Under the pieces are notes generated by a model. That model saw only the letters and a list, made by a program, of their open reading frames with translations. It did not search any database and was not told where the DNA came from. A program made the position numbers and the translations under genes. From Moraxella sp. VT-16-12 (lineage in GTDB: Bacteria; Pseudomonadota; Gammaproteobacteria; Pseudomonadales; Moraxellaceae), in NCBI RefSeq assembly GCF_002224245.2, contig NZ_NKHK02000004.1:1-64000 (forward strand): 64,000 bases of DNA, given 5' to 3'. How positions within the stretch are numbered: position 1 is the stretch's first letter; every line of letters begins with the position of its first letter. Of the stretch, positions 1-64,000 are shown piece by piece.

Positions 1-40
1 AGTGTGGTTTGCCCATGTGAGAGTAGGTCATCGTCAGCAT
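1..40 (+). rRNA. rrf: 5S ribosomal RNA, 3' end (partial)
   Basis: The first 40 bases match the conserved 3' end of bacterial 5S rRNA (CCCATGTGAGAGTAGGTCAT followed by a short 3' strand). The 5' part lies outside the window. A strong terminator starts ten bases downstream, so this is the end of an rRNA operon. The exact 3' end is uncertain by a few bases. Confidence 0.85.
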
Positions 41-49
41 CCTTATTTA

Positions 50-77
50 CCCCCGCCAAGAGATTGGTGGGGGTTTT
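50..77 (+). terminator. rRNA operon terminator
   Basis: A nine-base stem (CCCCCGCCA / TGGTGGGGG, one G-T pair) closes a short AGAGAT loop and is followed by TTTT. It lies directly behind the 5S end. It could also help stop the convergent gene at 86-1402. Confidence 0.8.
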
Positions 78-85
78 GGTTGGGG

Positions 86-1402
86 TTATATCCATTCCCT
101 ATCTGTCAAATCATTATTTAGCTTTGTAACTAGCACTTGGTCAATCTTATAATTATCAATATCCACCACTTCAAATTTATAGCCTTCATGCTCTACAAAA
201 TCTGCCAATCTGGGGATTTTGCGTAGGCGGTACATGATAAACCCTGCTAATGTCTCATAATGTTCCCAGTCAGAAAATTCATTGATTTCTAAGGCGTGTT
301 TGACATCATCAATCGGTGTTAGACCGTCAATAAACCACGAATTTTCATCTCGTTTGATGATTTGCTGGTCCTCAGCTTCTGGAACAACCCAATCCCCCAT
401 CACGGTAGTCATGATGTCAGACAGTGTGATAAGACCCACGACCAGAGCATATTCATTGATCACCACGGCGATTTTGTCGTTACTGGCACGAAATTTATCC
501 AAAAGTTCTGATAAGGTGAGTGTGTCAGGAATGATGAGTAGGTTACGAATGACACTTTCATTGAGCTGTACAAGTGATTGGTTATTGAGCAGTCTCACCA
601 AAATGTCTTTTGTGTCCACATAACCAATGACTTGGTCAATATGCTCATTACACACCAAAAATTTAGAATAAGGATAGTCAGCAATTTTTTGGCGAATAGA
701 CTCTTCGGATTCATCAAGTGTAAAAAATACCACATCATCACGGGCGGTCATTGATGATGGCACAGTACGTTCTTCTAATTCAAAAACATTTTCAATAAAA
801 TGATGTTCTTGTTGCTGTAATACACCCGCTTCTGCTCCTGCATCCATGATGGCGGAAATGTCATCAAAAGTGATATTATCTTCACGAACGGTATTGATTT
901 TAAAAATACGGAAAGTTAAATTAGCAATGGCATTAATCGCCCATGCCAATGGCTTGACCGCCTTGATGATTACCAATATGGGGTTGATGACAAATAAGGC
1001 GGCTCTTTCCGGATTTATCATGGCAATACGCTTGGGAATTAGGTCAGCGTACAAAATAAACAAAAGTGTTACTACCACAAAACTGGCAAAAAATGCAATG
1101 TTGTCTATCCATTGACCTTGATAAAACTGTCCAATAAATGTCGCAAAATAAGGACGTAATGCCCCTTCACCGACCGAACCACCCAAAATTGCCACAGCGT
1201 TTAAACCAATTTGTGATGTGGCAAAGAAATCAGCAGAGTGATTTTGCAAGTGTAGGATTTTATCAGCACGTTCATCACCTGCTTCGGAGAGTAATTGTAG
1301 CTTGATTTTCCTAGCCCCTGCCAATGCAATCTCTGAAATAGAAAAAAAGCTAGAAATTAAAATTAAAATTAAAATTAAAAATAGATTTTGTAGTAAGTCC
1401 AT
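86..1402 (-). CDS. CNNM/CorC-family membrane protein (hemolysin-like, DUF21 + CBS pair)
   Basis: An inner-membrane protein of the CNNM/HlyC-CorC family, whose members are linked to Mg2+/Co2+ efflux or tolerance; the substrate is not known here. The N-terminal DUF21 region has four hydrophobic segments and the family motif FFSISE. A CBS-domain pair follows in the middle, then a C-terminal transporter-associated domain that ends near VLVTKLN. I chose the ATG at 1402 because the family begins with this segment (MDLLQNL). A TTG 39 bases further upstream (1441), preceded by AGGA, is an alternative that adds 13 residues. The first membrane segment is encoded by a hexanucleotide repeat (1354-1380). 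The gene converges on the rRNA operon. Confidence 0.85.
   Translation of the reverse strand: MDLLQNLFLILILILISSFFSISEIALAGARKIKLQLLSEAGDERADKILHLQNHSADFFATSQIGLNAVAILGGSVGEGALRPYFATFIGQFYQGQWIDNIAFFASFVVVTLLFILYADLIPKRIAMINPERAALFVINPILVIIKAVKPLAWAINAIANLTFRIFKINTVREDNITFDDISAIMDAGAEAGVLQQQEHHFIENVFELEERTVPSSMTARDDVVFFTLDESEESIRQKIADYPYSKFLVCNEHIDQVIGYVDTKDILVRLLNNQSLVQLNESVIRNLLIIPDTLTLSELLDKFRASNDKIAVVINEYALVVGLITLSDIMTTVMGDWVVPEAEDQQIIKRDENSWFIDGLTPIDDVKHALEINEFSDWEHYETLAGFIMYRLRKIPRLADFVEHEGYKFEVVDIDNYKIDQVLVTKLNNDLTDREWI
1354..1380. repeat. Hexanucleotide tandem repeat (AAATTA)x4+
   Basis: Four exact AAATTA units plus a partial fifth. Read on the minus strand inside the CNNM-family gene they encode an alternating Leu-Ile run in the first membrane helix. 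A change in copy number would keep the frame and change the helix by two residues per unit. Confidence 0.85.
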
Positions 1403-1485
1403 GTGGTTTCCCAATGATGGTAATAATGATAAGTTTACCAAGTTATCCTAAAATTTCAAGACATCTTGATGAGCCAGTAAAAACA

Positions 1486-1512
1486 AAAGACGGAAGGTGG
1501 CTTTCCGTCTTT
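1486..1512 (-). terminator. Terminator of the ubiG / HAD-SDR unit
   Basis: Read on the minus strand, AAAGACGGAAAG pairs with CTTCCGTCTTT around a short CCAC loop, followed by TTTTGTTTTT. It lies just after the stop of the gene at 1555-3012. Confidence 0.8.
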
Positions 1513-1554
1513 ATAGCAAGTTTGATACCAATTGGTCTATAATAGTTAGTGCGT

Positions 1555-3012
1555 TTATTTGGGTTGACAATTGATGACTTGTCCTTTGATGCCAATGGCA
1601 TGGTCTGTCATGAGATAGACATAAGCAGGCATGATGTCAGCAGGGGTTTTTAAGGTCAAGGGATTTTCGCCGGGAAAAGCGTGGGCTCTCATGTTGGTGC
1701 GTGTCGCTCCGGGATTGATGACATTAAAACGTAAAGTGGTATGGCGATTTGTTTCTTGGGTAAACAAGTCGCTAACACTTTCTAGGGATTGCTTGGATAA
1801 GGCATACGCCCCCCAAAATGCCCTTGGCCTTGCACCAACGCCACTGCTGGTAAAGATGACTGAGCCTGCTACCGACGCTCTTAATAGTTCAAATAAAGCT
1901 TGGGTTAGCATAAAAGGAGCGGTCAGATTGATTTTTAGAACTTTTTCAAAGGTGATGGGGTCGTACATTTCAAGTGGGGTTAAAGCACCTAAAATGGCGG
2001 CATTATGCACCAAACCATCCAATCTGCCAAATTCTTTTTGGATAAGGTGAGCCAGTTCATTCATTTGAGCAAACGTTGCCTGACCCAAATCCATCGGTAA
2101 AATGGCAGGTGTGGGAAGGTGTTCATTTTCTATTTGGTCATAGACCGCTTCTAGTTTGCTTGGGGTTTTGCCAAGCAGTAGCACGGTCGCCCCACATCTG
2201 GCATAAGTTAAAGCAAGCTCTTTGCCAATGCCGTCGCCTGCTCCTGTAACTAGGATGATTTTATCAGTCAGACTGTCCTTTTGTGGGATAAATGTCAAAA
2301 TGTCTTTGTGGCGGTCTTTGGGTTTGGGGTCATCTAGCCAATTTAGGGTGTGAAAAATAAGCTCTGATACGCTGTCTGCGATGACATCTGCCCCCCAATC
2401 GTTGGGGTTTTCGTTTGGGGTGATGTAGCCGAATTTGGCGACCATCGTCATCATGCCTGCTGTTTTGCCTGCTTGAATGTCTCTGATGTGGTCGCCAATA
2501 TAGATGGCTTGGGTAGGGTCAATGTTAAGTTTTTGACAAGCCAACAACATGGGTTCAGGGTCAGGTTTGGTATTTGCCACATCATCAGGGCAAACCAATA
2601 CCGAGCAACGTGTGTCTAGGTGTAGTTTGGCAAGTAATTGTTCTGCTAAATAGCGGGGTTTGTTGGTAACAATGCCCCAATGCACTCCCCGTTTTTCCAA
2701 AGTCTTTAAAAAGTCATCAAGTCCATCAAACAGTTTGCTGTCTATGCAAATGTCTTGTTCATATAAATCCAAAAATTCTTGTCTATAAGCCAGCAGTTTG
2801 GGGTTGCTGTCTGCCACATCGCCAAGTTCATCGCCAAACATCAGTTTGACCATTGCCCTTGCTCCTGCGGATACTTGTTCACGAATGGCGGTATCTGTTG
2901 GGGCAGGGTGATTGTATTTGGCACACATTTGTTTGATGATGCGAATAAAATCAGGAGCAGTATCTATTAAGGTGCCATCTAAGTCAAATAAAACTGTGTT
3001 GCGAGTATTCAT
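1555..3012 (-). CDS. Fusion of phosphoglycolate phosphatase-like HAD domain and YciK-like SDR
   Basis: One 485-residue frame holds two enzymes. Residues 1-225 are a HAD phosphatase of the Gph type: nucleophile motif FDLDGT near residue 10, a conserved Lys in VTNKP, and the GDHIRDI acidic motif. Gph normally removes 2-phosphoglycolate. From about residue 250 there is a short-chain dehydrogenase: TGAGDGIG nucleotide-binding motif, NAA, Ser in TSSG, and catalytic YALSK near residue 402. It resembles YciK, whose substrate is unclear. In Acinetobacter these are, as I recall, adjacent separate genes. The linker has no Met from which the SDR could start, so a true fusion is likely. The ATG overlaps the ubiG stop by four bases (ATGA), indicating coupled translation. 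Confidence 0.88.
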   Translation of the reverse strand: MNTRNTVLFDLDGTLIDTAPDFIRIIKQMCAKYNHPAPTDTAIREQVSAGARAMVKLMFGDELGDVADSNPKLLAYRQEFLDLYEQDICIDSKLFDGLDDFLKTLEKRGVHWGIVTNKPRYLAEQLLAKLHLDTRCSVLVCPDDVANTKPDPEPMLLACQKLNIDPTQAIYIGDHIRDIQAGKTAGMMTMVAKFGYITPNENPNDWGADVIADSVSELIFHTLNWLDDPKPKDRHKDILTFIPQKDSLTDKIILVTGAGDGIGKELALTYARCGATVLLLGKTPSKLEAVYDQIENEHLPTPAILPMDLGQATFAQMNELAHLIQKEFGRLDGLVHNAAILGALTPLEMYDPITFEKVLKINLTAPFMLTQALFELLRASVAGSVIFTSSGVGARPRAFWGAYALSKQSLESVSDLFTQETNRHTTLRFNVINPGATRTNMRAHAFPGENPLTLKTPADIMPAYVYLMTDHAIGIKGQVINCQPK

Positions 3013-3752
3013 GTGTTATCTGCCTTTTTAAAAGCCATCATATAATTGACATCTACATTGGCATTAGATAACCAATAGTGCTTTGTGATGGGGTTGTAGT
3101 GCAAGCCTGTCATGTCAAAACGCTCAAATCCTGATTCTATCGCCATGCGGTCAAGCTCGGCAGGGGTGATAAATTTATGAAAATCATGTGTGCCTTTATC
3201 CACAAGACCAAGTACATACTCTGCCCCAACAATGGCAAATAAATACGATTTTGGGTTGCGGTTAATGGTGGACAGCACACAGATGCCATTTGGTTTTAAT
3301 AGTTCAAAACATGCTCGTACGATGGCTTGTGGGTCTGGGACGTGTTCTAACATTTCCATGCAAGTAACCACATCAAAACTGCCTGCTTGTTCTTTGGCAA
3401 GCTCTTCTACCGCCACACAAGCAAATGAGACATTATCAATACCTACTCTTTGGGCATGAATCTCCCCTGCTTTTAGATTTTCTTCGCCCAAATCAACTCC
3501 TAACACGTCAGCCCCACGCACCGCCATCGCACAAGAGAGTATGCCACCGCCACAACCAATATCAGCGACTTTTTTGTGGGCTAATGATGAGCCAAAATGA
3601 GATTTGAGCGTATCATCAATCCAGTTTAAGCGTAAAGGATTGATGTCGTGTAGGGATTTAAATGCCCCATTTTTGTTCCACCATTCATCAGCAAGGCGAG
3701 TGAATTTACCAATTTCGTCAAAATCGGCATTGGCTTTGGTTGAAATTGTCAT
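3009..3752 (-). CDS. ubiG: Ubiquinone biosynthesis O-methyltransferase UbiG
   Basis: SAM-dependent enzyme that carries out both O-methylations in ubiquinone synthesis. The 247-residue length is normal for the family. Family signatures are the N-terminal WWNKNGAFKSLHDINPLR, the SAM-binding motif ADIGCGGGILS near residue 65, and the MLEHVPDP block. It is the first gene of a two-gene unit with the HAD-SDR fusion, joined by an ATGA overlap. This is the conserved ubiG-gph-yciK order of Moraxellaceae, with the last two genes fused here. Confidence 0.95.
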   Translation of the reverse strand: MTISTKANADFDEIGKFTRLADEWWNKNGAFKSLHDINPLRLNWIDDTLKSHFGSSLAHKKVADIGCGGGILSCAMAVRGADVLGVDLGEENLKAGEIHAQRVGIDNVSFACVAVEELAKEQAGSFDVVTCMEMLEHVPDPQAIVRACFELLKPNGICVLSTINRNPKSYLFAIVGAEYVLGLVDKGTHDFHKFITPAELDRMAIESGFERFDMTGLHYNPITKHYWLSNANVDVNYMMAFKKADNT

Positions 3753-4085
3753 CTTTTGTCCAAAAATGTGATTTGGTGGCTATCTTATCATGTTCGCTTG
3801 TCTTTGACTACTTTAAATCAGCAAAGTTTGACAATCTGGTTAAAATGGTATCCGATTTTTGTTTTTAAAAAATTTACATAATACAACGCTTTATTAAGAA
3901 TTCTATTACCATAAAACATAAAAAATACGGTAAACTATACAATACTCAAATATTGGCTTAAAAAATGCATACTTTTATTATAATGGTATGTTTTTTAATC
4001 ATAAAAATCATACGATGATGACCATTGGGGTTCGTCATTTTTTCATGGGTGCATTTATCACCATAAATTTAACTAGGATTTTATC
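3753..4085. other. Intergenic region between divergent ubiG and dsbA
   Basis: 333 AT-rich bases between two divergent genes that must hold both promoters. I see TTGACA near 3833 but no convincing -10 at the right spacing. A weak five-base inverted repeat (ATGAC...GTCAT plus a T tract) lies about 40 bases upstream of dsbA. No small gene or RNA is evident. Confidence 0.5.
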
Positions 4086-4706
4086 ATGAAATATGCTCTA
4101 AAATTAGCCACCATGGCGGTTACTGTCGGTTTGGCAGGTGTCAGTTATGCAAATGACTTTGTGGAAGGGGTGGATTATAAAGTTGTGCCGAACCCTGAAA
4201 AAATCGCAGGTGATGTGGTTGTTGTGCGTGAGTTTTTCTGGTATGGCTGTCCGCATTGTTACACCTTAGAGCCACACATGCAAAAATGGGCAAAAACTCG
4301 TGGCAAAGATGTGGCCTTTTTTCGCACACCTGCGGTGATGAATGCGGTATGGGAAGTGCCTGCCCGTGGCTTTTATGCAGCTCAGCTGATGGGCTATGAA
4401 GAAAAAACGCATCAGGCGTTATTTGACGCCATTCATAAAGACAAAAAACGAGTGGATAAAAATCAGCAAACCTTAGCGGATTGGTATGCCACACAAGGCT
4501 TGGACAAAGGAAAGTTTAACAGTTTGTACAACTCCTTTGCAGTAACTACCAAGATTGAGCGTGCCAAAGCAGGTGCGATGCGTTATGGTTTGTCAGGCGT
4601 GCCTGCGGTGGTGGTGCATGGCAAATATGTGGTGTCAGGCGATGGTGCCAAAGTTACCCAAGTGGTTGATTTTTTGGTAAAAAAAGTCAAAGAAGAAAAT
4701 AAATAA
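4086..4706 (+). CDS. dsbA: Thiol:disulfide interchange protein DsbA
   Basis: Periplasmic oxidase that introduces disulfides into exported proteins. A signal peptide ends near ...GVSYA, and a thioredoxin fold follows with the active-site motif CPHC at about residues 55-58 and the cis-proline loop GVPAVVV near residue 172. The length of 206 residues fits DsbA. It is followed directly by its own terminator. The autotransporters, OmpA-like protein and other exported proteins in this window are possible clients, which is inference. Confidence 0.95.
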   Translation: MKYALKLATMAVTVGLAGVSYANDFVEGVDYKVVPNPEKIAGDVVVVREFFWYGCPHCYTLEPHMQKWAKTRGKDVAFFRTPAVMNAVWEVPARGFYAAQLMGYEEKTHQALFDAIHKDKKRVDKNQQTLADWYATQGLDKGKFNSLYNSFAVTTKIERAKAGAMRYGLSGVPAVVVHGKYVVSGDGAKVTQVVDFLVKKVKEENK

Positions 4707-4716
4707 CATCAAAATT

Positions 4717-4739
4717 GGGCGTAAAAATACGCCCTTTTT
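4717..4739 (+). terminator. dsbA terminator
   Basis: GGGCGTA / TACGCCC stem with an AAAA loop followed by a T tract, just after the dsbA stop. Confidence 0.85.
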
Positions 4740-4750
4740 ATTGGTTTGAT

Positions 4751-4774
4751 AAATGGCTTTTTAAAAAGCCATTT
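4751..4774 (-). terminator. Terminator of the OmpA-like gene
   Basis: A 24-base perfect palindrome (AAATGGCTTTTT and its complement) sits between convergent genes. On the minus strand it follows the stop of the OmpA-like gene. Confidence 0.7.
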
Positions 4775-4778
4775 TTAA

Positions 4779-5717
4779 TTAACGATTGGCTTGGGGAATG
4801 ACCACCATCACACGGCGGTTGGTGTAGCGACCTTCTTCGGTGGCATTGGTGGCGATGGGACGAGATTCACCATAGCCGATTGCTGTTAGGCGACTTGGGT
4901 TGATGCCATATTGAGAGATAAGTGCCTGACGAACGGTATTGGCACGGCGTTGTGATAGCCCAACATTGTACGCATCAGTGCCATTGGAGTCAGTATGACC
5001 TTCAATGATGGCATCCATGCCAGAGTATTGAGCGAGAAACTCAGCAGCTTTATCCACTTCACCTTTAAACTCAGGTTTGATGTTGCTCTTATCATGGTCA
5101 AACTGAATGTTAAGACGTAAAGTAGGCACTTGTGCCACAGGTGGGGGTGGGGGAGTAAAAACAGGTGGCTGTGGGATGGTGGGCTGTAAAGAGATGGGTT
5201 CAGGACAGTTATTGACATCAACACGGCTGATTTGGTGTCCTTGACGATAAGTGTTTTGTAATAACTCACCTGCGGTAGTGGAGTTTACTTGTTCTAAATG
5301 CGGTTGAAAGTTGTCGCCGATATGAACAACAAAATACTGCACTTCACGGGGGCGAACGCTGACTAATAGTGGGTTTGCTGCAAGGTCGTTGATGTGTACA
5401 CCTGTGGGAACAGAGCTAAGTTGAACTGTGCCTGCACAGACAGCACTGGACGTATAATGCCCATCTTGAACACTGACTAAAAAACGACCATCTATACCAA
5501 TATTGGTGCTAGATTCTTTGGCTTTTTGATTGTTGCTTGCAGGACGGATAAAGACCATGCCCCCTGCTCGGTCGCTGTATGTTAAGCTACGAAATTCATC
5601 TATGGTGCCTGTGGTGGATTTATGCCACATGACATTACCCACATTGCGAGTGTTAGCGTGGGCAGACAATCCTGTAACCAAAACAAGACAAGCAACTGCA
5701 AGTGTCTTTAATTTCAT
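4779..5717 (-). CDS. OmpA-like peptidoglycan-binding envelope protein
   Basis: Exported protein of 312 residues: signal peptide (cleavage near LSAHA), an N-terminal region of about 150 residues I do not recognise, a proline-rich linker near residues 175-193, and a C-terminal OmpA domain (about residues 200-310). That domain contains the peptidoglycan-binding signature, including EGHTDSNGTDAYN, LSQRRA and GYGESRPI. It probably anchors an envelope structure to the cell wall. The N-terminal part is not an eight-stranded OmpA barrel, so this is not the classical porin. The RBS (AAGGTGATTTT) is well placed before ATG. The gene stands alone between terminators. Confidence 0.85.
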   Translation of the reverse strand: MKLKTLAVACLVLVTGLSAHANTRNVGNVMWHKSTTGTIDEFRSLTYSDRAGGMVFIRPASNNQKAKESSTNIGIDGRFLVSVQDGHYTSSAVCAGTVQLSSVPTGVHINDLAANPLLVSVRPREVQYFVVHIGDNFQPHLEQVNSTTAGELLQNTYRQGHQISRVDVNNCPEPISLQPTIPQPPVFTPPPPPVAQVPTLRLNIQFDHDKSNIKPEFKGEVDKAAEFLAQYSGMDAIIEGHTDSNGTDAYNVGLSQRRANTVRQALISQYGINPSRLTAIGYGESRPIATNATEEGRYTNRRVMVVIPQANR

Positions 5718-5874
5718 AAAATCACCTTGTTCTCAGTAAAAAAGGGCGTATTATCCGCTATTATTACACAAACTTTGCTTTATGTGGAATGCAAATATAC
5801 TAAATGGATACAAAATGATGACAACCAGCATAAACAATGCTTGTTGTGATAAAAAATTGTATGTTTTTTTTCAA

Positions 5875-5900
5875 TAAAAAACCCCTGATTTTATCAGGGA
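5875..5900 (-). terminator. Terminator of the OmpW-like gene
   Basis: On the minus strand CCCTGA / TCAGGG closes a TAAAA loop and is followed by a run of six or more T. It lies just downstream of the 5924 stop. Confidence 0.8.
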
Positions 5901-5923
5901 TTTTTGAAGGTCGCCTTGTTTGT

Positions 5924-6556
5924 TTAGAACTTATGGCTAACACCAACGCTATAAACCACAGGGTTTACTTCTAGTTCGCCGATTTTTCTGCCATCTAGTT
6001 CAAGGTCGGTTTTTAGGTCGGCATAACGCACATCAGCAAACACGCCCCAAGGAGAGTTGGTGGGTGAGTAAGTAACGCCGATTTGAGCGGCAGGAGCAAC
6101 CACGGTATCTGCTTCTAGTTTTTTGCCCTTAATAGATGTGCCATTAATTTTTTCAACTAGTAGTTTTTCTTCATAAGGAACAAGCACAGTTGCACCAATA
6201 CCAACATTTGCCCCAAAGCCATGATAAGTTGGTGTGTTGTATTTAAAGGTCAAAGTTGGTGGCAAATGCTTAAAGCGAGCGATGTTTTTTTTGGCTCCAT
6301 CAGTGGTTGCAGAAACTGTGTGTTCAAATGGCGTGGCCAAAAGCAATTCTGCGGAAAAAGGCGTGTTACCAAAACGATAATCAAAAGAAGGTAACAAAGC
6401 AGCTTCCCCACTCACTTCTGCTTTTAAAAGGTCCGAATTGATGTTTTTGTCGGCAGTTGGGTCAAGATAGCCCAAACCTGCTTTAAAGGTAAGGTTTGCT
6501 GATGCAACGCCAGCGATGGCAATAAGGCTGGTCGCTAGGACGAGTTGTTTTAACAT
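5924..6556 (-). CDS. OmpW family outer-membrane protein
   Basis: Predicted eight-stranded outer-membrane barrel of 210 residues. A signal peptide ends at ...GVASA, the motif KHLPPTLTFKYN is typical of OmpW, and the last residue is Phe (SVGVSHKF) as needed for BAM recognition. OmpW proteins form narrow hydrophobic channels for small apolar molecules; the ligand here is unknown. It has its own RBS (AAGGTGATACC) and terminator, so it is a single-gene unit. Confidence 0.88.
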   Translation of the reverse strand: MLKQLVLATSLIAIAGVASANLTFKAGLGYLDPTADKNINSDLLKAEVSGEAALLPSFDYRFGNTPFSAELLLATPFEHTVSATTDGAKKNIARFKHLPPTLTFKYNTPTYHGFGANVGIGATVLVPYEEKLLVEKINGTSIKGKKLEADTVVAPAAQIGVTYSPTNSPWGVFADVRYADLKTDLELDGRKIGELEVNPVVYSVGVSHKF

Positions 6557-6701
6557 GGTATCACCTTGTTTAGTTATGTTGCACCCAATGGGTGATGAAA
6601 GTGAACTTTCATGACTTTATTATACACAGCTTGGTAGTGGCGTTCAACCATTTTGGGCGAGATGGTATCAAATGGCAGATAAAATGACCAAAAAACCGCC
6701 A

Positions 6702-7229
6702 TCACTCATCTGTATGGAACAACAAAAACAGTTCAGTGATGTTGTCTTCTAGGGCATTTGCCATCTGTACCATGGTGTCATCATTTCTCATTTCGTCCAT
6801 GTCTTCATCAATACCTGACAGTACTATCATGGGCAAGGTGAGCATGGCAACGTCTTCTTCGGTATCAGGGTCATCAAACCAATCTGCCGTTTCATCAGCA
6901 TACATGGCATCCACAAAACCAATCGCCCATGCCACAAGGTCGCCATCATCACTAAAATCAAGCTCACCATCATCAAAAGGCAACTCTATCGGCTCTTCGT
7001 TTTTTAGGGTGTCGGTCAGCTCTTGTTGCCATGCTTTTAGGGCGGCTTTGACGTTGCTAGGGACAGTTGCATCTTGACCTTCAAAAAAAGCTGACAGCCA
7101 ATTGGGTGATGGTTTGCCAACCACAGTGGCGGTCAAAAACCCATGAGCGGCGATGGGGTCAAGCCCTGTTTGATTGGCGGGTGAATCTAGATAGTCAAAT
7201 AACTCGTCTTTGGATAGGGTGTCAGTCAT
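6702..7229 (-). CDS. UPF0149 (YgfB/YecA) family protein
   Basis: Acidic cytoplasmic protein of 175 residues that matches the YgfB/YecA family in its opening (LSKDELFDYL, then HGFLTA) and in the WAIGFVDAM block. No C-terminal SEC-type zinc motif is present. The biochemical role of this family is poorly defined. A small acidic protein gene lies 18 bases upstream on the same strand, so the two are probably co-transcribed. Confidence 0.8.
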   Translation of the reverse strand: MTDTLSKDELFDYLDSPANQTGLDPIAAHGFLTATVVGKPSPNWLSAFFEGQDATVPSNVKAALKAWQQELTDTLKNEEPIELPFDDGELDFSDDGDLVAWAIGFVDAMYADETADWFDDPDTEEDVAMLTLPMIVLSGIDEDMDEMRNDDTMVQMANALEDNITELFLLFHTDE

Positions 7230-7247
7230 GCTGGTTGGTTCTCTGGG

Positions 7248-7481
7248 TTAGTCGTCAGGATACTCGTCATCAAAATCATCAAAGTCATCATCAAATTCAG
7301 CAAAATCATCATCAGATTCTAAGGCAAGTTTTAGTTTATTAAGACGCTGTTCTTCTAAAAGAGCGTCTATTTTAAGTCGCTTTTCTAAGGGTTTTGTTTT
7401 GGTGTCTTCGGCAAGCTGTGCATCAGCATCTTCATCAAAGTTGTCGTCATCAAAATCATCATCAAGGCTACTCATGACCAC
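7248..7481 (-). CDS. Small acidic protein, PA3496-like
   Basis: 77 residues, extremely acidic at both ends (Asp/Glu/Phe runs) around a basic central helix (KPLEKRLKIDALLEEQRL). That centre resembles the PA3496-type putative envelope-integrity proteins of Pseudomonas and Acinetobacter, though the assignment rests on this short segment only. No signal peptide. It probably forms one unit with the UPF0149 gene downstream. ATG at 7475 is an alternative start. Confidence 0.6.
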   Translation of the reverse strand: MVMSSLDDDFDDDNFDEDADAQLAEDTKTKPLEKRLKIDALLEEQRLNKLKLALESDDDFAEFDDDFDDFDDEYPDD

Positions 7482-7550
7482 TCCTGAATCATCAAATGGT
7501 GAAAATTTTAACCCTTATAGAATGCTTTTTGTGTTTTGTCAAGTACTTTT

Positions 7551-8897
7551 TTAATCGGACAATAAAACAATGTCCCTAACTGTTGCTATGCGATTGGCGG
7601 TGGATTCGCTGACGGCTTTTAACCAGCGACTTTGGCGTTCGCTGACGGTATGGGGGTTGATAAGTTTGTCAAGCTCGCTGTATGTGCTAAGCTCACGCAA
7701 ATCCGAATCTTCTACCAAAATCAGTACCCGTTCTTTGTATTTTTGGGCAACTTGCATGACATTGTCTTTGTGTTTGATGCTGCTGACGGTGGCTCGCACA
7801 GGCAATCCAAAGCGTTTAAGCTCTCGGTGTTTGTCATAGACGATTTGGTTGAGCATGGTCATCAGTTTGGCAAGCATCATGGCAGCAACAGCGACTTTGG
7901 CGTGGCGGTTTTCTGCTTTTAGGGTAACGGTTGCCCCTTGTTCGCTATAATCATCTATGCCAAAAAGACTGACCCCAGAGACAACAGGCAGTTTTAATAA
8001 CTCATGTACAGCTTTGGTCAGTAGCTGAGTGCATAAAGAAAAATAGGCGACTTTGGTGTGATGGCTGACGGTTGCCATTAGGTTATTGACATCATCAAAA
8101 GAGATTTGCACCACCATGTAGTTATCTTTGTTGTGTTTGTTGCGTTGTTGGTCGCTTGGGCTGGTTTGGTCATCGTGGGTTTTATCTTGTTCCAAAGATG
8201 AGATGTCAAACGTGGTTTTTGCTGGCTGACGGGTATTGTTTGTTTGTTGTGTTGATGAGATTGGTGTGATGACATCATCAGTTTGCGGGGTCAATGTGGA
8301 TGAGATGGTGGGGTAAATGTCAGGGCTTAATAGACGTAAACGCACATCGTCAGCTATCTTTTTAAGCATATTTTTGCTGGGGCGAGCGATATAACCATAA
8401 ATAAGCACAATGATGATGTGCAAAACAAACATCGCCAATAAAAACGCCCAATTTTGTGAGATAATCTCTGCTCGGTTGATGGCGTGAGTGTGTACTGCTA
8501 CTGAGCCTAAGACTTGATTGTGTAGGGTGATGGTTTCTGTGGCAACAAAGCTTTGTGGCGATTCTTTGCCCACAGGTACAATCAAGTTATCTTTGCTGTC
8601 ATACACACCAACAAAATCCACTTGATTGTCCTTGATGTGGCGGTTGGCGATGACGCTCACACTCACACGGTCTTGGGCATTTAGGGGTGTGGCAATCTCT
8701 TCGGCGATGAGCGTGGCTTTATGTTGGGCGATGGCTTGTTGTTGTTTGCTTTGTGTGTAGTCTTGGCTGACCACAAAAAATAGCAAATGCAAACTCATGC
8801 TGACCAAAATGATGACAGCAAATAGCCCTTGGCGTGGTGCAAAATAAGTCATAATCGTCTTTATTGGGTTTTGTAACGCACGCCCATTGGGCGACAT
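7551..8897 (-). CDS. AhpA/YtjB-like inner-membrane protein
   Basis: 448-residue membrane protein. One hydrophobic segment lies near residues 25-45, then a periplasmic sensor-like region of about 90 residues, then a second hydrophobic segment (AFLLAMFVLHIIIVLIYGYIA). A long cytoplasmic part has a Thr/Gln/Asp-rich linker and a C-terminal domain of about 180 residues. Position divergent from serB is typical of the AhpA/YtjB (Smp) family, and the topology agrees. The function is unclear; it looks like a sensor or regulator without a kinase domain. The first Met is at 8897; another at 8852 is equally plausible. The gene stands alone. Confidence 0.65.
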   Translation of the reverse strand: MSPNGRALQNPIKTIMTYFAPRQGLFAVIILVSMSLHLLFFVVSQDYTQSKQQQAIAQHKATLIAEEIATPLNAQDRVSVSVIANRHIKDNQVDFVGVYDSKDNLIVPVGKESPQSFVATETITLHNQVLGSVAVHTHAINRAEIISQNWAFLLAMFVLHIIIVLIYGYIARPSKNMLKKIADDVRLRLLSPDIYPTISSTLTPQTDDVITPISSTQQTNNTRQPAKTTFDISSLEQDKTHDDQTSPSDQQRNKHNKDNYMVVQISFDDVNNLMATVSHHTKVAYFSLCTQLLTKAVHELLKLPVVSGVSLFGIDDYSEQGATVTLKAENRHAKVAVAAMMLAKLMTMLNQIVYDKHRELKRFGLPVRATVSSIKHKDNVMQVAQKYKERVLILVEDSDLRELSTYSELDKLINPHTVSERQSRWLKAVSESTANRIATVRDIVLLSD

Positions 8898-9071
8898 TGA
8901 TTGGGTAAAAGTTGTTTAACATTTTATTATACCTTGCTCATGCTTGGCGTTTCAACCATCAAGCATGATTTTTGGGGTGAAAATGATGCTTTGTTTGTTG
9001 CTGTCAAAAATAGGCAATGGCGTGAAGTTGTGGTATTATATGACTGATGATAGGTATTTTTCAGGATAATC

Positions 9072-10193
9072 ATGCAAACCTTAACATACGCACTCCCCAA
9101 AGACAGTCAAGCATGGCATAACGCCCTAGATAAAGTAGCACATTTACTGCCTGTGTCGCTACTTGATGTGAGCGGTTTGTCAAATCTGCCTGTTTTTGCG
9201 GTGGTGATGGTGGTAGATAGGGCGGTTGTGCCGTCTATTGCTCGCTTAGATGAGCTGATGGTGTCTTTCATGCAGACACTGCCAAAGTGGCGTATGCAGA
9301 TGGTGTATGATGATGAGACCGCCAAGACACACGCTCATAAAATCGTGGCAGGCAAACAGTTGGCCGATGTGGTGATGTCTCGCTATTTGGTCATGCCTGC
9401 TCAATTAAATGACACGCACATCAAACCAGATGTGGCAAGACGCATGATGGATGACCAGCTTACTGCTTATCTAAGGCAAGAGCTGTCCGCTGATGGTTTT
9501 GACCGTGTGGACGTGCATATTTTGAATGTTGCACAAATTTTAACCAAACCCAAACTTGTTTGCTTTGACATGGATTCTACGCTCATTGAGCAAGAAGTCA
9601 TCGTGGAGCTGGCTCGTATGTGTGGCATTTCTGATAAAGTTGGCGAAATTACCGAGCGTGCCATGCGTGGTGAGATTGATTTTGCCACCAGTTTTGCCGA
9701 AAGAGTGGCATTATTAGAAGACACGCCAGAAACGGTGGTAGATGACATCATCAAGCATCACATCAGTTTTTCATCAGGGGCTCATGCACTCATGCGAGCC
9801 TTAAAAGCAGAAGGCTGTTGGACGATTTTGGTGTCAGGGGGATTTGAGCCATTTGCCAAATATGTCGCTCAAACATTGGGTATGGATGAATATTACGCCA
9901 ATCCGTTATTGACCGCCGAAGGCAAAATCACTGGCTATATTGACCCTGTTGTCATTGATGGCAAAAGAAAAGCCCAAATCGTTGCTCGCAGTGCAGAGCG
10001 TTTAGGGCTAAACATGGCAGAAGTGGTGTGCGTGGGTGATGGGGCAAATGATTTACCAATGATGGAAATCAGTGGCATGGGCATTGCCTACAAAGCCAAA
10101 CCGATTGTACAGGCTCGTGCTGATGTTGCTTTAAATGTTACGGGACTTGAAGGTGTGTTGTTTGCACTTGGTCAAAGGTTTGATAAGGTTTAA
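9072..10193 (+). CDS. serB: Phosphoserine phosphatase SerB
   Basis: Last step of serine synthesis, hydrolysing O-phosphoserine. 373 residues: an N-terminal ACT-like regulatory region of about 155 residues, then the HAD catalytic domain with nucleophile motif DMDSTLIEQE near residue 165, the SGG motif (VSGGF), and the GDGANDLPM acidic motif. All catalytic motifs are intact. It is divergent from the AhpA-like gene and followed by an SCP2-domain gene 57 bases downstream. Confidence 0.95.
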   Translation: MQTLTYALPKDSQAWHNALDKVAHLLPVSLLDVSGLSNLPVFAVVMVVDRAVVPSIARLDELMVSFMQTLPKWRMQMVYDDETAKTHAHKIVAGKQLADVVMSRYLVMPAQLNDTHIKPDVARRMMDDQLTAYLRQELSADGFDRVDVHILNVAQILTKPKLVCFDMDSTLIEQEVIVELARMCGISDKVGEITERAMRGEIDFATSFAERVALLEDTPETVVDDIIKHHISFSSGAHALMRALKAEGCWTILVSGGFEPFAKYVAQTLGMDEYYANPLLTAEGKITGYIDPVVIDGKRKAQIVARSAERLGLNMAEVVCVGDGANDLPMMEISGMGIAYKAKPIVQARADVALNVTGLEGVLFALGQRFDKV

Positions 10194-10249
10194 ACTTTGA
10201 TTTGTTTGAAGTTTAAGTTAAAAGTAAATTTACCTTAAAAAGGGTTTAG

Positions 10250-10765
10250 ATGATGTTTACCGTTCCTGTTTTAAATGTAAAAACTGACCCGCTTGATGCG
10301 GTGTTATATGGTTTGGGTCTGCGTCTGTCGTCATTGGCAGGGGGCGATAATGCCGAGTTTAATAAACTGTTGGCAGATAAGCAGATAGCCATTCAGTTTG
10401 TGTCAGGTGATGTCGCTCGCTATTATCGTTTTGTTGATGGTCATTTTGGGCAAGCTGGCGGTATTGCCAAACACAGCGATTTGACCATTGAGTTTTGTGA
10501 TTCATTAACTGGTGTTAAACTACTTAGCAAAGGCGACATTTCAGCACTCATGACCGCCATTCAAGATGGCGATGTCAAAATCACAGGCGATTATAAATTG
10601 GTCTTGTGGTTTGCTGGTGTGGTAAAACAAGCCACCACGGTACCTGATGCTTATAAAGGCTATGTGGAGCAAGCCAAGCCTTATATCAATAAAGCCAAAC
10701 CTTATGCCGAGCAAGCTGTTAATCTCATCAAAAGCAAGCTAAACAAAGATAAAGTGGTCAAATAA
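10250..10765 (+). CDS. SCP2 sterol-binding domain protein
   Basis: 171 residues with an SCP2 fold core (VSGDVARYYRFVDGHFG, then DLTIEFCDSLTGVKLLSKGD and GDVKITGDYKL). Such proteins bind lipids; UbiJ/UbiT relatives serve ubiquinone synthesis, but assignment to that role is not supported here. The C-terminus is Lys/Ala-rich with tandem AKPY repeats, probably a helix. It follows serB and precedes a terminator. Confidence 0.7.
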   Translation: MMFTVPVLNVKTDPLDAVLYGLGLRLSSLAGGDNAEFNKLLADKQIAIQFVSGDVARYYRFVDGHFGQAGGIAKHSDLTIEFCDSLTGVKLLSKGDISALMTAIQDGDVKITGDYKLVLWFAGVVKQATTVPDAYKGYVEQAKPYINKAKPYAEQAVNLIKSKLNKDKVVK

Positions 10766-10789
10766 GCAAGTTTGCTATTTGTGGATGAT

Positions 10790-10826
10790 TTGGGTAAAAT
10801 AGAACATCTGTTTTGCCCAATTTTTT
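10790..10826 (+). terminator. Terminator after the SCP2 gene
   Basis: TTGGGTAAAA pairs with TTTTGCCCAA (one G-T) across an 11-base loop, followed by six T. Confidence 0.8.
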
Positions 10827-10917
10827 CGTGGCTTATTAGGTTTTGAGCGTGGAGTGGGCATACTTTCATCGGCTTGGCATGATGATTGATATTTAAGTAA
10901 AATTTAAGGACATAATA

Positions 10918-11988
10918 ATGCGTGATTTCATGCCAAACGGCAACACCCACACCAAGGAATACATCACCAAACTGTTTGAGCTACCCTTGATGGATTTGCT
11001 CATGCAAGCCCAAAGCGTTCACCGCCAGCATTTTAATGCTAACGAAGTGCAAATCAGCACGCTATTATCCATCAAAACCGGCAACTGCCCCGAAGATTGT
11101 GGCTACTGCTCACAGTCAGGTCATCATCGTGATAAAACAGGTCTAGAAGCCGAAAAACGCCTAGAAATCCAAAAAGTACTCACCGCCGCACGCCGTGCCA
11201 AAGCGTCAGGCTCATCACGGTTTTGTATGGGAGCAGCGTGGAAACACCCATCTGCCAAGGACATGCCCTATTTGGTGGAGCTGATTGGCGAGGTCAAAGC
11301 CTTGGGGCTTGAAACCTGTATGACACTTGGCATGCTAAAACCTGAGCAAGCCCAAACGCTGGCAGACGCTGGACTGGATTATTATAATCACAATCTTGAC
11401 ACATCACGCAACTATTATAGCCAAGTTACCAGTACTCGCTCTTATGATGACCGTTTGGAGACTTTGGCACATGTGCGTAATGCTGGCATCAATGTCTGTT
11501 CAGGCTCTATTGTGGGTATGGGCGAAAGCAGAGACGACCGCATTGACTGGATTTATGAGCTGACCCAAATGCCTGTGCCACCCCAGTCCATTCCTGTCAA
11601 TTTATTAGTTCCCATCAAAGGCACGCCCCTAGGCGATAAAGTGCTTGCCGAAGGCAGACTGTCGGTGATTGAATGGATTCGCACCATCGCTGTTACACGC
11701 ATTTGTTGTCCGACCAGTTATGTGCGACTGTCGGCAGGTCGTGAGAGTCTGACCGATGGCGAGCAGGCATTGGCATTTATGGCGGGAGCAAATTCGTTTT
11801 TTTATGGCGACAAGCTACTCACCACAGGCAACCAATCCCAAGCCAACGATGACCGCCTGATGGCAGAACTGGGATTAACCGCCGAAAAAGCCGCCCCCAA
11901 ACCCAAAATCATCAACGCCATGACAGGCAAAGCTGAGTTTGATGAGCTGCCCCACGAATTGCCAGAGGGCTGTCCGCTTTCTGCTTAA
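10918..11988 (+). CDS. bioB: Biotin synthase BioB
   Basis: Radical-SAM enzyme that inserts sulfur into dethiobiotin. The 356-residue protein has the CxxxCxxC cluster motif (CPEDCGYC), the YYNHNLDTS block and the [10 protein letters not shown] motif. An AAGGA ribosome site lies eight bases before ATG. It stands apart from other bio genes, none of which are in the window. The G+C is somewhat higher than in the AT-rich intergenic flanks, as expected for a core gene. Confidence 0.96.
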
Positions 11989-12159
11989 TTTGCAAAACTT
12001 TGTATTTTGTATAAAGCTGGCATGGCATTGTGCCATTGATGCCACATAAATGGGGCGTTGGTAGTGAAGTGAGCTTGTATTTCATGTAATAAATTGTTAC
12101 AATCAGCTCACTTTTTTAGTCTCTTATCCAGCTTACCCAATCTCAATAAGGAAGTTATG

Positions 12160-14064
12160 ATGACAAAACGTTCTGTTGTTACCAAGCCTTTTACTGCCAA
12201 AAATGTGATTGCCAAATATCGCCCTTTATCGCTGGCGGTTGCTTTGCTTAGCATGAGTAGTGTCGCTACTGCACAAGAATTTAGCCAAACCATATTTTTT
12301 GGTGACAGTTTGACCGACACAGGACGTTTGGCACAGATTGGCAAAAATAGTTTGGCAGCACCGATTTTTTCCAATGCTCAGCAGTCTTTTACCACCAATC
12401 CTGACACCACTTGGGCAGGTGTGCTGGCAAATGCTTATGGGCATACAGCCACAGCTAATGATGGCAAAACGCTGACAGGCACAAACTACGCTGTTGGTGG
12501 TGCCAGAACCAAAGAAGATGTGGCAAGGGTTGCTCCTATATTGGGGTTTACCTTATTTACCATACCATCCACCCAAACACAGGTGGACAGCTACCTAAAA
12601 CTCACCAACAATCAAGCTGACCCCAAGGCACTTTATACAGTTTGGACAGGGGCAAATGATTTGTTTGAAGCCGCCAACGCAAAAAGTCCAGAGCAAGCAC
12701 TTGGCATCATCACAACTGCTGCCAGCCATCAAGCCACTTTGGTCAAACAGCTTGGTCAAGCAGGGGCAAACTACATCTTGGTGCCAAACATTCCTGATGT
12801 TGGGGTAACACCAAGCTATGTCAATGACCCTGCCAAATCCGCCACTGCCACCACTGCCGCCAAGCTATATAACCAAACCTTGTACAAATCACTTGGCAAT
12901 CAAGGGGTTAATGTCATTCCTGCCAACACTTTTGCGTTATTGCAAGAAGCCGTTGGTAATAAAGCAGGTTTTGGTTTTACCAATGTGAACGAGCCTGCTT
13001 GCCAAAATTTAGATACCGACCTGACATCTTTGGCGTGTAAACAAAGCGACTGGCAAGCCACGTCCGCCAATGCTAATGAAACCTACGCCTTTGCTGATGG
13101 CATTCATCCGTCAGGTCGCACTCATCGCATTTTGGCGCAGTATTATCGCTCCATCATAGAAACGCCTGCTTATATCGGTCAAATTCCCCAACGTTTAATC
13201 TATGATGGCACAGCCACCGCCAAACAGTTGCACCGCCGTTTAGAAAATTTGGACAGACACCAACATTCTGTTTGGTTTGATGCTGATGTTGGTGGTGATA
13301 AATTTATCACCAATGCAGATAACAAACCAAGTTTTATGCTGGGCTTTGATATACCACAGACGCATGGTCATGTTGGGGCTTATCTGAAATATCGCAACCA
13401 AGAACACCAACTTGGCAAAAATATCCATGCTGACATCAGCCAAGTTGGTTTGGGTTTATATCGTCATTATGACAAAAATCAATTTCGCTTAAAAGTCAGT
13501 GCTGGCATAGACCGCCTGCATATTGATACCAAACGACAGCTTGACTGGGACGGTCCTGCCAGAGTACACCAAGCCAAAGGCTCAGGCAGACGACTGCACG
13601 CCAATTTACAAGGCAGCCACAGCATAAATACAGGCAAAGCCACCTATCGCCCTTATTTGGGTGTTGGCATACAAAGTGTCAAGGTGGCTGAACTGATAGA
13701 AAATCAGCCCCAGTTATCCACTGCTTTGCATTTTCACCAACAAGCACAAAAATCAGTACAAGGCGAGATTGGGATAAATTGGCAATACGACATCAATCCT
13801 ACCATACAGCTCATCGCTGATGTTGGACATCGCTACGAATTTAAGGATAAGACTGACCCCATCAGTACGTCTTTGCCATCAATGTTAGAGTATCGTCAAG
13901 GATTTAGCACGCCTGTTGCATCTATCAAGCGACACAGCACCCATGCTTATGTCGGTACGAAATTTAATTTTGGTCGTGCCAGTGTCAGTGCAGGTCTTAA
14001 TGCCACTCATCATAACAGCACGCATGATGTGGGTGGTTTTGTGGGAATGCAAACAAGTTTTTAA
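12160..14064 (+). CDS. mcaP: GDSL esterase/phospholipase autotransporter (McaP-like)
   Basis: Outer-membrane autotransporter of about 635 residues. After a signal peptide (cleavage near ATAQE) comes a GDSL lipase passenger with nucleophile motif FFGDSLTDTG near residue 47, ANDLF, and the catalytic Asp/His block DGIHPSGRTHR near residue 314. The last 270 residues form a type V autotransporter barrel ending in Phe. This architecture matches M. catarrhalis McaP, an esterase/phospholipase B that also acts as an adhesin. The start is ATG at 12160 or 12157; AGGA at 12149-12152 fits 12160 better (seven-base spacing). An upstream in-frame ATG at 12094 would spoil the signal peptide. The symbol is by similarity. 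Confidence 0.88.
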   Translation: MTKRSVVTKPFTAKNVIAKYRPLSLAVALLSMSSVATAQEFSQTIFFGDSLTDTGRLAQIGKNSLAAPIFSNAQQSFTTNPDTTWAGVLANAYGHTATANDGKTLTGTNYAVGGARTKEDVARVAPILGFTLFTIPSTQTQVDSYLKLTNNQADPKALYTVWTGANDLFEAANAKSPEQALGIITTAASHQATLVKQLGQAGANYILVPNIPDVGVTPSYVNDPAKSATATTAAKLYNQTLYKSLGNQGVNVIPANTFALLQEAVGNKAGFGFTNVNEPACQNLDTDLTSLACKQSDWQATSANANETYAFADGIHPSGRTHRILAQYYRSIIETPAYIGQIPQRLIYDGTATAKQLHRRLENLDRHQHSVWFDADVGGDKFITNADNKPSFMLGFDIPQTHGHVGAYLKYRNQEHQLGKNIHADISQVGLGLYRHYDKNQFRLKVSAGIDRLHIDTKRQLDWDGPARVHQAKGSGRRLHANLQGSHSINTGKATYRPYLGVGIQSVKVAELIENQPQLSTALHFHQQAQKSVQGEIGINWQYDINPTIQLIADVGHRYEFKDKTDPISTSLPSMLEYRQGFSTPVASIKRHSTHAYVGTKFNFGRASVSAGLNATHHNSTHDVGGFVGMQTSF

Positions 14065-14140
14065 CCCAAACAAGCCCGACCGAATACGCCCACAAAAAAC
14101 AAAGATGGTATAATATGCCATCTTTATTGTGGAGATGATG

Positions 14141-14566
14141 ATGTTTTTATATCTCAAAGCCTTTCATATCATGGCGATGGTGTGTTGGTTTGCAGGGATT
14201 TTTTATTTGCCTCGTCTTTTTGTTTATCATGCCATGAGTGATGACAAGACCAGTCAAGACCGCTTTGCCATCATGGAGCGCAAGCTGTATCGTGGCATTA
14301 TGAATCCCTCTATGATAGCAACATGGCTGCTTGGGCTGTCTATGGTGGTCATCAACTGGGAAGTTTATAAAACCCAAGGCTGGCTACACGCCAAAATCAC
14401 CTTAGTGGTTTTGCTGACGCTTTATCATATGATGTGTGGGCGGTTTCGTGTGCGTCTTGTGGATAATCCCAAACTGAAAACACATGTTTATTGGCGATGG
14501 TTTAATGAAATTCCTGTGTTGATTTTGATAGCGGTGGTGATATTGGTGGTGGTTAAGCCTTTTTAG
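14141..14566 (+). CDS. hemJ: Protoporphyrinogen IX oxidase HemJ
   Basis: Four-helix inner-membrane protein of the HemJ/UPF0093 family, about 141 residues, which oxidises protoporphyrinogen to protoporphyrin in haem synthesis. Family features are LKAFHIMAMVCWFAGIFYLPRLFVYH at the N-terminus (conserved His and Arg), the ERKLYRGIMNP block and RWFNEIP near the end. Three ATG codons stand in tandem at 14135-14143 behind GGAG; the third gives six-base spacing and is preferred. It follows mcaP by about 75 bases. Confidence 0.92.
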   Translation: MFLYLKAFHIMAMVCWFAGIFYLPRLFVYHAMSDDKTSQDRFAIMERKLYRGIMNPSMIATWLLGLSMVVINWEVYKTQGWLHAKITLVVLLTLYHMMCGRFRVRLVDNPKLKTHVYWRWFNEIPVLILIAVVILVVVKPF

Positions 14567-14682
14567 GTTTAATCGTGTGCCAAAATCTGCTCTTAAATTG
14601 ACAAGCGTACACCCAAACTTTACAATAGAGCGGTCAGTTTTAAAAACAGATGATAAATCCATCAAACACCAATGAGAATATC

Positions 14683-16005
14683 ATGACAAACACACTTACG
14701 CCCTTTCAAAAATTTATCTGCCGTGCCTGCGGTCATGTCTATGATGAAACGCTTGGCGACCCTGATGGTAATTTGCCTGCTGGCACACGTTTTGAGCACA
14801 TTTCACCAGATTGGCAATGCCCCTTATGTGGCGTAAAAAAGAGCGATTTTGAGCCGTATGATGATGCCCAAGCTGCCCCTACTGCGGTGTCTGAGCGTGA
14901 GCATGGTGTGGTCATTATTGGGGCGGGGCTGGCTGGCTGGGCGGTGGTAGATGCCTTGCGTGCCTTGGATAAACAAATCCCCATCACGCTCATCACCGCC
15001 GATACTGGCGACCGTTATCACAAACCCATGTTGTCAGTTGCCATGTCTCAAAACAAAACACGCAAAGACCTTGTGCGTGCAACAGGCGAGCAATCTGCCA
15101 GCGACAATGCCATCACGCTATTGGCTCATACCCATGTTAGGAGTATTGACCCAAATGCCAAAGTGCTTTTAACCACCTGCGGTCAGCTGAGTTATGATAA
15201 ATTGGTGCTGGCGATTGGAGCAAACCCCATTTATCCACCAAGTATCCCCAAAGAGATGGCATGGCACGTCAATCATTTGGACAAGTTTGGCGATTTACAA
15301 CACCGTTTGGCGACACCCAAACACGTTGCTATTGTTGGAGCGGGCATGGTGGGTGTGGAGCTTGCCGAAGATTTGATAAATGCAGGGCATACGGTAAGTT
15401 TGATTGATATGAACCCTTATCCTTTGTCAGCGTTATTGCCATTGGTGGCAGGCGAGCGGATTTTATCTGCCATCAAAGATAAGGGTGTAAACTGGCTTGG
15501 GCATTGTATTGTCAAGAGCGTATCCAAGACGGATATTGGCTATCAGATGACTGTACTTGACCAAAAAAACACCATGACAACACATGATGTTGATGAGATT
15601 GTTGTTGCCACAGGACTTAGTGTGGATGAGCAACTGCTCACACAGGCAGGATTGGTGTTTCACAAAAACACAGGCATTGTGGTTGATGAAAAAACATTAC
15701 AAACCAATGTGCCTGACATTCATGCTTTGGGGGATTGTATTAGTATTGATGGTATGCCATGTCGTTATGTCGCACCGCACCGCCCACAAGCGACCGCCAT
15801 CGCTCATCAGATACTGGGGCTTGATGGAGTATATACGCACAAACCCCCCATGATTCGCCTAAAAAATAAATGTATCAACGTTACCGCCAACGGTAGCCCT
15901 GTGGGCGTGGGTGAATGGCGTGTGATAAAAGATGATGATGGCGAGATGTCGCTTGAAATGCTCAAAGGCGGTGAAGTGGTTGCCAAAGCACTGATAAAAA
16001 GATAG
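14683..16005 (+). CDS. Rubredoxin / rubredoxin reductase fusion
   Basis: A 440-residue electron-transfer protein. An N-terminal rubredoxin has both iron-binding CxxC pairs (CRAC near residue 12, CPLC near 46). The rest is an FAD/NAD(P)H disulfide-reductase-type domain with an FAD motif (GAGLAG, about residue 80), an NAD motif (GAGMVGVELAE, about 220) and the ALGDC FAD-closing motif. Rubredoxin systems feed alkane hydroxylases or reduce oxygen and peroxide; no such partner is nearby. In Acinetobacter, as I recall, rubA and rubB are separate genes. I chose the ATG at 14683 because the domain starts directly after; 14650 would add 11 residues. Confidence 0.88.
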   Translation: MTNTLTPFQKFICRACGHVYDETLGDPDGNLPAGTRFEHISPDWQCPLCGVKKSDFEPYDDAQAAPTAVSEREHGVVIIGAGLAGWAVVDALRALDKQIPITLITADTGDRYHKPMLSVAMSQNKTRKDLVRATGEQSASDNAITLLAHTHVRSIDPNAKVLLTTCGQLSYDKLVLAIGANPIYPPSIPKEMAWHVNHLDKFGDLQHRLATPKHVAIVGAGMVGVELAEDLINAGHTVSLIDMNPYPLSALLPLVAGERILSAIKDKGVNWLGHCIVKSVSKTDIGYQMTVLDQKNTMTTHDVDEIVVATGLSVDEQLLTQAGLVFHKNTGIVVDEKTLQTNVPDIHALGDCISIDGMPCRYVAPHRPQATAIAHQILGLDGVYTHKPPMIRLKNKCINVTANGSPVGVGEWRVIKDDDGEMSLEMLKGGEVVAKALIKR

Positions 16006-16033
16006 TGTTTCTTGGTAAATTTAGACTTTAAAT

Positions 16034-16061
16034 AAAAAAGGGCAATCATCATGCCCTTTTT
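16034..16061. terminator. Bidirectional terminator
   Basis: AAAAAGGGCA / TGCCCTTTTT around ATCATCA, between convergent genes, with A and T tracts on both sides. Confidence 0.85.
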
Positions 16062-16084
16062 GTTTATCTTGTGGCTTTTGCAGA

Positions 16085-16279
16085 TTAGGATTTTGGCTTA
16101 TCCTTGGGGCGTTCAAAACCTTTGGCTTTCATGCACGCATCAAAGGCAACACGGTCTTTTTTTTCATCAACCACTGCTTGACACTCTTTAAAGGCTTGCT
16201 CTATGGTGGGTTTGCTTTGAGTTTCACCATAAGCTGATACGGTCAGTGTGATGGCACAGATAAAAAGTAGGTATTTCAT
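16085..16279 (-). CDS. Small secreted two-cysteine protein, unknown function
   Basis: 64 residues with a clear signal peptide (MKYLLFICAITLTVSAYG). The mature part is highly charged with two cysteines about 15 residues apart (KECQ and DACMKAKGF), probably disulfide-bonded in the periplasm. I do not recognise the family with certainty; it is faintly PsiF-like in spacing. A good RBS (GGAGTG) precedes the ATG. It is a single gene between a terminator and putP. Confidence 0.65.
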   Translation of the reverse strand: MKYLLFICAITLTVSAYGETQSKPTIEQAFKECQAVVDEKKDRVAFDACMKAKGFERPKDKPKS

Positions 16280-16375
16280 AAAAACACTCCTTTGACTATA
16301 CTACCATTGTAGGGCGTGATTATTAAAGTTTTATTGCCAAATTGTGTGTAAATGTAATATTTACCATGGTTTGAA

Positions 16376-17872
16376 TTAACGAACTTTTTGGCTCATTTGT
16401 TCAAACTTATCACAAATCGCTTGGCTAGGCGAAGTGGTCATCAAGCTAACAACCACAGTGGTGATGGCACTTGCCAAAAAGCCGGGCATGATAGAATAAA
16501 TGGCATCATTAGCAGGCTTGCCACCAATCTCAAAGCCGCCATATACCCACACAATCACCGTCAATGCACCAACAATCATGCCAGCCAATGCCCCATTTCG
16601 GTTCATGCGTTTCCACATCAAGCTAAGTAGCACCAAAGGACCAAACGCTGCCCCAAAGCCCGCCCAAGCGTGTGAGACCAATGCCAACACTGAACTATTT
16701 TTATCGCTGGCAAACAAAATCGCCACCAATGCCACAGCGATGACCGACACACGTCCCACCATCACTTGACGAGATTCGCTGGCTTCTTTGTCCAAAAACA
16801 GCTTATAAATATCACGCGTTAAAGAGCTAGATGCCACCAAAAGCTGACTTGAAATGGTGCTCATGATGGCTGCTAAAATCGCCGCTAACAAAAACCCTGA
16901 AATGAGTGGGTGAAATAGTAGCTGTGAAAATACCAAAAAAATCGTTTCTGGGTCAGATAATTCCATATTATGATTATGGATATAAGCAATGCCTGACAAA
17001 CCAACCATCAATGCACCCACCAAGCTTAAAATCATCCAGCTCATACCAATACCGCACGCCACAGGCACATCTTTGTGTGAACGCAGTGCCATAAAACGCA
17101 CAATGATGTGTGGCTGACCAAAATAGCCAAGACCCCATGCCGCCAGTGAGATTGCTCCCATGATGCTCACGCCACTCATGATGTTAAACAGTTCAGGATT
17201 GACCGAGCGAGCCGTCTCAATGCCTGCTGACAGACCGCCAACATCACCAAATGCCACAATTGGCACCAGTATCATGGCAACAAGCATGATGACCCCTTGG
17301 ACAAAGTCGGTTAGGCTGACTGCCAAAAATCCACCAAACAGCGTATAGGCGACAACCACACCTGCGGTTACCCAAAGTCCCATGTCATAAGACAAACCCA
17401 GCGAGCTTTCAAACAGCTTACCACCACCAACCAAACTTGCTGCTGTATAAACCGTAAAAAACACAATAATCACCACCGCCGACATGATGCGTAGCAGGTG
17501 TGAAGTGTCATTAAAGCGATTTGAAAAATAATCAGGCAAGGTTACAGCATTGTCAGCAAGTTCTGTATAAACACGCAGGCGAGGTGCAACCAAAAGATAA
17601 TTGATAAACGCCCCAACCGTCAAACCCCCAGCAATCCAAAAACTGACTATGCCAGAGGCGTACATATATCCGGGCAGACCAAGCAGTAACCACCCTGACA
17701 TATCAGACGCCCCTGCTGACAGGGCTGCCACCGCAGGCGATAGGGTGCGACCACCAAGCATATAGCCTTCTACGTCATTTTTTTGTTTAAAATAGGCATA
17801 TACCCCAATGGCAATCATGCCCATAAAATATAAAGCCAGTGATATCCATACGCCAAAATCCACCTGTCCCAT
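16376..17872 (-). CDS. putP: Sodium/proline symporter PutP
   Basis: SSS-family Na+-coupled proline importer of 498 residues with about 13 membrane segments. Family hallmarks are LGGRTLSPAVAALSAGASDMSGWLLLG near residue 40, the EGY motif in the first loop, and the conserved Ser/Thr sodium-site block (MSTISSQLLVASSSLTRDIY). An AAGGAG RBS lies before ATG. No putA is in the window. Confidence 0.93.
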   Translation of the reverse strand: MGQVDFGVWISLALYFMGMIAIGVYAYFKQKNDVEGYMLGGRTLSPAVAALSAGASDMSGWLLLGLPGYMYASGIVSFWIAGGLTVGAFINYLLVAPRLRVYTELADNAVTLPDYFSNRFNDTSHLLRIMSAVVIIVFFTVYTAASLVGGGKLFESSLGLSYDMGLWVTAGVVVAYTLFGGFLAVSLTDFVQGVIMLVAMILVPIVAFGDVGGLSAGIETARSVNPELFNIMSGVSIMGAISLAAWGLGYFGQPHIIVRFMALRSHKDVPVACGIGMSWMILSLVGALMVGLSGIAYIHNHNMELSDPETIFLVFSQLLFHPLISGFLLAAILAAIMSTISSQLLVASSSLTRDIYKLFLDKEASESRQVMVGRVSVIAVALVAILFASDKNSSVLALVSHAWAGFGAAFGPLVLLSLMWKRMNRNGALAGMIVGALTVIVWVYGGFEIGGKPANDAIYSIMPGFLASAITTVVVSLMTTSPSQAICDKFEQMSQKVR

Positions 17873-17981
17873 GCGGTCTCCTTGTTTGATTTGATGTGTA
17901 AAAAAGCGTTATTATAGCCGTGTCAGACTTTATCTTGCAACAAAAACGTAAAAAAGCATGAAATGCCCAACAAAAACAATC

Positions 17982-18010
17982 TTGATTTTTTTATATTTTT
18001 AAAATAGAAT
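17982..18010 (+). promoter_or_regulatory. Probable sigma70 promoter of rplY
   Basis: TTGATT, 17 bases, TAGAAT, about 60 bases upstream of rplY. The spacer is almost pure A/T. Confidence 0.55.
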
Positions 18011-18022
18011 AGCAAGTTTAGC

Positions 18023-18043
18023 CCCAACTGGTCGCAAGTTGGG
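18023..18043 (+). promoter_or_regulatory. Hairpin in the rplY 5' leader
   Basis: CCCAACT / AGTTGGG stem of seven base pairs with a seven-base loop, ahead of the rplY RBS (TTAAGGAAA). It could be an L25 autoregulatory site or a weak attenuator; there is no long T tract. Confidence 0.4.
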
Positions 18044-18071
18044 TTTATTGACCTTAATTTAAGGAAATGTT

Positions 18072-18362
18072 ATGAGCTTTACTCTTAATGCGGTAGTGCG
18101 TTCTACCGATTTGCAGGGCAAAGGTGCGAGCCGCCGCCTGCGTAAAGAAAACCTTATTCCTGCCATTGTTTATGGCAAGGGTGAGCCTGTGGCTATCGCT
18201 GTTAAAAATAACGAGTTGGTGCGTGCCTTGGAAGAAGATACTTTCTTTACTAGCAACATCACCCTAGCCCTAGAAGGCGGTAACGAAACTGTTGTCATCA
18301 AAGCACTACAACGCCACCCTTCAAAAGGTGTGCCATTACACGTGGATTTTGTGCGTGTTTAA
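18072..18362 (+). CDS. rplY: 50S ribosomal protein L25 (short form)
   Basis: 96-residue 5S-rRNA-binding protein of the large subunit. It has the short E. coli-like form without the C-terminal CTC extension. Family signatures include GKGASRRLRKENLIPAIVYGKG at the start and PLHVDFVRV at the end. It is followed by a terminator and then by pth, the usual rplY-pth order. Confidence 0.95.
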   Translation: MSFTLNAVVRSTDLQGKGASRRLRKENLIPAIVYGKGEPVAIAVKNNELVRALEEDTFFTSNITLALEGGNETVVIKALQRHPSKGVPLHVDFVRV

Positions 18363-18377
18363 TTGATGAGCTTCACC

Positions 18378-18409
18378 AAAAAGCCAATGGGTTGCCTGTT
18401 GGCTTTTTT
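18378..18409 (+). terminator. rplY terminator
   Basis: AAAAAGCCAA / TTGGCTTTTTT around an 11-base loop, 16 bases after the rplY stop. Confidence 0.85.
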
Positions 18410-18463
18410 GTTTTGGGCTGTTTGGTTTTAGCGATTGAAAGATGTTTATGATGAGTGAGTGCT

Positions 18464-19045
18464 ATGATAAAATTGATTGTTGGCTTGGGTAATGTGGGAG
18501 CATCTTATGTAGACACTCGCCACAATGCTGGGTTTTGGTTTGTGGAGCAGTTGGCAGATAAGTTTGGTATTAGCCTAAGTCATGACAAAAAATTTCATGG
18601 CATGGTAGGGCGTGGCATGGTGTGCGGCTGCGATGTGCGTTTGTTGATGCCTGATACGCTGATGAACCGCTCAGGTCAAGCAGTTGCTCCAATGGCAAAG
18701 TTTTATAACATCACGCCAGATGAGATTTTGATAGCTCATGATGAGCTAGATATCAAGGCGGGGTCTATTCGCCTAAAAAAAGGGGGTGGACACGGTGGGC
18801 ATAATGGATTAAGAGATATTGTGCCACACATTGGAGCGGAATTTTATCGCTTGCGTATTGGTATTGGACATCCTGGGCGGGCATCGCAAGTGAGTGCTTG
18901 GGTGCTATCTAAGCCAAGTGCAGATGACCGCACAAGCATAGATAGGGCGTTGGACTGTGGTATGGACGCTTTGGGGCTGTTGATGGCAAACCAAGAACAA
19001 AAAGCGATTAGCTTGGCAAATGGCTTTAAGTTGCCCCAATCATAA
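18464..19045 (+). CDS. pth: Peptidyl-tRNA hydrolase
   Basis: Releases tRNA from peptidyl-tRNA drop-off products. About 193 residues with the family opening KLIVGLGNVGASYVDTRHN (catalytic His in RHNAG), LMPDTLMNRSG, and the GGHGGHNGLRDI block. ATG at 18464 gives the standard N-terminus; a GTG nine bases upstream is possible. Its last six bases overlap the convergent gene at 19040. Confidence 0.95.
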   Translation: MIKLIVGLGNVGASYVDTRHNAGFWFVEQLADKFGISLSHDKKFHGMVGRGMVCGCDVRLLMPDTLMNRSGQAVAPMAKFYNITPDEILIAHDELDIKAGSIRLKKGGGHGGHNGLRDIVPHIGAEFYRLRIGIGHPGRASQVSAWVLSKPSADDRTSIDRALDCGMDALGLLMANQEQKAISLANGFKLPQS

Positions 19046-19363
19046 CAGCTCACTGACCACCGCACTTTGATACAAACGTTTGGCACGACTGCCTGTACCA
19101 CAAAACACCATGACTGGCTTTGGGGCGTTGGCGATGATATTGGCAAATTTTTGAACAGTATCAAGGTGCAAACAGTCGTTATCAATCGGCAAATGGTGAT
19201 AGCTTAACCCAACCAATGTGGCACTTTGGCAAATGTCATCTGCTTTGGGCTGACCGTCTATTTCATTATCAAAACGCAAGTTGATAAGGCTTTTAAAGCC
19301 AAGGTTAAAGAGTGCTTGACATTGGCAAGGATGGATTTGTTTGTATAAAGTGATGGTTTGCAT
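19040..19363 (-). CDS. DUF442/TIGR01244-type sulfurtransferase or phosphatase-like protein
   Basis: About 107 residues resembling the small DUF442 (beta-lactamase-hydrolase-like) proteins. A P-loop of the cysteine phosphatase/rhodanese type is visible near the C-terminus (VMVFCGTGSRAKRL, C-x5-R), with LINLRFDNE upstream. The substrate is unknown; relatives act in sulfide metabolism or as dual-specificity-like phosphatases. ATG at 19363 is preceded by GGACAC; an upstream start at 19399 adds 12 unlikely residues. The 3' end overlaps pth tail to tail. Confidence 0.7.
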   Translation of the reverse strand: MQTITLYKQIHPCQCQALFNLGFKSLINLRFDNEIDGQPKADDICQSATLVGLSYHHLPIDNDCLHLDTVQKFANIIANAPKPVMVFCGTGSRAKRLYQSAVVSELL

Positions 19364-19520
19364 GGATGTGTCCTGATGGTTTTGTGTTATCTTACCCAAA
19401 TTTTAGTGCAGCTTCAATGTTGATTTGGCATAAGTATATGCTCAAATGTTTGTATGCATATTGTGTGTTTGGAGGTTTGACATGTCAGACTGTCAAATTT
19501 TACAAGCTACCAACAAATGA

Positions 19521-19814
<294 letters not shown>

Positions 19815-19835
19815 CTGATTTTAAAAGGAAATATC

Positions 19836-20447
19836 ATGACCGCACCAATCACCCGAACCGAACTACAATCTCGTGCCAAACTGTGGCGAGATGACATTAA
19901 ATTTACCCAAGATGTGCTTGGTAAACCCTTTGAATTTTGTACCACTTGGGGAATTTTTAGCCCTGAAAAATTGGACGATGGCAGTTTGATGCTCTTAGAT
20001 TATGTGGATTTTAGGGCAGACGATGACAGCATAGATTTGGGCTGTGGCTATGGCGTGCTTGGCATGACAGCGGCTCGTGAATGCCCACAAGGCAAGCATT
20101 GGCTGATTGATAAGGATTTTGTGGCGGTGGAGTACGCTCGTTTAAATTGCCAAAAAAACGGATTGACCAATACCCATGTTCAGCTATCCAACGGCTTTAA
20201 TCAGGTGGACAAAACCCAACAATTTAGCCTAGTGATGAGTAATCTGCCTGCCAAAGCCAGTAAAGAGCAGCATTATTTGTATCTGCTAGATGCCTATGAG
20301 CGTATGACGGTGGGCGGGCGATTTTATGTGGTTACCATCAATGGGCTTCGGGATTTTATGAAACGCTCGTTTACCGAAGTGTTTGGTAATAGCGATAAAA
20401 TCAAACAAGGCAAAACCTATACCGTGACGCTGGCGGTAAAAGAATAG
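19836..20447 (+). CDS. Class I SAM methyltransferase (small MTS domain)
   Basis: 203 residues with a SAM-binding motif (IDLGCGYGVLGMTAAREC) near residue 68 and a catalytic-loop-like SNLPAK where RsmC/HemK relatives have NPP[FY]. This resembles the MTS catalytic half of RsmC-type rRNA guanine methyltransferases, without the pseudo-catalytic half. The true substrate cannot be told. An AAGGAAAT RBS precedes ATG. Confidence 0.7.
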   Translation: MTAPITRTELQSRAKLWRDDIKFTQDVLGKPFEFCTTWGIFSPEKLDDGSLMLLDYVDFRADDDSIDLGCGYGVLGMTAARECPQGKHWLIDKDFVAVEYARLNCQKNGLTNTHVQLSNGFNQVDKTQQFSLVMSNLPAKASKEQHYLYLLDAYERMTVGGRFYVVTINGLRDFMKRSFTEVFGNSDKIKQGKTYTVTLAVKE

Positions 20448-20477
20448 GTGTACCTGTTTATTGACAAAGGACGTGAG

Positions 20478-21113
20478 ATGAAACTTTTAACCTTATTTTT
20501 TATGGTCTTATTGATGGGGTGTCAATCGGCTGCGGTAAACGCCAATCAAACCGGCTCATCTAAGCATCAAGACACTCATCAATCACAGCCATCGCTAATC
20601 ACATTGACAGAAGCCACCAACTTAGCAACAGAAGGTTATGTGTGGACGCTGAGTCATTCTTTTTTGGATTTACAAGAAGTTAAATTACTCAATCCACACC
20701 CCACCTTAGACGTGCTCAATCAAAGAGCGATACAAATCGCAAAAGAACATATAAAAGCGCAGTCTGACACCAAATCAGATGAGACATTAAAGAATGTGGG
20801 TAAGAATACACAAATACACATTCGTTTTGTGACATTCAATGACCTTACCGATAAAAACCATCGCCTTATCAGAGATACCATAGGGGATAGTGGTTGTTCT
20901 AGCAATATCCCCATTGCAGGTACATTTATATTGATCATATCTGTCAATGAACAGGGCAGGGATATTGCTAACCACTTTAGGGATATGGACAATTCGCCAG
21001 CAAAAAGCTGTTTATTGCGAAAAATTAGGAGGAAAAATTATATGATTTATAATGTTGATGGCGTGCCGGAAAGATACACTATGTTTTTGCCAGTGACCAT
21101 TCATGGTTTTTGA
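20478..21113 (+). CDS. Predicted lipoprotein of unknown function
   Basis: About 211 residues. The N-terminus is a lipoprotein signal (MKLLTLFFMVLLMGC) with lipidation at Cys15, followed by a Gln/Ser/Thr/His-rich tether. I recognise no domain. A cysteine pair (GCSSN and SCLLRK) may form a disulfide. The ATG at 20478 is set by AAAGGACGTGAG directly upstream; a GTG at 20448 abuts the previous stop and is less likely. The 3' end runs into the start region of dgt. Confidence 0.7.
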   Translation: MKLLTLFFMVLLMGCQSAAVNANQTGSSKHQDTHQSQPSLITLTEATNLATEGYVWTLSHSFLDLQEVKLLNPHPTLDVLNQRAIQIAKEHIKAQSDTKSDETLKNVGKNTQIHIRFVTFNDLTDKNHRLIRDTIGDSGCSSNIPIAGTFILIISVNEQGRDIANHFRDMDNSPAKSCLLRKIRRKNYMIYNVDGVPERYTMFLPVTIHGF

Positions 21114-21126
21114 TACAAAATTCATC

Positions 21127-22449
21127 ATGAACTGGCAAGACTTACTATCTACTGACCGTCTGATGATTAAAGATGGCAAAATCATCACCAAATCAAGCCA
21201 TGCGCCCAATGATGGGGTGCGTAGCGATTTTCATACCGATTATGACCGAGTGGTGTTTTCTACCAGTTTTCGCAAACTTGGGCGAAAAACCCAAGTTCAT
21301 CCTTTTGCCAAATCCGACCACACGCATAACCGCCTAACTCATAGCGTAGAAGTGGCAAGCGTGGGACGCAGTCTTGGCAATAGTGTGGGGCAGGGGCTGG
21401 CACAAAAAGGCTTATTACCCAAACATATCAGCTCGTACGATATTGGTACGTTGGTACAGGTGGCGTGTTTGGCTCATGATTTGGGCAATCCACCTTTTGG
21501 ACATACGGGCGAAGATGCGTTGCGTGAATGGTTTTGCCAAAATCACCACTATTTACAGACGCTTAGCAAAAAAGAACAAGCGGACATCACCACTTATGAA
21601 GGCAATGCCCACAGCTTGCGTATCGTTACCACCACCGAGATGTACGCCCACACAGGCGGCATGCGTCTGACCTGTGCCAGTCTTGGTGTGCTGATGAAAT
21701 ATCCGTGGGGGAGTGTGGGGCAGACCAAATTTAACATTTATCAAAGTGAAATGGACATCATACAAAAAGTAGCCGACAGACTTGGGCTTGTCAAATTAGG
21801 CGTGGACAGATGGGCAAGACATCCCTTGTCATATTTGATGGAATCGGCGGATGATATTTGTTATGCCTTGCTTGACCTAGAAGATGCGGTAGAGCTTGAT
21901 TTGATTGGTTTTGATGATTTTGCCAAAGTGGTCAAACCGCTATTAGGAGCGGATTTTGATGAATACCAAAAAATCAGCGACAAAAAGCAACGCATTGGGG
22001 CGATGCGTGGGCGAGCCATTGGTAGGGCGATTGATGAAGTGGCAAAACGGTTTTTTGAGCATCATGATGGGCTGTTGCACGGAGCATTTATTTACAAAGA
22101 TTTGTTGGACTCTTGCGATAATTCGGTCAAAGAAACTTTGCAAAATGCCAAAAATCTTGCTAAATATCAAATATTTAACCACCATAGCAAACTGATTACT
22201 GAAATTGCCAGCTTTGGCTGTTTGGGGCAAATATTAGACTTAATCGTGCCTGCGGTCTATGCCAAATTGACACAGCAAAACCTAACAACCAAACACCGTT
22301 TAGCCTTAGAGCTTTTAAAAGACAGTCCAATCACAGATGATGATACGCTTTATGATGGCTACATGAAAGTGTTGGATTTTGTGGGAGGATTGACCGACAA
22401 CTCAGCAGGGCGACTGGCAAGAGAGCTGTCAGGTGTGGGGTTGATTTGA
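21127..22449 (+). CDS. dgt: Deoxyguanosinetriphosphate triphosphohydrolase (dGTPase)
   Basis: HD-domain enzyme that splits dNTPs, chiefly dGTP, into nucleoside and triphosphate. About 440 residues with metal-binding motifs RLTHSVEV (near 72) and HDLGNPPFGHTGE (HD near 117), the GNAHSLRI block and the later MESADDICYALLDLED motif. The ATG at 21127 matches the family opening; another at 21103 overlaps the lipoprotein gene. The RBS is weak. A zincin-like gene begins one base after its stop. Besides nucleotide pool control, dGTPases can limit phage replication; that link is only inference here. Confidence 0.9.
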   Translation: MNWQDLLSTDRLMIKDGKIITKSSHAPNDGVRSDFHTDYDRVVFSTSFRKLGRKTQVHPFAKSDHTHNRLTHSVEVASVGRSLGNSVGQGLAQKGLLPKHISSYDIGTLVQVACLAHDLGNPPFGHTGEDALREWFCQNHHYLQTLSKKEQADITTYEGNAHSLRIVTTTEMYAHTGGMRLTCASLGVLMKYPWGSVGQTKFNIYQSEMDIIQKVADRLGLVKLGVDRWARHPLSYLMESADDICYALLDLEDAVELDLIGFDDFAKVVKPLLGADFDEYQKISDKKQRIGAMRGRAIGRAIDEVAKRFFEHHDGLLHGAFIYKDLLDSCDNSVKETLQNAKNLAKYQIFNHHSKLITEIASFGCLGQILDLIVPAVYAKLTQQNLTTKHRLALELLKDSPITDDDTLYDGYMKVLDFVGGLTDNSAGRLARELSGVGLI

Positions 22450-22450
22450 A

Positions 22451-22942
22451 ATGATAAAATTACGTACCCCTTATGCCATCGCCAAACGCAAGCAAGGCAA
22501 GGTTCATGCTCGTTCTTTGACGGCTGATGAGATTGCCCTTGCCAAAAGGGTGTTTGGGGGGCTGATTGATTATGGGTGTGTACGCATTGTAAATTATCCA
22601 TACGTTCCTTGGCAGTCAGATGAAGTATTTATCGCCCCTAATGGTTTTATTTTTGTGAGCGATAAGCATTATAAAGATGATTATACAAAATACGGCAAAT
22701 CTTATGAGCAAGTTTTTGTTCATGAGATGACCCACGTCATGCAATATCAGCAAGGCATTAATGTGCTGTTGCAAGGGGCGATATTGCAAAGTTTGTATTA
22801 TTTAAGTTTTAAAAGATACAACCCTTATCACTATCATTTTGATAAACATAAAAGTTTTTGGGATTATAATATTGAGCAACAAGGGCGAATTGCTGAGCAT
22901 ATTTATCTTGGTGTGCATGAAAATATGATTTGTAAAAGATAA
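22451..22942 (+). CDS. Zincin-like metalloprotein ('vgr-related' type, HEMTH motif)
   Basis: 163-residue protein with no signal peptide. A zinc-protease motif HEMTHVMQ lies at residue 91, and a downstream NIEQQGRIAEH (Glu near 142) could supply the third zinc ligand, giving a gluzincin arrangement. The N-terminal half (LTADEIALAKRVFGGLIDYGCVRI...) looks like the short proteins often annotated as 'vgr related', which are structurally like the zincin domains of polymorphic toxins. No Vgr or type VI gene is nearby. It starts one base after the dgt stop, so translation is probably coupled. Function is not established. Confidence 0.7.
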   Translation: MIKLRTPYAIAKRKQGKVHARSLTADEIALAKRVFGGLIDYGCVRIVNYPYVPWQSDEVFIAPNGFIFVSDKHYKDDYTKYGKSYEQVFVHEMTHVMQYQQGINVLLQGAILQSLYYLSFKRYNPYHYHFDKHKSFWDYNIEQQGRIAEHIYLGVHENMICKR

Positions 22943-22968
22943 AAAGCAAGTTTGAAAACTTGCTTTTT
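22941..22968 (+). terminator. Terminator after the dgt / zincin unit
   Basis: AAAAAGCAAGTTT / AAACTTGCTTTTT with a two-base centre, a nearly perfect palindrome directly at the stop. Confidence 0.85.
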
Positions 22969-23076
22969 GTTGTATCACTCAAAAATATTGCCTGTTAAGA
23001 GTTTTTGTCTGTGATTTACTTTACCATAAATGGGTGATAGAATATTTAAAAATTGATACCACCATTTATTATAAAC

Positions 23077-24249
23077 ATGACATCACCCATCACAAACGCC
23101 ACAGCCATCAAACACAAAGCTATCTGGCATGGGCTACAAGTTGCACTTATTTTGGCACTTGTGATGGGATTTGGGCGGTTTGCTTATACGGCATTATATC
23201 CATATATGGTGGCAGATGGCGTGCTGACGGTGGCACAAGGTAGCATTGTGGCTTCGGCAAATTATTTGGGCTATTTGGTGGGCGCATTGTTTGCAGTATC
23301 CATCAAGGCGGACAAATCACCCCTATTTGCAGTGGTCGCCTTGCTAGGGACGTGTGCCTGTCTTGGACTGATGTCAGTATTGTCAGGTGAAATGGGTGTT
23401 TTTTGGCTGATGGCGGTGCGGTTTTTGGCGGGGGCATTTAGTGCCATTGGCATTGTTTCTGCGTCCATGTGGCTGCTTGCCAAACAAAAACACACCACAG
23501 CCACACCACTCATGTATGCAGGGGTGGGGTTTGGCATTGCCTTATCATCTGAGTTGGTGGTTTGGGGTGTCGGAGCGGGTTTTGGTTCGTCTTTTTTGTG
23601 GGGCGTGCTGGCGATATTGGCATTGGTGTTGTCGCTGATGGTGGTGCGTGGGCTGTTTTTTGAGCATCATCATGACAAACCCCAAACAGTCAGCTCGCCT
23701 GCCATAAAACCAAAATTAACCGCCAATGCACTCATTATTTTGTATGGCTTGGCAGGATTTGGCTATATCATCACCGCAACTTATTTGCCATTATTAGTAA
23801 ATCTTGCATTGCCTGATGTCAATGTTGGGCATATTTGGGCGGTGTTTGGGTTGTCAGCAGTGCCATCTTGCTTTGTTTGGCATGACATTCACGTTCGTTT
23901 TGGCACACGCTGGGCATTGACTGCCAACCTATTGACTCAGGTTGTCGGCGTGATGTTATCCATCATCATGCCAAATATGGTGGGGTACTTGATGAGTGCG
24001 TTATTGGTTGGCGGTGCTTTTATGGGGACGGTTACCATTGTGATGCCTGTTGCCCAAGCCATCAAATCTGGCGTCAATCATGGCAAAAACCTAATTGCTT
24101 TGGCAACGCTGGCATACAGCATAGGACAAATCATTGCCCCGCTCATCGCAGGTGGGCTGTATCAGCTAAGTCAAAGTTTTATCCCTGCTCTTGGCATTGC
24201 CACATTTGCTTTATTGATGGGGGCAATCATTGCTTATCAAAAAGCGTAA
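23077..24249 (+). CDS. YbfB/YjiJ-like MFS transporter
   Basis: About 390 residues with around 12 membrane segments. The opening GFGRFAYTALYPYMV is characteristic of the YbfB/YjiJ branch of the major facilitator superfamily. The substrate is unknown. ATG at 23077 is preferred to a TTG at 23053; neither has a strong ribosome site. A tautomerase gene follows 44 bases later. Confidence 0.85.
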   Translation: MTSPITNATAIKHKAIWHGLQVALILALVMGFGRFAYTALYPYMVADGVLTVAQGSIVASANYLGYLVGALFAVSIKADKSPLFAVVALLGTCACLGLMSVLSGEMGVFWLMAVRFLAGAFSAIGIVSASMWLLAKQKHTTATPLMYAGVGFGIALSSELVVWGVGAGFGSSFLWGVLAILALVLSLMVVRGLFFEHHHDKPQTVSSPAIKPKLTANALIILYGLAGFGYIITATYLPLLVNLALPDVNVGHIWAVFGLSAVPSCFVWHDIHVRFGTRWALTANLLTQVVGVMLSIIMPNMVGYLMSALLVGGAFMGTVTIVMPVAQAIKSGVNHGKNLIALATLAYSIGQIIAPLIAGGLYQLSQSFIPALGIATFALLMGAIIAYQKA

Positions 24250-24292
24250 TCATATCTTAGTCCGTCATTTTAACCAACAATAGGAGCATATC

Positions 24293-24511
24293 ATGCCTTA
24301 TGTCAATATCAAAGTTACTGGTGGTACAGAAGCTCCCACCACCGAGCAAAAAAAAGAGCTGATTGCTGGTGTTACCGAACTGCTGGGGCGTGTTTTAAAC
24401 AAAAATCCTGCCACAACAGTGGTGGTGATTGATGAGATTGATATGGATAATTATGGGCTGGGCGGTCGCAGCATCACCGAAGTACGCAACGCCACCAAGG
24501 CTGATGATTAA
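24293..24511 (+). CDS. 4-oxalocrotonate tautomerase family protein
   Basis: 72 residues with the catalytic Pro after the initiator Met (MPYVNIKV) and the family middle (EQKKELIAGVTELL, then VVVIDEID). Such enzymes carry out keto-enol tautomerisation; some act in aromatic breakdown, but nothing of that kind is adjacent. RBS AGGAG lies before ATG and a terminator follows. Confidence 0.88.
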   Translation: MPYVNIKVTGGTEAPTTEQKKELIAGVTELLGRVLNKNPATTVVVIDEIDMDNYGLGGRSITEVRNATKADD

Positions 24512-24528
24512 GACATCTTCAACACCAT

Positions 24529-24553
24529 AAAACGCCCAATGGTGGCGTTTTTT
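24529..24553 (+). terminator. Terminator after the tautomerase gene
   Basis: AAAACGCC / GGCGTTTT with a seven-base loop, then a T tract. Confidence 0.8.
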
Positions 24554-24628
24554 GTTTTATTGACTTTTTGGTAAAATTACTTTAAATTTTAAACCTTTGA
24601 TGATTTTAGATGCTCAAAAGGAGTTTGT

Positions 24629-25441
24629 ATGAGTGCTTATTACATTCCCATCAGCCGCCACACCACAGATGACACCACCACCGCTCGTTATCAGCCCACC
24701 AACCACGCCCAAGGGGTCTGGAATGACTTTGAGCAACACATGGCAGTCGCCACAGGGCTGATGGCACACGAATTGGAGCGGTTTTTCCCCAGAGATGATT
24801 TGATGATAGCACGGCTCAGCATGGATATTTTGGGGGTGATTTATTTGGGCGAAACGCTGGTGCGAACACGTTTTATTCGTACAGGACGGACGATTGAGCT
24901 GATAGAAAGTACTTTATCCACCTTTGATAGACATGGCACAGAAAAAATCAGCGTCATCATGCGAGCGTGGCGACTGATTAAAAGCGACACTCACGCCATC
25001 GCAGGGCTGGAATGCTCACCATTTGACAAGACGGTGGCGGATTTGCCTGATTGGGACGGCATGGCAGTGTGGTCAGGTGGCTATATCAAAAGCCTGTTTG
25101 CTAAGATTGCTCACCACCGAGCAGGCAAAAGTTTTGTTTGGTTAAATACAGATATCGAGATGGTGGCAGGCGAGCATACGTCAGATTTTGTGCATTTGAT
25201 TGGTATGGTGGACACATCAAATGGTACGGCGATGAGAGCCACAGATGGGATGTGGATTTTCCCAAGTATTGACTTACAAATCCATTTGCACCGCACGCCT
25301 GTGGGGCGTTGGCTTGGGCTAGATACTGTGCAGGAGATTGGTGAGCAGGGCGTGGGACTGACCACCAGTGTGCTCCATGATGAGCAGGGTGTGTTTGGGC
25401 GTGCTGAGCAAATTTTGACCGTGCGACATTTGGGCAAATAA
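24629..25441 (+). CDS. Acyl-CoA thioesterase-like (double hotdog) protein
   Basis: 270 residues, probably two hotdog folds. The first half has MARLSMDILGVI-like and VRTRFIRTGRTIELIESTL segments typical of TesB/thioesterase family proteins that split acyl-CoA. The second half holds WLNTDIEMVAG and LHRTPVGRWLGLDT. The substrate is not known. It lies 13 bases upstream of a TPMT-like methyltransferase gene, so the two form a unit. RBS AAGGAG. Confidence 0.75.
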   Translation: MSAYYIPISRHTTDDTTTARYQPTNHAQGVWNDFEQHMAVATGLMAHELERFFPRDDLMIARLSMDILGVIYLGETLVRTRFIRTGRTIELIESTLSTFDRHGTEKISVIMRAWRLIKSDTHAIAGLECSPFDKTVADLPDWDGMAVWSGGYIKSLFAKIAHHRAGKSFVWLNTDIEMVAGEHTSDFVHLIGMVDTSNGTAMRATDGMWIFPSIDLQIHLHRTPVGRWLGLDTVQEIGEQGVGLTTSVLHDEQGVFGRAEQILTVRHLGK

Positions 25442-25454
25442 ATTAGGAGAGCTG

Positions 25455-26060
25455 ATGGCTGACATCAACCAAGTTCAATTTTGGCAAGACCGTTATGATA
25501 ACGCCCAAACAGGTTGGGATTTGGGTGTGGTATCACCACCAATGCGTGCGTATTTTCATCATATTTTATCGCATGTCAATAAAGACATTCGCATACTGAT
25601 TGCAGGAGCAGGCAATGCTCATGAAGCGATTTTTTTGCACGAGCTTGGTTTTAGTCAGGTGTATGTGGTGGATTTTGTGTCATCGGTGTTGGATAATTTT
25701 GCCAAAGCCAATCCCACATTTAATCCCCAACATTTGCTTTGTCATGACTTTTTTGAGATGCACAAATTTGATGTTGGACAGTTTGACCTTGTGGTGGAGC
25801 AGGCTTTTTTTTGTGCCATTGACCCAACAAGGCGAGATGAATACGCCAGACAAATGCACCGCTTATTAAAAGATAAGGGTCAGTTGGTGGGCGTGCTGTT
25901 TGATTGTGAATTTGTTAATTCTCCGCCGTTTGGGGGCAGTTTGGCGGAATATCGTGCGTTATTTGAGCCGTATTTTGACACAGACATCATGGCAGGTTGT
26001 TATAATTCGGTGAAACCACGAGCAGGGCGAGAGTTATTTATTAGGTTGATAAAGGTTTGA
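25455..26060 (+). CDS. Thiopurine-methyltransferase-like SAM enzyme
   Basis: 201 residues of the TPMT type: FWQDRY...TGWDLGVVSPP at the start, a SAM motif (ILIAGAGNAHEA) near residue 50, and the FDLVVEQAFFCAIDP block. Family members methylate thiols, halides or tellurite/selenium compounds; the true substrate is unknown. GGAGAG lies before ATG. Transcribed with the thioesterase gene upstream. Confidence 0.85.
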   Translation: MADINQVQFWQDRYDNAQTGWDLGVVSPPMRAYFHHILSHVNKDIRILIAGAGNAHEAIFLHELGFSQVYVVDFVSSVLDNFAKANPTFNPQHLLCHDFFEMHKFDVGQFDLVVEQAFFCAIDPTRRDEYARQMHRLLKDKGQLVGVLFDCEFVNSPPFGGSLAEYRALFEPYFDTDIMAGCYNSVKPRAGRELFIRLIKV

Positions 26061-26176
26061 TTTTCACATATTTATCAATATAATGAGCTTTTAAACTTAA
26101 ATCAAATCAATGCAGTGTTACCTGATTTATTGGGTGTGTAAATTTGCTGACTTGATGGATATTTTGTGATAAACAG

Positions 26177-27442
26177 ATGACACCAAACACTCCGCTTGCC
26201 GAACGAATGCGACCAAAATCCATTGATGAGATTGTCGGACAACGTCATTTGCTTGGCAAAAACGCCCCCATCACTCGTATGCTTGCCACAGGGTATCTGC
26301 CCAGTTTGATTTTGCATGGTGAAGCAGGCATTGGCAAAACCACGCTTGCTCGTCTGTTGGCAAGTACTTTGGATAGGCAGTTTCATCTATTGTCAGCACT
26401 TGATTTGACCGTCAAGGAGCTAAGAGAGCTTATCAGTTCCAAAGATGGCTTAAATTTTGGTTCGCCTGTGGTGTTTATTGATGAGATTCACCGCTTTAAT
26501 AAAGCTCAGCAGGACGCTTTGCTTGGGGCGGTAGAAGCAGGCGACATCACGCTCATCGGAGCGACCACCGAAAACCCTTCATTTAGTATCAATACCGCTT
26601 TGTTGTCTCGCTGTCAGGTTTATAAATTGGAGCCTTTGACGGTGGACGAGCTTACGGGGGTATTATCAAGGGCGTTGGCGACCGACCCATTTTTAAAAAA
26701 CATCAAGGTACAAGGCGACCTTACCAAGATTGCCACACTTGCAGGTGGAGATGCTCGCAAGGCATTAAATCTTTTGCAAATCGCCTGTCAAAACACTCAT
26801 CACAACACGCTCATCATCAATGATGATTTGATACAAACCATTGCCCAAACCGTATTGCCACGCTATGACAAGGCGGGTGATATGCACTATGATATTATCT
26901 CTGCTTTTATCAAATCGGTGCGTGGTTCGGACGCTGATGCGGCTATTTATTGGTTGGCTCGTATGTTAGATGGCGGTGAAGACCCTGCGTTTATCGGACG
27001 GCGATTGGTGATTTTGGCAAGTGAAGACATTGGGCTTGCCAATCCAAATGCTCTGCTTTTGGCGGATACGGCGTTGCGTTCGGTGCAGTCTGTGGGTATG
27101 CCAGAAGCTCGCATTATCTTAGCCCAAGTGGTGATTTATTTGGCAACTTCCCCCAAATCCAACACCGCTTATACCGCCATCAATGACGCACTTGCCTTTG
27201 TCAAACATGACCATTCGCCTGTGCCATTACACCTAAGAAATGGGGTAACTTCGTTGATGAAGTCGGCAGGCTATGGCGTGGATTATGTTTATCCGCATGA
27301 TTATCCCAATCATTATTATCCACAGCAGTATTTGCCTGACAATCTGGTGGGCAAACGCTTTTATGAATTTGGCGACAACCAAAAAGAGCAAGGGGCGTTT
27401 AGTTTTATCAACTGGTTAAAGGCAACCAATGACACTCAATAA
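26177..27442 (+). CDS. rarA: Replication-associated recombination protein RarA (MgsA)
   Basis: AAA+ clamp-loader-like ATPase acting at stalled replication forks. The 421-residue protein has Walker A (GEAGIGKTTLAR, near residue 49), Walker B (VVFIDEIHRFN), sensor motif GATTENPSF, and the C-terminal tetramerisation region (IYWLARMLDGGEDPAFIGRRLV). The next gene begins inside its last 14 bases. Confidence 0.95.
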   Translation: MTPNTPLAERMRPKSIDEIVGQRHLLGKNAPITRMLATGYLPSLILHGEAGIGKTTLARLLASTLDRQFHLLSALDLTVKELRELISSKDGLNFGSPVVFIDEIHRFNKAQQDALLGAVEAGDITLIGATTENPSFSINTALLSRCQVYKLEPLTVDELTGVLSRALATDPFLKNIKVQGDLTKIATLAGGDARKALNLLQIACQNTHHNTLIINDDLIQTIAQTVLPRYDKAGDMHYDIISAFIKSVRGSDADAAIYWLARMLDGGEDPAFIGRRLVILASEDIGLANPNALLLADTALRSVQSVGMPEARIILAQVVIYLATSPKSNTAYTAINDALAFVKHDHSPVPLHLRNGVTSLMKSAGYGVDYVYPHDYPNHYYPQQYLPDNLVGKRFYEFGDNQKEQGAFSFINWLKATNDTQ

Positions 27443-27908
27443 AGACATCAAACAAAGCTTGTTGATATGGGCGGTATTGTTGCCGATATTGATTTGGCTA
27501 AAACATGATACTTATCAAGGGTGGATGTCATTGATTGGGCTGTTGTTATTGGCGGTGGTGTTTTATTGTGTGTTTAAAATCAAATGCCACCATCAAACCA
27601 AATTTTCCAATAAAGCGGTCGTGGTGGTGATGGCGGCGGCTGTGGTGCTGTTTGTGATGATGCCTAGCCATCTTGTGTTATGGCGGTTATCAAACAATCA
27701 AACCCAAACATGTGGTGTCGTCAGTCAAATCCAATACAACAACTGGCAAGCTGATGCGTTTTATTTATCGGGCAATCCCACCAAATTTGGGCTAGGTGGT
27801 CATAAATTGGCGGTGGGTGATGTGGTTTATTTGACCTACAATCCTGATGAAAAATGGTACGGACATGCCCATGTGTTTTATATCAAAAAAGACAACCAAT
27901 CATGCTAA
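27429..27908 (+). CDS. Hypothetical small membrane protein
   Basis: 159 residues with three hydrophobic segments in the first 85 residues, then an extracytoplasmic tail of about 70 residues containing two Cys (QTCGV and the C-terminal Cys). I recognise no family. It overlaps rarA by 14 bases and the next gene by 7, so all three are probably translated together. Confidence 0.65.
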   Translation: MTLNKDIKQSLLIWAVLLPILIWLKHDTYQGWMSLIGLLLLAVVFYCVFKIKCHHQTKFSNKAVVVVMAAAVVLFVMMPSHLVLWRLSNNQTQTCGVVSQIQYNNWQADAFYLSGNPTKFGLGGHKLAVGDVVYLTYNPDEKWYGHAHVFYIKKDNQSC

Positions 27909-28558
27909 AATCCACTCATGCTGATGTTTTGAACAAACCTTATTCTCAAATCAAAGACCTAAAATTATATTGCCCTGATAAGTTAGATGACATCAAGGCA
28001 AATCATCAACAAAGCTGGCAAAGGTTCAAAGTCTTTATTTTTGCCATTTATGCCAATTTGCCCCCAACATTTGCCAAACCCCATATTGAAAGTTGGTGCA
28101 ATGGTTGGGAGATTCGCCGTCATTTATTTGCTTATTATAAATATGAGCAATATTTGGCTCATGCGCCGATAATCAGCGTGATTTTAAATAAATATCGCCT
28201 TGTGATAAGTTTGGATTGGCACAGTTATAAAGCCAAATATTCATCAAGCAGTTTATCTGATTTTAATGAATGGCTCACCATGATTGACACAAAAGCGTTT
28301 GATGGCTACTATTATTGGCATAAAGACACCAAAATTAACACGCTCCAGCCAGATAACATCATGCCCATTAGCAGGCTAGATGATGATATGCCCCATCTGG
28401 ATAAAGATGATTATTATCGGCTTGGGCTGATGATGATCAAAGATGAGCTGGATGATTTTGGTGATGATGAGCTTGTGGCGTGGGCGACACACCACATCAA
28501 GACACTTGCTGGGGTGTATGAGTGGTGTCATGGTTGTGGTGTATCTGCCTTGATATAA
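27902..28558 (+). CDS. HI_0552-like protein of unknown function
   Basis: About 218 residues, soluble. The segment SWCNGWEIRRHLFAYYKY followed by VISLDWHSYKAKYSSSSL resembles the HI_0552 family of Pasteurellaceae and streptococci, sometimes labelled a glucose-6-phosphate dehydrogenase without good support. This is from memory and needs a profile search. The ATG at 27902 overlaps the previous stop; an in-frame start at 27854 lies deeper in that gene. Confidence 0.6.
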   Translation: MLKSTHADVLNKPYSQIKDLKLYCPDKLDDIKANHQQSWQRFKVFIFAIYANLPPTFAKPHIESWCNGWEIRRHLFAYYKYEQYLAHAPIISVILNKYRLVISLDWHSYKAKYSSSSLSDFNEWLTMIDTKAFDGYYYWHKDTKINTLQPDNIMPISRLDDDMPHLDKDDYYRLGLMMIKDELDDFGDDELVAWATHHIKTLAGVYEWCHGCGVSALI

Positions 28559-28678
28559 TTAAAATCATCATAAAACGGCATATGAATTTTCACTGACAAA
28601 TCATATCTGATAAATCCCCCATCTTTTGACTGTGTTGGCATGATATAATAATGCATTTTTAGAATAAAAGGTGGCGGC

Positions 28679-30463
28679 GTGGACTGGTCAAAACAGCTCA
28701 TAGAATCAGCAATTTGGATAGCAAAAAGTCTGGGTATCACGGCGGTGGTATTTAGCATGGCGGTGTTTTTGTTGATACGTTTTACGCATTGGGGTAGGCA
28801 GTTTTGGTCTATGGCTCATGGTTATCTGACCCCAAAACGCAGTATCAAGCCCATATTGTTTTTCACCTTTATTGTCAGTCTCACCCTGCTAGAAGTACGA
28901 ATTAGTTTGATTCATAGTGAATGGTATAACACCATGTATTCATCACTACAAGACATGAATCAGCAGGTATTTTGGACGCAGATGGTGGTGTTTTGTTTCA
29001 TTGCAGCCGCCGCCGTAGCAAACGCACTTTTGACCTATTATGCCGAACAGCGTTTTGTGATTAACTGGATAGAGTGGCTCAACAAGCACCTGTTAGAAAA
29101 ATGGCTTGCCAATCAAGCGTATTATAAAACCCAGCAAACCTTTGGCGAGCTAGACAACCCCGACCAACGCATTCAATACGATGTCCAAGAGTACGTCAAA
29201 CGCTCTTTGTCCTTTGCCACAGGGGTCATCTCTGCAGTTACGTCCATCATCTCTTTTACCATACTGCTGTGGGGGCTGGCAGGGGCGATGAATGTGATGG
29301 GTGTTGAGATTCCCAAAATGATGGTGTTTTTGGTGTTTATCTATGTCATCATCGCCACGGTGATTGCGGTGTGGCTGGGCAAACCGCTCATCAGATTAAA
29401 TTTTGATAACGAAAAATTTAACGCCAACTACCGTTATTCTTTAATCCGTGTCAAAGAATACGCCGAGTCCATTGCTTTTTATGCTGGTGAAAAAGTAGAA
29501 AAAAACCGCCTATACCAAGAATTTAACAAAGTCATTAGTAATATGTGGGCGATTGTTTATCGCACCTTAAAGTTTTCAGGCTTTAACTTGGTGGTTACCC
29601 AAATCTCTGTGGTGTTTCCGCTGTTGATACAAGTGGGGCGGTATTTTTCTGAGCAGATTAAACTTGGTGATTTGATGCAGACCATGCAAGTGTTTGGGCG
29701 ACTGCATGGCAACTTATCCTATTTTCGTAATGTGTATGATGATTTTGCCAGCTATAAAGCCACCCTTGACCGTTTGACAAGTTTTGAAAAGGCAGTCAGT
29801 GCCGCCAGTACGCCACATAAGGCGACCATCAGTCATCATGATACAGATGTGGTGTTTGATGAGCTGACTGTGAAAACACCGATTGGCACAACGCTGATTG
29901 AGCGTTTATCACTCACCTTACCCCAAGGCTCACGCCTGCTCATCCAAGGCAAATCAGGGTCGGGCAAAACCACTTTGCTACGAACGGTGGCGGGGCTGTG
30001 GTTTTATGCTGATGGTGCGATTGCTCGCCCAACCAATGCATTGTTTTTATCCCAAAAACCTTACCTGCCCCAAGGACGGCTACCAGATGCCCTATATTAT
30101 CCCCACCCTGTGCCAAACGTGCCAAATGATGAGCAGATGACAGATTTGTTGTGTGCGGTACAACTAGGACACCTGACCGACAAACTCCATCAAGAACACG
30201 ACTGGACGCACGTTTTATCACTGGGGGAGCAACAACGCCTTGCCATGGCACGAATACTGCTACATCGCCCTGCGGTGGTGTTTTTAGATGAAGCGACAGC
30301 GAGCATGGATGAAGGCTTAGAAGATGCTTTGTATCGTTTGCTCATCACCAAACTGCCAACCACAACCATCATCAGCGTGGGTCATCGCTCTACCTTATTA
30401 AAGTATCATCAGCAAATTTTGCAGATTTTACCTAAACAAAAATGGCAACTGCACCATCATTAA
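28679..30463 (+). CDS. SbmA/YddA-like ABC transporter (fused permease-ATPase)
   Basis: 594-residue half-transporter. An N-terminal membrane domain (about five or six segments, residues 10-330) of the SbmA/BacA-like type, with the EQRFVINWIEWLNKHLLEKWL signature, is fused to an ATPase: Walker A GKSGSGKTTLLR near 424, signature SLGEQQRLAMAR near 517, Walker B VVFLDEATASMD near 540. E. coli YddA is the closest named type; relatives import peptides or move acyl-CoA, and the substrate here is unknown. The start is GTG, supported by AAAAGGTGG just upstream. Confidence 0.85.
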   Translation: MDWSKQLIESAIWIAKSLGITAVVFSMAVFLLIRFTHWGRQFWSMAHGYLTPKRSIKPILFFTFIVSLTLLEVRISLIHSEWYNTMYSSLQDMNQQVFWTQMVVFCFIAAAAVANALLTYYAEQRFVINWIEWLNKHLLEKWLANQAYYKTQQTFGELDNPDQRIQYDVQEYVKRSLSFATGVISAVTSIISFTILLWGLAGAMNVMGVEIPKMMVFLVFIYVIIATVIAVWLGKPLIRLNFDNEKFNANYRYSLIRVKEYAESIAFYAGEKVEKNRLYQEFNKVISNMWAIVYRTLKFSGFNLVVTQISVVFPLLIQVGRYFSEQIKLGDLMQTMQVFGRLHGNLSYFRNVYDDFASYKATLDRLTSFEKAVSAASTPHKATISHHDTDVVFDELTVKTPIGTTLIERLSLTLPQGSRLLIQGKSGSGKTTLLRTVAGLWFYADGAIARPTNALFLSQKPYLPQGRLPDALYYPHPVPNVPNDEQMTDLLCAVQLGHLTDKLHQEHDWTHVLSLGEQQRLAMARILLHRPAVVFLDEATASMDEGLEDALYRLLITKLPTTTIISVGHRSTLLKYHQQILQILPKQKWQLHHH

Positions 30464-30465
30464 TC

Positions 30466-30491
30466 AAAAGGACGAATATTCGTCCTTTTTT
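30466..30491 (+). terminator. Terminator after the ABC transporter gene
   Basis: AAAAGGACGAAT / ATTCGTCCTTTT, a 24-base palindrome followed by T, immediately after the stop. Confidence 0.85.
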
Positions 30492-30884
30492 ATTGGGTGG
30501 GATAATTGTCAGTTTACCATCACTTTTTTGTCAATATTTTGCTTAATGACTATTTTGGTCATTATTTAAACATAAAAAGTGTCATATTATGGCCATAATA
30601 AGTTTTTTATTGGTTATCTATCATAATGATAAGTATTTTTTATCAAAAATAATATCACACCACTCATCAGTTTATTACTGCCGTTTGATTATTTTATAAA
30701 CAAATTGTTACCGTTCGTCTGAGAAAAAATGCAAATAAACCATCATCCAAAAAGCAGGGCAAGCAAGCACAACGGGCGATTTGTGGTATTGGCATAAAAA
30801 TTGCTTCCGCCAAAACAGCAAGAAAATTCCAACAAAAGAACTTTGTTCTGGTTGGGTGTCATCTGTCTTTTTGGAAATGATTTT
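30492..30884 (+). promoter_or_regulatory. Long AT-rich upstream region of the trimeric autotransporter gene
   Basis: About 390 bases without a gene. A possible sigma70 promoter is TTGTCA (30528), 17 bases, TATTTT (30551). A 16-base perfect palindrome follows at 30585-30600. No long homopolymer tract of the kind that phase-varies M. catarrhalis uspA1 or hag is present. Confidence 0.45.
30585..30600. promoter_or_regulatory. 16-base perfect palindrome, possible operator
   Basis: TATTATGGCCATAATA, 29 bases downstream of the possible -10 at 30551 and 285 bases upstream of the autotransporter start. It has no loop or T tract, so a protein-binding site is more likely than a terminator. Function is inference. 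Confidence 0.4.
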
Positions 30885-33800
30885 ATGAACAAAATTTATC
30901 GTGTTGTTTGGAACAAAGAAACCAACACTTGGACGGCGGTTTGCGAATACGCCAAATCTAAGGGCAAATCATCATCGTCATCAGGTGTGGTTGGTACACT
31001 AAGTAATGGCGTGTTTACGGCGGTGCGTTTTACTTATACGGCATTGGTGTCAGCGTTGATATTGGTGAGTGGGCAGGCAATGGCTGCTAATGGTACTGAA
31101 TTTCAAAATGGTACCGACCAAGCATGCTACTACGATACTACTAGTGAAAGTGTCATCTGCGGTGATGTTAGTACGAAAACAGAAGATACGCCTGGCACTA
31201 AGACTGCCAAATCTGTTGTGCTTGGTAAGGGTGCCACCAATACCGGCGAAAGCAACGTGGCCGTCGGCATATCAGCAAGCAGCGCAGGCACTTCTTCCGT
31301 TGCAGTAGGTGATCGGGCTAAGGCAGGTTCTGACCAAACTATTGCGGTGGGACAAAATGCACAGGCGAATGCTCGGTGGGATGTTTCTATCGGTCGTCAA
31401 GCGGGTTGGAATGCTACTGCACCTGCGGGTGATAAGCCAGAAGGTCGTAATGTTGCCATTGGTGATGCTGCCTTAAAAAATGGCTTGGACGTAAATAATA
31501 ATAATGTGATGGGTACCAGTGCTGGTGAGAACTTGAAAGGCTCTCACAATGTTATCATCGGTACGTATGCCAATGCAGCCGAAGCAATTGAGTCTGCAGA
31601 AAATAATGGTTCTACTAAGTTGCAGATTAATTCCAAAACTAGAAGCGTTAGCATTATTGATTCTGTTAATGCTACTAAAGAAGTAAATTATGTTGAAACT
31701 TCTAACAGTGTTGCTATTGGTCATCGTGCCTTAACCACCAAAGCTGCGGGCGTGGCAATTGGTCAGCAGGCTAAAGCATTCGGCAATACCTCCACTGCTG
31801 TTGGTAACGGTACCCGTGCGCTGGGCGACAACTCTGTTGCCATGGGCAATACAGCTAATGCAGGTTCAGGAAGTGCAATCGCTATCGGTTTGCATGCCAA
31901 CTATGATTCCACCGCTAACACGGCTGAGGCAAAATACAGAGCAACCGGTGCAAGCTCTGTTGCTATTGGTGCACGGACTCATGCTGGTGCTACCCATGCT
32001 GTAACTATTGGTACAGAGGCCACCACTTCTACTACTGGCCAGGGTTCTGTGGCTGTAGGCTCTTTCAGTAAGGCGGTAGGTATTAACGCTGCTGCAGTGG
32101 GTCAAGCCTCTCAAGCTTCAGGCCAAAACTCTTTTGCTGGTGGCAATGACAGCCATGCGGTAGGCACTTCCGCTGTGTCGCTGGGTGACGGTGCTGGTAA
32201 GGGAACGGCAACTTTTGCTAATGGCGTGAAAACTGGTGGTGACTATGCTTCCGGTAATAGTTCAACCGCAGTCGGTACCTATACCAAAGCCGCTGGTGTC
32301 GGCGCTACTGCTCTTGGTGTTGCTGCAGATGCTCAAGCATATCGTAGTGTGTCAGTGGGTGCCTATAGTGCCGCCTCTGCCAACAGTACGGTTGCGGTTG
32401 GCGATACTTCTGTTGCTTCTGCAACAGGTGCTACCGCAGTTGGTGAAGGCTCACTAGCTTCTGAGCTTGATGCTACTGCACTTGGTAACGATACTGTTGC
32501 TTCTGGAAAGCAGTCTTTGGCAGTGGGTAATTTATCTAAAGCCACTGGTCTAGGAGCAACGGCGATTGGCAACAATAGTAAAGCGGAAGCAGAAGGAGCC
32601 CAAGCCTTTGGTCAAAGCTCTGTGGCAAGTGCACTCAATGCTGCTGCGGTGGGTCGCCTCGCAACCGCAAGTGGTGAGCGTGCTTCTGCTTTTGGTGTGG
32701 GTAATACTGCTTCTGGTGCATCGTCATTTGCAGGTGGTGATATGAGTGTGGCAGCCGGTGCTGATACAATAGCCATTGGTAAAAACGCCCACTCTGCGGA
32801 TTTGGGTGTCATTTCCATCGGTCGACAATCTGGCTCAGCAGGTGTGGACTTAGCTAATAAAGGCACCTCTGACCAAGTTGCAGACCGCACCAAAGCAGGC
32901 AAAACCAATGCCAGCGGTTTGGTTAATGTAACCAGTATTGGCAATGAAGCAGGTAAAGACACCATCAATAATAACTACGGTGTTAATATTGGTTATCAGG
33001 CAGGTAGCGGTGGCTATAACAGCACTTATGGTGAAGGTGTCGCCATTGGTAATAAAACAGGTGGTGTAGATAAAACAAATACTACCGTTAAAACTGCTAT
33101 GGAGACATTTTCTGCTGGGCAGGGAGCGACTGATAATGCCATTATTACAGGTAACACCAATACGGCGATTTCTTCACGTGCAGGGGTTAATGCGTTAGGA
33201 CATGATAACGTTGCTATCGGTAAAGATGCAGGTGGTTATAGCTCGGGTAGCTCAAATATTGCGATTGGTCGCCATGCTGGGCGAGCCAGTAAATTAAATA
33301 CACCCAATAACGAAGCTACCAGAGTGATTGATGGTGATGTGTTTTCTAATGCACGTAACACCATCTCTATGGGTGAATGGGCAAATGCTTCTGGCAATGA
33401 CGCGGTAGCGATTGGACGTTTGGCACAAGCACCTGTTGAAGACTCTATTGCAATCGGTCGTGGTGTTAAAACAGAATTGTTAGCAGGCGATGGTGTTGGC
33501 GACCGTGAAGGTATGATTGCTATCGGTTCGGAGACGACCAAAGCATCAGGTAAGGCTGCCATCTCTATTGGCCGTAATGCTCAGGGTATTGGTCGTGGTA
33601 CTGTGGCACTTGGGGATGCTTCTAAATCCCTAGCTGGACAAGGTGTCGCTATCGGTGCACAGGCAAATGTTGCTAATACTGCTGCTGGTGGCGTGGCTAT
33701 CGGTTCTGTTGCAAAATCGCAGGGTTTGCTAGCAGTTGCTTTGGGCTCTCAATCCGAATCTTCTGCCAACCATTCAGTGGCGTTAGGTACACTCTCTCAG

Positions 33801-36800
33801 GCCAACCGTGCTGCTTTAACGCCTAATAATGTAGCTACTTCTGATACTGCTACCGTTAATGCCAATCAAGTTTATGCATTAAGTCATGCTAGTAATACAG
33901 ATAAACAAGCGGTAGGTGCGACTGTTAAGGGTAATTTGGGAGCAGTTTCTGTAGGTACAGAAGCTAGAACTTTGGGTAACACCCAAATAGCCGCTGCTAC
34001 TCGCCAAATCATCAATGTGGCTGCTGGTTCTGAAGATAGCGATGCCGTCAACGTAGCTCAGTTAAAAGCAGTTGCTAATCAAATTGCACCTGCTGATAAC
34101 ACCACCATCGTAAAAAATCAGACTGGTGCATTGAAGGTCAATACGGCACCGATTACAGTTGTGGCTGCGGGAGAGCCCAATGCCGGTAGCGTGAGTGTGG
34201 CTAGCGGAGATGAAGGCAAGCTGGCGACTGCCGGAGACATTGCCAACGCCATCAACAACAGCGGCTTTACGCTGACAGCTTCTGGTCGTAACGGATCGCT
34301 AGTGAAGTCAGGTGCAACTGTGGATTTGAAGAATACCGATGGTAACATCGTGATCAGTAAAGCAGATGATAGCAATGATGTGAACTTTGATTTGAATGAG
34401 GTTGTGGCAATTGGTACATCGGGTGGTAGCAGTCGGATTATCATTGATGGTCGCGGAAATATTGGAAACATCAGGGGCTTGAGTAGAAATCTGCCAAAAA
34501 CTCAAAGCGAGAACACGGCTGGACCTGGTAATCCTAGCAATGTCACCACTAAGCAAACCCTACCTGATAATGTGAGTCTCATAACAAGCAACGCCGCAAC
34601 TGTTGGTGATGTGCTAAATGTTGGTTGGAATGTACAGACCAATGGAGATGCTACCGATTTTGTTAGAACTTATGATACAGTAAATTTTGCTGATGGGGTG
34701 GGTACAACCATTACTAGCGAAACTGATGGTGATAAGACAACTTTTAAGGTCAATGTCAACGCCCAAGGTTTGGCTGAATCTGCGCAATTGCCTGTGGTTT
34801 ATACTGATGGCTTTGGTAACAAGGTCTATAAACATACTGATGGTAAGTTTTATGATGAGCCAAACGGTCAAGGCGATCAAATTGCCCCGGGTGATATTGT
34901 AGCTACCATGCAGGCTGCCGATGGTTCTGTTGTTAAACCAACATCATTAACTAATGTTGCAGCAGGTGCTAATGATACGGATGCTGTTAATGTCAGTCAG
35001 CTTAAAGGTGCAGTTACTGCCTTAGGTGGTGGTGCCCAAGTGAATTTGGATGGCAGTTTTAAAGCACCAACTTATACCTTAACTGATGGTAACCCTTCAC
35101 TGGGTGATACAACAACATATCACAATGTTGGTGATGCTTTGGCTGGTTTGAACACGGCTGTCAATCAATCATTGAGTTTTAGTGGTGATGCTGGGGATGC
35201 ATTTGACCGTAAATTGGGTTCAGCCATCAAGCTAACAGGGGGTGTAACTGAGTCTACCAAGCTTACTGACAACAATATTGGTGTGGTTGCCAAAGACGGC
35301 ATATTAGATATTAAACTTGCTAAAGATATTGATCTTGGCAATGATGGTAGCGTTACTACAGGTGGTGTTCAAGTCAACAATGAAGGCCTAACAATCATTG
35401 ACGGTCCTAGTATAACCAAATCTAATGGTATCAATGCAGGCAATAAAGTGATTGCTGATGTAGCAAGCAACCTACCAACCACACAAAACAATACTGCCAT
35501 CCAAGGTAGCCCAAGCAACGCCACCAAGGCTCAAGAAGCCCCCACCAATGCAGATACTATCAAAAACAACGCCGCAACTGTTGGTGATGTGCTAAATGCT
35601 GGTTGGAATGTACAGACCAATGGAGATGCTACCGATTTTGTTAGAACTTATGATACAGTAAATTTTGCTGATGGGGTGGGTACAACCATTACTAGCGAAA
35701 CTGATGGTGATAAGACAACTTTTAAGGTCAATGTCAACGCCCAAGGTTTGGCTGAATCTGCGCAATTGCCTGTGGTTTATACCAAAGCAGATGGCACCAA
35801 GGTTTATAAAGTAGGTGATAAATTCTTTGATAACAAAGCAGGTACAGGTACAGAAGTTCCAGCTACAGACATCATTGCTTCTATGCAAAATGCTGATGGT
35901 ACAATCACACCTACAACATTGGCGAATATTAAAGCAGGTACAAAAGATACTGACGCTGTTAATGTAAGCCAATTGAAAGGTGTAGCAGATACATTGGGTG
36001 GCGGTGCAAGCATAAATGCTGATGGCACAATCAACGCACCAACTTATAATATTACCAATCCAGCTGATGGTGCTGTTATTAAAGCACAGAATGTAGGTGA
36101 TGCACTAAATGCTTTAAATACAGCGGTTAATAATCCATTAGCATTTGCAGGTGATACAGGTTTATTTAATCGTAAATTAGGTCAAACAACTACCATTAAA
36201 GGTGGTATAACTGATGAAAATAAACTATCAAATAGTAATATTGGTGTGGTTGCCAAAGACGGCGCATTAGATATTAAACTTGCTAAAGATATTACGATTG
36301 ATAGTGTTACTACAGGCAATACTACAGTCAATAATGAAGGTATTATCATCAAAGCCCCTGCTGGTAATAATACTGTTACTGATGTGAAACTAACAGCCAA
36401 TGGTTTAAATAATGGTGGTAACAAAATCACCAATGTTGCCGAAGGCACTGTTGATACAGACGCAGTAAATTTCGCCCAGTTAAAAGAAGTGCAAAAAACT
36501 GCCAAAGCTGCTAAAACTGAAGTACAGGCTGGTAATAACATGGCGGTAACCTATAGTACAGGTGCTGATGGTCAAACCATTTATAACGTTGCTACTAAGC
36601 CAGATGTTCTTTTTGATAGCGTAACAGTGGGTACAGGCACTAACCAAGTTATCCTAGATGACACAGGTGTTAAAGTTGGTGGTAAAACCTATATTTCTGG
36701 CACTGGTTTAAATGCCAACAACAAGAAAGTTACCAATGTTGCCAAGGGCGATGTCTCCGCCAATTCCAAAGACGCTATTAACGGCAGTCAGTTGTATGCT

Positions 36801-38414
36801 CATGGTGAAGGGGTGAAAAATATCATTGGTGGTAATACCACTTATGACCCAGCCACAGGTGCTTATACCAACGCAGACATCGGTGGCACAGGCAAGGGTA
36901 ATATCCATGACGCCATTGCTTCTATTAACACTACCGCCAACGCAGGTTGGAATGTGCAAACCAACGCTGGTAATAAAACCAACGTTAAGCCAAGCGATAC
37001 GGTGAACTTTATTGATGGCAGTAACATCAAAATCACCAACGATGGTACAAATATTACGGTGGCAACGGCTGATGACCTTACCGTTAATAGTGTAACTGCG
37101 GGCAATACTGTGGTTAATAATGCAGGCGTTAAAGTGGGCGATGTACAGATAACCGCTGGCGGTATCAACGCAGGTAACCAGCAAATCACCAACCTAAAAA
37201 GCGGTCTAAATGGCAAGACGCTTGACGACATCAAAGCTGACGCTAGTGCACCTGAGCGTAGCAATGCAGCGACCATTGGTGATTTGGCAACTGTACAAAA
37301 CAATGTAACCAACATCACTCATAACTATAACACGGTCATTGGTGGCAGCAGTGCAGATGGCAAAGTACTTGACAGTCAAGGCAATGTTGTAACAGACAAT
37401 CAAGGCAACAGAATTGATGTGGCAGACGCTCTAAAAACTTACAATGTCCAAGACAACAAAGCTAAAACTGACAACACCATCATCACCGCCATTAAAAACA
37501 TGAATGAAGGCGGCATTAAGTTCTTCCACGTTAATGATGGTACGGGTGAACAAAATATTGCAGGTACAGATACTCATAAAGAAGACTCTACTGCATCAGG
37601 CAAGTTTGCCGCAGCTGTTGGTTATGAAGCCCAATCCACAGGCGAAAATGCGCTTGCCTTTGGTAAGGGTTCGCAGGCTTTGGCAAAAAATGCCATTGCT
37701 ATCGGTACGGGCAATATTGTCAGAGGTGAGAATTCTGGTGCCATCGGCGACCCAAGTATCATCAATGGTGCTAACAGTTATAGTGTAGGTAATAATAACA
37801 CTGTTACGACTGATAAGACCTTTGTGTTGGGTAATGAAGTGAAGCAAACAGTTGCTAATTCTGTATTCTTGGGTGATAAGTCATCGTCAGCAGGTATACA
37901 CACAAAAGCCAAAGGTGAACATTATACCTATGCAGGTGCTAATGATGACAATGTGGTGGGCGTGTCTGGTAGAACTGCTCCTGTTGGTGTGGTCAGTGTT
38001 GGTACCGAAGGCGGTCAAACTCGCCAAATTCAAAACGTGGCGGCAGGTGTTGTCTCAGCCAATAGTACCGATGCCATTAACGGTTCACAGCTTTATTATA
38101 CCAATGAAGCGATTACCAATGTTGCTAATAACACCATCAATATGGGCAATCAGCTAAACAACCGCATCAACGATGTGGCAGACGATGCAAATGCAGGTGT
38201 GTCATCAGCGATGGCAATGGCATCTTTGCCACAGGCTTATCTGCCAGGTAAATCCATGATTACAGGTGGTGTTGCCAGCTACAATGGTGAAGGTGCGGTG
38301 GCAGTAGGTCTGTCTAAACTGTCTGATAATGGTCGCTGGGTGCTAAAAATCAGTGGTTCTGCTGATACCCAAGGCAATGCAGGCGGCTCAATCGGTGCAG
38401 GCTTCCACTTCTAA
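30885..38414 (+). CDS. Giant trimeric autotransporter adhesin (ESPR, YadA/Hia type)
   Basis: About 2509 residues, type Vc secretion. Parts in order: extended signal peptide (MNKIYRVVWNKETNTW..., cleavage near AMA|ANG, residue 67); a very long YadA-like head of left-handed beta-roll repeats with S-V-A-I-G / A-V-G motifs (about 90-1035); a neck (DAVNVAQLK, about 1050); a stalk with repeated neck and Trp-ring-like modules (NAGWNVQTN, DTDAVNVSQLKG), about 1070-2220; a second short head (about 2230-2370); a last neck (STDAINGSQLYY); and the YadA anchor ending in GAGFHF. Such proteins mediate adhesion, autoagglutination or serum resistance. ATG at 30885 is chosen because ESPR begins there, with GGAA upstream; 30801 would precede it. 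A TpgA-like gene follows. Confidence 0.93.
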   Translation: MNKIYRVVWNKETNTWTAVCEYAKSKGKSSSSSGVVGTLSNGVFTAVRFTYTALVSALILVSGQAMAANGTEFQNGTDQACYYDTTSESVICGDVSTKTEDTPGTKTAKSVVLGKGATNTGESNVAVGISASSAGTSSVAVGDRAKAGSDQTIAVGQNAQANARWDVSIGRQAGWNATAPAGDKPEGRNVAIGDAALKNGLDVNNNNVMGTSAGENLKGSHNVIIGTYANAAEAIESAENNGSTKLQINSKTRSVSIIDSVNATKEVNYVETSNSVAIGHRALTTKAAGVAIGQQAKAFGNTSTAVGNGTRALGDNSVAMGNTANAGSGSAIAIGLHANYDSTANTAEAKYRATGASSVAIGARTHAGATHAVTIGTEATTSTTGQGSVAVGSFSKAVGINAAAVGQASQASGQNSFAGGNDSHAVGTSAVSLGDGAGKGTATFANGVKTGGDYASGNSSTAVGTYTKAAGVGATALGVAADAQAYRSVSVGAYSAASANSTVAVGDTSVASATGATAVGEGSLASELDATALGNDTVASGKQSLAVGNLSKATGLGATAIGNNSKAEAEGAQAFGQSSVASALNAAAVGRLATASGERASAFGVGNTASGASSFAGGDMSVAAGADTIAIGKNAHSADLGVISIGRQSGSAGVDLANKGTSDQVADRTKAGKTNASGLVNVTSIGNEAGKDTINNNYGVNIGYQAGSGGYNSTYGEGVAIGNKTGGVDKTNTTVKTAMETFSAGQGATDNAIITGNTNTAISSRAGVNALGHDNVAIGKDAGGYSSGSSNIAIGRHAGRASKLNTPNNEATRVIDGDVFSNARNTISMGEWANASGNDAVAIGRLAQAPVEDSIAIGRGVKTELLAGDGVGDREGMIAIGSETTKASGKAAISIGRNAQGIGRGTVALGDASKSLAGQGVAIGAQANVANTAAGGVAIGSVAKSQGLLAVALGSQSESSANHSVALGTLSQANRAALTPNNVATSDTATVNANQVYALSHASNTDKQAVGATVKGNLGAVSVGTEARTLGNTQIAAATRQIINVAAGSEDSDAVNVAQLKAVANQIAPADNTTIVKNQTGALKVNTAPITVVAAGEPNAGSVSVASGDEGKLATAGDIANAINNSGFTLTASGRNGSLVKSGATVDLKNTDGNIVISKADDSNDVNFDLNEVVAIGTSGGSSRIIIDGRGNIGNIRGLSRNLPKTQSENTAGPGNPSNVTTKQTLPDNVSLITSNAATVGDVLNVGWNVQTNGDATDFVRTYDTVNFADGVGTTITSETDGDKTTFKVNVNAQGLAESAQLPVVYTDGFGNKVYKHTDGKFYDEPNGQGDQIAPGDIVATMQAADGSVVKPTSLTNVAAGANDTDAVNVSQLKGAVTALGGGAQVNLDGSFKAPTYTLTDGNPSLGDTTTYHNVGDALAGLNTAVNQSLSFSGDAGDAFDRKLGSAIKLTGGVTESTKLTDNNIGVVAKDGILDIKLAKDIDLGNDGSVTTGGVQVNNEGLTIIDGPSITKSNGINAGNKVIADVASNLPTTQNNTAIQGSPSNATKAQEAPTNADTIKNNAATVGDVLNAGWNVQTNGDATDFVRTYDTVNFADGVGTTITSETDGDKTTFKVNVNAQGLAESAQLPVVYTKADGTKVYKVGDKFFDNKAGTGTEVPATDIIASMQNADGTITPTTLANIKAGTKDTDAVNVSQLKGVADTLGGGASINADGTINAPTYNITNPADGAVIKAQNVGDALNALNTAVNNPLAFAGDTGLFNRKLGQTTTIKGGITDENKLSNSNIGVVAKDGALDIKLAKDITIDSVTTGNTTVNNEGIIIKAPAGNNTVTDVKLTANGLNNGGNKITNVAEGTVDTDAVNFAQLKEVQKTAKAAKTEVQAGNNMAVTYSTGADGQTIYNVATKPDVLFDSVTVGTGTNQVILDDTGVKVGGKTYISGTGLNANNKKVTNVAKGDVSANSKDAINGSQLYAHGEGVKNIIGGNTTYDPATGAYTNADIGGTGKGNIHDAIASINTTANAGWNVQTNAGNKTNVKPSDTVNFIDGSNIKITNDGTNITVATADDLTVNSVTAGNTVVNNAGVKVGDVQITAGGINAGNQQITNLKSGLNGKTLDDIKADASAPERSNAATIGDLATVQNNVTNITHNYNTVIGGSSADGKVLDSQGNVVTDNQGNRIDVADALKTYNVQDNKAKTDNTIITAIKNMNEGGIKFFHVNDGTGEQNIAGTDTHKEDSTASGKFAAAVGYEAQSTGENALAFGKGSQALAKNAIAIGTGNIVRGENSGAIGDPSIINGANSYSVGNNNTVTTDKTFVLGNEVKQTVANSVFLGDKSSSAGIHTKAKGEHYTYAGANDDNVVGVSGRTAPVGVVSVGTEGGQTRQIQNVAAGVVSANSTDAINGSQLYYTNEAITNVANNTINMGNQLNNRINDVADDANAGVSSAMAMASLPQAYLPGKSMITGGVASYNGEGAVAVGLSKLSDNGRWVLKISGSADTQGNAGGSIGAGFHF
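34589..34804 (+). repeat. Internal duplication of the stalk module, copy 1
   Basis: 216 bases, identical to 35567-35782 except at one position (34621 T versus 35599 C, a Val/Ala change). The copies are 978 bases (326 codons) apart, and diverged similarity extends around them, for example GVVAKDG...LDIKLAKDI near 35280 and 36243. Confidence 0.95.
35567..35782 (+). repeat. Internal duplication of the stalk module, copy 2
   Basis: Second copy of the 216-base block at 34589. It begins at NNAATVGDVLNAGWN and ends at LPVVYT, so the repeat covers a whole Trp-ring/neck-like unit and keeps the frame. Confidence 0.95.
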
Positions 38415-38442
38415 TATTGGTTTTGATTGGTTTAATGATGAT

Positions 38443-38468
38443 AAAATACCACTTTTGGGTGGTATTTT
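38443..38468 (+). terminator. Possible leaky terminator between the adhesin and the TpgA-like gene
   Basis: AAAATACCAC / GTGGTATTTT with a six-base loop, ending in only four T before an A-rich RBS. It could reduce read-through into the downstream gene rather than stop it. Confidence 0.5.
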
Positions 38469-38484
38469 AAAAAAAGGATAAAAT

Positions 38485-39345
38485 ATGAATATGATAAAAC
38501 TTACCACCTTGGCACTTGTGGCAGGTATTGGCTTGACAGGCTGTATGGGCACAAAACATCTTAGCCAAAACATCAGCGATGACGGTCGTATCAGCTCACA
38601 AGATGACATTGTGTTTCCACAGTTGGATAAAGCATGGCAAAAAGATGGTCAATTTCCCAATAGTGAAAACTTATCTAAAATCCGTGCAGGTGTTTCAAAA
38701 GATGAGCTGTATCAGCTGATTGGTCGCCCCCATTTTAGCGAAGCCCAAAAAGCCCGTGAATGGGATTATATCTTAAAGTTTTACCAAGCGGACAATTCTG
38801 TAAAAATTTGCCAATATAAAGTCATCTTTGACAAAGATTACAAAGGTCAAGAATTTTATTGGTTGCCAGCAGATTGTGCTAATTATGCCAAACCTTCATC
38901 AGCTCACACAGCCATGACACCTGTTGTTGCTAATTCTGTGGTGGGTGTGCAGCTTCATCATGATAATTTTGGGCTAGGTGCGGATGCTTTGTTTGATTTT
39001 GATAAATGGCAACTGTCGCACATGAAAGCCGAAGGACGTGGTAAATTAAACGAAATTGCCACGCAAATTTTGGCTCATGGCGATAAGATTGGTCAAATCG
39101 TCATCACAGGCTATACCGACCGTTTGGGTGATGAGATGTACAACATGAATCTGTCCATGCTAAGAGCTCAAACCGTGCGTGAATATTTGATTTCAAAGGG
39201 GGTTAATCCTGCTCAAATCATCGCCACAGGTGGCGGTAAGTCCATGCCTGTCAAAGAGTGTAGCAACAAGCAGTCTCATCAATCGCTCATCAACTGCTTA
39301 GAGCCAAACCGCCGTGTTGAAGTGTCTGTCAGCTACTATAAATAA
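38485..39345 (+). CDS. tpgA: TpgA-like SmpA/OmlA-OmpA lipoprotein
   Basis: 286 residues: lipoprotein signal with lipidation at Cys20 (GIGLTGC), a SmpA/OmlA (BamE-like) domain at about 60-140 (VSKDELYQLIGRPHF), and an OmpA-like peptidoglycan-binding domain at about 155-285 (ITGYTDRLGDEMYNMNLS, RAQTVREYL, EPNRRVEVSV). The same domain pair and the position directly behind a trimeric autotransporter define TpgA of Acinetobacter, which helps the adhesin reach or stay in the outer membrane and ties it to peptidoglycan. RBS AAAGGATAAA. Name given by architecture and context. Confidence 0.85.
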   Translation: MNMIKLTTLALVAGIGLTGCMGTKHLSQNISDDGRISSQDDIVFPQLDKAWQKDGQFPNSENLSKIRAGVSKDELYQLIGRPHFSEAQKAREWDYILKFYQADNSVKICQYKVIFDKDYKGQEFYWLPADCANYAKPSSAHTAMTPVVANSVVGVQLHHDNFGLGADALFDFDKWQLSHMKAEGRGKLNEIATQILAHGDKIGQIVITGYTDRLGDEMYNMNLSMLRAQTVREYLISKGVNPAQIIATGGGKSMPVKECSNKQSHQSLINCLEPNRRVEVSVSYYK

Positions 39346-39362
39346 GCAAACAACACATAAAT

Positions 39363-39394
39363 AAAAAGAACAGGTTTTTTTCCTGTTCTTTTTT
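39363..39394. terminator. Bidirectional terminator
   Basis: AAAAAGAACAGG / CCTGTTCTTTTTT around a T7 loop, between the convergent tpgA-like and aminotransferase genes. Confidence 0.85.
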
Positions 39395-39408
39395 GTTGTG
39401 AAGAGCCA

Positions 39409-40533
39409 TCAAGCAAATACCACATCACAAACTTGTTTAAAGCGAGCAACCGTGCCATCTATGTCGGTCAGTTTGTCCAGTCCAAACAGCCCAATTCTAA
39501 AACTTTTATAATCAGCAGGTTCGCCAACTTGCAAAGGCACGCCACCTGCGATTTGTACGCCGTGCTGACCAAAGGCAACGCCCTTGTGAATTTCATCACT
39601 AGGAGCATGACAGACAATCACGCCAACAGCTTGATGGGTGGAATCTGCCACGCTGTGTACGCCTTTATCTGTTAAAACGGTGAGTATTTCTTGACCTAGG
39701 CGGATTTGAGCGGATTTGAGCGTGTCAAAACCGATGTTTTGACATTCAAGTAGGGTGTCTCTAAGCTGTTTTAAGCCATCAGTTGGCATGGTGGCATAGT
39801 AGGCGTGCCCACCATTTTCATAAGCGGTCATGATGTTTGCCCATGCCTTTAAATCTAGGGCAAAACTTGTACTGGGGCTGTCAGCCAATAAGGTTTTAGC
39901 ACGTTCAGAGAGCATGACCAGTCCACAGCAAGGCGTGCTAGACAGTCCTTTTTGGGGGGCAGAAATCAGCACATCTATGCCAAGCTCTTTCATGTCTAGC
40001 CACAAGCAGCCTGACGCAATGCAGTCAATCACCAAAATCCCACCGACATCATGCACCGCTTGGGCTAAGGTTTTGATATATTCATCAGATAACATCATGC
40101 CAGATGCTGTCTCAACGTGTGGAGCAAATACCACATTTGGGCGGTGGGCGTGAATATGAGCGATGACATCATCTATGTTGGCAGGGGCAAAGGTGGGTCT
40201 GTCATCTGTCATGCGTGCCTTAAACACGGTGCTACTTTTGGCAATACGTCCTGTATCTAGGATTTGTGTCCAGCGATAGCTAAACCAACCATTTCTGATG
40301 ATAAGTACGTCCTTGTCGGTGGCAAAGGCACGAGCGACTGATTCCATGCCAAATGTTCCAGAGCCTGGTACGATGGCAACGCCGTCTGCTTGGTAGAGTG
40401 TTTTTAAAATGGCGGACAGGTCAGTCATTACAGTTTGAAAGGCTTTTGACATATGGTTTAAGGCACGGTCAGTATAGACAACTGAATACTCCAACAAGCC
40501 ATCAGGGTCAATATCTTGGCGTAAAGCAGGCAT
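39409..40533 (-). CDS. Class V PLP-dependent aminotransferase
   Basis: 374 residues of the alanine-glyoxylate/serine-pyruvate aminotransferase branch. Visible features are VPGSGTFGMESV near residue 55, the Asp of DCIASG that contacts PLP, and the Schiff-base Lys in SAPQKGLSSTP. The C-terminal half has FRIGLFG. The preferred amino donor cannot be told from sequence. RBS AAGGAAA before ATG; single-gene unit. Confidence 0.85.
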   Translation of the reverse strand: MPALRQDIDPDGLLEYSVVYTDRALNHMSKAFQTVMTDLSAILKTLYQADGVAIVPGSGTFGMESVARAFATDKDVLIIRNGWFSYRWTQILDTGRIAKSSTVFKARMTDDRPTFAPANIDDVIAHIHAHRPNVVFAPHVETASGMMLSDEYIKTLAQAVHDVGGILVIDCIASGCLWLDMKELGIDVLISAPQKGLSSTPCCGLVMLSERAKTLLADSPSTSFALDLKAWANIMTAYENGGHAYYATMPTDGLKQLRDTLLECQNIGFDTLKSAQIRLGQEILTVLTDKGVHSVADSTHQAVGVIVCHAPSDEIHKGVAFGQHGVQIAGGVPLQVGEPADYKSFRIGLFGLDKLTDIDGTVARFKQVCDVVFA

Positions 40534-40698
40534 AAAATTTCCTTTTAAAAAACAATCAAACCGCTAATTTACCCAAATTTTTTATAAAAAGCAATGATAA
40601 TCTGATGTTTTCATCGCTTCACATAAAGCTTGACAAATATCGCCTAGCCATTCATCATCTTTTTTGTTACAATCAAATAAACTATTTGGATAGCAACG

Positions 40699-41211
40699 AT
40701 GACCCAAAAAACCCTACCTGCCAACATTGGCTTGGATAAATATGCAAAATTAGGCTTTCATTGGCAAGGCACAGTACTGGCAAGTGAATTTTCTCGCCTG
40801 ATTGGTGAAATTTTACAAGATACCCCCTTATCATTGACGGTGGATTTTATTCGTCAAGATGGTATTTTGTGGCTGACTTATGATGTCAAAGGGACATTGC
40901 CCGTGTCGTGCCAACGCTGTCTTACGTCGGCACAAATGGACGTGTCGGGACATTATCAAATGGCGATTATAGAGCATGAAGACCAAGTAGCCCAAATCCA
41001 AGACCAAGACTATGTGTTTTTGTCTGAGCTTGGCAATCCTACGCATTTGCCCATCAAAGATTTAATAGAAGATGAGCTGTTATTACTCAATCCTTTTTCT
41101 TTTCGTCATGAGGATTGTGAGCTTTTGACCGATAGTGTGGGCGAGATTGAGCAGGCGGATGATGACAACCCTTTTGCGGTGTTGGCAAGCTTAAAAAGTA
41201 AACCTTCATAA
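40699..41211 (+). CDS. yceD: YceD/DUF177 family protein
   Basis: 170 residues with the DUF177 core: CQRCL with its Cys pair near residue 75, and the acidic DLIEDELLLLNPFSF motif. In most bacteria this protein sits directly before rpmF, as here, and affects 23S rRNA accumulation. The rpmF gene follows after 160 bases with its own promoter. Confidence 0.9.
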   Translation: MTQKTLPANIGLDKYAKLGFHWQGTVLASEFSRLIGEILQDTPLSLTVDFIRQDGILWLTYDVKGTLPVSCQRCLTSAQMDVSGHYQMAIIEHEDQVAQIQDQDYVFLSELGNPTHLPIKDLIEDELLLLNPFSFRHEDCELLTDSVGEIEQADDDNPFAVLASLKSKPS

Positions 41212-41237
41212 AAAATGATAAATTTTTATGTTTTTCT

Positions 41238-41266
41238 TTGAAAATCCTAGATTTTTTGGGTATAAT
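41238..41266 (+). promoter_or_regulatory. Strong sigma70 promoter of rpmF
   Basis: TTGAAA, 17 bases, TATAAT (perfect -10), about 107 bases upstream of rpmF and just after yceD. The leader of about 100 bases is unusually long for so small a gene. Confidence 0.8.
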
Positions 41267-41373
41267 ATGCCGTTTAATGCGTCTTGTGATATTAGGGTCA
41301 AAATGATGCTGATGACTATAAAGACACAAAACCGATTTTAGGCGAAGCCTTACACCAGTTTTAGGAGTTTATC

Positions 41374-41562
41374 ATGGCAGTTCAACAAAACCGTAAAAGC
41401 CGTTCACGCCGAGACATGCGTCGTTCACATGACCGTATCAGCGTTGCTACTTTGAGCATTGACAGCACCACAGGCGAAAAACACATTCGCCACCACGCCA
41501 CCAAAGATGGCTTTTATCGTGGTCGCCAGCTATTTAAAGTAAAAGCCGTAGAAGAAGCCTAA
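41374..41562 (+). CDS. rpmF: 50S ribosomal protein L32
   Basis: 62 residues, basic, with the L32 opening [20 protein letters not shown]. The zinc-ribbon cysteines are absent: GEKHIRHH and FYRGRQL stand where C+ forms have CxxC. This is the common zinc-free form. RBS TTTTAGGAG. It has its own promoter and terminator. Confidence 0.97.
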
Positions 41563-41586
41563 TTCTATATTAGTCTATGGTGTATC

Positions 41587-41624
41587 AAAGCCAAGTTGTG
41601 TGAATTCATGGACTTGGCTTTTTT
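41587..41624 (+). terminator. rpmF terminator
   Basis: AAAGCCAAGT / ACTTGGCTTT with a 15-base loop and a T tract. Confidence 0.8.
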
Positions 41625-41644
41625 ATTTGATTAAAAAACATACA

Positions 41645-41674
41645 TTACAAATGTTCTTTAAACTGTGGTACAAT
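41645..41674 (+). promoter_or_regulatory. Probable promoter of fabD-fabG
   Basis: TTACAA, 18 bases, TACAAT, ending 35 bases before the fabD ATG. Confidence 0.5.
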
Positions 41675-41709
41675 GAGCCACCTAAGCAAATAATACAGAT
41701 GGGTAATCT

Positions 41710-42663
41710 ATGACTGAGCATAATAAACGTATCGCTGTGGTGTTCCCCGGTCAAGGGTCGCAGACGGTAGGCATGATGAATGAGCTTGCTGAGCATTTTG
41801 AAGTCATCAAAGCAACTTTTGATGAAGCAAGTTTGGCGTTGGGCTTTGATTTGTGGGAGATTACCCATGATGAGACACGTTTGCACCAAACCAAATTTAC
41901 TCAACCTGCATTATTGGCAGCAAGTGTGGCGATTTGGCGAATTGTCAAAGATAAGCTAGATAAGCAAGGGATTAGCCCTTTGTATTTGGCGGGACATTCT
42001 TTGGGTGAGTATTCGGCACTGGTGGCAAGCGGTGTGGTCAGTCTTAGTGATGCGGTCAAGCTGGTGCATGAGCGTGGCAAACTGATGACAAATGCGGTGG
42101 CAGGCATGGATACACAGATGGCGGCTGTGCTTGGCTTAGATGATGAGCAGGTGGTCAGTTTGTGTGATGATGCCAAAGACCAAGCAGGCAGTGTGAATGC
42201 TGCCAATTTTAACAGCCCAGGACAAGTGGTCATTGCAGGCACGCAGGTGGGTGTATCTCATGTGTTATCAGCAGTTGAAAATCTTGGCAAAAAGGCTGTG
42301 CCGCTTAAAGTCTCTGTACCATCGCATTGCGAACTGATGAATCCTGCCAGTCAAAAATTGGCTGAACTTTTGGCGGATACTTCCTTTCATCAAGCCCAAA
42401 TCCCTGTCATTCAAAACCGCCATGCAGAAGTTCACAGAGCGGTCAGCGACATCAAAACCGCTTTAACCGAACAGTTGTCCATGCCGGTTCAATGGTCAAA
42501 AACCATGCAAAAAATGGCAGAACAACACATAGACCTTATCATAGAATGTGGGCCAGGCAACGTATTATCCAATCTTGCCAAACGCCAACAAACACCCATC
42601 ACCGCTTTACCAACAGACAAACTTGCTCGTTTAGAAAAATTGGAGAAATTACATGAGTCGTAA
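41710..42663 (+). CDS. fabD: Malonyl-CoA:ACP transacylase FabD
   Basis: Loads malonate onto acyl carrier protein for fatty-acid synthesis. 317 residues with FPGQGSQ at the start, the nucleophile motif GHSLGEYSAL (Ser near 97), and the catalytic His in VPSHCELM. The end overlaps fabG by 11 bases. plsX and fabH, which often precede fabD, are not here. Confidence 0.96.
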   Translation: MTEHNKRIAVVFPGQGSQTVGMMNELAEHFEVIKATFDEASLALGFDLWEITHDETRLHQTKFTQPALLAASVAIWRIVKDKLDKQGISPLYLAGHSLGEYSALVASGVVSLSDAVKLVHERGKLMTNAVAGMDTQMAAVLGLDDEQVVSLCDDAKDQAGSVNAANFNSPGQVVIAGTQVGVSHVLSAVENLGKKAVPLKVSVPSHCELMNPASQKLAELLADTSFHQAQIPVIQNRHAEVHRAVSDIKTALTEQLSMPVQWSKTMQKMAEQHIDLIIECGPGNVLSNLAKRQQTPITALPTDKLARLEKLEKLHES

Positions 42664-43381
42664 AATCATTTTAGTAACAGGGGCAAGTCGTGGCATTGGG
42701 CGTGCCATCGCTGAACGGTTTGCCGAAGATGGTCATTTTGTCATTGGTACTGCCACCAGTGAAAAAGGGGCAGAAGCCATCGCTGAGTATTTGGGTGAGT
42801 CAGGTGGCATTGGGCGTGTGCTTGATGTGTGCGATGAAGTTGCCATTAATAAACTGTTTGAAGAGATAGACAGTGTTTATGGTGGCATCAATGTCTTGGT
42901 AAATAACGCAGGCATTACCAAAGATGGATTGCTCATGCGTATGAAAGATGATGATTGGGCAAGTGTGATTGACACCAATTTAACCAGCATTTATCGCATG
43001 AGTAAACGTGCGGTGCGTGGCATGATGAAAGCTCGTTTTGGACGTATCATCAACATCACGTCTGTGGTTGGTCAAATGGGCAATGCAGGGCAAGCCAACT
43101 ATGCAGCATCCAAGGCAGGTGCCGAAGGTTTCACCCGTTCGCTTGCTCGTGAGATTGGTTCTCGTGGTGTAACAGTAAACTGTGTCGCCCCAGGTTTTGT
43201 TGAGACGGACATGACCGAAGAGCTAGATGAACGCCTTATCAGCTCCATGTTAGACGCCGTGCCTGTGGGTCGCATGGGTCAGCCCCATGAGATTGCTGCG
43301 GCGGTAGCGTTTTTGGCAAGTGATGACGCCAGTTATATCACAGGCGAAGTCTTGGCAGTCAATGGCGGTATGTATATGTGA
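42653..43381 (+). CDS. fabG: 3-oxoacyl-ACP reductase FabG
   Basis: NADPH-dependent reductase of the fatty-acid elongation cycle. 242 residues, SDR fold: TGASRGIGRA, NNAG, Ser of NITSVVG, catalytic YAASKAG, and the C-terminal ITGEVLAVNGGMYM. Overlaps fabD by 11 bases, so the two are translationally coupled. Confidence 0.95.
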   Translation: MSRKIILVTGASRGIGRAIAERFAEDGHFVIGTATSEKGAEAIAEYLGESGGIGRVLDVCDEVAINKLFEEIDSVYGGINVLVNNAGITKDGLLMRMKDDDWASVIDTNLTSIYRMSKRAVRGMMKARFGRIINITSVVGQMGNAGQANYAASKAGAEGFTRSLAREIGSRGVTVNCVAPGFVETDMTEELDERLISSMLDAVPVGRMGQPHEIAAAVAFLASDDASYITGEVLAVNGGMYM

Positions 43382-43511
43382 TGTTTGATTGGTGATGGTA
43401 AACGAACCAATCTTAAAGGTGGGCGTGGCTTGGTACTGTGTCAATGAAGATGATAAAATCAACACACCAAATCATCAGCCAATTTAAATGTGAACAAACG
43501 TACCTAAGCAC

Positions 43512-43540
43512 TTGCACAAATTGCAAAAATGTTTTATCAT
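43512..43540 (+). promoter_or_regulatory. Probable acpP promoter
   Basis: TTGCAC, 17 bases, TATCAT, about 70 bases before the acpP ATG in the 227-base gap after fabG. The rest of that gap shows nothing else. Confidence 0.55.
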
Positions 43541-43608
43541 ACGCCAACCTTGTCATAAATCATCTTTGATGTGATGGCATTTCATTAACCCCAAAAAAGG
43601 ATACTCCC

Positions 43609-43842
43609 ATGAGCGACATTGAAGCCAAAGTAAAAGCCGCCGTTGCCGAACAGCTACAACTTAACGCTGATGATATTAACAATTCTGCGTCTTTTATGGA
43701 CGACCTAGGAGCTGACTCACTTGACCTAGTTGAGCTTGTGATGGCATTTGAAAATGAGTTTGGCATTACCATTCCTGACGAAGATTCTGCTGAACTGACC
43801 ACGGTTCAAAAAGCGATTGACTATGTAACTGCTAAGCTATAA
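43609..43842 (+). CDS. acpP: Acyl carrier protein
   Basis: 77 residues, acidic, with the phosphopantetheine site [13 protein letters not shown] (Ser37). Carries growing acyl chains in fatty-acid synthesis. It has its own promoter and terminator, which fits the high level of ACP needed relative to FabD/FabG. Confidence 0.98.
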
Positions 43843-43864
43843 TCAGCCCGGTTAAGTCCGACGG

Positions 43865-43890
43865 AAGCCACTTGCGACAGTGGCTTTTTT
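43865..43890 (+). terminator. acpP terminator
   Basis: AAGCCACT / AGTGGCTT with a six-base loop and T6. Confidence 0.88.
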
Positions 43891-44014
43891 GTTGGTAGGG
43901 TTTTTGCAAGATATGACTACATAAGCATAACAATTTTATGCCAAATATTACTGCAAGATGGGTGGATTTATAATAAGATAGTATGAATTCACTCACCAAC
44001 CCTTAGGAGACATC

Positions 44015-44509
44015 ATGGGTATTTTTAGTTTTGCCAGAGATATTGGCGATAAGATTTTTAACCGCAATAAAAAAGAAGACACGCCTGCCCCAGCACCAGT
44101 TGCCACACCATCTGCCCCTGCCGAGCCAACCGCCCAAGAGATTGCCAATCTGTTGCTTGCTCGTGTGCAAGCCAATGCTCAAATTGACAAGTTGTCAGTA
44201 AACTACAACGGCGATACTGATACTGTGGTATTATCTGGCGTTGCCCCATCACAAGCTGAGCGCGAAAAAGCCATTTTGGCGGCAGGCAATGTGCAGTATG
44301 TTGCTCAGGTAGAAGACAACATCACCGTAGAAGCTCCTGAGCCTGAGTCTCGTTTTTATACTGTCAAATCAGGTGATACACTTTCTAAAATCGCCAAAGA
44401 AATGTACGGCAATGCCAATGAGTACAACAAAATCTTTGAAGCGAACCGACCATTATTATCGCACCCTGATAAAATCTATGTCGGTCAAGTGTTGCGTATC
44501 CCTGCTTAA
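44015..44509 (+). CDS. BON-LysM domain protein (Kbp/YgaU-like)
   Basis: 164 residues: a short N-terminal segment (MGIFSFARDIGDKIF), a Pro/Ala linker, a BON domain (about 45-105) and a LysM domain (about 110-162, YTVKSGDTLSKIAKEMYGNANEYNKIFEANR). E. coli Kbp (YgaU) has this layout and binds K+. No signal peptide is visible, as in Kbp. RBS AGGAG before ATG; terminator follows. Confidence 0.88.
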   Translation: MGIFSFARDIGDKIFNRNKKEDTPAPAPVATPSAPAEPTAQEIANLLLARVQANAQIDKLSVNYNGDTDTVVLSGVAPSQAEREKAILAAGNVQYVAQVEDNITVEAPEPESRFYTVKSGDTLSKIAKEMYGNANEYNKIFEANRPLLSHPDKIYVGQVLRIPA

Positions 44510-44523
44510 TCAGCATTAACAAC

Positions 44524-44552
44524 AAAAGACAAATCTTAGGGTTTGTCTTTTT
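44524..44552 (+). terminator. Terminator of the BON-LysM gene
   Basis: AAAAGACAAA / TTTGTCTTTT with an eight-base loop and T tract. Confidence 0.85.
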
Positions 44553-44576
44553 ATTTGTGCTGTTGATATGACGACT

Positions 44577-44616
44577 AAAAAAACAAAGCCACAAACCTGG
44601 GGGAGCTTGTGGCTTT
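44577..44616 (-). terminator. Strong terminator of the candidate RNA
   Basis: On the minus strand AAAGCCACAA pairs with TTGTGGCTTT across a C-rich 12-base loop, followed by GTTTTTTT. It could also end transcripts from the endonuclease V gene. Confidence 0.85.
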
Positions 44617-44733
44617 ATGGGGAGTGTTGCTACTTGCGTATGTCCTTACTGGCATTCCATAACATCAGCGATTCGTCCTTGCGGCATTCCTACCTAAAAC
44701 TACTAGGTTTTTTTTGCCTGTTCCTGTGCTGAT
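44577..44733 (-). ncRNA. Candidate GGA-rich regulatory RNA (RsmY/RsmZ/CsrB-like)
   Basis: No protein gene fits 44510-44824. On the minus strand a promoter (44740-44768) predicts a transcript start near 44733 and a strong terminator ends it near 44577, giving about 157 nt. Five GGA triplets lie between 44724 and 44643: ACAGGAAC, GTAGGAATG, CAAGGACG, TATGGAATG and TAAGGACA. They include a tandem near-repeat GGAATGCC...AAGGAC. The 5' ATCAGC can pair with GCTGAT at 44664-44669, and ACCTA/TAGGT forms an inner hairpin. Dense GGA in loops is the mark of RNAs that sequester CsrA/RsmA. A plus-strand RNA ending at the weak hairpin 44691-44717 is an alternative. Confidence 0.55.
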
Positions 44734-44739
44734 GGGTGT

Positions 44740-44768
44740 ATTATCTCAAAATCCCAGCACGATGAAAA
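44740..44768 (-). promoter_or_regulatory. Promoter of the candidate RNA
   Basis: Minus strand: TTTTCA, 17 bases, GATAAT. Seven bases further is ATCAGC at 44733, which pairs with a downstream GCTGAT. Confidence 0.5.
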
Positions 44769-44789
44769 GTCGCCAAAATCGTCAATGCA

Positions 44790-44807
44790 TGTAAGCATTT
44801 GCTGACA
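44790..44807 (-). promoter_or_regulatory. GacA/UvrY-like upstream box
   Basis: Minus strand TGTCAG-CAAATG-CTTACA, one mismatch from the palindromic GacA consensus TGTAAG-N6-CTTACA. It lies about 60-75 bases above the predicted start of the GGA-rich RNA, in the gap before the endonuclease V stop. Confidence 0.5.
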
Positions 44808-44824
44808 AACTTAAAATTTGGGTG

Positions 44825-45346
44825 TTATGATGGCTGATTGACCACATTGCGACTTAATCTATCCACTTGCGAGACAATGTTGGGCAAGCGATGAGAGCCA
44901 CAGAGTGTTTTGACAAAGTTTTGGGCGTTATCTATGCCAATGCTGGTAACATACAAAGGGTGTTTGCTTGTGCCACGATGTACCGCAAAACTTTCATCAA
45001 TCTCATAAAAGCGATTTTTGGCGATACCAATGATGGGCGTTGGGGTGGGTAGATGGTCATATAGGTGCTTGCCCAGCCCTGCTTTTTGCCAACCATCAAG
45101 ATAAACATAGCCATCAATGATGATGACATCAAAAGGGTCGTGAATTTGAGCCAGTAGTGCCAGCAAGCAAGGCATTTCTCGCTGATAAAACTGCCCTGAT
45201 TGATAGGGAGCGACATTGGAGATGGTCAGCCGATATTCATTTAAGATGGTGTGTGCCTGCACCCCACAAAAGCGAATGCCAGCAACATGGGCATCAGTAC
45301 CATCAGCACAAGGCTGATAATACACATCTAAAATCAGATAAATCAT
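44825..45346 (-). CDS. nfi: Endonuclease V (compact form)
   Basis: Cuts DNA near deoxyinosine (or RNA inosine). 173 residues, about 50 shorter than E. coli Nfi, with the N-terminal part reduced. The catalytic acids are in place: Asp7 in LDVYY, Glu57 in GQFYQREMP, Asp78 in IIDGYV, and the GIAKNRF Lys motif. The His/Arg stretch after the third acid in Nfi is replaced by YLDGW. It overlaps coaE by four bases. Its stop lies 92 bases above the candidate RNA start. Confidence 0.82.
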   Translation of the reverse strand: MIYLILDVYYQPCADGTDAHVAGIRFCGVQAHTILNEYRLTISNVAPYQSGQFYQREMPCLLALLAQIHDPFDVIIIDGYVYLDGWQKAGLGKHLYDHLPTPTPIIGIAKNRFYEIDESFAVHRGTSKHPLYVTSIGIDNAQNFVKTLCGSHRLPNIVSQVDRLSRNVVNQPS

Positions 45347-45966
45347 GTTTGACTGCTTAATGTCAAATAATATTGATGTAGTTTAGCTAGCTGTTGGTAT
45401 AGTGTCGCCAAATCACCTGAATTATCCACCACGTCATCTGCCAAATGAAGGCGAGTGGGGCGGTCAATCTGTTTGGCAATGATGGCTTGTATTTGCTGTA
45501 TGCTTTGCCCATCTCGCCTGCTTGCTCGCTGTATTTGCAAGTCCACAGGCACATCCACCACTAAAATTCGGTCGCATAAGGCAGTTAGTCCTTTGTCATC
45601 ACCTTTGATGCTTTCTAGCAGCAGTGGGGCAGATAAAATGACATAGGGACTGGTTGCTTGATTGAGCTTGGTTAAAATACGCTCACGAATGGCGGGGTGA
45701 GTGATGGCGTTGAGTGTAGCAAGTTTGGCAGGGTCATCAAATACCAGACTGCGTAGGCGTGAGCGGTCAAGTGTGCCGTTTTTGACAATGTCTACACCAA
45801 AAGCGTCTTGCAGTTGCCCTAAAATCGGTGAGTTGTGAGCGGTGATGGCGTGGCTGATAACATCAGCATCAACAATGTCTATACCAAGCGTGGCAAAATG
45901 GTCGCTGACGGCGGTTTTTCCGCTACCGATACCGCCTGTCAGTCCGATGGTCAGTTGTTTTGGCAT
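45343..45966 (-). CDS. coaE: Dephospho-CoA kinase
   Basis: Last step of coenzyme A synthesis. 207 residues with the P-loop GLTGGIGSGKTAVSDHFA at the N-terminus, DADVISHAI, and HPAIRER. The end overlaps the endonuclease V start by four bases (coupled translation). Confidence 0.95.
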   Translation of the reverse strand: MPKQLTIGLTGGIGSGKTAVSDHFATLGIDIVDADVISHAITAHNSPILGQLQDAFGVDIVKNGTLDRSRLRSLVFDDPAKLATLNAITHPAIRERILTKLNQATSPYVILSAPLLLESIKGDDKGLTALCDRILVVDVPVDLQIQRASRRDGQSIQQIQAIIAKQIDRPTRLHLADDVVDNSGDLATLYQQLAKLHQYYLTLSSQT

Positions 45967-46127
45967 GGTGGCTTACTGGTTAATGAGTGTGTTGGGTTTG
46001 GTGATGATAAAATAGCAATGACAAAAAGCCCAAGTCAAAGCACTTTGGTGTCAAATTTTAAAATTACCACAAAACCTAAGTCTTGGCAAGCTGTGTTATA
46101 ATGTGTCAAACGTATATTGAGATGATG

Positions 46128-47186
46128 ATGAAAGTATTAGGCTTAGAGACATCCTGTGATGAGACAGGACTTGCCATTTATGACAGCACTTTAAATGACG
46201 GCAAAGGCGGTGTGTTAGCTCAGGTGCTATACAGTCAAATAGATTTGCACGCCACTTATGGCGGGGTAGTGCCAGAGCTTGCCAGTCGCGACCACATTCG
46301 TAAACTTGTGCCATTATTCCATGAATTGCTTGCTCAGGCAAACATCACCAAATCTGACATAGACGCTGTGGCTTATACCAAAGGCCCGGGGCTGATTGGG
46401 GCGTTGATGACGGGGGCGTTGTTTGGGCGAACGCTTGCCTTTGGGTTGGGTGTGCCTGCCATTGGTGTACATCACATGGAAGGGCATTTGTTAGCACCGA
46501 TGATACAAACGCACGAGCAACAGCTGGATTTTCCTTTTGTGTGCTTGCTCGTCTCAGGGGGTCATACCATGCTGGTGCGAGCCGATGGCGTGGGTCAATA
46601 TGAGATTTTGGGGCAGTCCATTGATGATGCGGTGGGCGAGTGTTTTGATAAAACAGCCAAAATGCTTGGGCTTGCTTATCCCGGTGGACCGAATGTGGAG
46701 CGACTTGCCAAAGGGGGCAATCGCCATGCTTATGAGTTGCCACGTCCGATGATGGGCAGGGGGCTAGATTTTAGTTTTAGTGGCATGAAAACAGCCGTAC
46801 ACAATCTGATTAAAGATACACCGCACTCAGACAGCGACCCTGTGGTTAGGGCGGACATTGCAGCAAGTTTTCAATACGCAGTCATAGACACGCTGGTCAA
46901 AAAATGCACCAAAGCACTCAAACAAGCAGGGCTAAAAAAACTGGTCATCGCAGGAGGCGTGTCTGCCAATCTGACACTGCGAGATGAGCTTGAAAAATCG
47001 CTTGCCAAGATAGGTGCAAGCGTGCATTACGCCCCGTTGCATCTATGTACTGACAATGGTGCGATGATAGCTTATGCAGGTTTTTGTCGTTTGGCATTGG
47101 GTCAGGCGGACGATTTGTCGGTGGCGTGTGTGCCCAGATGGGACATGGAGACACTTGGTGTACACGCTCAAAGTGCCAACGTGTGA
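46128..47186 (+). CDS. tsaD: tRNA N6-adenosine threonylcarbamoyltransferase TsaD
   Basis: Makes t6A37 in ANN-decoding tRNAs together with TsaB/C/E. About 352 residues with the family start [15 protein letters not shown], metal-binding HHMEGH near 111-116, [10 protein letters not shown] and [11 protein letters not shown]. Three ATG in tandem (46122, 46125, 46128) follow a GAG; the third matches the family N-terminus. The 3' end carries the probable GTG start of the next gene. Confidence 0.96.
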
Positions 47187-47757
47187 TGATCTGACGGCTT
47201 TATATGAATGGCACAAAGGACGCATGGCGTTTGGTCTTTGGTATGTGCCTGTGCCTGATGAGCCAGCTTACTACTGCCAAAAGTTGCGTGAGCAGTTTTG
47301 CAACATACTTGCCCCCAATTATGAACGTGTGTTTCATATCACGGTGTTTGTGGTGGGTTTTTGTGGGGCAGATGATTTTGGTCAAGTAGATTTGGCAGAG
47401 CAAATCAAAGCATTGGCACGGTTAAATTTACCGCCTTTTGAGCTGTCTTTTTCATCACTTGGGACCTTTGATAACAGTTTGCACATTAAAATCAATCCCC
47501 ACTTTGTGTTTGATGACATTCGCCAAACTCTAAGTGCCACCCATCAAGAAATCTCTCCTGCTGTTTATGTGCCACATATTACGCTTGGCTTTTATCAGGA
47601 TAATTATCCCATGGCAGACATTTTGGACATCATACAGACAAATCAGGTAGCACCCAAAACATTTTTGGTGGATAAACTGATTTTTGGTACTTATGTGCCA
47701 ACACAGCCCCAAGGCAAGCTGTCTTGTGAGTATCAGCTTTTGTTATCGGGGGTGTGA
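47158..47757 (+). CDS. 2H phosphoesterase (2'-5' RNA ligase-like)
   Basis: About 199 residues with both HxT motifs of the 2H superfamily (FHITVFV near 61 and PHITLGFY near 143). Such proteins act on cyclic or 2'-5'-linked nucleotides. A start at ATG 47224 would lose the segment [11 protein letters not shown] that I recall as conserved. The GTG at 47158 is preceded by GGAG at seven bases and is preferred, which puts the start inside tsaD (29-base overlap). Its stop overlaps the cobU start by four bases. Confidence 0.75.
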
Positions 47758-48278
47758 TGATATATTTGGTACTAGGTGGAGCAAGGTCAGGCAAATCAGC
47801 CCACGGTGAACGGCTTGCCAAACAGATGGAGCAAGCTGGAAAAAGTGTCATTTATATCGCCACCGCCGACCCTAAGCACAACGATGATGAGATGAACGAG
47901 CGAATCTGTCATCACAAATGCCATCGCCCAGAGCATTGGCAAACCTTAGAAATCCCCAAATATCTTGCAAACGTCCTAAACGAGCTTATCCATCAACAAA
48001 ACATCGTCATCATCATTGACTGCTTGACAATATGGCTATCTAACGTGCTATCGTCTGATGAGCTGACTGCCCAAAAACGAGCCTTGCTGTTGGCGTTGGA
48101 GAATTATCCCCATGACGTTATCATGATTAGCAATGAAACAGGCTTAGGCGTGGTACCAATGGGGCAACTGTCTCGGCGATTTGTAGACGAAAGTGGTTTT
48201 TTGCATCAACAGCTTGCTCAAATTGCTCATCAGGTGGTGTTTTGTGTGGCAGGATTGCCCATGACATTAAAGGGTTGA
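47754..48278 (+). CDS. cobU: Adenosylcobinamide kinase / guanylyltransferase CobU
   Basis: Phosphorylates adenosylcobinamide and adds GMP in late B12 assembly. 174 residues with P-loop GGARSGKSAHGE, the TADP motif, HHKCHRPEHW (guanylylated-His region) and DCLTIWLSN. First of four late cobalamin genes; overlaps the 2H gene. Confidence 0.93.
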   Translation: MMIYLVLGGARSGKSAHGERLAKQMEQAGKSVIYIATADPKHNDDEMNERICHHKCHRPEHWQTLEIPKYLANVLNELIHQQNIVIIIDCLTIWLSNVLSSDELTAQKRALLLALENYPHDVIMISNETGLGVVPMGQLSRRFVDESGFLHQQLAQIAHQVVFCVAGLPMTLKG

Positions 48279-48354
48279 GTTTAACATTTCGTCATGGCGA
48301 TTTACAAATTTGCCACCAAGCCCATTATCGCATCATCTTATTAAGGAGTAGCAC

Positions 48355-49404
48355 ATGACGTGGTATGACAATCCTGTTTTTATCATCAATCAAACCGCCC
48401 AAACCCAAGCCCAAGCTCATCAAAATAATCTAACCAAGCCCACAGGTTCGCTTGGGCAAATGGAACAAATTGTCATAAGTTTGGCAGGCATGCAAGGAGT
48501 GGTGTATCCGTCCATATCTCGCCCTTATGTGGCGATTTTTGCAGGCGACCACGGTGTGATGGCAGAGCAAATCTCCGCTTATCCACAAGCAGTAACCAAA
48601 CAAATGCTTGCTAATTTTGCCACAGGCGGGGCGTGCGTGAATGTGATGGCTCGTCATGTTGGGGCGAGTATTGATGTGGTGAATTGTGGGGTGGTAAATG
48701 CAGGACAGATGATGGGTGTTAGGCATGAGATGATTGCTGATGGCACGCACAACTTTATCACACAGCCTGCCATGAGTATGGATGAGTGCCTAAGGGCATT
48801 GCAGATTGGTCGCACAAGTGTGGAGCGAGCCGTGGCAGATGGGGCGGACATTTATGTGGCAGGCGAGATGGGGATTGGAAATACTTGCTCAGCTTCTGCA
48901 TTGGCGTGTTTGCTACTGGGTCAATCTGCTAAGAGCATGACAGGGCGTGGCACAGGGGTGAATGATGAGACGCTTAGCAAAAAAACAGCCGTTGTGGAAA
49001 AAGCCGTGGCGTTATATGGACACTTAACCAAGCCTTTGGAGCAACTGGCGAGTGTGGGTGGATTTGAAATGGCAGCAATGGTGGGGGCGTATATCAGGGC
49101 AGGACAGCTTGGTTTGCCGGTGGTGGTGGACGGCTTTATCAGTACTGTATCGGCACTGGTAGCAATACGCATCAATGCTGGTGTGGCAGATTGGCTGATT
49201 TTTGGTCATCGCTCGCAGGAGCAGGCTCATGGTGCGGTGTTGTCTGCTTTGCAGGCTAAGCCGATATTGGATTTGGGTTTGCGATTGGGCGAAGGCAGTG
49301 GGGCACTGGCAAGTCTGACGCTGATTAAACTGGCGTGCGATGTTCATGCCAACATGGCAACCTTTGACAGTGCAGGCGTGGCAAACAAATCAGATACCGC
49401 CTAA
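48355..49404 (+). CDS. cobT: Nicotinate-nucleotide:DMB phosphoribosyltransferase CobT
   Basis: Makes alpha-ribazole phosphate from dimethylbenzimidazole, the lower ligand of B12. 349 residues with TKPTGSLGQME, FAGDHGV, GEMGIGNTCSASA and the catalytic-Glu region RLGEGSGA. AAGGAG RBS. Second in the cob cluster. Confidence 0.94.
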   Translation: MTWYDNPVFIINQTAQTQAQAHQNNLTKPTGSLGQMEQIVISLAGMQGVVYPSISRPYVAIFAGDHGVMAEQISAYPQAVTKQMLANFATGGACVNVMARHVGASIDVVNCGVVNAGQMMGVRHEMIADGTHNFITQPAMSMDECLRALQIGRTSVERAVADGADIYVAGEMGIGNTCSASALACLLLGQSAKSMTGRGTGVNDETLSKKTAVVEKAVALYGHLTKPLEQLASVGGFEMAAMVGAYIRAGQLGLPVVVDGFISTVSALVAIRINAGVADWLIFGHRSQEQAHGAVLSALQAKPILDLGLRLGEGSGALASLTLIKLACDVHANMATFDSAGVANKSDTA

Positions 49405-49413
49405 GGCACATCA

Positions 49414-50001
49414 ATGCTGGCATTATCTTTTATCAGACATGGGCAAACGCTGTTATTAAAGCAGGGCAATGTACTGCGTGGACGCACGGATGACCCTTTG
49501 ACACCACAGGGCTATCAACAGATGGCGGACACCTTTGGGACAAATGCCCTAAATTGGCAGGCGATATTTAGCTCGCCTTTGTCTCGTTGTTTGCTTTTTG
49601 CACAGGATAAAGCGGCACAGTATCGTTTACCTTTGTTTGTGATGGATGATTTGCAGGAGATAGATTTTGGTGATTGGGAAAATGTTCGCACTGATGAGCT
49701 GTGTGCTCAATTTCCCAACGAGCTAAGTCAATATTGGCAAACACCACATTTGTACACGCCCCCAAATGCTGAGCGTGTGGTGGATTTTTGCAAACGGATA
49801 AACTGTGCCATCAGCGACATCAATGCCATTTGTGAACGTCATCACATACAACGAGCGTGTGTGATTTGTCATGGGGGCGTGATAAAAATGCTTTATGTGC
49901 TTGCTAAAGCTTTGCCCATGAGTGAGCTGTTAAATGTGCCTGTGGCGCTGGGTGAGATTCATCATTTTTATTATGATGGGGCATTAAAGTTGGATGATTA
50001 G
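49414..50001 (+). CDS. cobC: Histidine phosphatase, probable alpha-ribazole phosphatase CobC
   Basis: 195 residues of the phosphoglycerate-mutase-like superfamily: catalytic RHG in SFIRHGQTLL, partner His in CHGGVIK, and FGDWEN. Its place between cobT and cobS supports removal of the phosphate from alpha-ribazole phosphate or cobalamin phosphate. By sequence alone it could be a general phosphatase. Confidence 0.8.
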   Translation: MLALSFIRHGQTLLLKQGNVLRGRTDDPLTPQGYQQMADTFGTNALNWQAIFSSPLSRCLLFAQDKAAQYRLPLFVMDDLQEIDFGDWENVRTDELCAQFPNELSQYWQTPHLYTPPNAERVVDFCKRINCAISDINAICERHHIQRACVICHGGVIKMLYVLAKALPMSELLNVPVALGEIHHFYYDGALKLDD

Positions 50002-50090
50002 TTTTATGGAGTGCTTTGACATAACGACAAAATGTGCCATTTTTAAAGTTACTGATTGATTTTGAAAATTTTTAATTGAAACATAAAACC

Positions 50091-50909
50091 ATGACCACCA
50101 AATCACGCCCCATCAAAGACAACATCATCACACCATTTTTTATCGCCATGCAGTTTATGACAATCGTGCCAATTTATTTGTCTGCCATGCCCACCCCAAA
50201 ACAAAATGCGTTATCTGTGCTTTACTATCCCATGATTGGACTTTTGATGGGTGGGGTGTTGGTGTTGATGACGTATGCGTTGTCGTTTTTGCCAATTGTG
50301 GCATCATCAGCCATTTTGTTGGCGTTGTGGGCGTATCTGACAGGGGGTTTGCATTTAGATGGTTTGGCGGATATGTCTGATGGTGTGGTGGGGGGATTTG
50401 GCGACCGCCAACGTATGCTTGACATCATGAAAGAGTCTAGTACAGGAGCAATGGGCGTGATTGTGCTGGTGGCGGTGATGTTGCTTAAATTTGGATTTAT
50501 TTATTCGCTCATACAAATAAAAGCGTGGGCGTGGCTGTTGGTGGTGCCCATACTGGGGCGTATGATGGCATTGGTGCTGTTTTTGGGTGTGCCGTATGTG
50601 CGAGAAGATGGCATTGGCAAAAGCATGAGTGATGGTTTGCCAAAAACCGCCACATCGCTAGTTTTGGCATTGTGGGCGGTGGGTGTGATGATGTTTGTGG
50701 GGCTGTTTCATGCTTATTTGGCGGTGGGGTTGGCAGTGGGATTTTTGTTGTTTGCGGTGGGTTATTGTCGCTATTGGCAACGGCGTATCGGTGGTATGAC
50801 GGGCGATGTCATCGGCGGTGCGATAGAGCTCAGTGAGATGGTGATGATGGGGATTTTGGTGGGGGTGTTAAGTTTTTTGGAGAATGCGGATGATGTGTGG
50901 TTGTTTTAA
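50091..50909 (+). CDS. cobS: Adenosylcobinamide-GDP ribazoletransferase CobS
   Basis: Membrane enzyme joining adenosylcobinamide-GDP to alpha-ribazole, completing the nucleotide loop of B12. About 272 residues with several membrane segments and the active-site motif GGLHLDGLADMSDG, then MKESSTGAMG and the late GDVIGGAIELSE. ATG at 50091 is preferred to a TTG five codons upstream. cbiB and corrin-ring genes are absent, so the set fits salvage. Confidence 0.93.
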   Translation: MTTKSRPIKDNIITPFFIAMQFMTIVPIYLSAMPTPKQNALSVLYYPMIGLLMGGVLVLMTYALSFLPIVASSAILLALWAYLTGGLHLDGLADMSDGVVGGFGDRQRMLDIMKESSTGAMGVIVLVAVMLLKFGFIYSLIQIKAWAWLLVVPILGRMMALVLFLGVPYVREDGIGKSMSDGLPKTATSLVLALWAVGVMMFVGLFHAYLAVGLAVGFLLFAVGYCRYWQRRIGGMTGDVIGGAIELSEMVMMGILVGVLSFLENADDVWLF

Positions 50910-50981
50910 GGATGATACAATAAGATAACCATTGGCGTGGTTTTAAATTTAAACTTTGATTGAATATTTGCCAAAACCACA

Positions 50982-51013
50982 AAAATAAGGGCGTATTGTC
51001 ATGCCCTTATTTT
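50982..51013. terminator. Bidirectional terminator
   Basis: AAAATAAGGGC / GCCCTTATTTT around a ten-base loop, between convergent cobS and fadA. Confidence 0.85.
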
Positions 51014-51027
51014 ATTCATTCATCAAA

Positions 51028-52218
<1,191 letters not shown>

Positions 52219-52222
52219 TTAA

Positions 52223-54373
52223 TTATTGATAAAAAGTCTTACCATCTTTTGCCATATCACGCAAAAGCTGTGGTGCTTCGTACGCTTTGCCAAGATGAGC
52301 ATATTTGTCGCATAACGCCACAAATCCACCTACGCCTATTTGGTCAATATATCGGCACGGACCGCCACGAAACGGCGGAAAACCTAGCCCCATCAGCATT
52401 GCCATGTCAGCTTCACCGGTACTTGCCACGATGTTGTCTTCTAGGCAGCGTACCGTTTCATTACAAAATGCCACCATCAAGCGGTCAATAATCTCTTGGT
52501 CATCAAGCTCTTTTTGACCATCTTGCACGGGTGATAACAGCTCATAAGCACTCATGTCCACGCTTTTTTTGGGCTTGCCTTTTTTGTCGGTTTCATATTT
52601 ATAAAAGCCTGTGCCGTTTTTTTGTCCTAAGCGATTGTTTTCAAACATCACGGTGGTGGCGGTTTTATAATCAGGCTTCATGCGTTCAGGGAAGGCGTTT
52701 GCCATGACAGCACTTGCGTGTACACCTGTATCAATCCCCACCACATCAAGCAAATACGCAGGACCCATTGGCCAGCCAAATTTTTCCATGACTTTATCAA
52801 TTTTGACAAAATCCACGCCTTCTTTGACCAATAAATCAAACGCCCCAAAATAAGGGAACAGCACACGATTGACCAAAAAGCCTGCACAGTCATTGACAAC
52901 AATCGGAGTTTTACCCATTTTTTGAGCAAGGGCGACTGTGGTGGCTATCGCTTCATCACTGCTTTGTTCGCCACGAATAATCTCCACAAGGGGCATACGA
53001 TGTACAGGATTAAAAAAGTGCATACCCACAAAATTTTGCGGTCTTTTTAGGGATTTGGCAAGCTCGCTAATGCTGATGGTGGACGTATTGGACGCCAAAA
53101 TGGCATCATCTTTTATCAAACTTTCGGTCTCGGACAGCACCGCCTTTTTGATGGCTTCGTTTTCTACCACCGCTTCAATGACGATGTCAGGTGTGCCAAA
53201 ATCGCCATAGTTTAGGCTTGGGCGGATTTTAGAGAGTGTTTGTCCCATTTTGGCGGGGGTGATTTTGCCACGCTCCACTTCTTTGGCAAGCAGTTTGCTC
53301 GCTTCATTCATGCCAAGTTCTAATTGCTCGTCCTTGATGTCTTTCATGATGATGGGCAAGCCTTTGACTGCCGATTGATACGCAATGCCACCACCCATGA
53401 TGCCTGCCCCAAGCACCGCCATTTGATTGATGTCATGAGCGTTTTTGGATTGGTCTTTGGCGCGTTTTTTGACCAGTTGGTCGTTTAAAAACACGCCCAC
53501 CAAGGCGGCAGCTTGTGGTGTTTTGGCGGATTTGGCAAAATTATGAGCTTCAATCTTAATCGCATCATCACGACCTAAATTAGCATGCTTTTCAATCGCT
53601 TCTAGTGCCAGCACCACCGCAGGATAATGTTTGGGATTGGCTTTGGCAAAAATCACCCCTTTGGCGGAGTTGAATGCCATGGCTTGCTCGGTTTGGTTGA
53701 GTTTGATGGCTTTTAATTTTTCATCTCGTTTGGCTTGCCAGTCTAGCTCGCCTTTGATACATTTGTTTACCAAACCAACTGCCGATTGTTCTAGCAGTTC
53801 ATCTGCCACCACGGCATCCACCAAGCCTACTTTTAACGCATCAGCAGGTTTTAGGGGGTTGCCTGTGGCAATCAGTTCTAGGGCGTTGTCCACACCGATG
53901 ATGCGTGGTGTACGCACCGAGCCACCAAAACCGGGGAAAATGCCAAGTTTAGTCTCAGGCAAACCAATTTGTGCTGATTGTCCCATGATGCGATATTCGC
54001 ATACCAATGTCATCTCACAGCCACCGCCAAGAGCTGCTCCATTGATGGCACACACTTTGGGAAATGGCAAATCTTCAAAGCGGTTAAAAACGCCATTGAT
54101 GTCAAGTAGCCATGCTTCAAGCTCGTCTTGGGGGCGTTTAAAATAACTGACAAATTCAGTAATGTCCGCCCCTGCAATAAAGACTTTTTTGCCTGATGTA
54201 ACGATTAATCCTTTGATGTCTTTGCTGTTTTCTAGGACGGTTACGGCTTGGGCAAATTCGCTGTTGGTGGCTTGGTCAAATTTATTGACACTGCCATCTT
54301 GGGCATTAAAATGCAAGTTGGCAACACCATCATCCATCATGGTAACGCTTAAATTTTGTCCTTGGTAAATCAT
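52223..54373 (-). CDS. fadB: Fatty-acid oxidation complex alpha subunit FadB
   Basis: Enoyl-CoA hydratase/isomerase and 3-hydroxyacyl-CoA dehydrogenase. About 716 residues, close to Pseudomonas FadB (715). The crotonase half has AGADITEF and [10 protein letters not shown]; the dehydrogenase half has [25 protein letters not shown] and the final [12 protein letters not shown] at 54373 is set by AGGAGAG; an upstream in-frame start at 54406 is unlikely. Confidence 0.96.
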
Positions 54374-54452
54374 AATCTCTCCTATGTGGGTAGTGAAAGC
54401 GGTCATTGTGCTTGTTTACTATAACATAATTTTTGGGCAAGATTAAGCTAAA

Positions 54453-55055
54453 TTATCTAAACTGGCTTTGATGTACAAAGCCTGTGCCTATCAAATTTTT
54501 ATCATAATTAAAATATAGCACTTCTTTCCAGTTGCTGTTTGTGTGGTTATGCTTGGAGTATTCGGCTAAGACGATTTTGGTGCCGTTGGGGATTTGGCGG
54601 ATAATGGCGTGCTTATTTGAAGCACCACGGCGAACATTGGTATGCCCTTCGGGTGAGTAGATGATGTGTACATCATCAGCACTTAGGCGAGCTGACCCTG
54701 TTACACGACAGCCTTTGTCATCAACAAGTACAATTTCTTTTATTTGAGCATCGTAACCTTGATATAAGCCATCTGTTCGCTTCAAAAAAGTGCCATTTTT
54801 CAAGGTTTTTATGGGGATTTTGCTGTAATCGCCTTCATCAAAATGGTACTGCACTAAAACCCAAGATTTGCCATCAAGGCGGATTTCAAATATGCCCGTT
54901 TCTTCTTGCTCAAATACCCAAATTCCTTGTAGTTGTTTAAAGTTTTGTGTTTTAGGTGGCACAAACTCACCCCAACCAACACATTTGCCAAAGACTGGGC
55001 TTTGAAACATCAAAAAAAGTGCCATAAAACTTGTTATCAAGAAGGGTTTTTTCAT
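54453..55055 (-). CDS. Exported SH3-domain protein of unknown function
   Basis: 200 residues: signal peptide (ends near SPVFG), a middle region of about 100 residues I do not recognise, and a C-terminal bacterial SH3 domain (TNVRRGASNKHAIIRQIPNGTKIVL...WKEVLYF...GFVHQSQF). Bacterial SH3 domains usually bind cell-wall peptides. Two Cys after the signal peptide (KCVGW, GCRVTG) could form a disulfide. Lower G+C than fadB next to it. Confidence 0.75.
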   Translation of the reverse strand: MKKPFLITSFMALFLMFQSPVFGKCVGWGEFVPPKTQNFKQLQGIWVFEQEETGIFEIRLDGKSWVLVQYHFDEGDYSKIPIKTLKNGTFLKRTDGLYQGYDAQIKEIVLVDDKGCRVTGSARLSADDVHIIYSPEGHTNVRRGASNKHAIIRQIPNGTKIVLAEYSKHNHTNSNWKEVLYFNYDKNLIGTGFVHQSQFR

Positions 55056-55119
55056 TGTTGTTTTCCCAAAAAGTGTTTATGATGACAATTTTTGCTCAGT
55101 CTATCTAAGTATATCACAT

Positions 55120-55150
55120 AAAAAACAGACATGGCACACACCATGTCTGT
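55120..55150 (-). terminator. clpX terminator
   Basis: ACAGACATGG / CCATGTCTGT with loop CACACA, then TTTTT on the minus strand, directly after clpX. Confidence 0.85.
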
Positions 55151-55167
55151 CTTGTAAAAACACATAC

Positions 55168-56409
55168 TTACCGAGTTTTTGGGGCTTTACCGTCATTAAT
55201 CACATCAGCGTCCACAATGACTTCTTTGACATCATTCATGCTAGGTAGCTCATACATGGTGTCAAGTAGGGCGTTTTCAATGATGGAGCGTAAACCCCTT
55301 GCCCCTGTTTTGCGTTTCATGGCTTTTTTGGCGATGGCGGTCAAGGCGTCTTTTTCAAAAGTTAAATTTGCCCCTTCCATGTCAAATAGGTATTGATATT
55401 GTTTGGTTAGGGCGTTTTTAGGCTCGGTGAGAATTTGGATTAGAGCATCTTCATCTAGCTCATCTAAGGTGGCAATGACGGGCAAACGACCGATAAATTC
55501 AGGAATAATCCCAAATTTTACCAAATCTTCTGGTTCGACTTCCTTAAACAACTCGCTGATTTTGCTTTCTTTTTTGGCTTTGACAGATGCACTAAAACCA
55601 ATGCCTGTCTCTTCGGTGCGTTGCTCAATGATTTTATCAAGCCCTGCAAATGCCCCACCAACAATCATCAAAATATTACTGGTGTCCACTTGTATCATCT
55701 CTTGATTGGGGTGCTTGCGTCCACCTTGGGGGGGGATATTGGCAACTGTGCCTTCAATGATTTTAAGCAGTGCTTGCTGAACACCTTCACCTGACACATC
55801 ACGCGTGATGGAGACGTTTTCGCCTTTTTTGCTGATTTTGTCAATCTCATCAATATAAATGATGCCACGCTGGGTGCGTTCCACATCATATTCAGCAGAT
55901 TGTAAAAGTTTTTGGACGATGTTTTCCACATCTTCGCCCACATAGCCTGCTTCGGTCAATGTGGTGGCGTCCGCCATAGCAAATGGTACATCAAGCATTC
56001 TGGCTAAGGTTTGAGCCAGTAAGGTTTTGCCTGAGCCTGTGGGACCGATGAGCAAAATGTTACTTTTGGCAAGCTCCACTGGGGCAGTCTGCTCACCATC
56101 TTTGACTTTTAGGCGTTTGTAATGGTTATAGACCGCCACCGATAGGGCTTTTTTGGCGGTGTCTTGACCGATGACATACTCATCTAAGTGCTGACGGATT
56201 TCTTTGGGGGTGGGCAGTTTGGTTTTTGCCCAGTTGTCTTGTTTTTTATCAGCAACTTCTTTGGTTTTAGGGCTTTCGCCACCAAGCATATCACCGCACA
56301 GCTCTACACATTCATTGCAGATGCTGGTTTTTTCATCAATACCTGAGATGAGTTTTTTCACATCATTTTTGTGCTTACCACAAAACGCACAATGTAGCCC
56401 ATCACTCAT
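55168..56409 (-). CDS. clpX: ATP-dependent Clp protease ATP-binding subunit ClpX
   Basis: Unfoldase that feeds substrates to ClpP. 413 residues with the N-terminal zinc-binding domain (Cys7, Cys10, Cys31, Cys34), Walker A GPTGSGKT, Walker [11 protein letters not shown] and the ClpP-contacting IGF-type loop (here IGF in TGIGFSA region). Lies 37 bases behind clpP, in the common tig-clpP-clpX order. Confidence 0.96.
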
Positions 56410-56446
56410 AAAATCCCCTTAAATATTTTAACATCAATGATAAGTG

Positions 56447-57097
56447 TTATGGACGTTTATCCAGTACTTTATCCACCAAACCGTATTCACACGCTTTGTC
56501 GGCACTCATAAAGTTATCACGGTCGGTGTCTTTTTCAATCACTTCAATGGGCTGCCCTGTGTGTTTGGCTAACAGTTCATTAAGTTTGGCTTTTAGGGCG
56601 ATGATTTCACGAGCGTGAATTTCAATGTCGCTGGCTTGTCCACGAAAGCCGCCTAATGGCTGATGAATCATAATGCGAGAGTTGGCAAGGGCATAGCGTT
56701 TGCCTTTTTCACCTGCTGATAACAAAAATGACCCCATAGAGCAGGCTTGCCCCAAACAAATGGTAGAGACATCAGGTTTGATAAAATTCATGGTGTCATA
56801 AATTGCCATGCCAGCCGTTACCACGCCACCGGGAGAATTGATGTATAAATGTATGTCTTTTTCAGGGTTGTCCGCTTCTAAAAACAGCATTTGGGCAACA
56901 ATCAAATTTGCCATGTTGTCTTCTACTTCGCCTGTCAAAAAAATCACACGCTCACGCAATAGGCGAGAAAAAATGTCAAATGACCGCTCGCCACGCCCAG
57001 ACTGCTCAATCACCATCGGCACAAGGGCGGATTGGGGGGCGGTATGAAAACTGTCGGCTAATTGGTCGTAAAAGGGATTTTGCTTAATATATGACAT
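56447..57097 (-). CDS. clpP: ATP-dependent Clp protease proteolytic subunit ClpP
   Basis: Serine protease barrel, 216 residues. Catalytic Ser120 in [12 protein letters not shown], His145 in MIHQPLGG, and an Asp in the following helix. The short N-terminal propeptide is typical of the family. Upstream of clpX and downstream of tig on the same strand. Confidence 0.96.
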
Positions 57098-57154
57098 GAG
57101 ATTATCCTGATTGGTAATACAAATTGATTATTCTATCATAAAACGCCATGAAAA

Positions 57155-57185
57155 CAAAAAACACCCCAACTTGATGTCAGGGTGT
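57155..57185 (-). terminator. tig terminator
   Basis: On the minus strand ACACCC pairs with GGGTGT over a 13-base region, then TTTTTTG. It separates tig from clpPX at least partly. Confidence 0.65.
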
Positions 57186-57200
57186 CTTTTAAGATAAACC

Positions 57201-58535
57201 TTACATCATGGCTTGTTGAGCACTGGCAAGTAAGTCTTGGTATTTGACTTCTTTGTCGGTAACTTTGCCTTGTGATACAAGATATTCTACCACTTGGTCT
57301 TCTAGTACCAAAGACTCAATGCTGGTGCGTTCATTTTGGTTGTTGGTGTAATATTCAATCACCTCAGCAGGGTCCTCATAGTTTTCTGCCAATTCAGCGA
57401 TGAATGAAGTAACACGCTCTTGGTCTACTTTAAGACCTTGTTTTTCAATGATTTGAGTAACCAAGACACCCAAACGTACCGCACGCAAAGCTTGGTCTTC
57501 AAACAGCTCATCGGGCAACATATCTGCCCCAAAGGTTTTTGGGTCGCCACCAAATTGGGCAGCAAAACGTTGAATCATTTGCTGGCGTTGGCGTTCAATC
57601 TCTTGGGTGAGCATGGCTTTTGGCACGTCAAATTCATTTTTTTCTACCAAAGCATCAAATACCGCTTGTTTGATTTGGTTGCGAGCCGCGTTTTTGATTT
57701 CACGCTCCATGTTTTTGCGTACATCCGCTTTTAGTTTATCAAGACCGCCTTCTTTAACACCAAACAGCTCAAAAAATTCTTCGTTTAATTCAGGCAGTTT
57801 TGGTGTTTTAACTTCTTTAACGGTGATTTTAAAATCAGCTTCTTTACCTTGTAGGTTTTCGGCTTGGTAGTCTGCTGGGAAAGTAACTTTGATGGTTTTT
57901 TCTTCGCCAGCTTTCATGCCTTTCATGCCATCTTCAAAGCCGGGAATCATGCGACCTGAACCGATGACCAAGCGAAAATCTTCGGCACTACCACCATCAA
58001 ATTTTTCGCCATCAATAGAACCTTCAAAATCAAAAGTCGCTTCATCACCATCAACAAGCTCACCGTCTTTGGTTTCAAAGGTTTGACGCTGTTTTTGCAG
58101 GTTTTCAATCATTGTATCCACATCTTCATCAGAAACGGTAGCAACCTGACGCTCTACATCAATTTCGCTGACGCCTTTAACTTCTACTTCTGGGAAGGTT
58201 TCAACGGTGGCTTGATAAACCAAAAAGTCATTTTCTAGTTTGACATCATCAATATTAGGCACGCCAACAGCACGCACTTTTTGTTTGTCAATCGCTTCAA
58301 ATACCGTATCACGAATGACATCGTTAATCACTTCTTGCTGAATGCCAGCACCGTATTGGGCTCTGATGTGTGATACAGGCACTTTACCTTTACGAAAGCC
58401 ATCAATACGAGCGGTTTTGGCAAGGCTTCTGATGCGACTTTCTACTTTGCTTTGAATGGTGCCAACAGGAACTTTGACGGTCAATTGAGTTTCTTTGTCT
58501 GAGATGACATTTGCGGTAACGTCTAAATCACTCAT
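57201..58535 (-). CDS. tig: Trigger factor
   Basis: Ribosome-bound chaperone with peptidyl-prolyl isomerase activity. 444 residues: ribosome-binding tail with FRKGKVP near residue 45, an FKBP domain in the middle (GDEATFDFEGSIDGEKFDGGSAEDF), and a helical C-terminal chaperone region. First gene of the tig-clpP-clpX series. Confidence 0.96.
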   Translation of the reverse strand: MSDLDVTANVISDKETQLTVKVPVGTIQSKVESRIRSLAKTARIDGFRKGKVPVSHIRAQYGAGIQQEVINDVIRDTVFEAIDKQKVRAVGVPNIDDVKLENDFLVYQATVETFPEVEVKGVSEIDVERQVATVSDEDVDTMIENLQKQRQTFETKDGELVDGDEATFDFEGSIDGEKFDGGSAEDFRLVIGSGRMIPGFEDGMKGMKAGEEKTIKVTFPADYQAENLQGKEADFKITVKEVKTPKLPELNEEFFELFGVKEGGLDKLKADVRKNMEREIKNAARNQIKQAVFDALVEKNEFDVPKAMLTQEIERQRQQMIQRFAAQFGGDPKTFGADMLPDELFEDQALRAVRLGVLVTQIIEKQGLKVDQERVTSFIAELAENYEDPAEVIEYYTNNQNERTSIESLVLEDQVVEYLVSQGKVTDKEVKYQDLLASAQQAMM

Positions 58536-58688
58536 GATAATACCTATATAAAAAATTGTTAAAAGTGAACTGCTTAATCATGATTAAGCAGTTTGCAGAA
58601 TCTGGTTGGATATTTTTTAGGCAAAATTACCCACAAAAAACACGAAAAGATGACTAGTATAGCCTTATTCTTAAAAAAAAACAACCGC

Positions 58689-59306
58689 TTAAATGTCAGT
58701 GTTGATCAAAACATTCAGCAAAGTTTGCAAGGCTTGTCCACGATGGCTTAGGCGGTTTTTGGTGGCTTTATCAAGCTCAGCAGAAGTTTTGGCAAGACTG
58801 GGAAGATAAAATAAAGGGTCATAACCAAAACCATGATCGCCTTGGGGAGTGTCTAAAATTTCGCCTGTCCAGTGTCCTTGGGCGATGATGGGTAGGGGGT
58901 CATCTTTGTGGCGAACTAGGGCAAGCACGCAGATAAATTGACCAATAATGGGTGTTGTGCCACGAAAATTTTTTAATTCTTGTAATAATTTATCATTATT
59001 TGCCCTGTCATCGCCATGACTGCCTGCAAATCTCGCTGAATAAATGCCAGGGGCGTTACCAAGTACAGGCACGCACAATCCGCTGTCGTCAGCGATGGCA
59101 GGCAGTCCGCTTAGTTTGCTTGCGTGGCGGGCTTTGATGATGGCGTTTTCTACAAAAGATAGCCCTGTTTCGTCAGCATCTGCAATGCCAAGTTTGCCTT
59201 GGGGGATAAGCTGTATGTTAAGGTGGGTATTATCAAATAAGGCTTGAAATTCGCTTAATTTGCCTTGGTTATTGCTGGCAAGAACAAGCTGTTTGGGGGG
59301 GGTCAT
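58689..59306 (-). CDS. rdgB: XTP/dITP diphosphatase RdgB
   Basis: Removes non-canonical purine nucleotides (dITP, XTP) from the pool. About 205 residues with LASNNQGKLSEF at the start, ADDSGLCVPVL, and GFGYDPLFY. ATG at 59306 is set by AGGA six bases upstream; a TTG at 59321 would add five residues. Together with endonuclease V and dgt, the window has three nucleotide-sanitation functions, though not as one operon. Confidence 0.95.
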   Translation of the reverse strand: MTPPKQLVLASNNQGKLSEFQALFDNTHLNIQLIPQGKLGIADADETGLSFVENAIIKARHASKLSGLPAIADDSGLCVPVLGNAPGIYSARFAGSHGDDRANNDKLLQELKNFRGTTPIIGQFICVLALVRHKDDPLPIIAQGHWTGEILDTPQGDHGFGYDPLFYLPSLAKTSAELDKATKNRLSHRGQALQTLLNVLINTDI

Positions 59307-59474
59307 TGGTTGTCCTGTCAAATCTTAAAAAAGGTGATTGTTGGATGGTGAATGATAAACCATATTATTTATTTGGGAAATTTTAAAATACGTCCGTTGT
59401 TAGATTTGAGTGTTATATAAAACTGGTAAAACAAAACGGCTCATAGACTCTATGAACCGCTTTAGATTGTTGTT

Positions 59475-59551
59475 TGGTCGGAGTGGCGGGATTCGAACTC
59501 GCGACCCCTTGCACCCCATGCAAGTGCGCTACCAAGCTGCGCTACACCCCG
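59475..59551 (-). tRNA. tRNA-Pro (anticodon GGG)
   Basis: 77-base cloverleaf including an encoded CCA end. Acceptor CGGGGTG / CACTCCG (one G-T), anticodon stem CTTGC / GCAAG with loop ATGGGGT, so anticodon GGG reading CCC and CCU. T arm GAGTTCGAATC is normal. It stands alone between rdgB and a split membrane-protein gene. Confidence 0.95.
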
Positions 59552-59675
59552 AATAGGTGGTTATTATAGCATAGATTTTGTGGATTGCAAGGGTTAAAGT
59601 AAATATATGTGGTTAGCAAATAAAATAAAGGCTTGTCAGTTTCTAAGATGTAGTCTTGGTGTGTGGAGCATAGAG

Positions 59676-60154
59676 TTATCTTAGTTTATTTGTCTTAAAA
59701 TTGATATTGATGGCAAGTAGCATCCCTAAACCAAGCCTAAGTGATACGCCCATAAATACAGCAAAGCCATTGCCATCAATATAAGACAGTCGCATGGCTT
59801 GGCTGACAGATAGGATGTAACGACACATAAAAATCATCAGATACGCAGTTAAAGGCACAAAACTGCCCCTTTGTATCCATTGCCCTTGCTTGTTTTGATA
59901 AATGATGGGGTGTTTGTAAAAATGGTATTTTGCCACGCCAAAACTGACCATCATTGCAATACAAATGTGATGGTGCTTAGGTTGATATTAGGGCTTGTGC
60001 TAAGTGTGATAAGACTTAAAGGCAAGAATATGGCAGGCATAATAAGTAAACACCACCTTTGAATGGGGCGGTTTTTACGTTGTAATATGTCTAAATAAAT
60101 CAGTAGGGCAAGTACAACCCAAACCCAAATAGGCGTATGTGTGATGATTGTCAT
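59676..60154 (-). pseudogene. Split gene for a small membrane protein (DUF6622-like)
   Basis: Two minus-strand frames together look like one membrane protein of about 160 residues. The first (59951-60154, 67 residues, good AAGG RBS) starts MTIITHTPIWVWVVLALLIYL and stops after two hydrophobic segments. The second (59676-59954, 92 residues) carries the rest: IQRGSFVPLTAYLMIFMCRYIL and a final segment. They join at an ATGA overlap, a -1 frame step. This is either a frameshift mutation or two translationally coupled halves. The family name is from memory. Confidence 0.55.
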
Positions 60155-60292
60155 AATATGCCTTGTGGTGGGTTTTATGATAAATAAAAAGTGATTTTTT
60201 AGAAGTTAAATGATTTAAATGCAAAGATATGCTAAAATTAACAAAAATCAGCAAATGCACTATCAAAGATAGTTAGATTGTTGGTTATTAAA

Positions 60293-60814
60293 TCATCTAT
60301 TTTCATTCATCCATAAAAAATTAATATTTTCATCTCTATCAATCCAAAGAATGATTTTTGCCAAATCATTGAATGGCTTTTGTATGCTATCCAAAATTGA
60401 GCTTAAAAATTTTTCACGATTTAATTCCAGTGTGTAAATTTTCTCTACTTTTTCTACATTCTCCAGTTGAAAATATAAAATTTGTTTTAATAAGCCATGA
60501 TTATAGGTTTGATATTCTGATGAATCAATTCCTTCAATGGCTGTATTCAGATAAAGAGCTAGTTTAGTTCGCCATGCTTCTTTGAATCTGTAATAATCTA
60601 GGAAAACAGGCGATGATAATAAAAGATTTTCATGTGATTTTAAAATAATACTTATATTGGTTTCTAAGTCAAAGTAATGGCAATTTATTTGACAATAAAC
60701 AATAGAAGTCTCATCATAATTGGCACTGGTGTCGCAAAATAATCTGAGAAAGCTATTTGATGGATAAAAATTTGGTTCCACAAAATGCTTGGTAATCTTT
60801 TTGATATCAATCAT
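60293..60814 (-). CDS. Hypothetical protein, low G+C
   Basis: 173 residues, soluble, rich in Ile/Leu/Asn/Phe, no signal peptide and no motif I recognise. The size and composition would suit an immunity or cargo protein, but there is no toxin gene beside it. A+T content is clearly above that of the neighbouring gatB. GGGAT lies eight bases before ATG. It sits behind the gatB terminator. Confidence 0.55.
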   Translation of the reverse strand: MIDIKKITKHFVEPNFYPSNSFLRLFCDTSANYDETSIVYCQINCHYFDLETNISIILKSHENLLLSSPVFLDYYRFKEAWRTKLALYLNTAIEGIDSSEYQTYNHGLLKQILYFQLENVEKVEKIYTLELNREKFLSSILDSIQKPFNDLAKIILWIDRDENINFLWMNENR

Positions 60815-60830
60815 GTGTTATCCCAGTGAT

Positions 60831-60869
60831 AAACCCCCCCAAATGTGCTTGCGATATTTGGGGGGTTTA
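60831..60869 (-). terminator. gatB terminator
   Basis: AAACCCCCC(C)AAAT pairs with ATTTGGGGGGTTT around an 11-base loop, immediately after the gatB stop. The T tract is short. Confidence 0.75.
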
Positions 60870-60870
60870 T

Positions 60871-62346
60871 TTAACCAATCATCTTTTTGAGCAGTTCATT
60901 CACCTGAGCAGGGTTCGCCTTGCCACGACTTGCCTTCATCACTTGTCCAACCAAGCCATTAAAGGCTTTTTCTTTTCCGCCTTTGTATTCATCTACCATG
61001 GCTTGATTATTGGCTAGGACTTCCTTGATGATGGCTTCAATCGCCCCTGTGTCGGTTTCTTGTTTGAGTCCATGCTCGCTGATAATCTCATCGGCGGATT
61101 TATCGCCATTATCCCACAGCAGGGCAAAGACTTGTTTGGCGATTTTACCACTGATGGTGTTGTCATTGATACGGCTAATCAACCCCGCCAGACGCTCGGC
61201 ACTGATGGGCGATTGGCTGATGGATAGCTCGGCTTTGTTTAATGCCCCAGACAGCTCACCCATCACCCAGTTGGCAGCCACTTTGGCATGATTTTTTCCT
61301 ACAATATCAATGACTTGTAAAAAATAATCCGACAGTTCACGACTGCCATTTAACACATTGGCGTCATAAGTGGATAAACCCAATTCGCTGATAAAACGCT
61401 CTTTACGAACACTTGGTAGCTCTGGCATATCAGCTTTGACTTTTGCCAAAACTTCGTCAGAGATGACCACAGGGAGCAAGTCAGGGTCAGGGAAGTAGCG
61501 ATAATCGTTGGCTTCTTCTTTGGTACGCATGGCACGAGTTTCATCTTTTTCAGGGTCATACAGACGTGTGGCTTGCACGACTTTTCCGCCATCTTCTATC
61601 AGGTCAATTTGTCGTTCAATTTCTGCCTTGATGGCTCGTTCAATAAAGCGAAATGAGTTTAAGTTTTTAAGCTCGCAGCGAGTACCAAAGGGGGTGTTTG
61701 GTTTGTGTACCGACACGTTAATGTCGGCACGAAACGAGCCTTCTGCCATGATGGCATCACTAATGCCAAGCCACGTTACCAGCTCATGAATGGTTTTGAC
61801 ATACGCCACCGCCTCAGCGACCGAACGCATGTCAGGCTCGGAGACGATTTCAATGAGTGGCGTGCCTGCGCGGTTTAAATCCACGCCTGTCATCTGCGGG
61901 ATAGCATCATGCACCGATTTGCCAGCGTCTTCTTCTAGGTGCGCTCGGGTGATGCCGACACGTTTGGTGTATTCGTTTTTTTCGCCAGCATTGACCAAAA
62001 TGTCCACATAACCTTCGCCCACGATAGGGTTGGCCATTTGGGTGATTTGATAGCCTTTGGGCAAATCTGGATAAAAATAGTTTTTGCGGTCAAAGGTGTT
62101 GTACATGCCCAGTTTGGCATTGACCCCCATACCAAATTTTAAGGCACGCTCTATCACGCCTTCATTTAACACAGGCAACGCCCCCGGAAAGCCCAAATCC
62201 ACGATGGTGGCTTGGGTGTTTGGCGCTGCACCAAAGGCGGTGGGGGCGTTTGAAAAAATTTTGCTGTCGGTGTTTAATTGGCAATGAATCTCAATGCCGA
62301 TGACAACTTCGTAACCATCAATAAGGGGGGCTTGGGGGGTGGTCAT
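60871..62346 (-). CDS. gatB: Asp-tRNA(Asn)/Glu-tRNA(Gln) amidotransferase subunit B
   Basis: Kinase/tRNA-binding subunit of the GatCAB complex that forms Gln-tRNA(Gln) or Asn-tRNA(Asn) by transamidation. 491 residues: [13 protein letters not shown] at the start, the [19 protein letters not shown] block, [13 protein letters not shown], and the C-terminal Yqey-like tail ([18 protein letters not shown]). gatC and gatA, commonly directly upstream, are not here; the bro gene lies in that position. Confidence 0.96.
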
Positions 62347-62527
62347 AACTTTTTCCTATAATTACCTATAATGAGTTGTTGAATAATAACCTAAATGCGT
62401 CAGCAAATAAATCGCTAAATATGAGATGTAAAAACATATCACCGATGGTGTACTGATGGCGAATTTAATCATAAAACGATATTTTTGCCAAATTGATATA
62501 ATATCAGTAAAGCATTGGTAATAAAAA

Positions 62528-63454
62528 TCATAAAAAAGGATAAATCTCTTGTCCAATATTTGCTATGGCAATGCTTTTTTGTGTTTTAAAATCATAAGAA
62601 TTGCCATCATTAGGTTGGGTGATGAATAAACTGATAAAATAGGGCTTATTTTGCGCATTCCAAATCACCGCAACGATGTTTTTTGATTCGCTGCCTGTGC
62701 CTGTTTTATCACCAATACGCCAGTTTTTTGGCAGATGTTTTCTTAATAAATCATCGGCAACTTTATCATTAATCAGCCAAGTTAGTAGTTGATTTTTGCT
62801 TTGATTGGATAAAATATCTTTTGTGATGATATCTTTTAGGCTTTGGGCATAAGAATTTGGTTTGGCAGTATTGTAAGTTTCGCCATAATGAGCATGATTT
62901 AAAAGTGGCTCATTATGTGATAATACCACATCTGCTCCAATGTCTTTTAAAAACTGATTAAATGCCATCAAACCACCAAGATGATTTAATAAAATATTGG
63001 CGGCGGCATTGTCACTTAATGTGGTTGTTGCTTCACACAACTCACTGATTGTGATGGGTTTTTTCTCATTAAAAAACGTTTGACAGACGGGAGAATATTC
63101 TATTAAATCGCTTTTTTTAATTAAAATGGATTGTGTTAAGTCCAATTTGCCTTTATCCACCAAAAATAATACATGAGCGACAATAAAGGCTTTAATGGTG
63201 CTATTGACAGGAAAATAATCCTCTTTGCGATAACTGTTTATTTGACCGTCATCATTAATAATGGCCATGCCAATTTTAGCATTTAATCGTTTTTCCCACC
63301 GTGGTAGTATTTCATTGAGTTTATTTTGTAAGGGGCTGATGTGGGCTGATGAAGTCTGTTGGGTCATGTCCGCACGACACCCAGACAATAAACCGCCAGA
63401 AAAAATCACCGGTAAGGTAAATAGCGTACCTTTTAAAAAATGACGGCGCTGCAT
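62528..63454 (-). CDS. bro: BRO-type class A beta-lactamase (lipoprotein)
   Basis: Hydrolyses penicillins and early cephalosporins. 308 residues, close to the M. catarrhalis BRO enzymes and highly similar to them as I recall their sequence. Twin-Arg start MQRRHFLKGT and lipidation at Cys26 (LLSGC) fit the known lipoprotein. Class A motifs are complete: Ser85-x-x-Lys88 (STIK), Ser147-Asp-Asn149, Glu182 in NEPLLN (omega loop), and Lys250-Thr-Gly. RBS AAGGAG precedes ATG. G+C is visibly below that of gatB, consistent with transfer into Moraxella. It lies next to gatB, the same setting as in M. catarrhalis. Confidence 0.93.
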   Translation of the reverse strand: MQRRHFLKGTLFTLPVIFSGGLLSGCRADMTQQTSSAHISPLQNKLNEILPRWEKRLNAKIGMAIINDDGQINSYRKEDYFPVNSTIKAFIVAHVLFLVDKGKLDLTQSILIKKSDLIEYSPVCQTFFNEKKPITISELCEATTTLSDNAAANILLNHLGGLMAFNQFLKDIGADVVLSHNEPLLNHAHYGETYNTAKPNSYAQSLKDIITKDILSNQSKNQLLTWLINDKVADDLLRKHLPKNWRIGDKTGTGSESKNIVAVIWNAQNKPYFISLFITQPNDGNSYDFKTQKSIAIANIGQEIYPFL

Positions 63455-63726
63455 AAATACTCCTTAATATAGAAAATTAAATCTTAGGCTTTTACTCAGT
63501 TTATCGTCAAGTATCGCATCTGATGATAAAACTATATAAATTTACACCGTTAATATTTAGCAAGTTGGATATTGAGTAATTTTTCATACTTTAATTTATT
63601 TAATGGTGGTTTTCAAATACTTACAAAGCCACAGCCTATTATTAGGATTATTAATAATGGCTTTATCATTTAGTTTGTGATTATTTTGTGGTGTCTATAA
63701 TAAAATGTGTGTATCAAGCAAATAGT

Positions 63727-63975
63727 TCATACATCAAAGTCCGTAATTTCAATGTCATCAAAATCATCAGGAACTTTGATGTTTGGCAAAGCACCTAAGC
63801 GATAAGGTCTGTCCGTTGCGACTCTATCGGCATTTGTTTCTTGTTTGGCGTGTTTTGGTGAATAGGCGAGCATTTCAAAAAAACGAATGCCAAATTCTTG
63901 AATGTCATCTTTGCCATACTTTTGCATTAGGTTGTGATAAAGTGTATCATTAATTTCAAGTACAAATTACTGCAT
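63727..63975 (-). pseudogene. Antitoxin-like gene interrupted at codon 3 (DUF2281/VapB-like tail)
   Basis: An ATG at 63975 with AGGGAG eight bases upstream is followed by CAG and then a TAA stop; the frame then stays open for 79 more codons, with an internal ATG at 63927 giving a 66-residue protein. The C-terminus (YRLGALPNIKVPDDFDDIEI) resembles the tails of DUF2281/AbrB-type antitoxins. So the gene is either broken by a nonsense change or starts at 63927 without a clear RBS. No toxin partner is visible before the window ends. Confidence 0.45.
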
Positions 63976-64000
63976 GACGATGCTCCCTTATTCTTGTTTG

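Follow-up and report, generated by a model that had tools for sequence, protein, structure and literature searches.

A putative GacA-activated, CsrA-sequestering small RNA with paralogues across Moraxella

Results and Discussion

A unit of about 157 nt on the minus strand of the genome of Moraxella sp. VT-16-12 very probably encodes a GacA-activated, CsrA-sequestering small RNA resembling RsmY, RsmZ and CsrB. We infer its transcription, its dependence on GacA, the binding of CsrA and an effect on CsrA targets from the DNA of the locus and its relatives (the whole analysed stretch of 64,000 nt is called the window). The strongest evidence for the identity of the unit is a feature absent from the preliminary description, a palindrome resembling the GacA box upstream of the promoter. 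The RNA seems to belong to an uncatalogued family of a known functional kind, outside the Csr/Rsm families of Rfam.

The locus and its neighbours

The features of the locus are as follows.

44577..44733, minus strand: putative sRNA gene, about 157 nt (match to covariance model R1, described below, at 44579-44735, 82.8 bits)
44790..44807, minus strand: GacA-box-like palindrome TGTCAGCAAATGCTTACA, 11/12 to TGTAAGN6CTTACA
44740..44768, minus strand: sigma70-type promoter, -35 TTTTCA at 44768-44763 and -10 GATAAT at 44745-44740
44664..44733, minus strand: helix P1, AUCAGC (44733-44728) with GCUGAU (44669-44664), closing a 5′ domain that holds GGA motifs 1-3
44683..44718, minus strand: helix P2, GGC (44718-44716) with GCC (44685-44683), 93% of cells paired
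44724-22, 44690-88, 44678-76, 44658-56 and 44645-43, minus strand: the five GGA motifs (from the sequence)
44583..44618, minus strand: stem-loop of an intrinsic terminator, then a T run to 44577 (fold and alignment)
44825..45346, minus strand: endonuclease V-like gene, upstream neighbour outside the unit
44015..44509, plus strand: BON-LysM protein gene, convergent neighbour outside the unit

Rereading of the sequence agrees with the preliminary description in its central points: a promoter-to-terminator unit on the minus strand from 44733 to 44577, five GGA motifs within 82 bases, and a strong terminator (15 pairs, with a T run after the stem). The Pfam match of the endonuclease V-like gene (44825-45346) covers only positions 24-129 of a 198-position model.

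The coaE gene is located upstream of the endonuclease V-like gene, on the strand of the unit. The unit is downstream of both genes and on their strand, and no minus-strand terminator-like site was listed in the interval that separates it from the endonuclease V gene. Both observations would suit a reading of the stretch as the 3′ end of a transcript of coaE and endonuclease V, the tail of an mRNA, terminator included, and no independent RNA. This reading is very improbable: a conserved promoter region and a GacA box belong to the unit itself, the search around the relatives turned up no match to endonuclease V, and the majority of copies are situated away from coaE. Specifically, coaE, the sRNA and the BON-LysM gene occur together in the genome of the window (G000) and in G002 and G016, coaE and the sRNA are also found together in G005 and G011, and the remaining sRNA copies sit elsewhere; among the loci searched, an endonuclease V gene accompanies the orthologous sRNA in G000 only.

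The promoter and the upstream GacA box

The sigma70-like promoter of the preliminary description is present as a motif (match 9/12, with a 17-nt spacer and TG ahead of the -10 hexamer), but the quality of the match is by itself at chance level: four matches of 9/12 quality were found in 2.5 kb, compared with 4.4 expected from shuffles. Because equal matches are no commoner than in shuffles, the promoter derives its weight from conservation only. The sequence around it is conserved in the homologues, as is the terminator together with the promoter region present at the window locus.

The palindrome at 44807-44790, TGTCAG-CAAATG-CTTACA, is imperfect, with one mismatch to the Gac box consensus TGTAAGN6CTTACA as printed in an excerpt of PMC11837529. 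The RNA model starts 72 nt downstream of the outer end of the palindrome. Within the window alone, four matches with at most two mismatches compared with 2.6 expected are not unusual. In the whole 2.15-Mb genome, which contains no perfect palindrome, six sites match at 11/12, compared with two matches to the reversed control pattern. Of the six, one precedes the window RNA and another its paralogue, and the remaining four (L203-L206) have no such RNA adjoining. The last of these (L206) is within the window at 57188-57205, a one-mismatch GacA-box-like palindrome (TTTAAGATAAACCTTACA) with no GGA-rich unit adjoining.

Homologues across Moraxella

By DNA search, 14 of 22 Moraxella genomes gave matches, and the genome of the window itself contains a paralogue, G000:C55, with 78% identity. 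The covariance model R1, built from 17 aligned transcripts with the upstream DNA excluded, was then used to search 249 genomes of the bacterial family, and gave 58 matches in 21 of the 22 Moraxella genomes, one to five in each. These copy numbers are lower bounds because of the stricter filters that were applied; a third copy in M. catarrhalis, scoring 40.6 bits, emerged later. The 22nd genome (G007) gave no match in any genus-wide search, including that for csrA, and is probably not readable.

Although the model is blind to the upstream sequence, a GacA box of at least 10/12 is found at -71 to -73 in 55 of the 58 matches. In shuffled 200-nt upstream regions, 10/12 occurs anywhere in 1.3% and 11/12 in 0.06%. 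The three exceptions are G021:C15, with its best site at -97; G013:C65, with 8/12; and one copy on G013:C170, with 9/12 at -73. The second of these has an unrelated 5′ part and may mark a break in the assembly, the draft being fragmented; it was retained in the counts.

Conservation of the GGA motifs across species, on which the preliminary description had staked its proposal, is evident: each of the 58 Moraxella matches contains five to seven, for a total of 318 compared with 158 expected and a maximum of 188 in 500 plain shuffles, counts that are not fully independent since the GGA columns belong to R1.

Paralogous sRNA genes are clustered in some genomes, two or three within about 3 kb (G013:C170 9511-12369, G010:C1 39487-42356, G001:C13 40837-42993).

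GGA motifs of the window RNA

Dinucleotide shuffles of the unit contain on average 1.8 GGA motifs, and five or more in 0.8% of 5000, while plain shuffles attain five in 8.7%. Nowhere else on the minus strand of the window do 82 bases contain five or more GGA. On the plus strand there are two further such places, at window positions 18787 and 20952, and GGA density is therefore weak evidence by itself. That the motifs are a chance cluster in a spacer would accord with a density that alone is only moderately unusual and with a promoter match at chance level, but it is scarcely credible: 21 genomes contain the unit, its helices covary, the GacA box keeps its distance, and both unit and box are conserved in other species.

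Two details of the preliminary description fared less well. The near-duplicate GGAATGCC-N2/N3-AAGGAC block is present in the unit but missing from the paralogue in the same genome (L015), which does not keep it; the block is accordingly considered incidental and was dropped as a meaningful feature. The GGA motifs were described as left in unpaired stretches, and in the predicted ensemble of the window RNA the first three are indeed mostly unpaired, but the fourth and fifth are largely paired: both G residues of the fourth are unpaired at 0.40 and 0.35, and G of the fifth at 0.10. With two 3′ motifs largely paired in silico, accessibility holds only in part for the window copy. Across the R1 family there is a slight excess of unpaired GGA (0.66) over AGG or GAG (0.60).

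Fold and covariation

The pairing of the 5′ end with an internal segment, as originally proposed, appears in the minimum free energy (MFE) fold as the AUCAGC/GCUGAU helix P1, and this helix covaries. The MFE fold as a whole has a modest z-score of -1.45, with 17 of 200 shuffles folding equally well. P1 is paired in 94.6% of cells with double changes in four of its six pairs, and it persists in the variants AUCAGC, AACAGC, AUAGC and ACAGC. The loop of P2 contains AUGGA in many relatives; in many copies the GGA is in the loop and the stems are replaced, as in CCCUG-AUGGAG-CAGGG and GAUAC-AGGAU-GUAUC. An inserted hairpin enlarges P2 in three cases: the copy in the window, the other copy of that genome and one copy of G018.

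The R1 alignment comprises 48 matches, of which 47 are distinct. Pairing holds for 89.2% of its cells, compared with 69.0% when shuffled and at most 47.4% when slid, double changes occur in 16 of 19 pairs, and the covariation score is 0.472 versus 0.142. This alignment was fitted to the structure and so leans towards it, ten of its 19 pairs belong to the terminator, and kinship alone can exceed such shuffles. Alignment A3 was made up of 44 of the 58 R1 matches and three later ones, with near copies omitted (48 rows, one of them a duplicate). From the MAFFT alignment A2, which was not fitted, RNAalifold recovers P1 and the terminator stem, with double changes in seven of 14 pairs, and does not predict P2 as drawn. 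A2 draws on a set of 21 loci minus three enlarged copies (L001, L002, L015) and a deleted copy (L024), and alignment A1 on 20 of the 21, L024 being omitted. On comparison of the aligned copies, both the 5′ closing stem P1 and the P2 hairpin covary.

The deleted copy (L024 or L158, G002:C29:19880-19980) has lost the 3′ strand of P1 to an internal deletion, and is probably a decaying paralogue.

The C-rich stretch ACUCCCCAUAA that precedes the terminator, and the recurrence of a GCAAGUAGCAAAACCCC-like linker in part of the relatives, raise the alternative of a GacA-activated sRNA that acts mainly by base-pairing with mRNA, the linker being the seed and CsrA binding secondary. This alternative is unlikely, for the linker is lost in more distant copies, as opposed to the five to seven GGA motifs in 58 of 58 matches. 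Pairing of the C-rich linker with the region of the fourth GGA shows no conservation (3 of 55 at no more than 0.05).

Perfect GacA boxes as a starting point

In a search conducted in the reverse direction, 33 perfect palindromes were found in 16 of the 22 Moraxella genomes, and none with the reversed control pattern. Comparison of the two listings places 25 of the 33 at 71-73 nt upstream of an R1 match, and three more precede weaker R1 matches (35.5-40.6 bits). Another three, which are orthologous (L195, L197 and L198, in G001, G010 and G013), precede a different short GGA-containing unit with a terminator, recognized by eye, where R1 has no match at E values up to 1. The remaining two (L200, L201) have no such RNA adjoining.

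The unit at L195, L197 and L198 is divergent to a gene that, from its start, we take to resemble aspartate-semialdehyde dehydrogenase.

The wider family outside Moraxella

Outside Moraxella, R1 has 17 matches: ten in g15, which we infer to be the sister genus Acinetobacter, one in g7 and six in g9. The ten g15 matches contain seven to nine GGA and are all preceded by a box of at least 10/12 at -72. In g7 the match (L131) contains three GGA within the bounds of the model and is preceded by a perfect box, at -92. The six g9 matches were rejected as terminator-only, with zero or one GGA and a best box of 7-8/12. Two pattern matches outside Moraxella (L178, L182) were also discarded, having no R1 match at E values up to 1. 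At the level of the order, an E value of 0.001 was passed by two of 293 genomes, both Moraxella, and by none beyond.

A second model, R2, built from the ten g15 RNAs, has matches in 83 of the 249 genomes, all of them g15. The box was inspected at 29 R2 loci, of which 21 are from genomes outside the set used to build R2; in 19 of these 21 it scores at least 10/12 at -70 to -74, and in the other two 9/12 at -71 and -72. The inspected g15 loci contain six to nine GGA. Double changes in the g15 structure affect two of 15 pairs, matched by 13 of 500 shuffles, so that it has little covariation of its own. As R2 finds no match in Moraxella, the link between Moraxella and g15 rests on the R1 matches and on two common features, the 5′ stem and the spacing.

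CsrA, the GacA-like regulator and the kinase

The csrA gene, whose absence would by the preliminary description have refuted the proposal, is present in the genome of the window: its product scores 115.7 bits against an NCBIfam cut-off of 73, is close to solved CsrA proteins and, when aligned to solved CsrA, retains L4 and R44. Among the 22 Moraxella genomes csrA was found in 19; it was missed in G007 and in two drafts that are 63% and 86% complete.

Among NCBIfam families, the GacA candidate matches UvrY/SirA/GacA best (245 bits, curated cut-off 280) and the kinase candidate matches BarA best (538 bits, curated cut-off 890); both matches are full-length or nearly so, and both are below the curated cut-off. 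The BarA/GacS-like hybrid kinase (L101:926-3784 on G000:C43, outside the window) has the domain order HisKA-HATPase-REC-Hpt. The BarA-type sensor domain sCache_4 (PF09984) was found in none of the 22 Moraxella genomes; for this reason the kinase was traced through its Hpt domain, and it may sense something else. The signal that drives the Gac system of Moraxella may thus be a different one. GerE and Hpt domains occur in 21 of the 22 Moraxella genomes each, counted as domains and not as GacA or GacS as such.

The fixed-distance GacA box, together with the GacA-like regulator and the BarA/GacS-like kinase encoded in the genome, corroborates the assignment to the RsmY/RsmZ/CsrB type of architecture. 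The apparent resemblance covers the features that can be tested by sequence, the identities of GacA and GacS being below curated cut-offs.

Relation to known systems

The covariance search with the Csr/Rsm models of Rfam, suggested in the preliminary description, gave no match. At gathering scores Rfam identifies only tRNA in the window; at 44400-44950, with E values up to 10, it lists unrelated families below gathering scores and no Csr/Rsm family; and on 18 homologous loci, with E values up to 1, it finds only unrelated matches below gathering scores and no RsmX, RsmY, RsmZ, CsrB or CsrC. Given these results, the RNA is not assigned to any catalogued Csr/Rsm sequence family.

Pseudomonas RsmX, RsmY and RsmZ are, according to portions of PMC7911923 and PMC2375449, short RNAs that contain multiple GGA motifs, follow a GacA palindrome and occur as several paralogues in a genome, all of which likens them to the Moraxella RNA. 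The latter differs in having no Rfam match and a conserved 5′ stem of its own, CAUCAGC/GCUGAU. CsrB and CsrC are longer RNAs with many more GGA sites. The CsrA sponge logic of CsrB and CsrC in Escherichia coli, under BarA/UvrY (PMC8639471, in part), is alike, whereas the Moraxella RNA lacks the Rfam match.

For Acinetobacter ADP1, sRNAs that regulate RsmA were predicted by machine learning at two loci in one strain, as given in sections of PMC5568370, the main text of which has no occurrence of Moraxella. Those predictions concern the same bacterial family and are of the same kind as ours; set beside the g15 loci by description only, they are probably of the lineage of the g15 RNAs. In a passage of PMC12442408 an RNA of A. 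baylyi is referred to as CsrB-like, with Kulkarni 2006 as the source. A passage of PMC11472050 cites seven sRNAs of A. baumannii that are conserved in further Pseudomonadales, M. catarrhalis among them. The available portions of PMC2266756, PMC8895709, PMC11472050, PMC6650576, PMC3976366 and PMC5538643 describe no Csr/Rsm RNA in the Moraxellaceae, and no report of a Csr/Rsm-type sRNA in Moraxella is among the matches listed from the open-licence literature (titles and the openings of abstracts).

Proposed mechanism and significance

In the proposed mechanism, the BarA/GacS-like hybrid kinase would drive phosphorylation of GacA, and phosphorylated GacA would bind the palindrome about 72 nt upstream and activate the promoter. 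In the 5′ domain closed by P1, the RNA of about 157 nt would expose GGA motifs both in a hairpin and where the chain is unpaired; additional motifs would follow past P1, ahead of the terminator. These sites would bind CsrA dimers, titrating CsrA off its mRNA targets and altering their translation, and how much CsrA could be titrated would depend on copy number, two in this genome and as many as five in relatives.

We lean towards a broader view in which Moraxella and g15 would possess a CsrA-sponge family of their own that the Csr/Rsm models of Rfam do not see, which would have expanded in Moraxella to as many as five copies, with clusters, in genomes of 1.5-2.8 Mb. Its members would be nearly the sole direct targets of GacA (31 of 33 perfect boxes are 5′ of such units, three of them by eye), under a kinase whose sensor is not of the BarA type.

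The Gac/Csr switch of Moraxella has lacked an RNA arm, which this unit would supply; the genus includes pathogens of humans and cattle, M. catarrhalis among them. The loci, their fixed promoter architecture and the covariance models open the pathway to direct tests and could be the starting point of a new Rfam family, and the one to five paralogues per genome offer a natural series for asking why sponge RNAs multiply.
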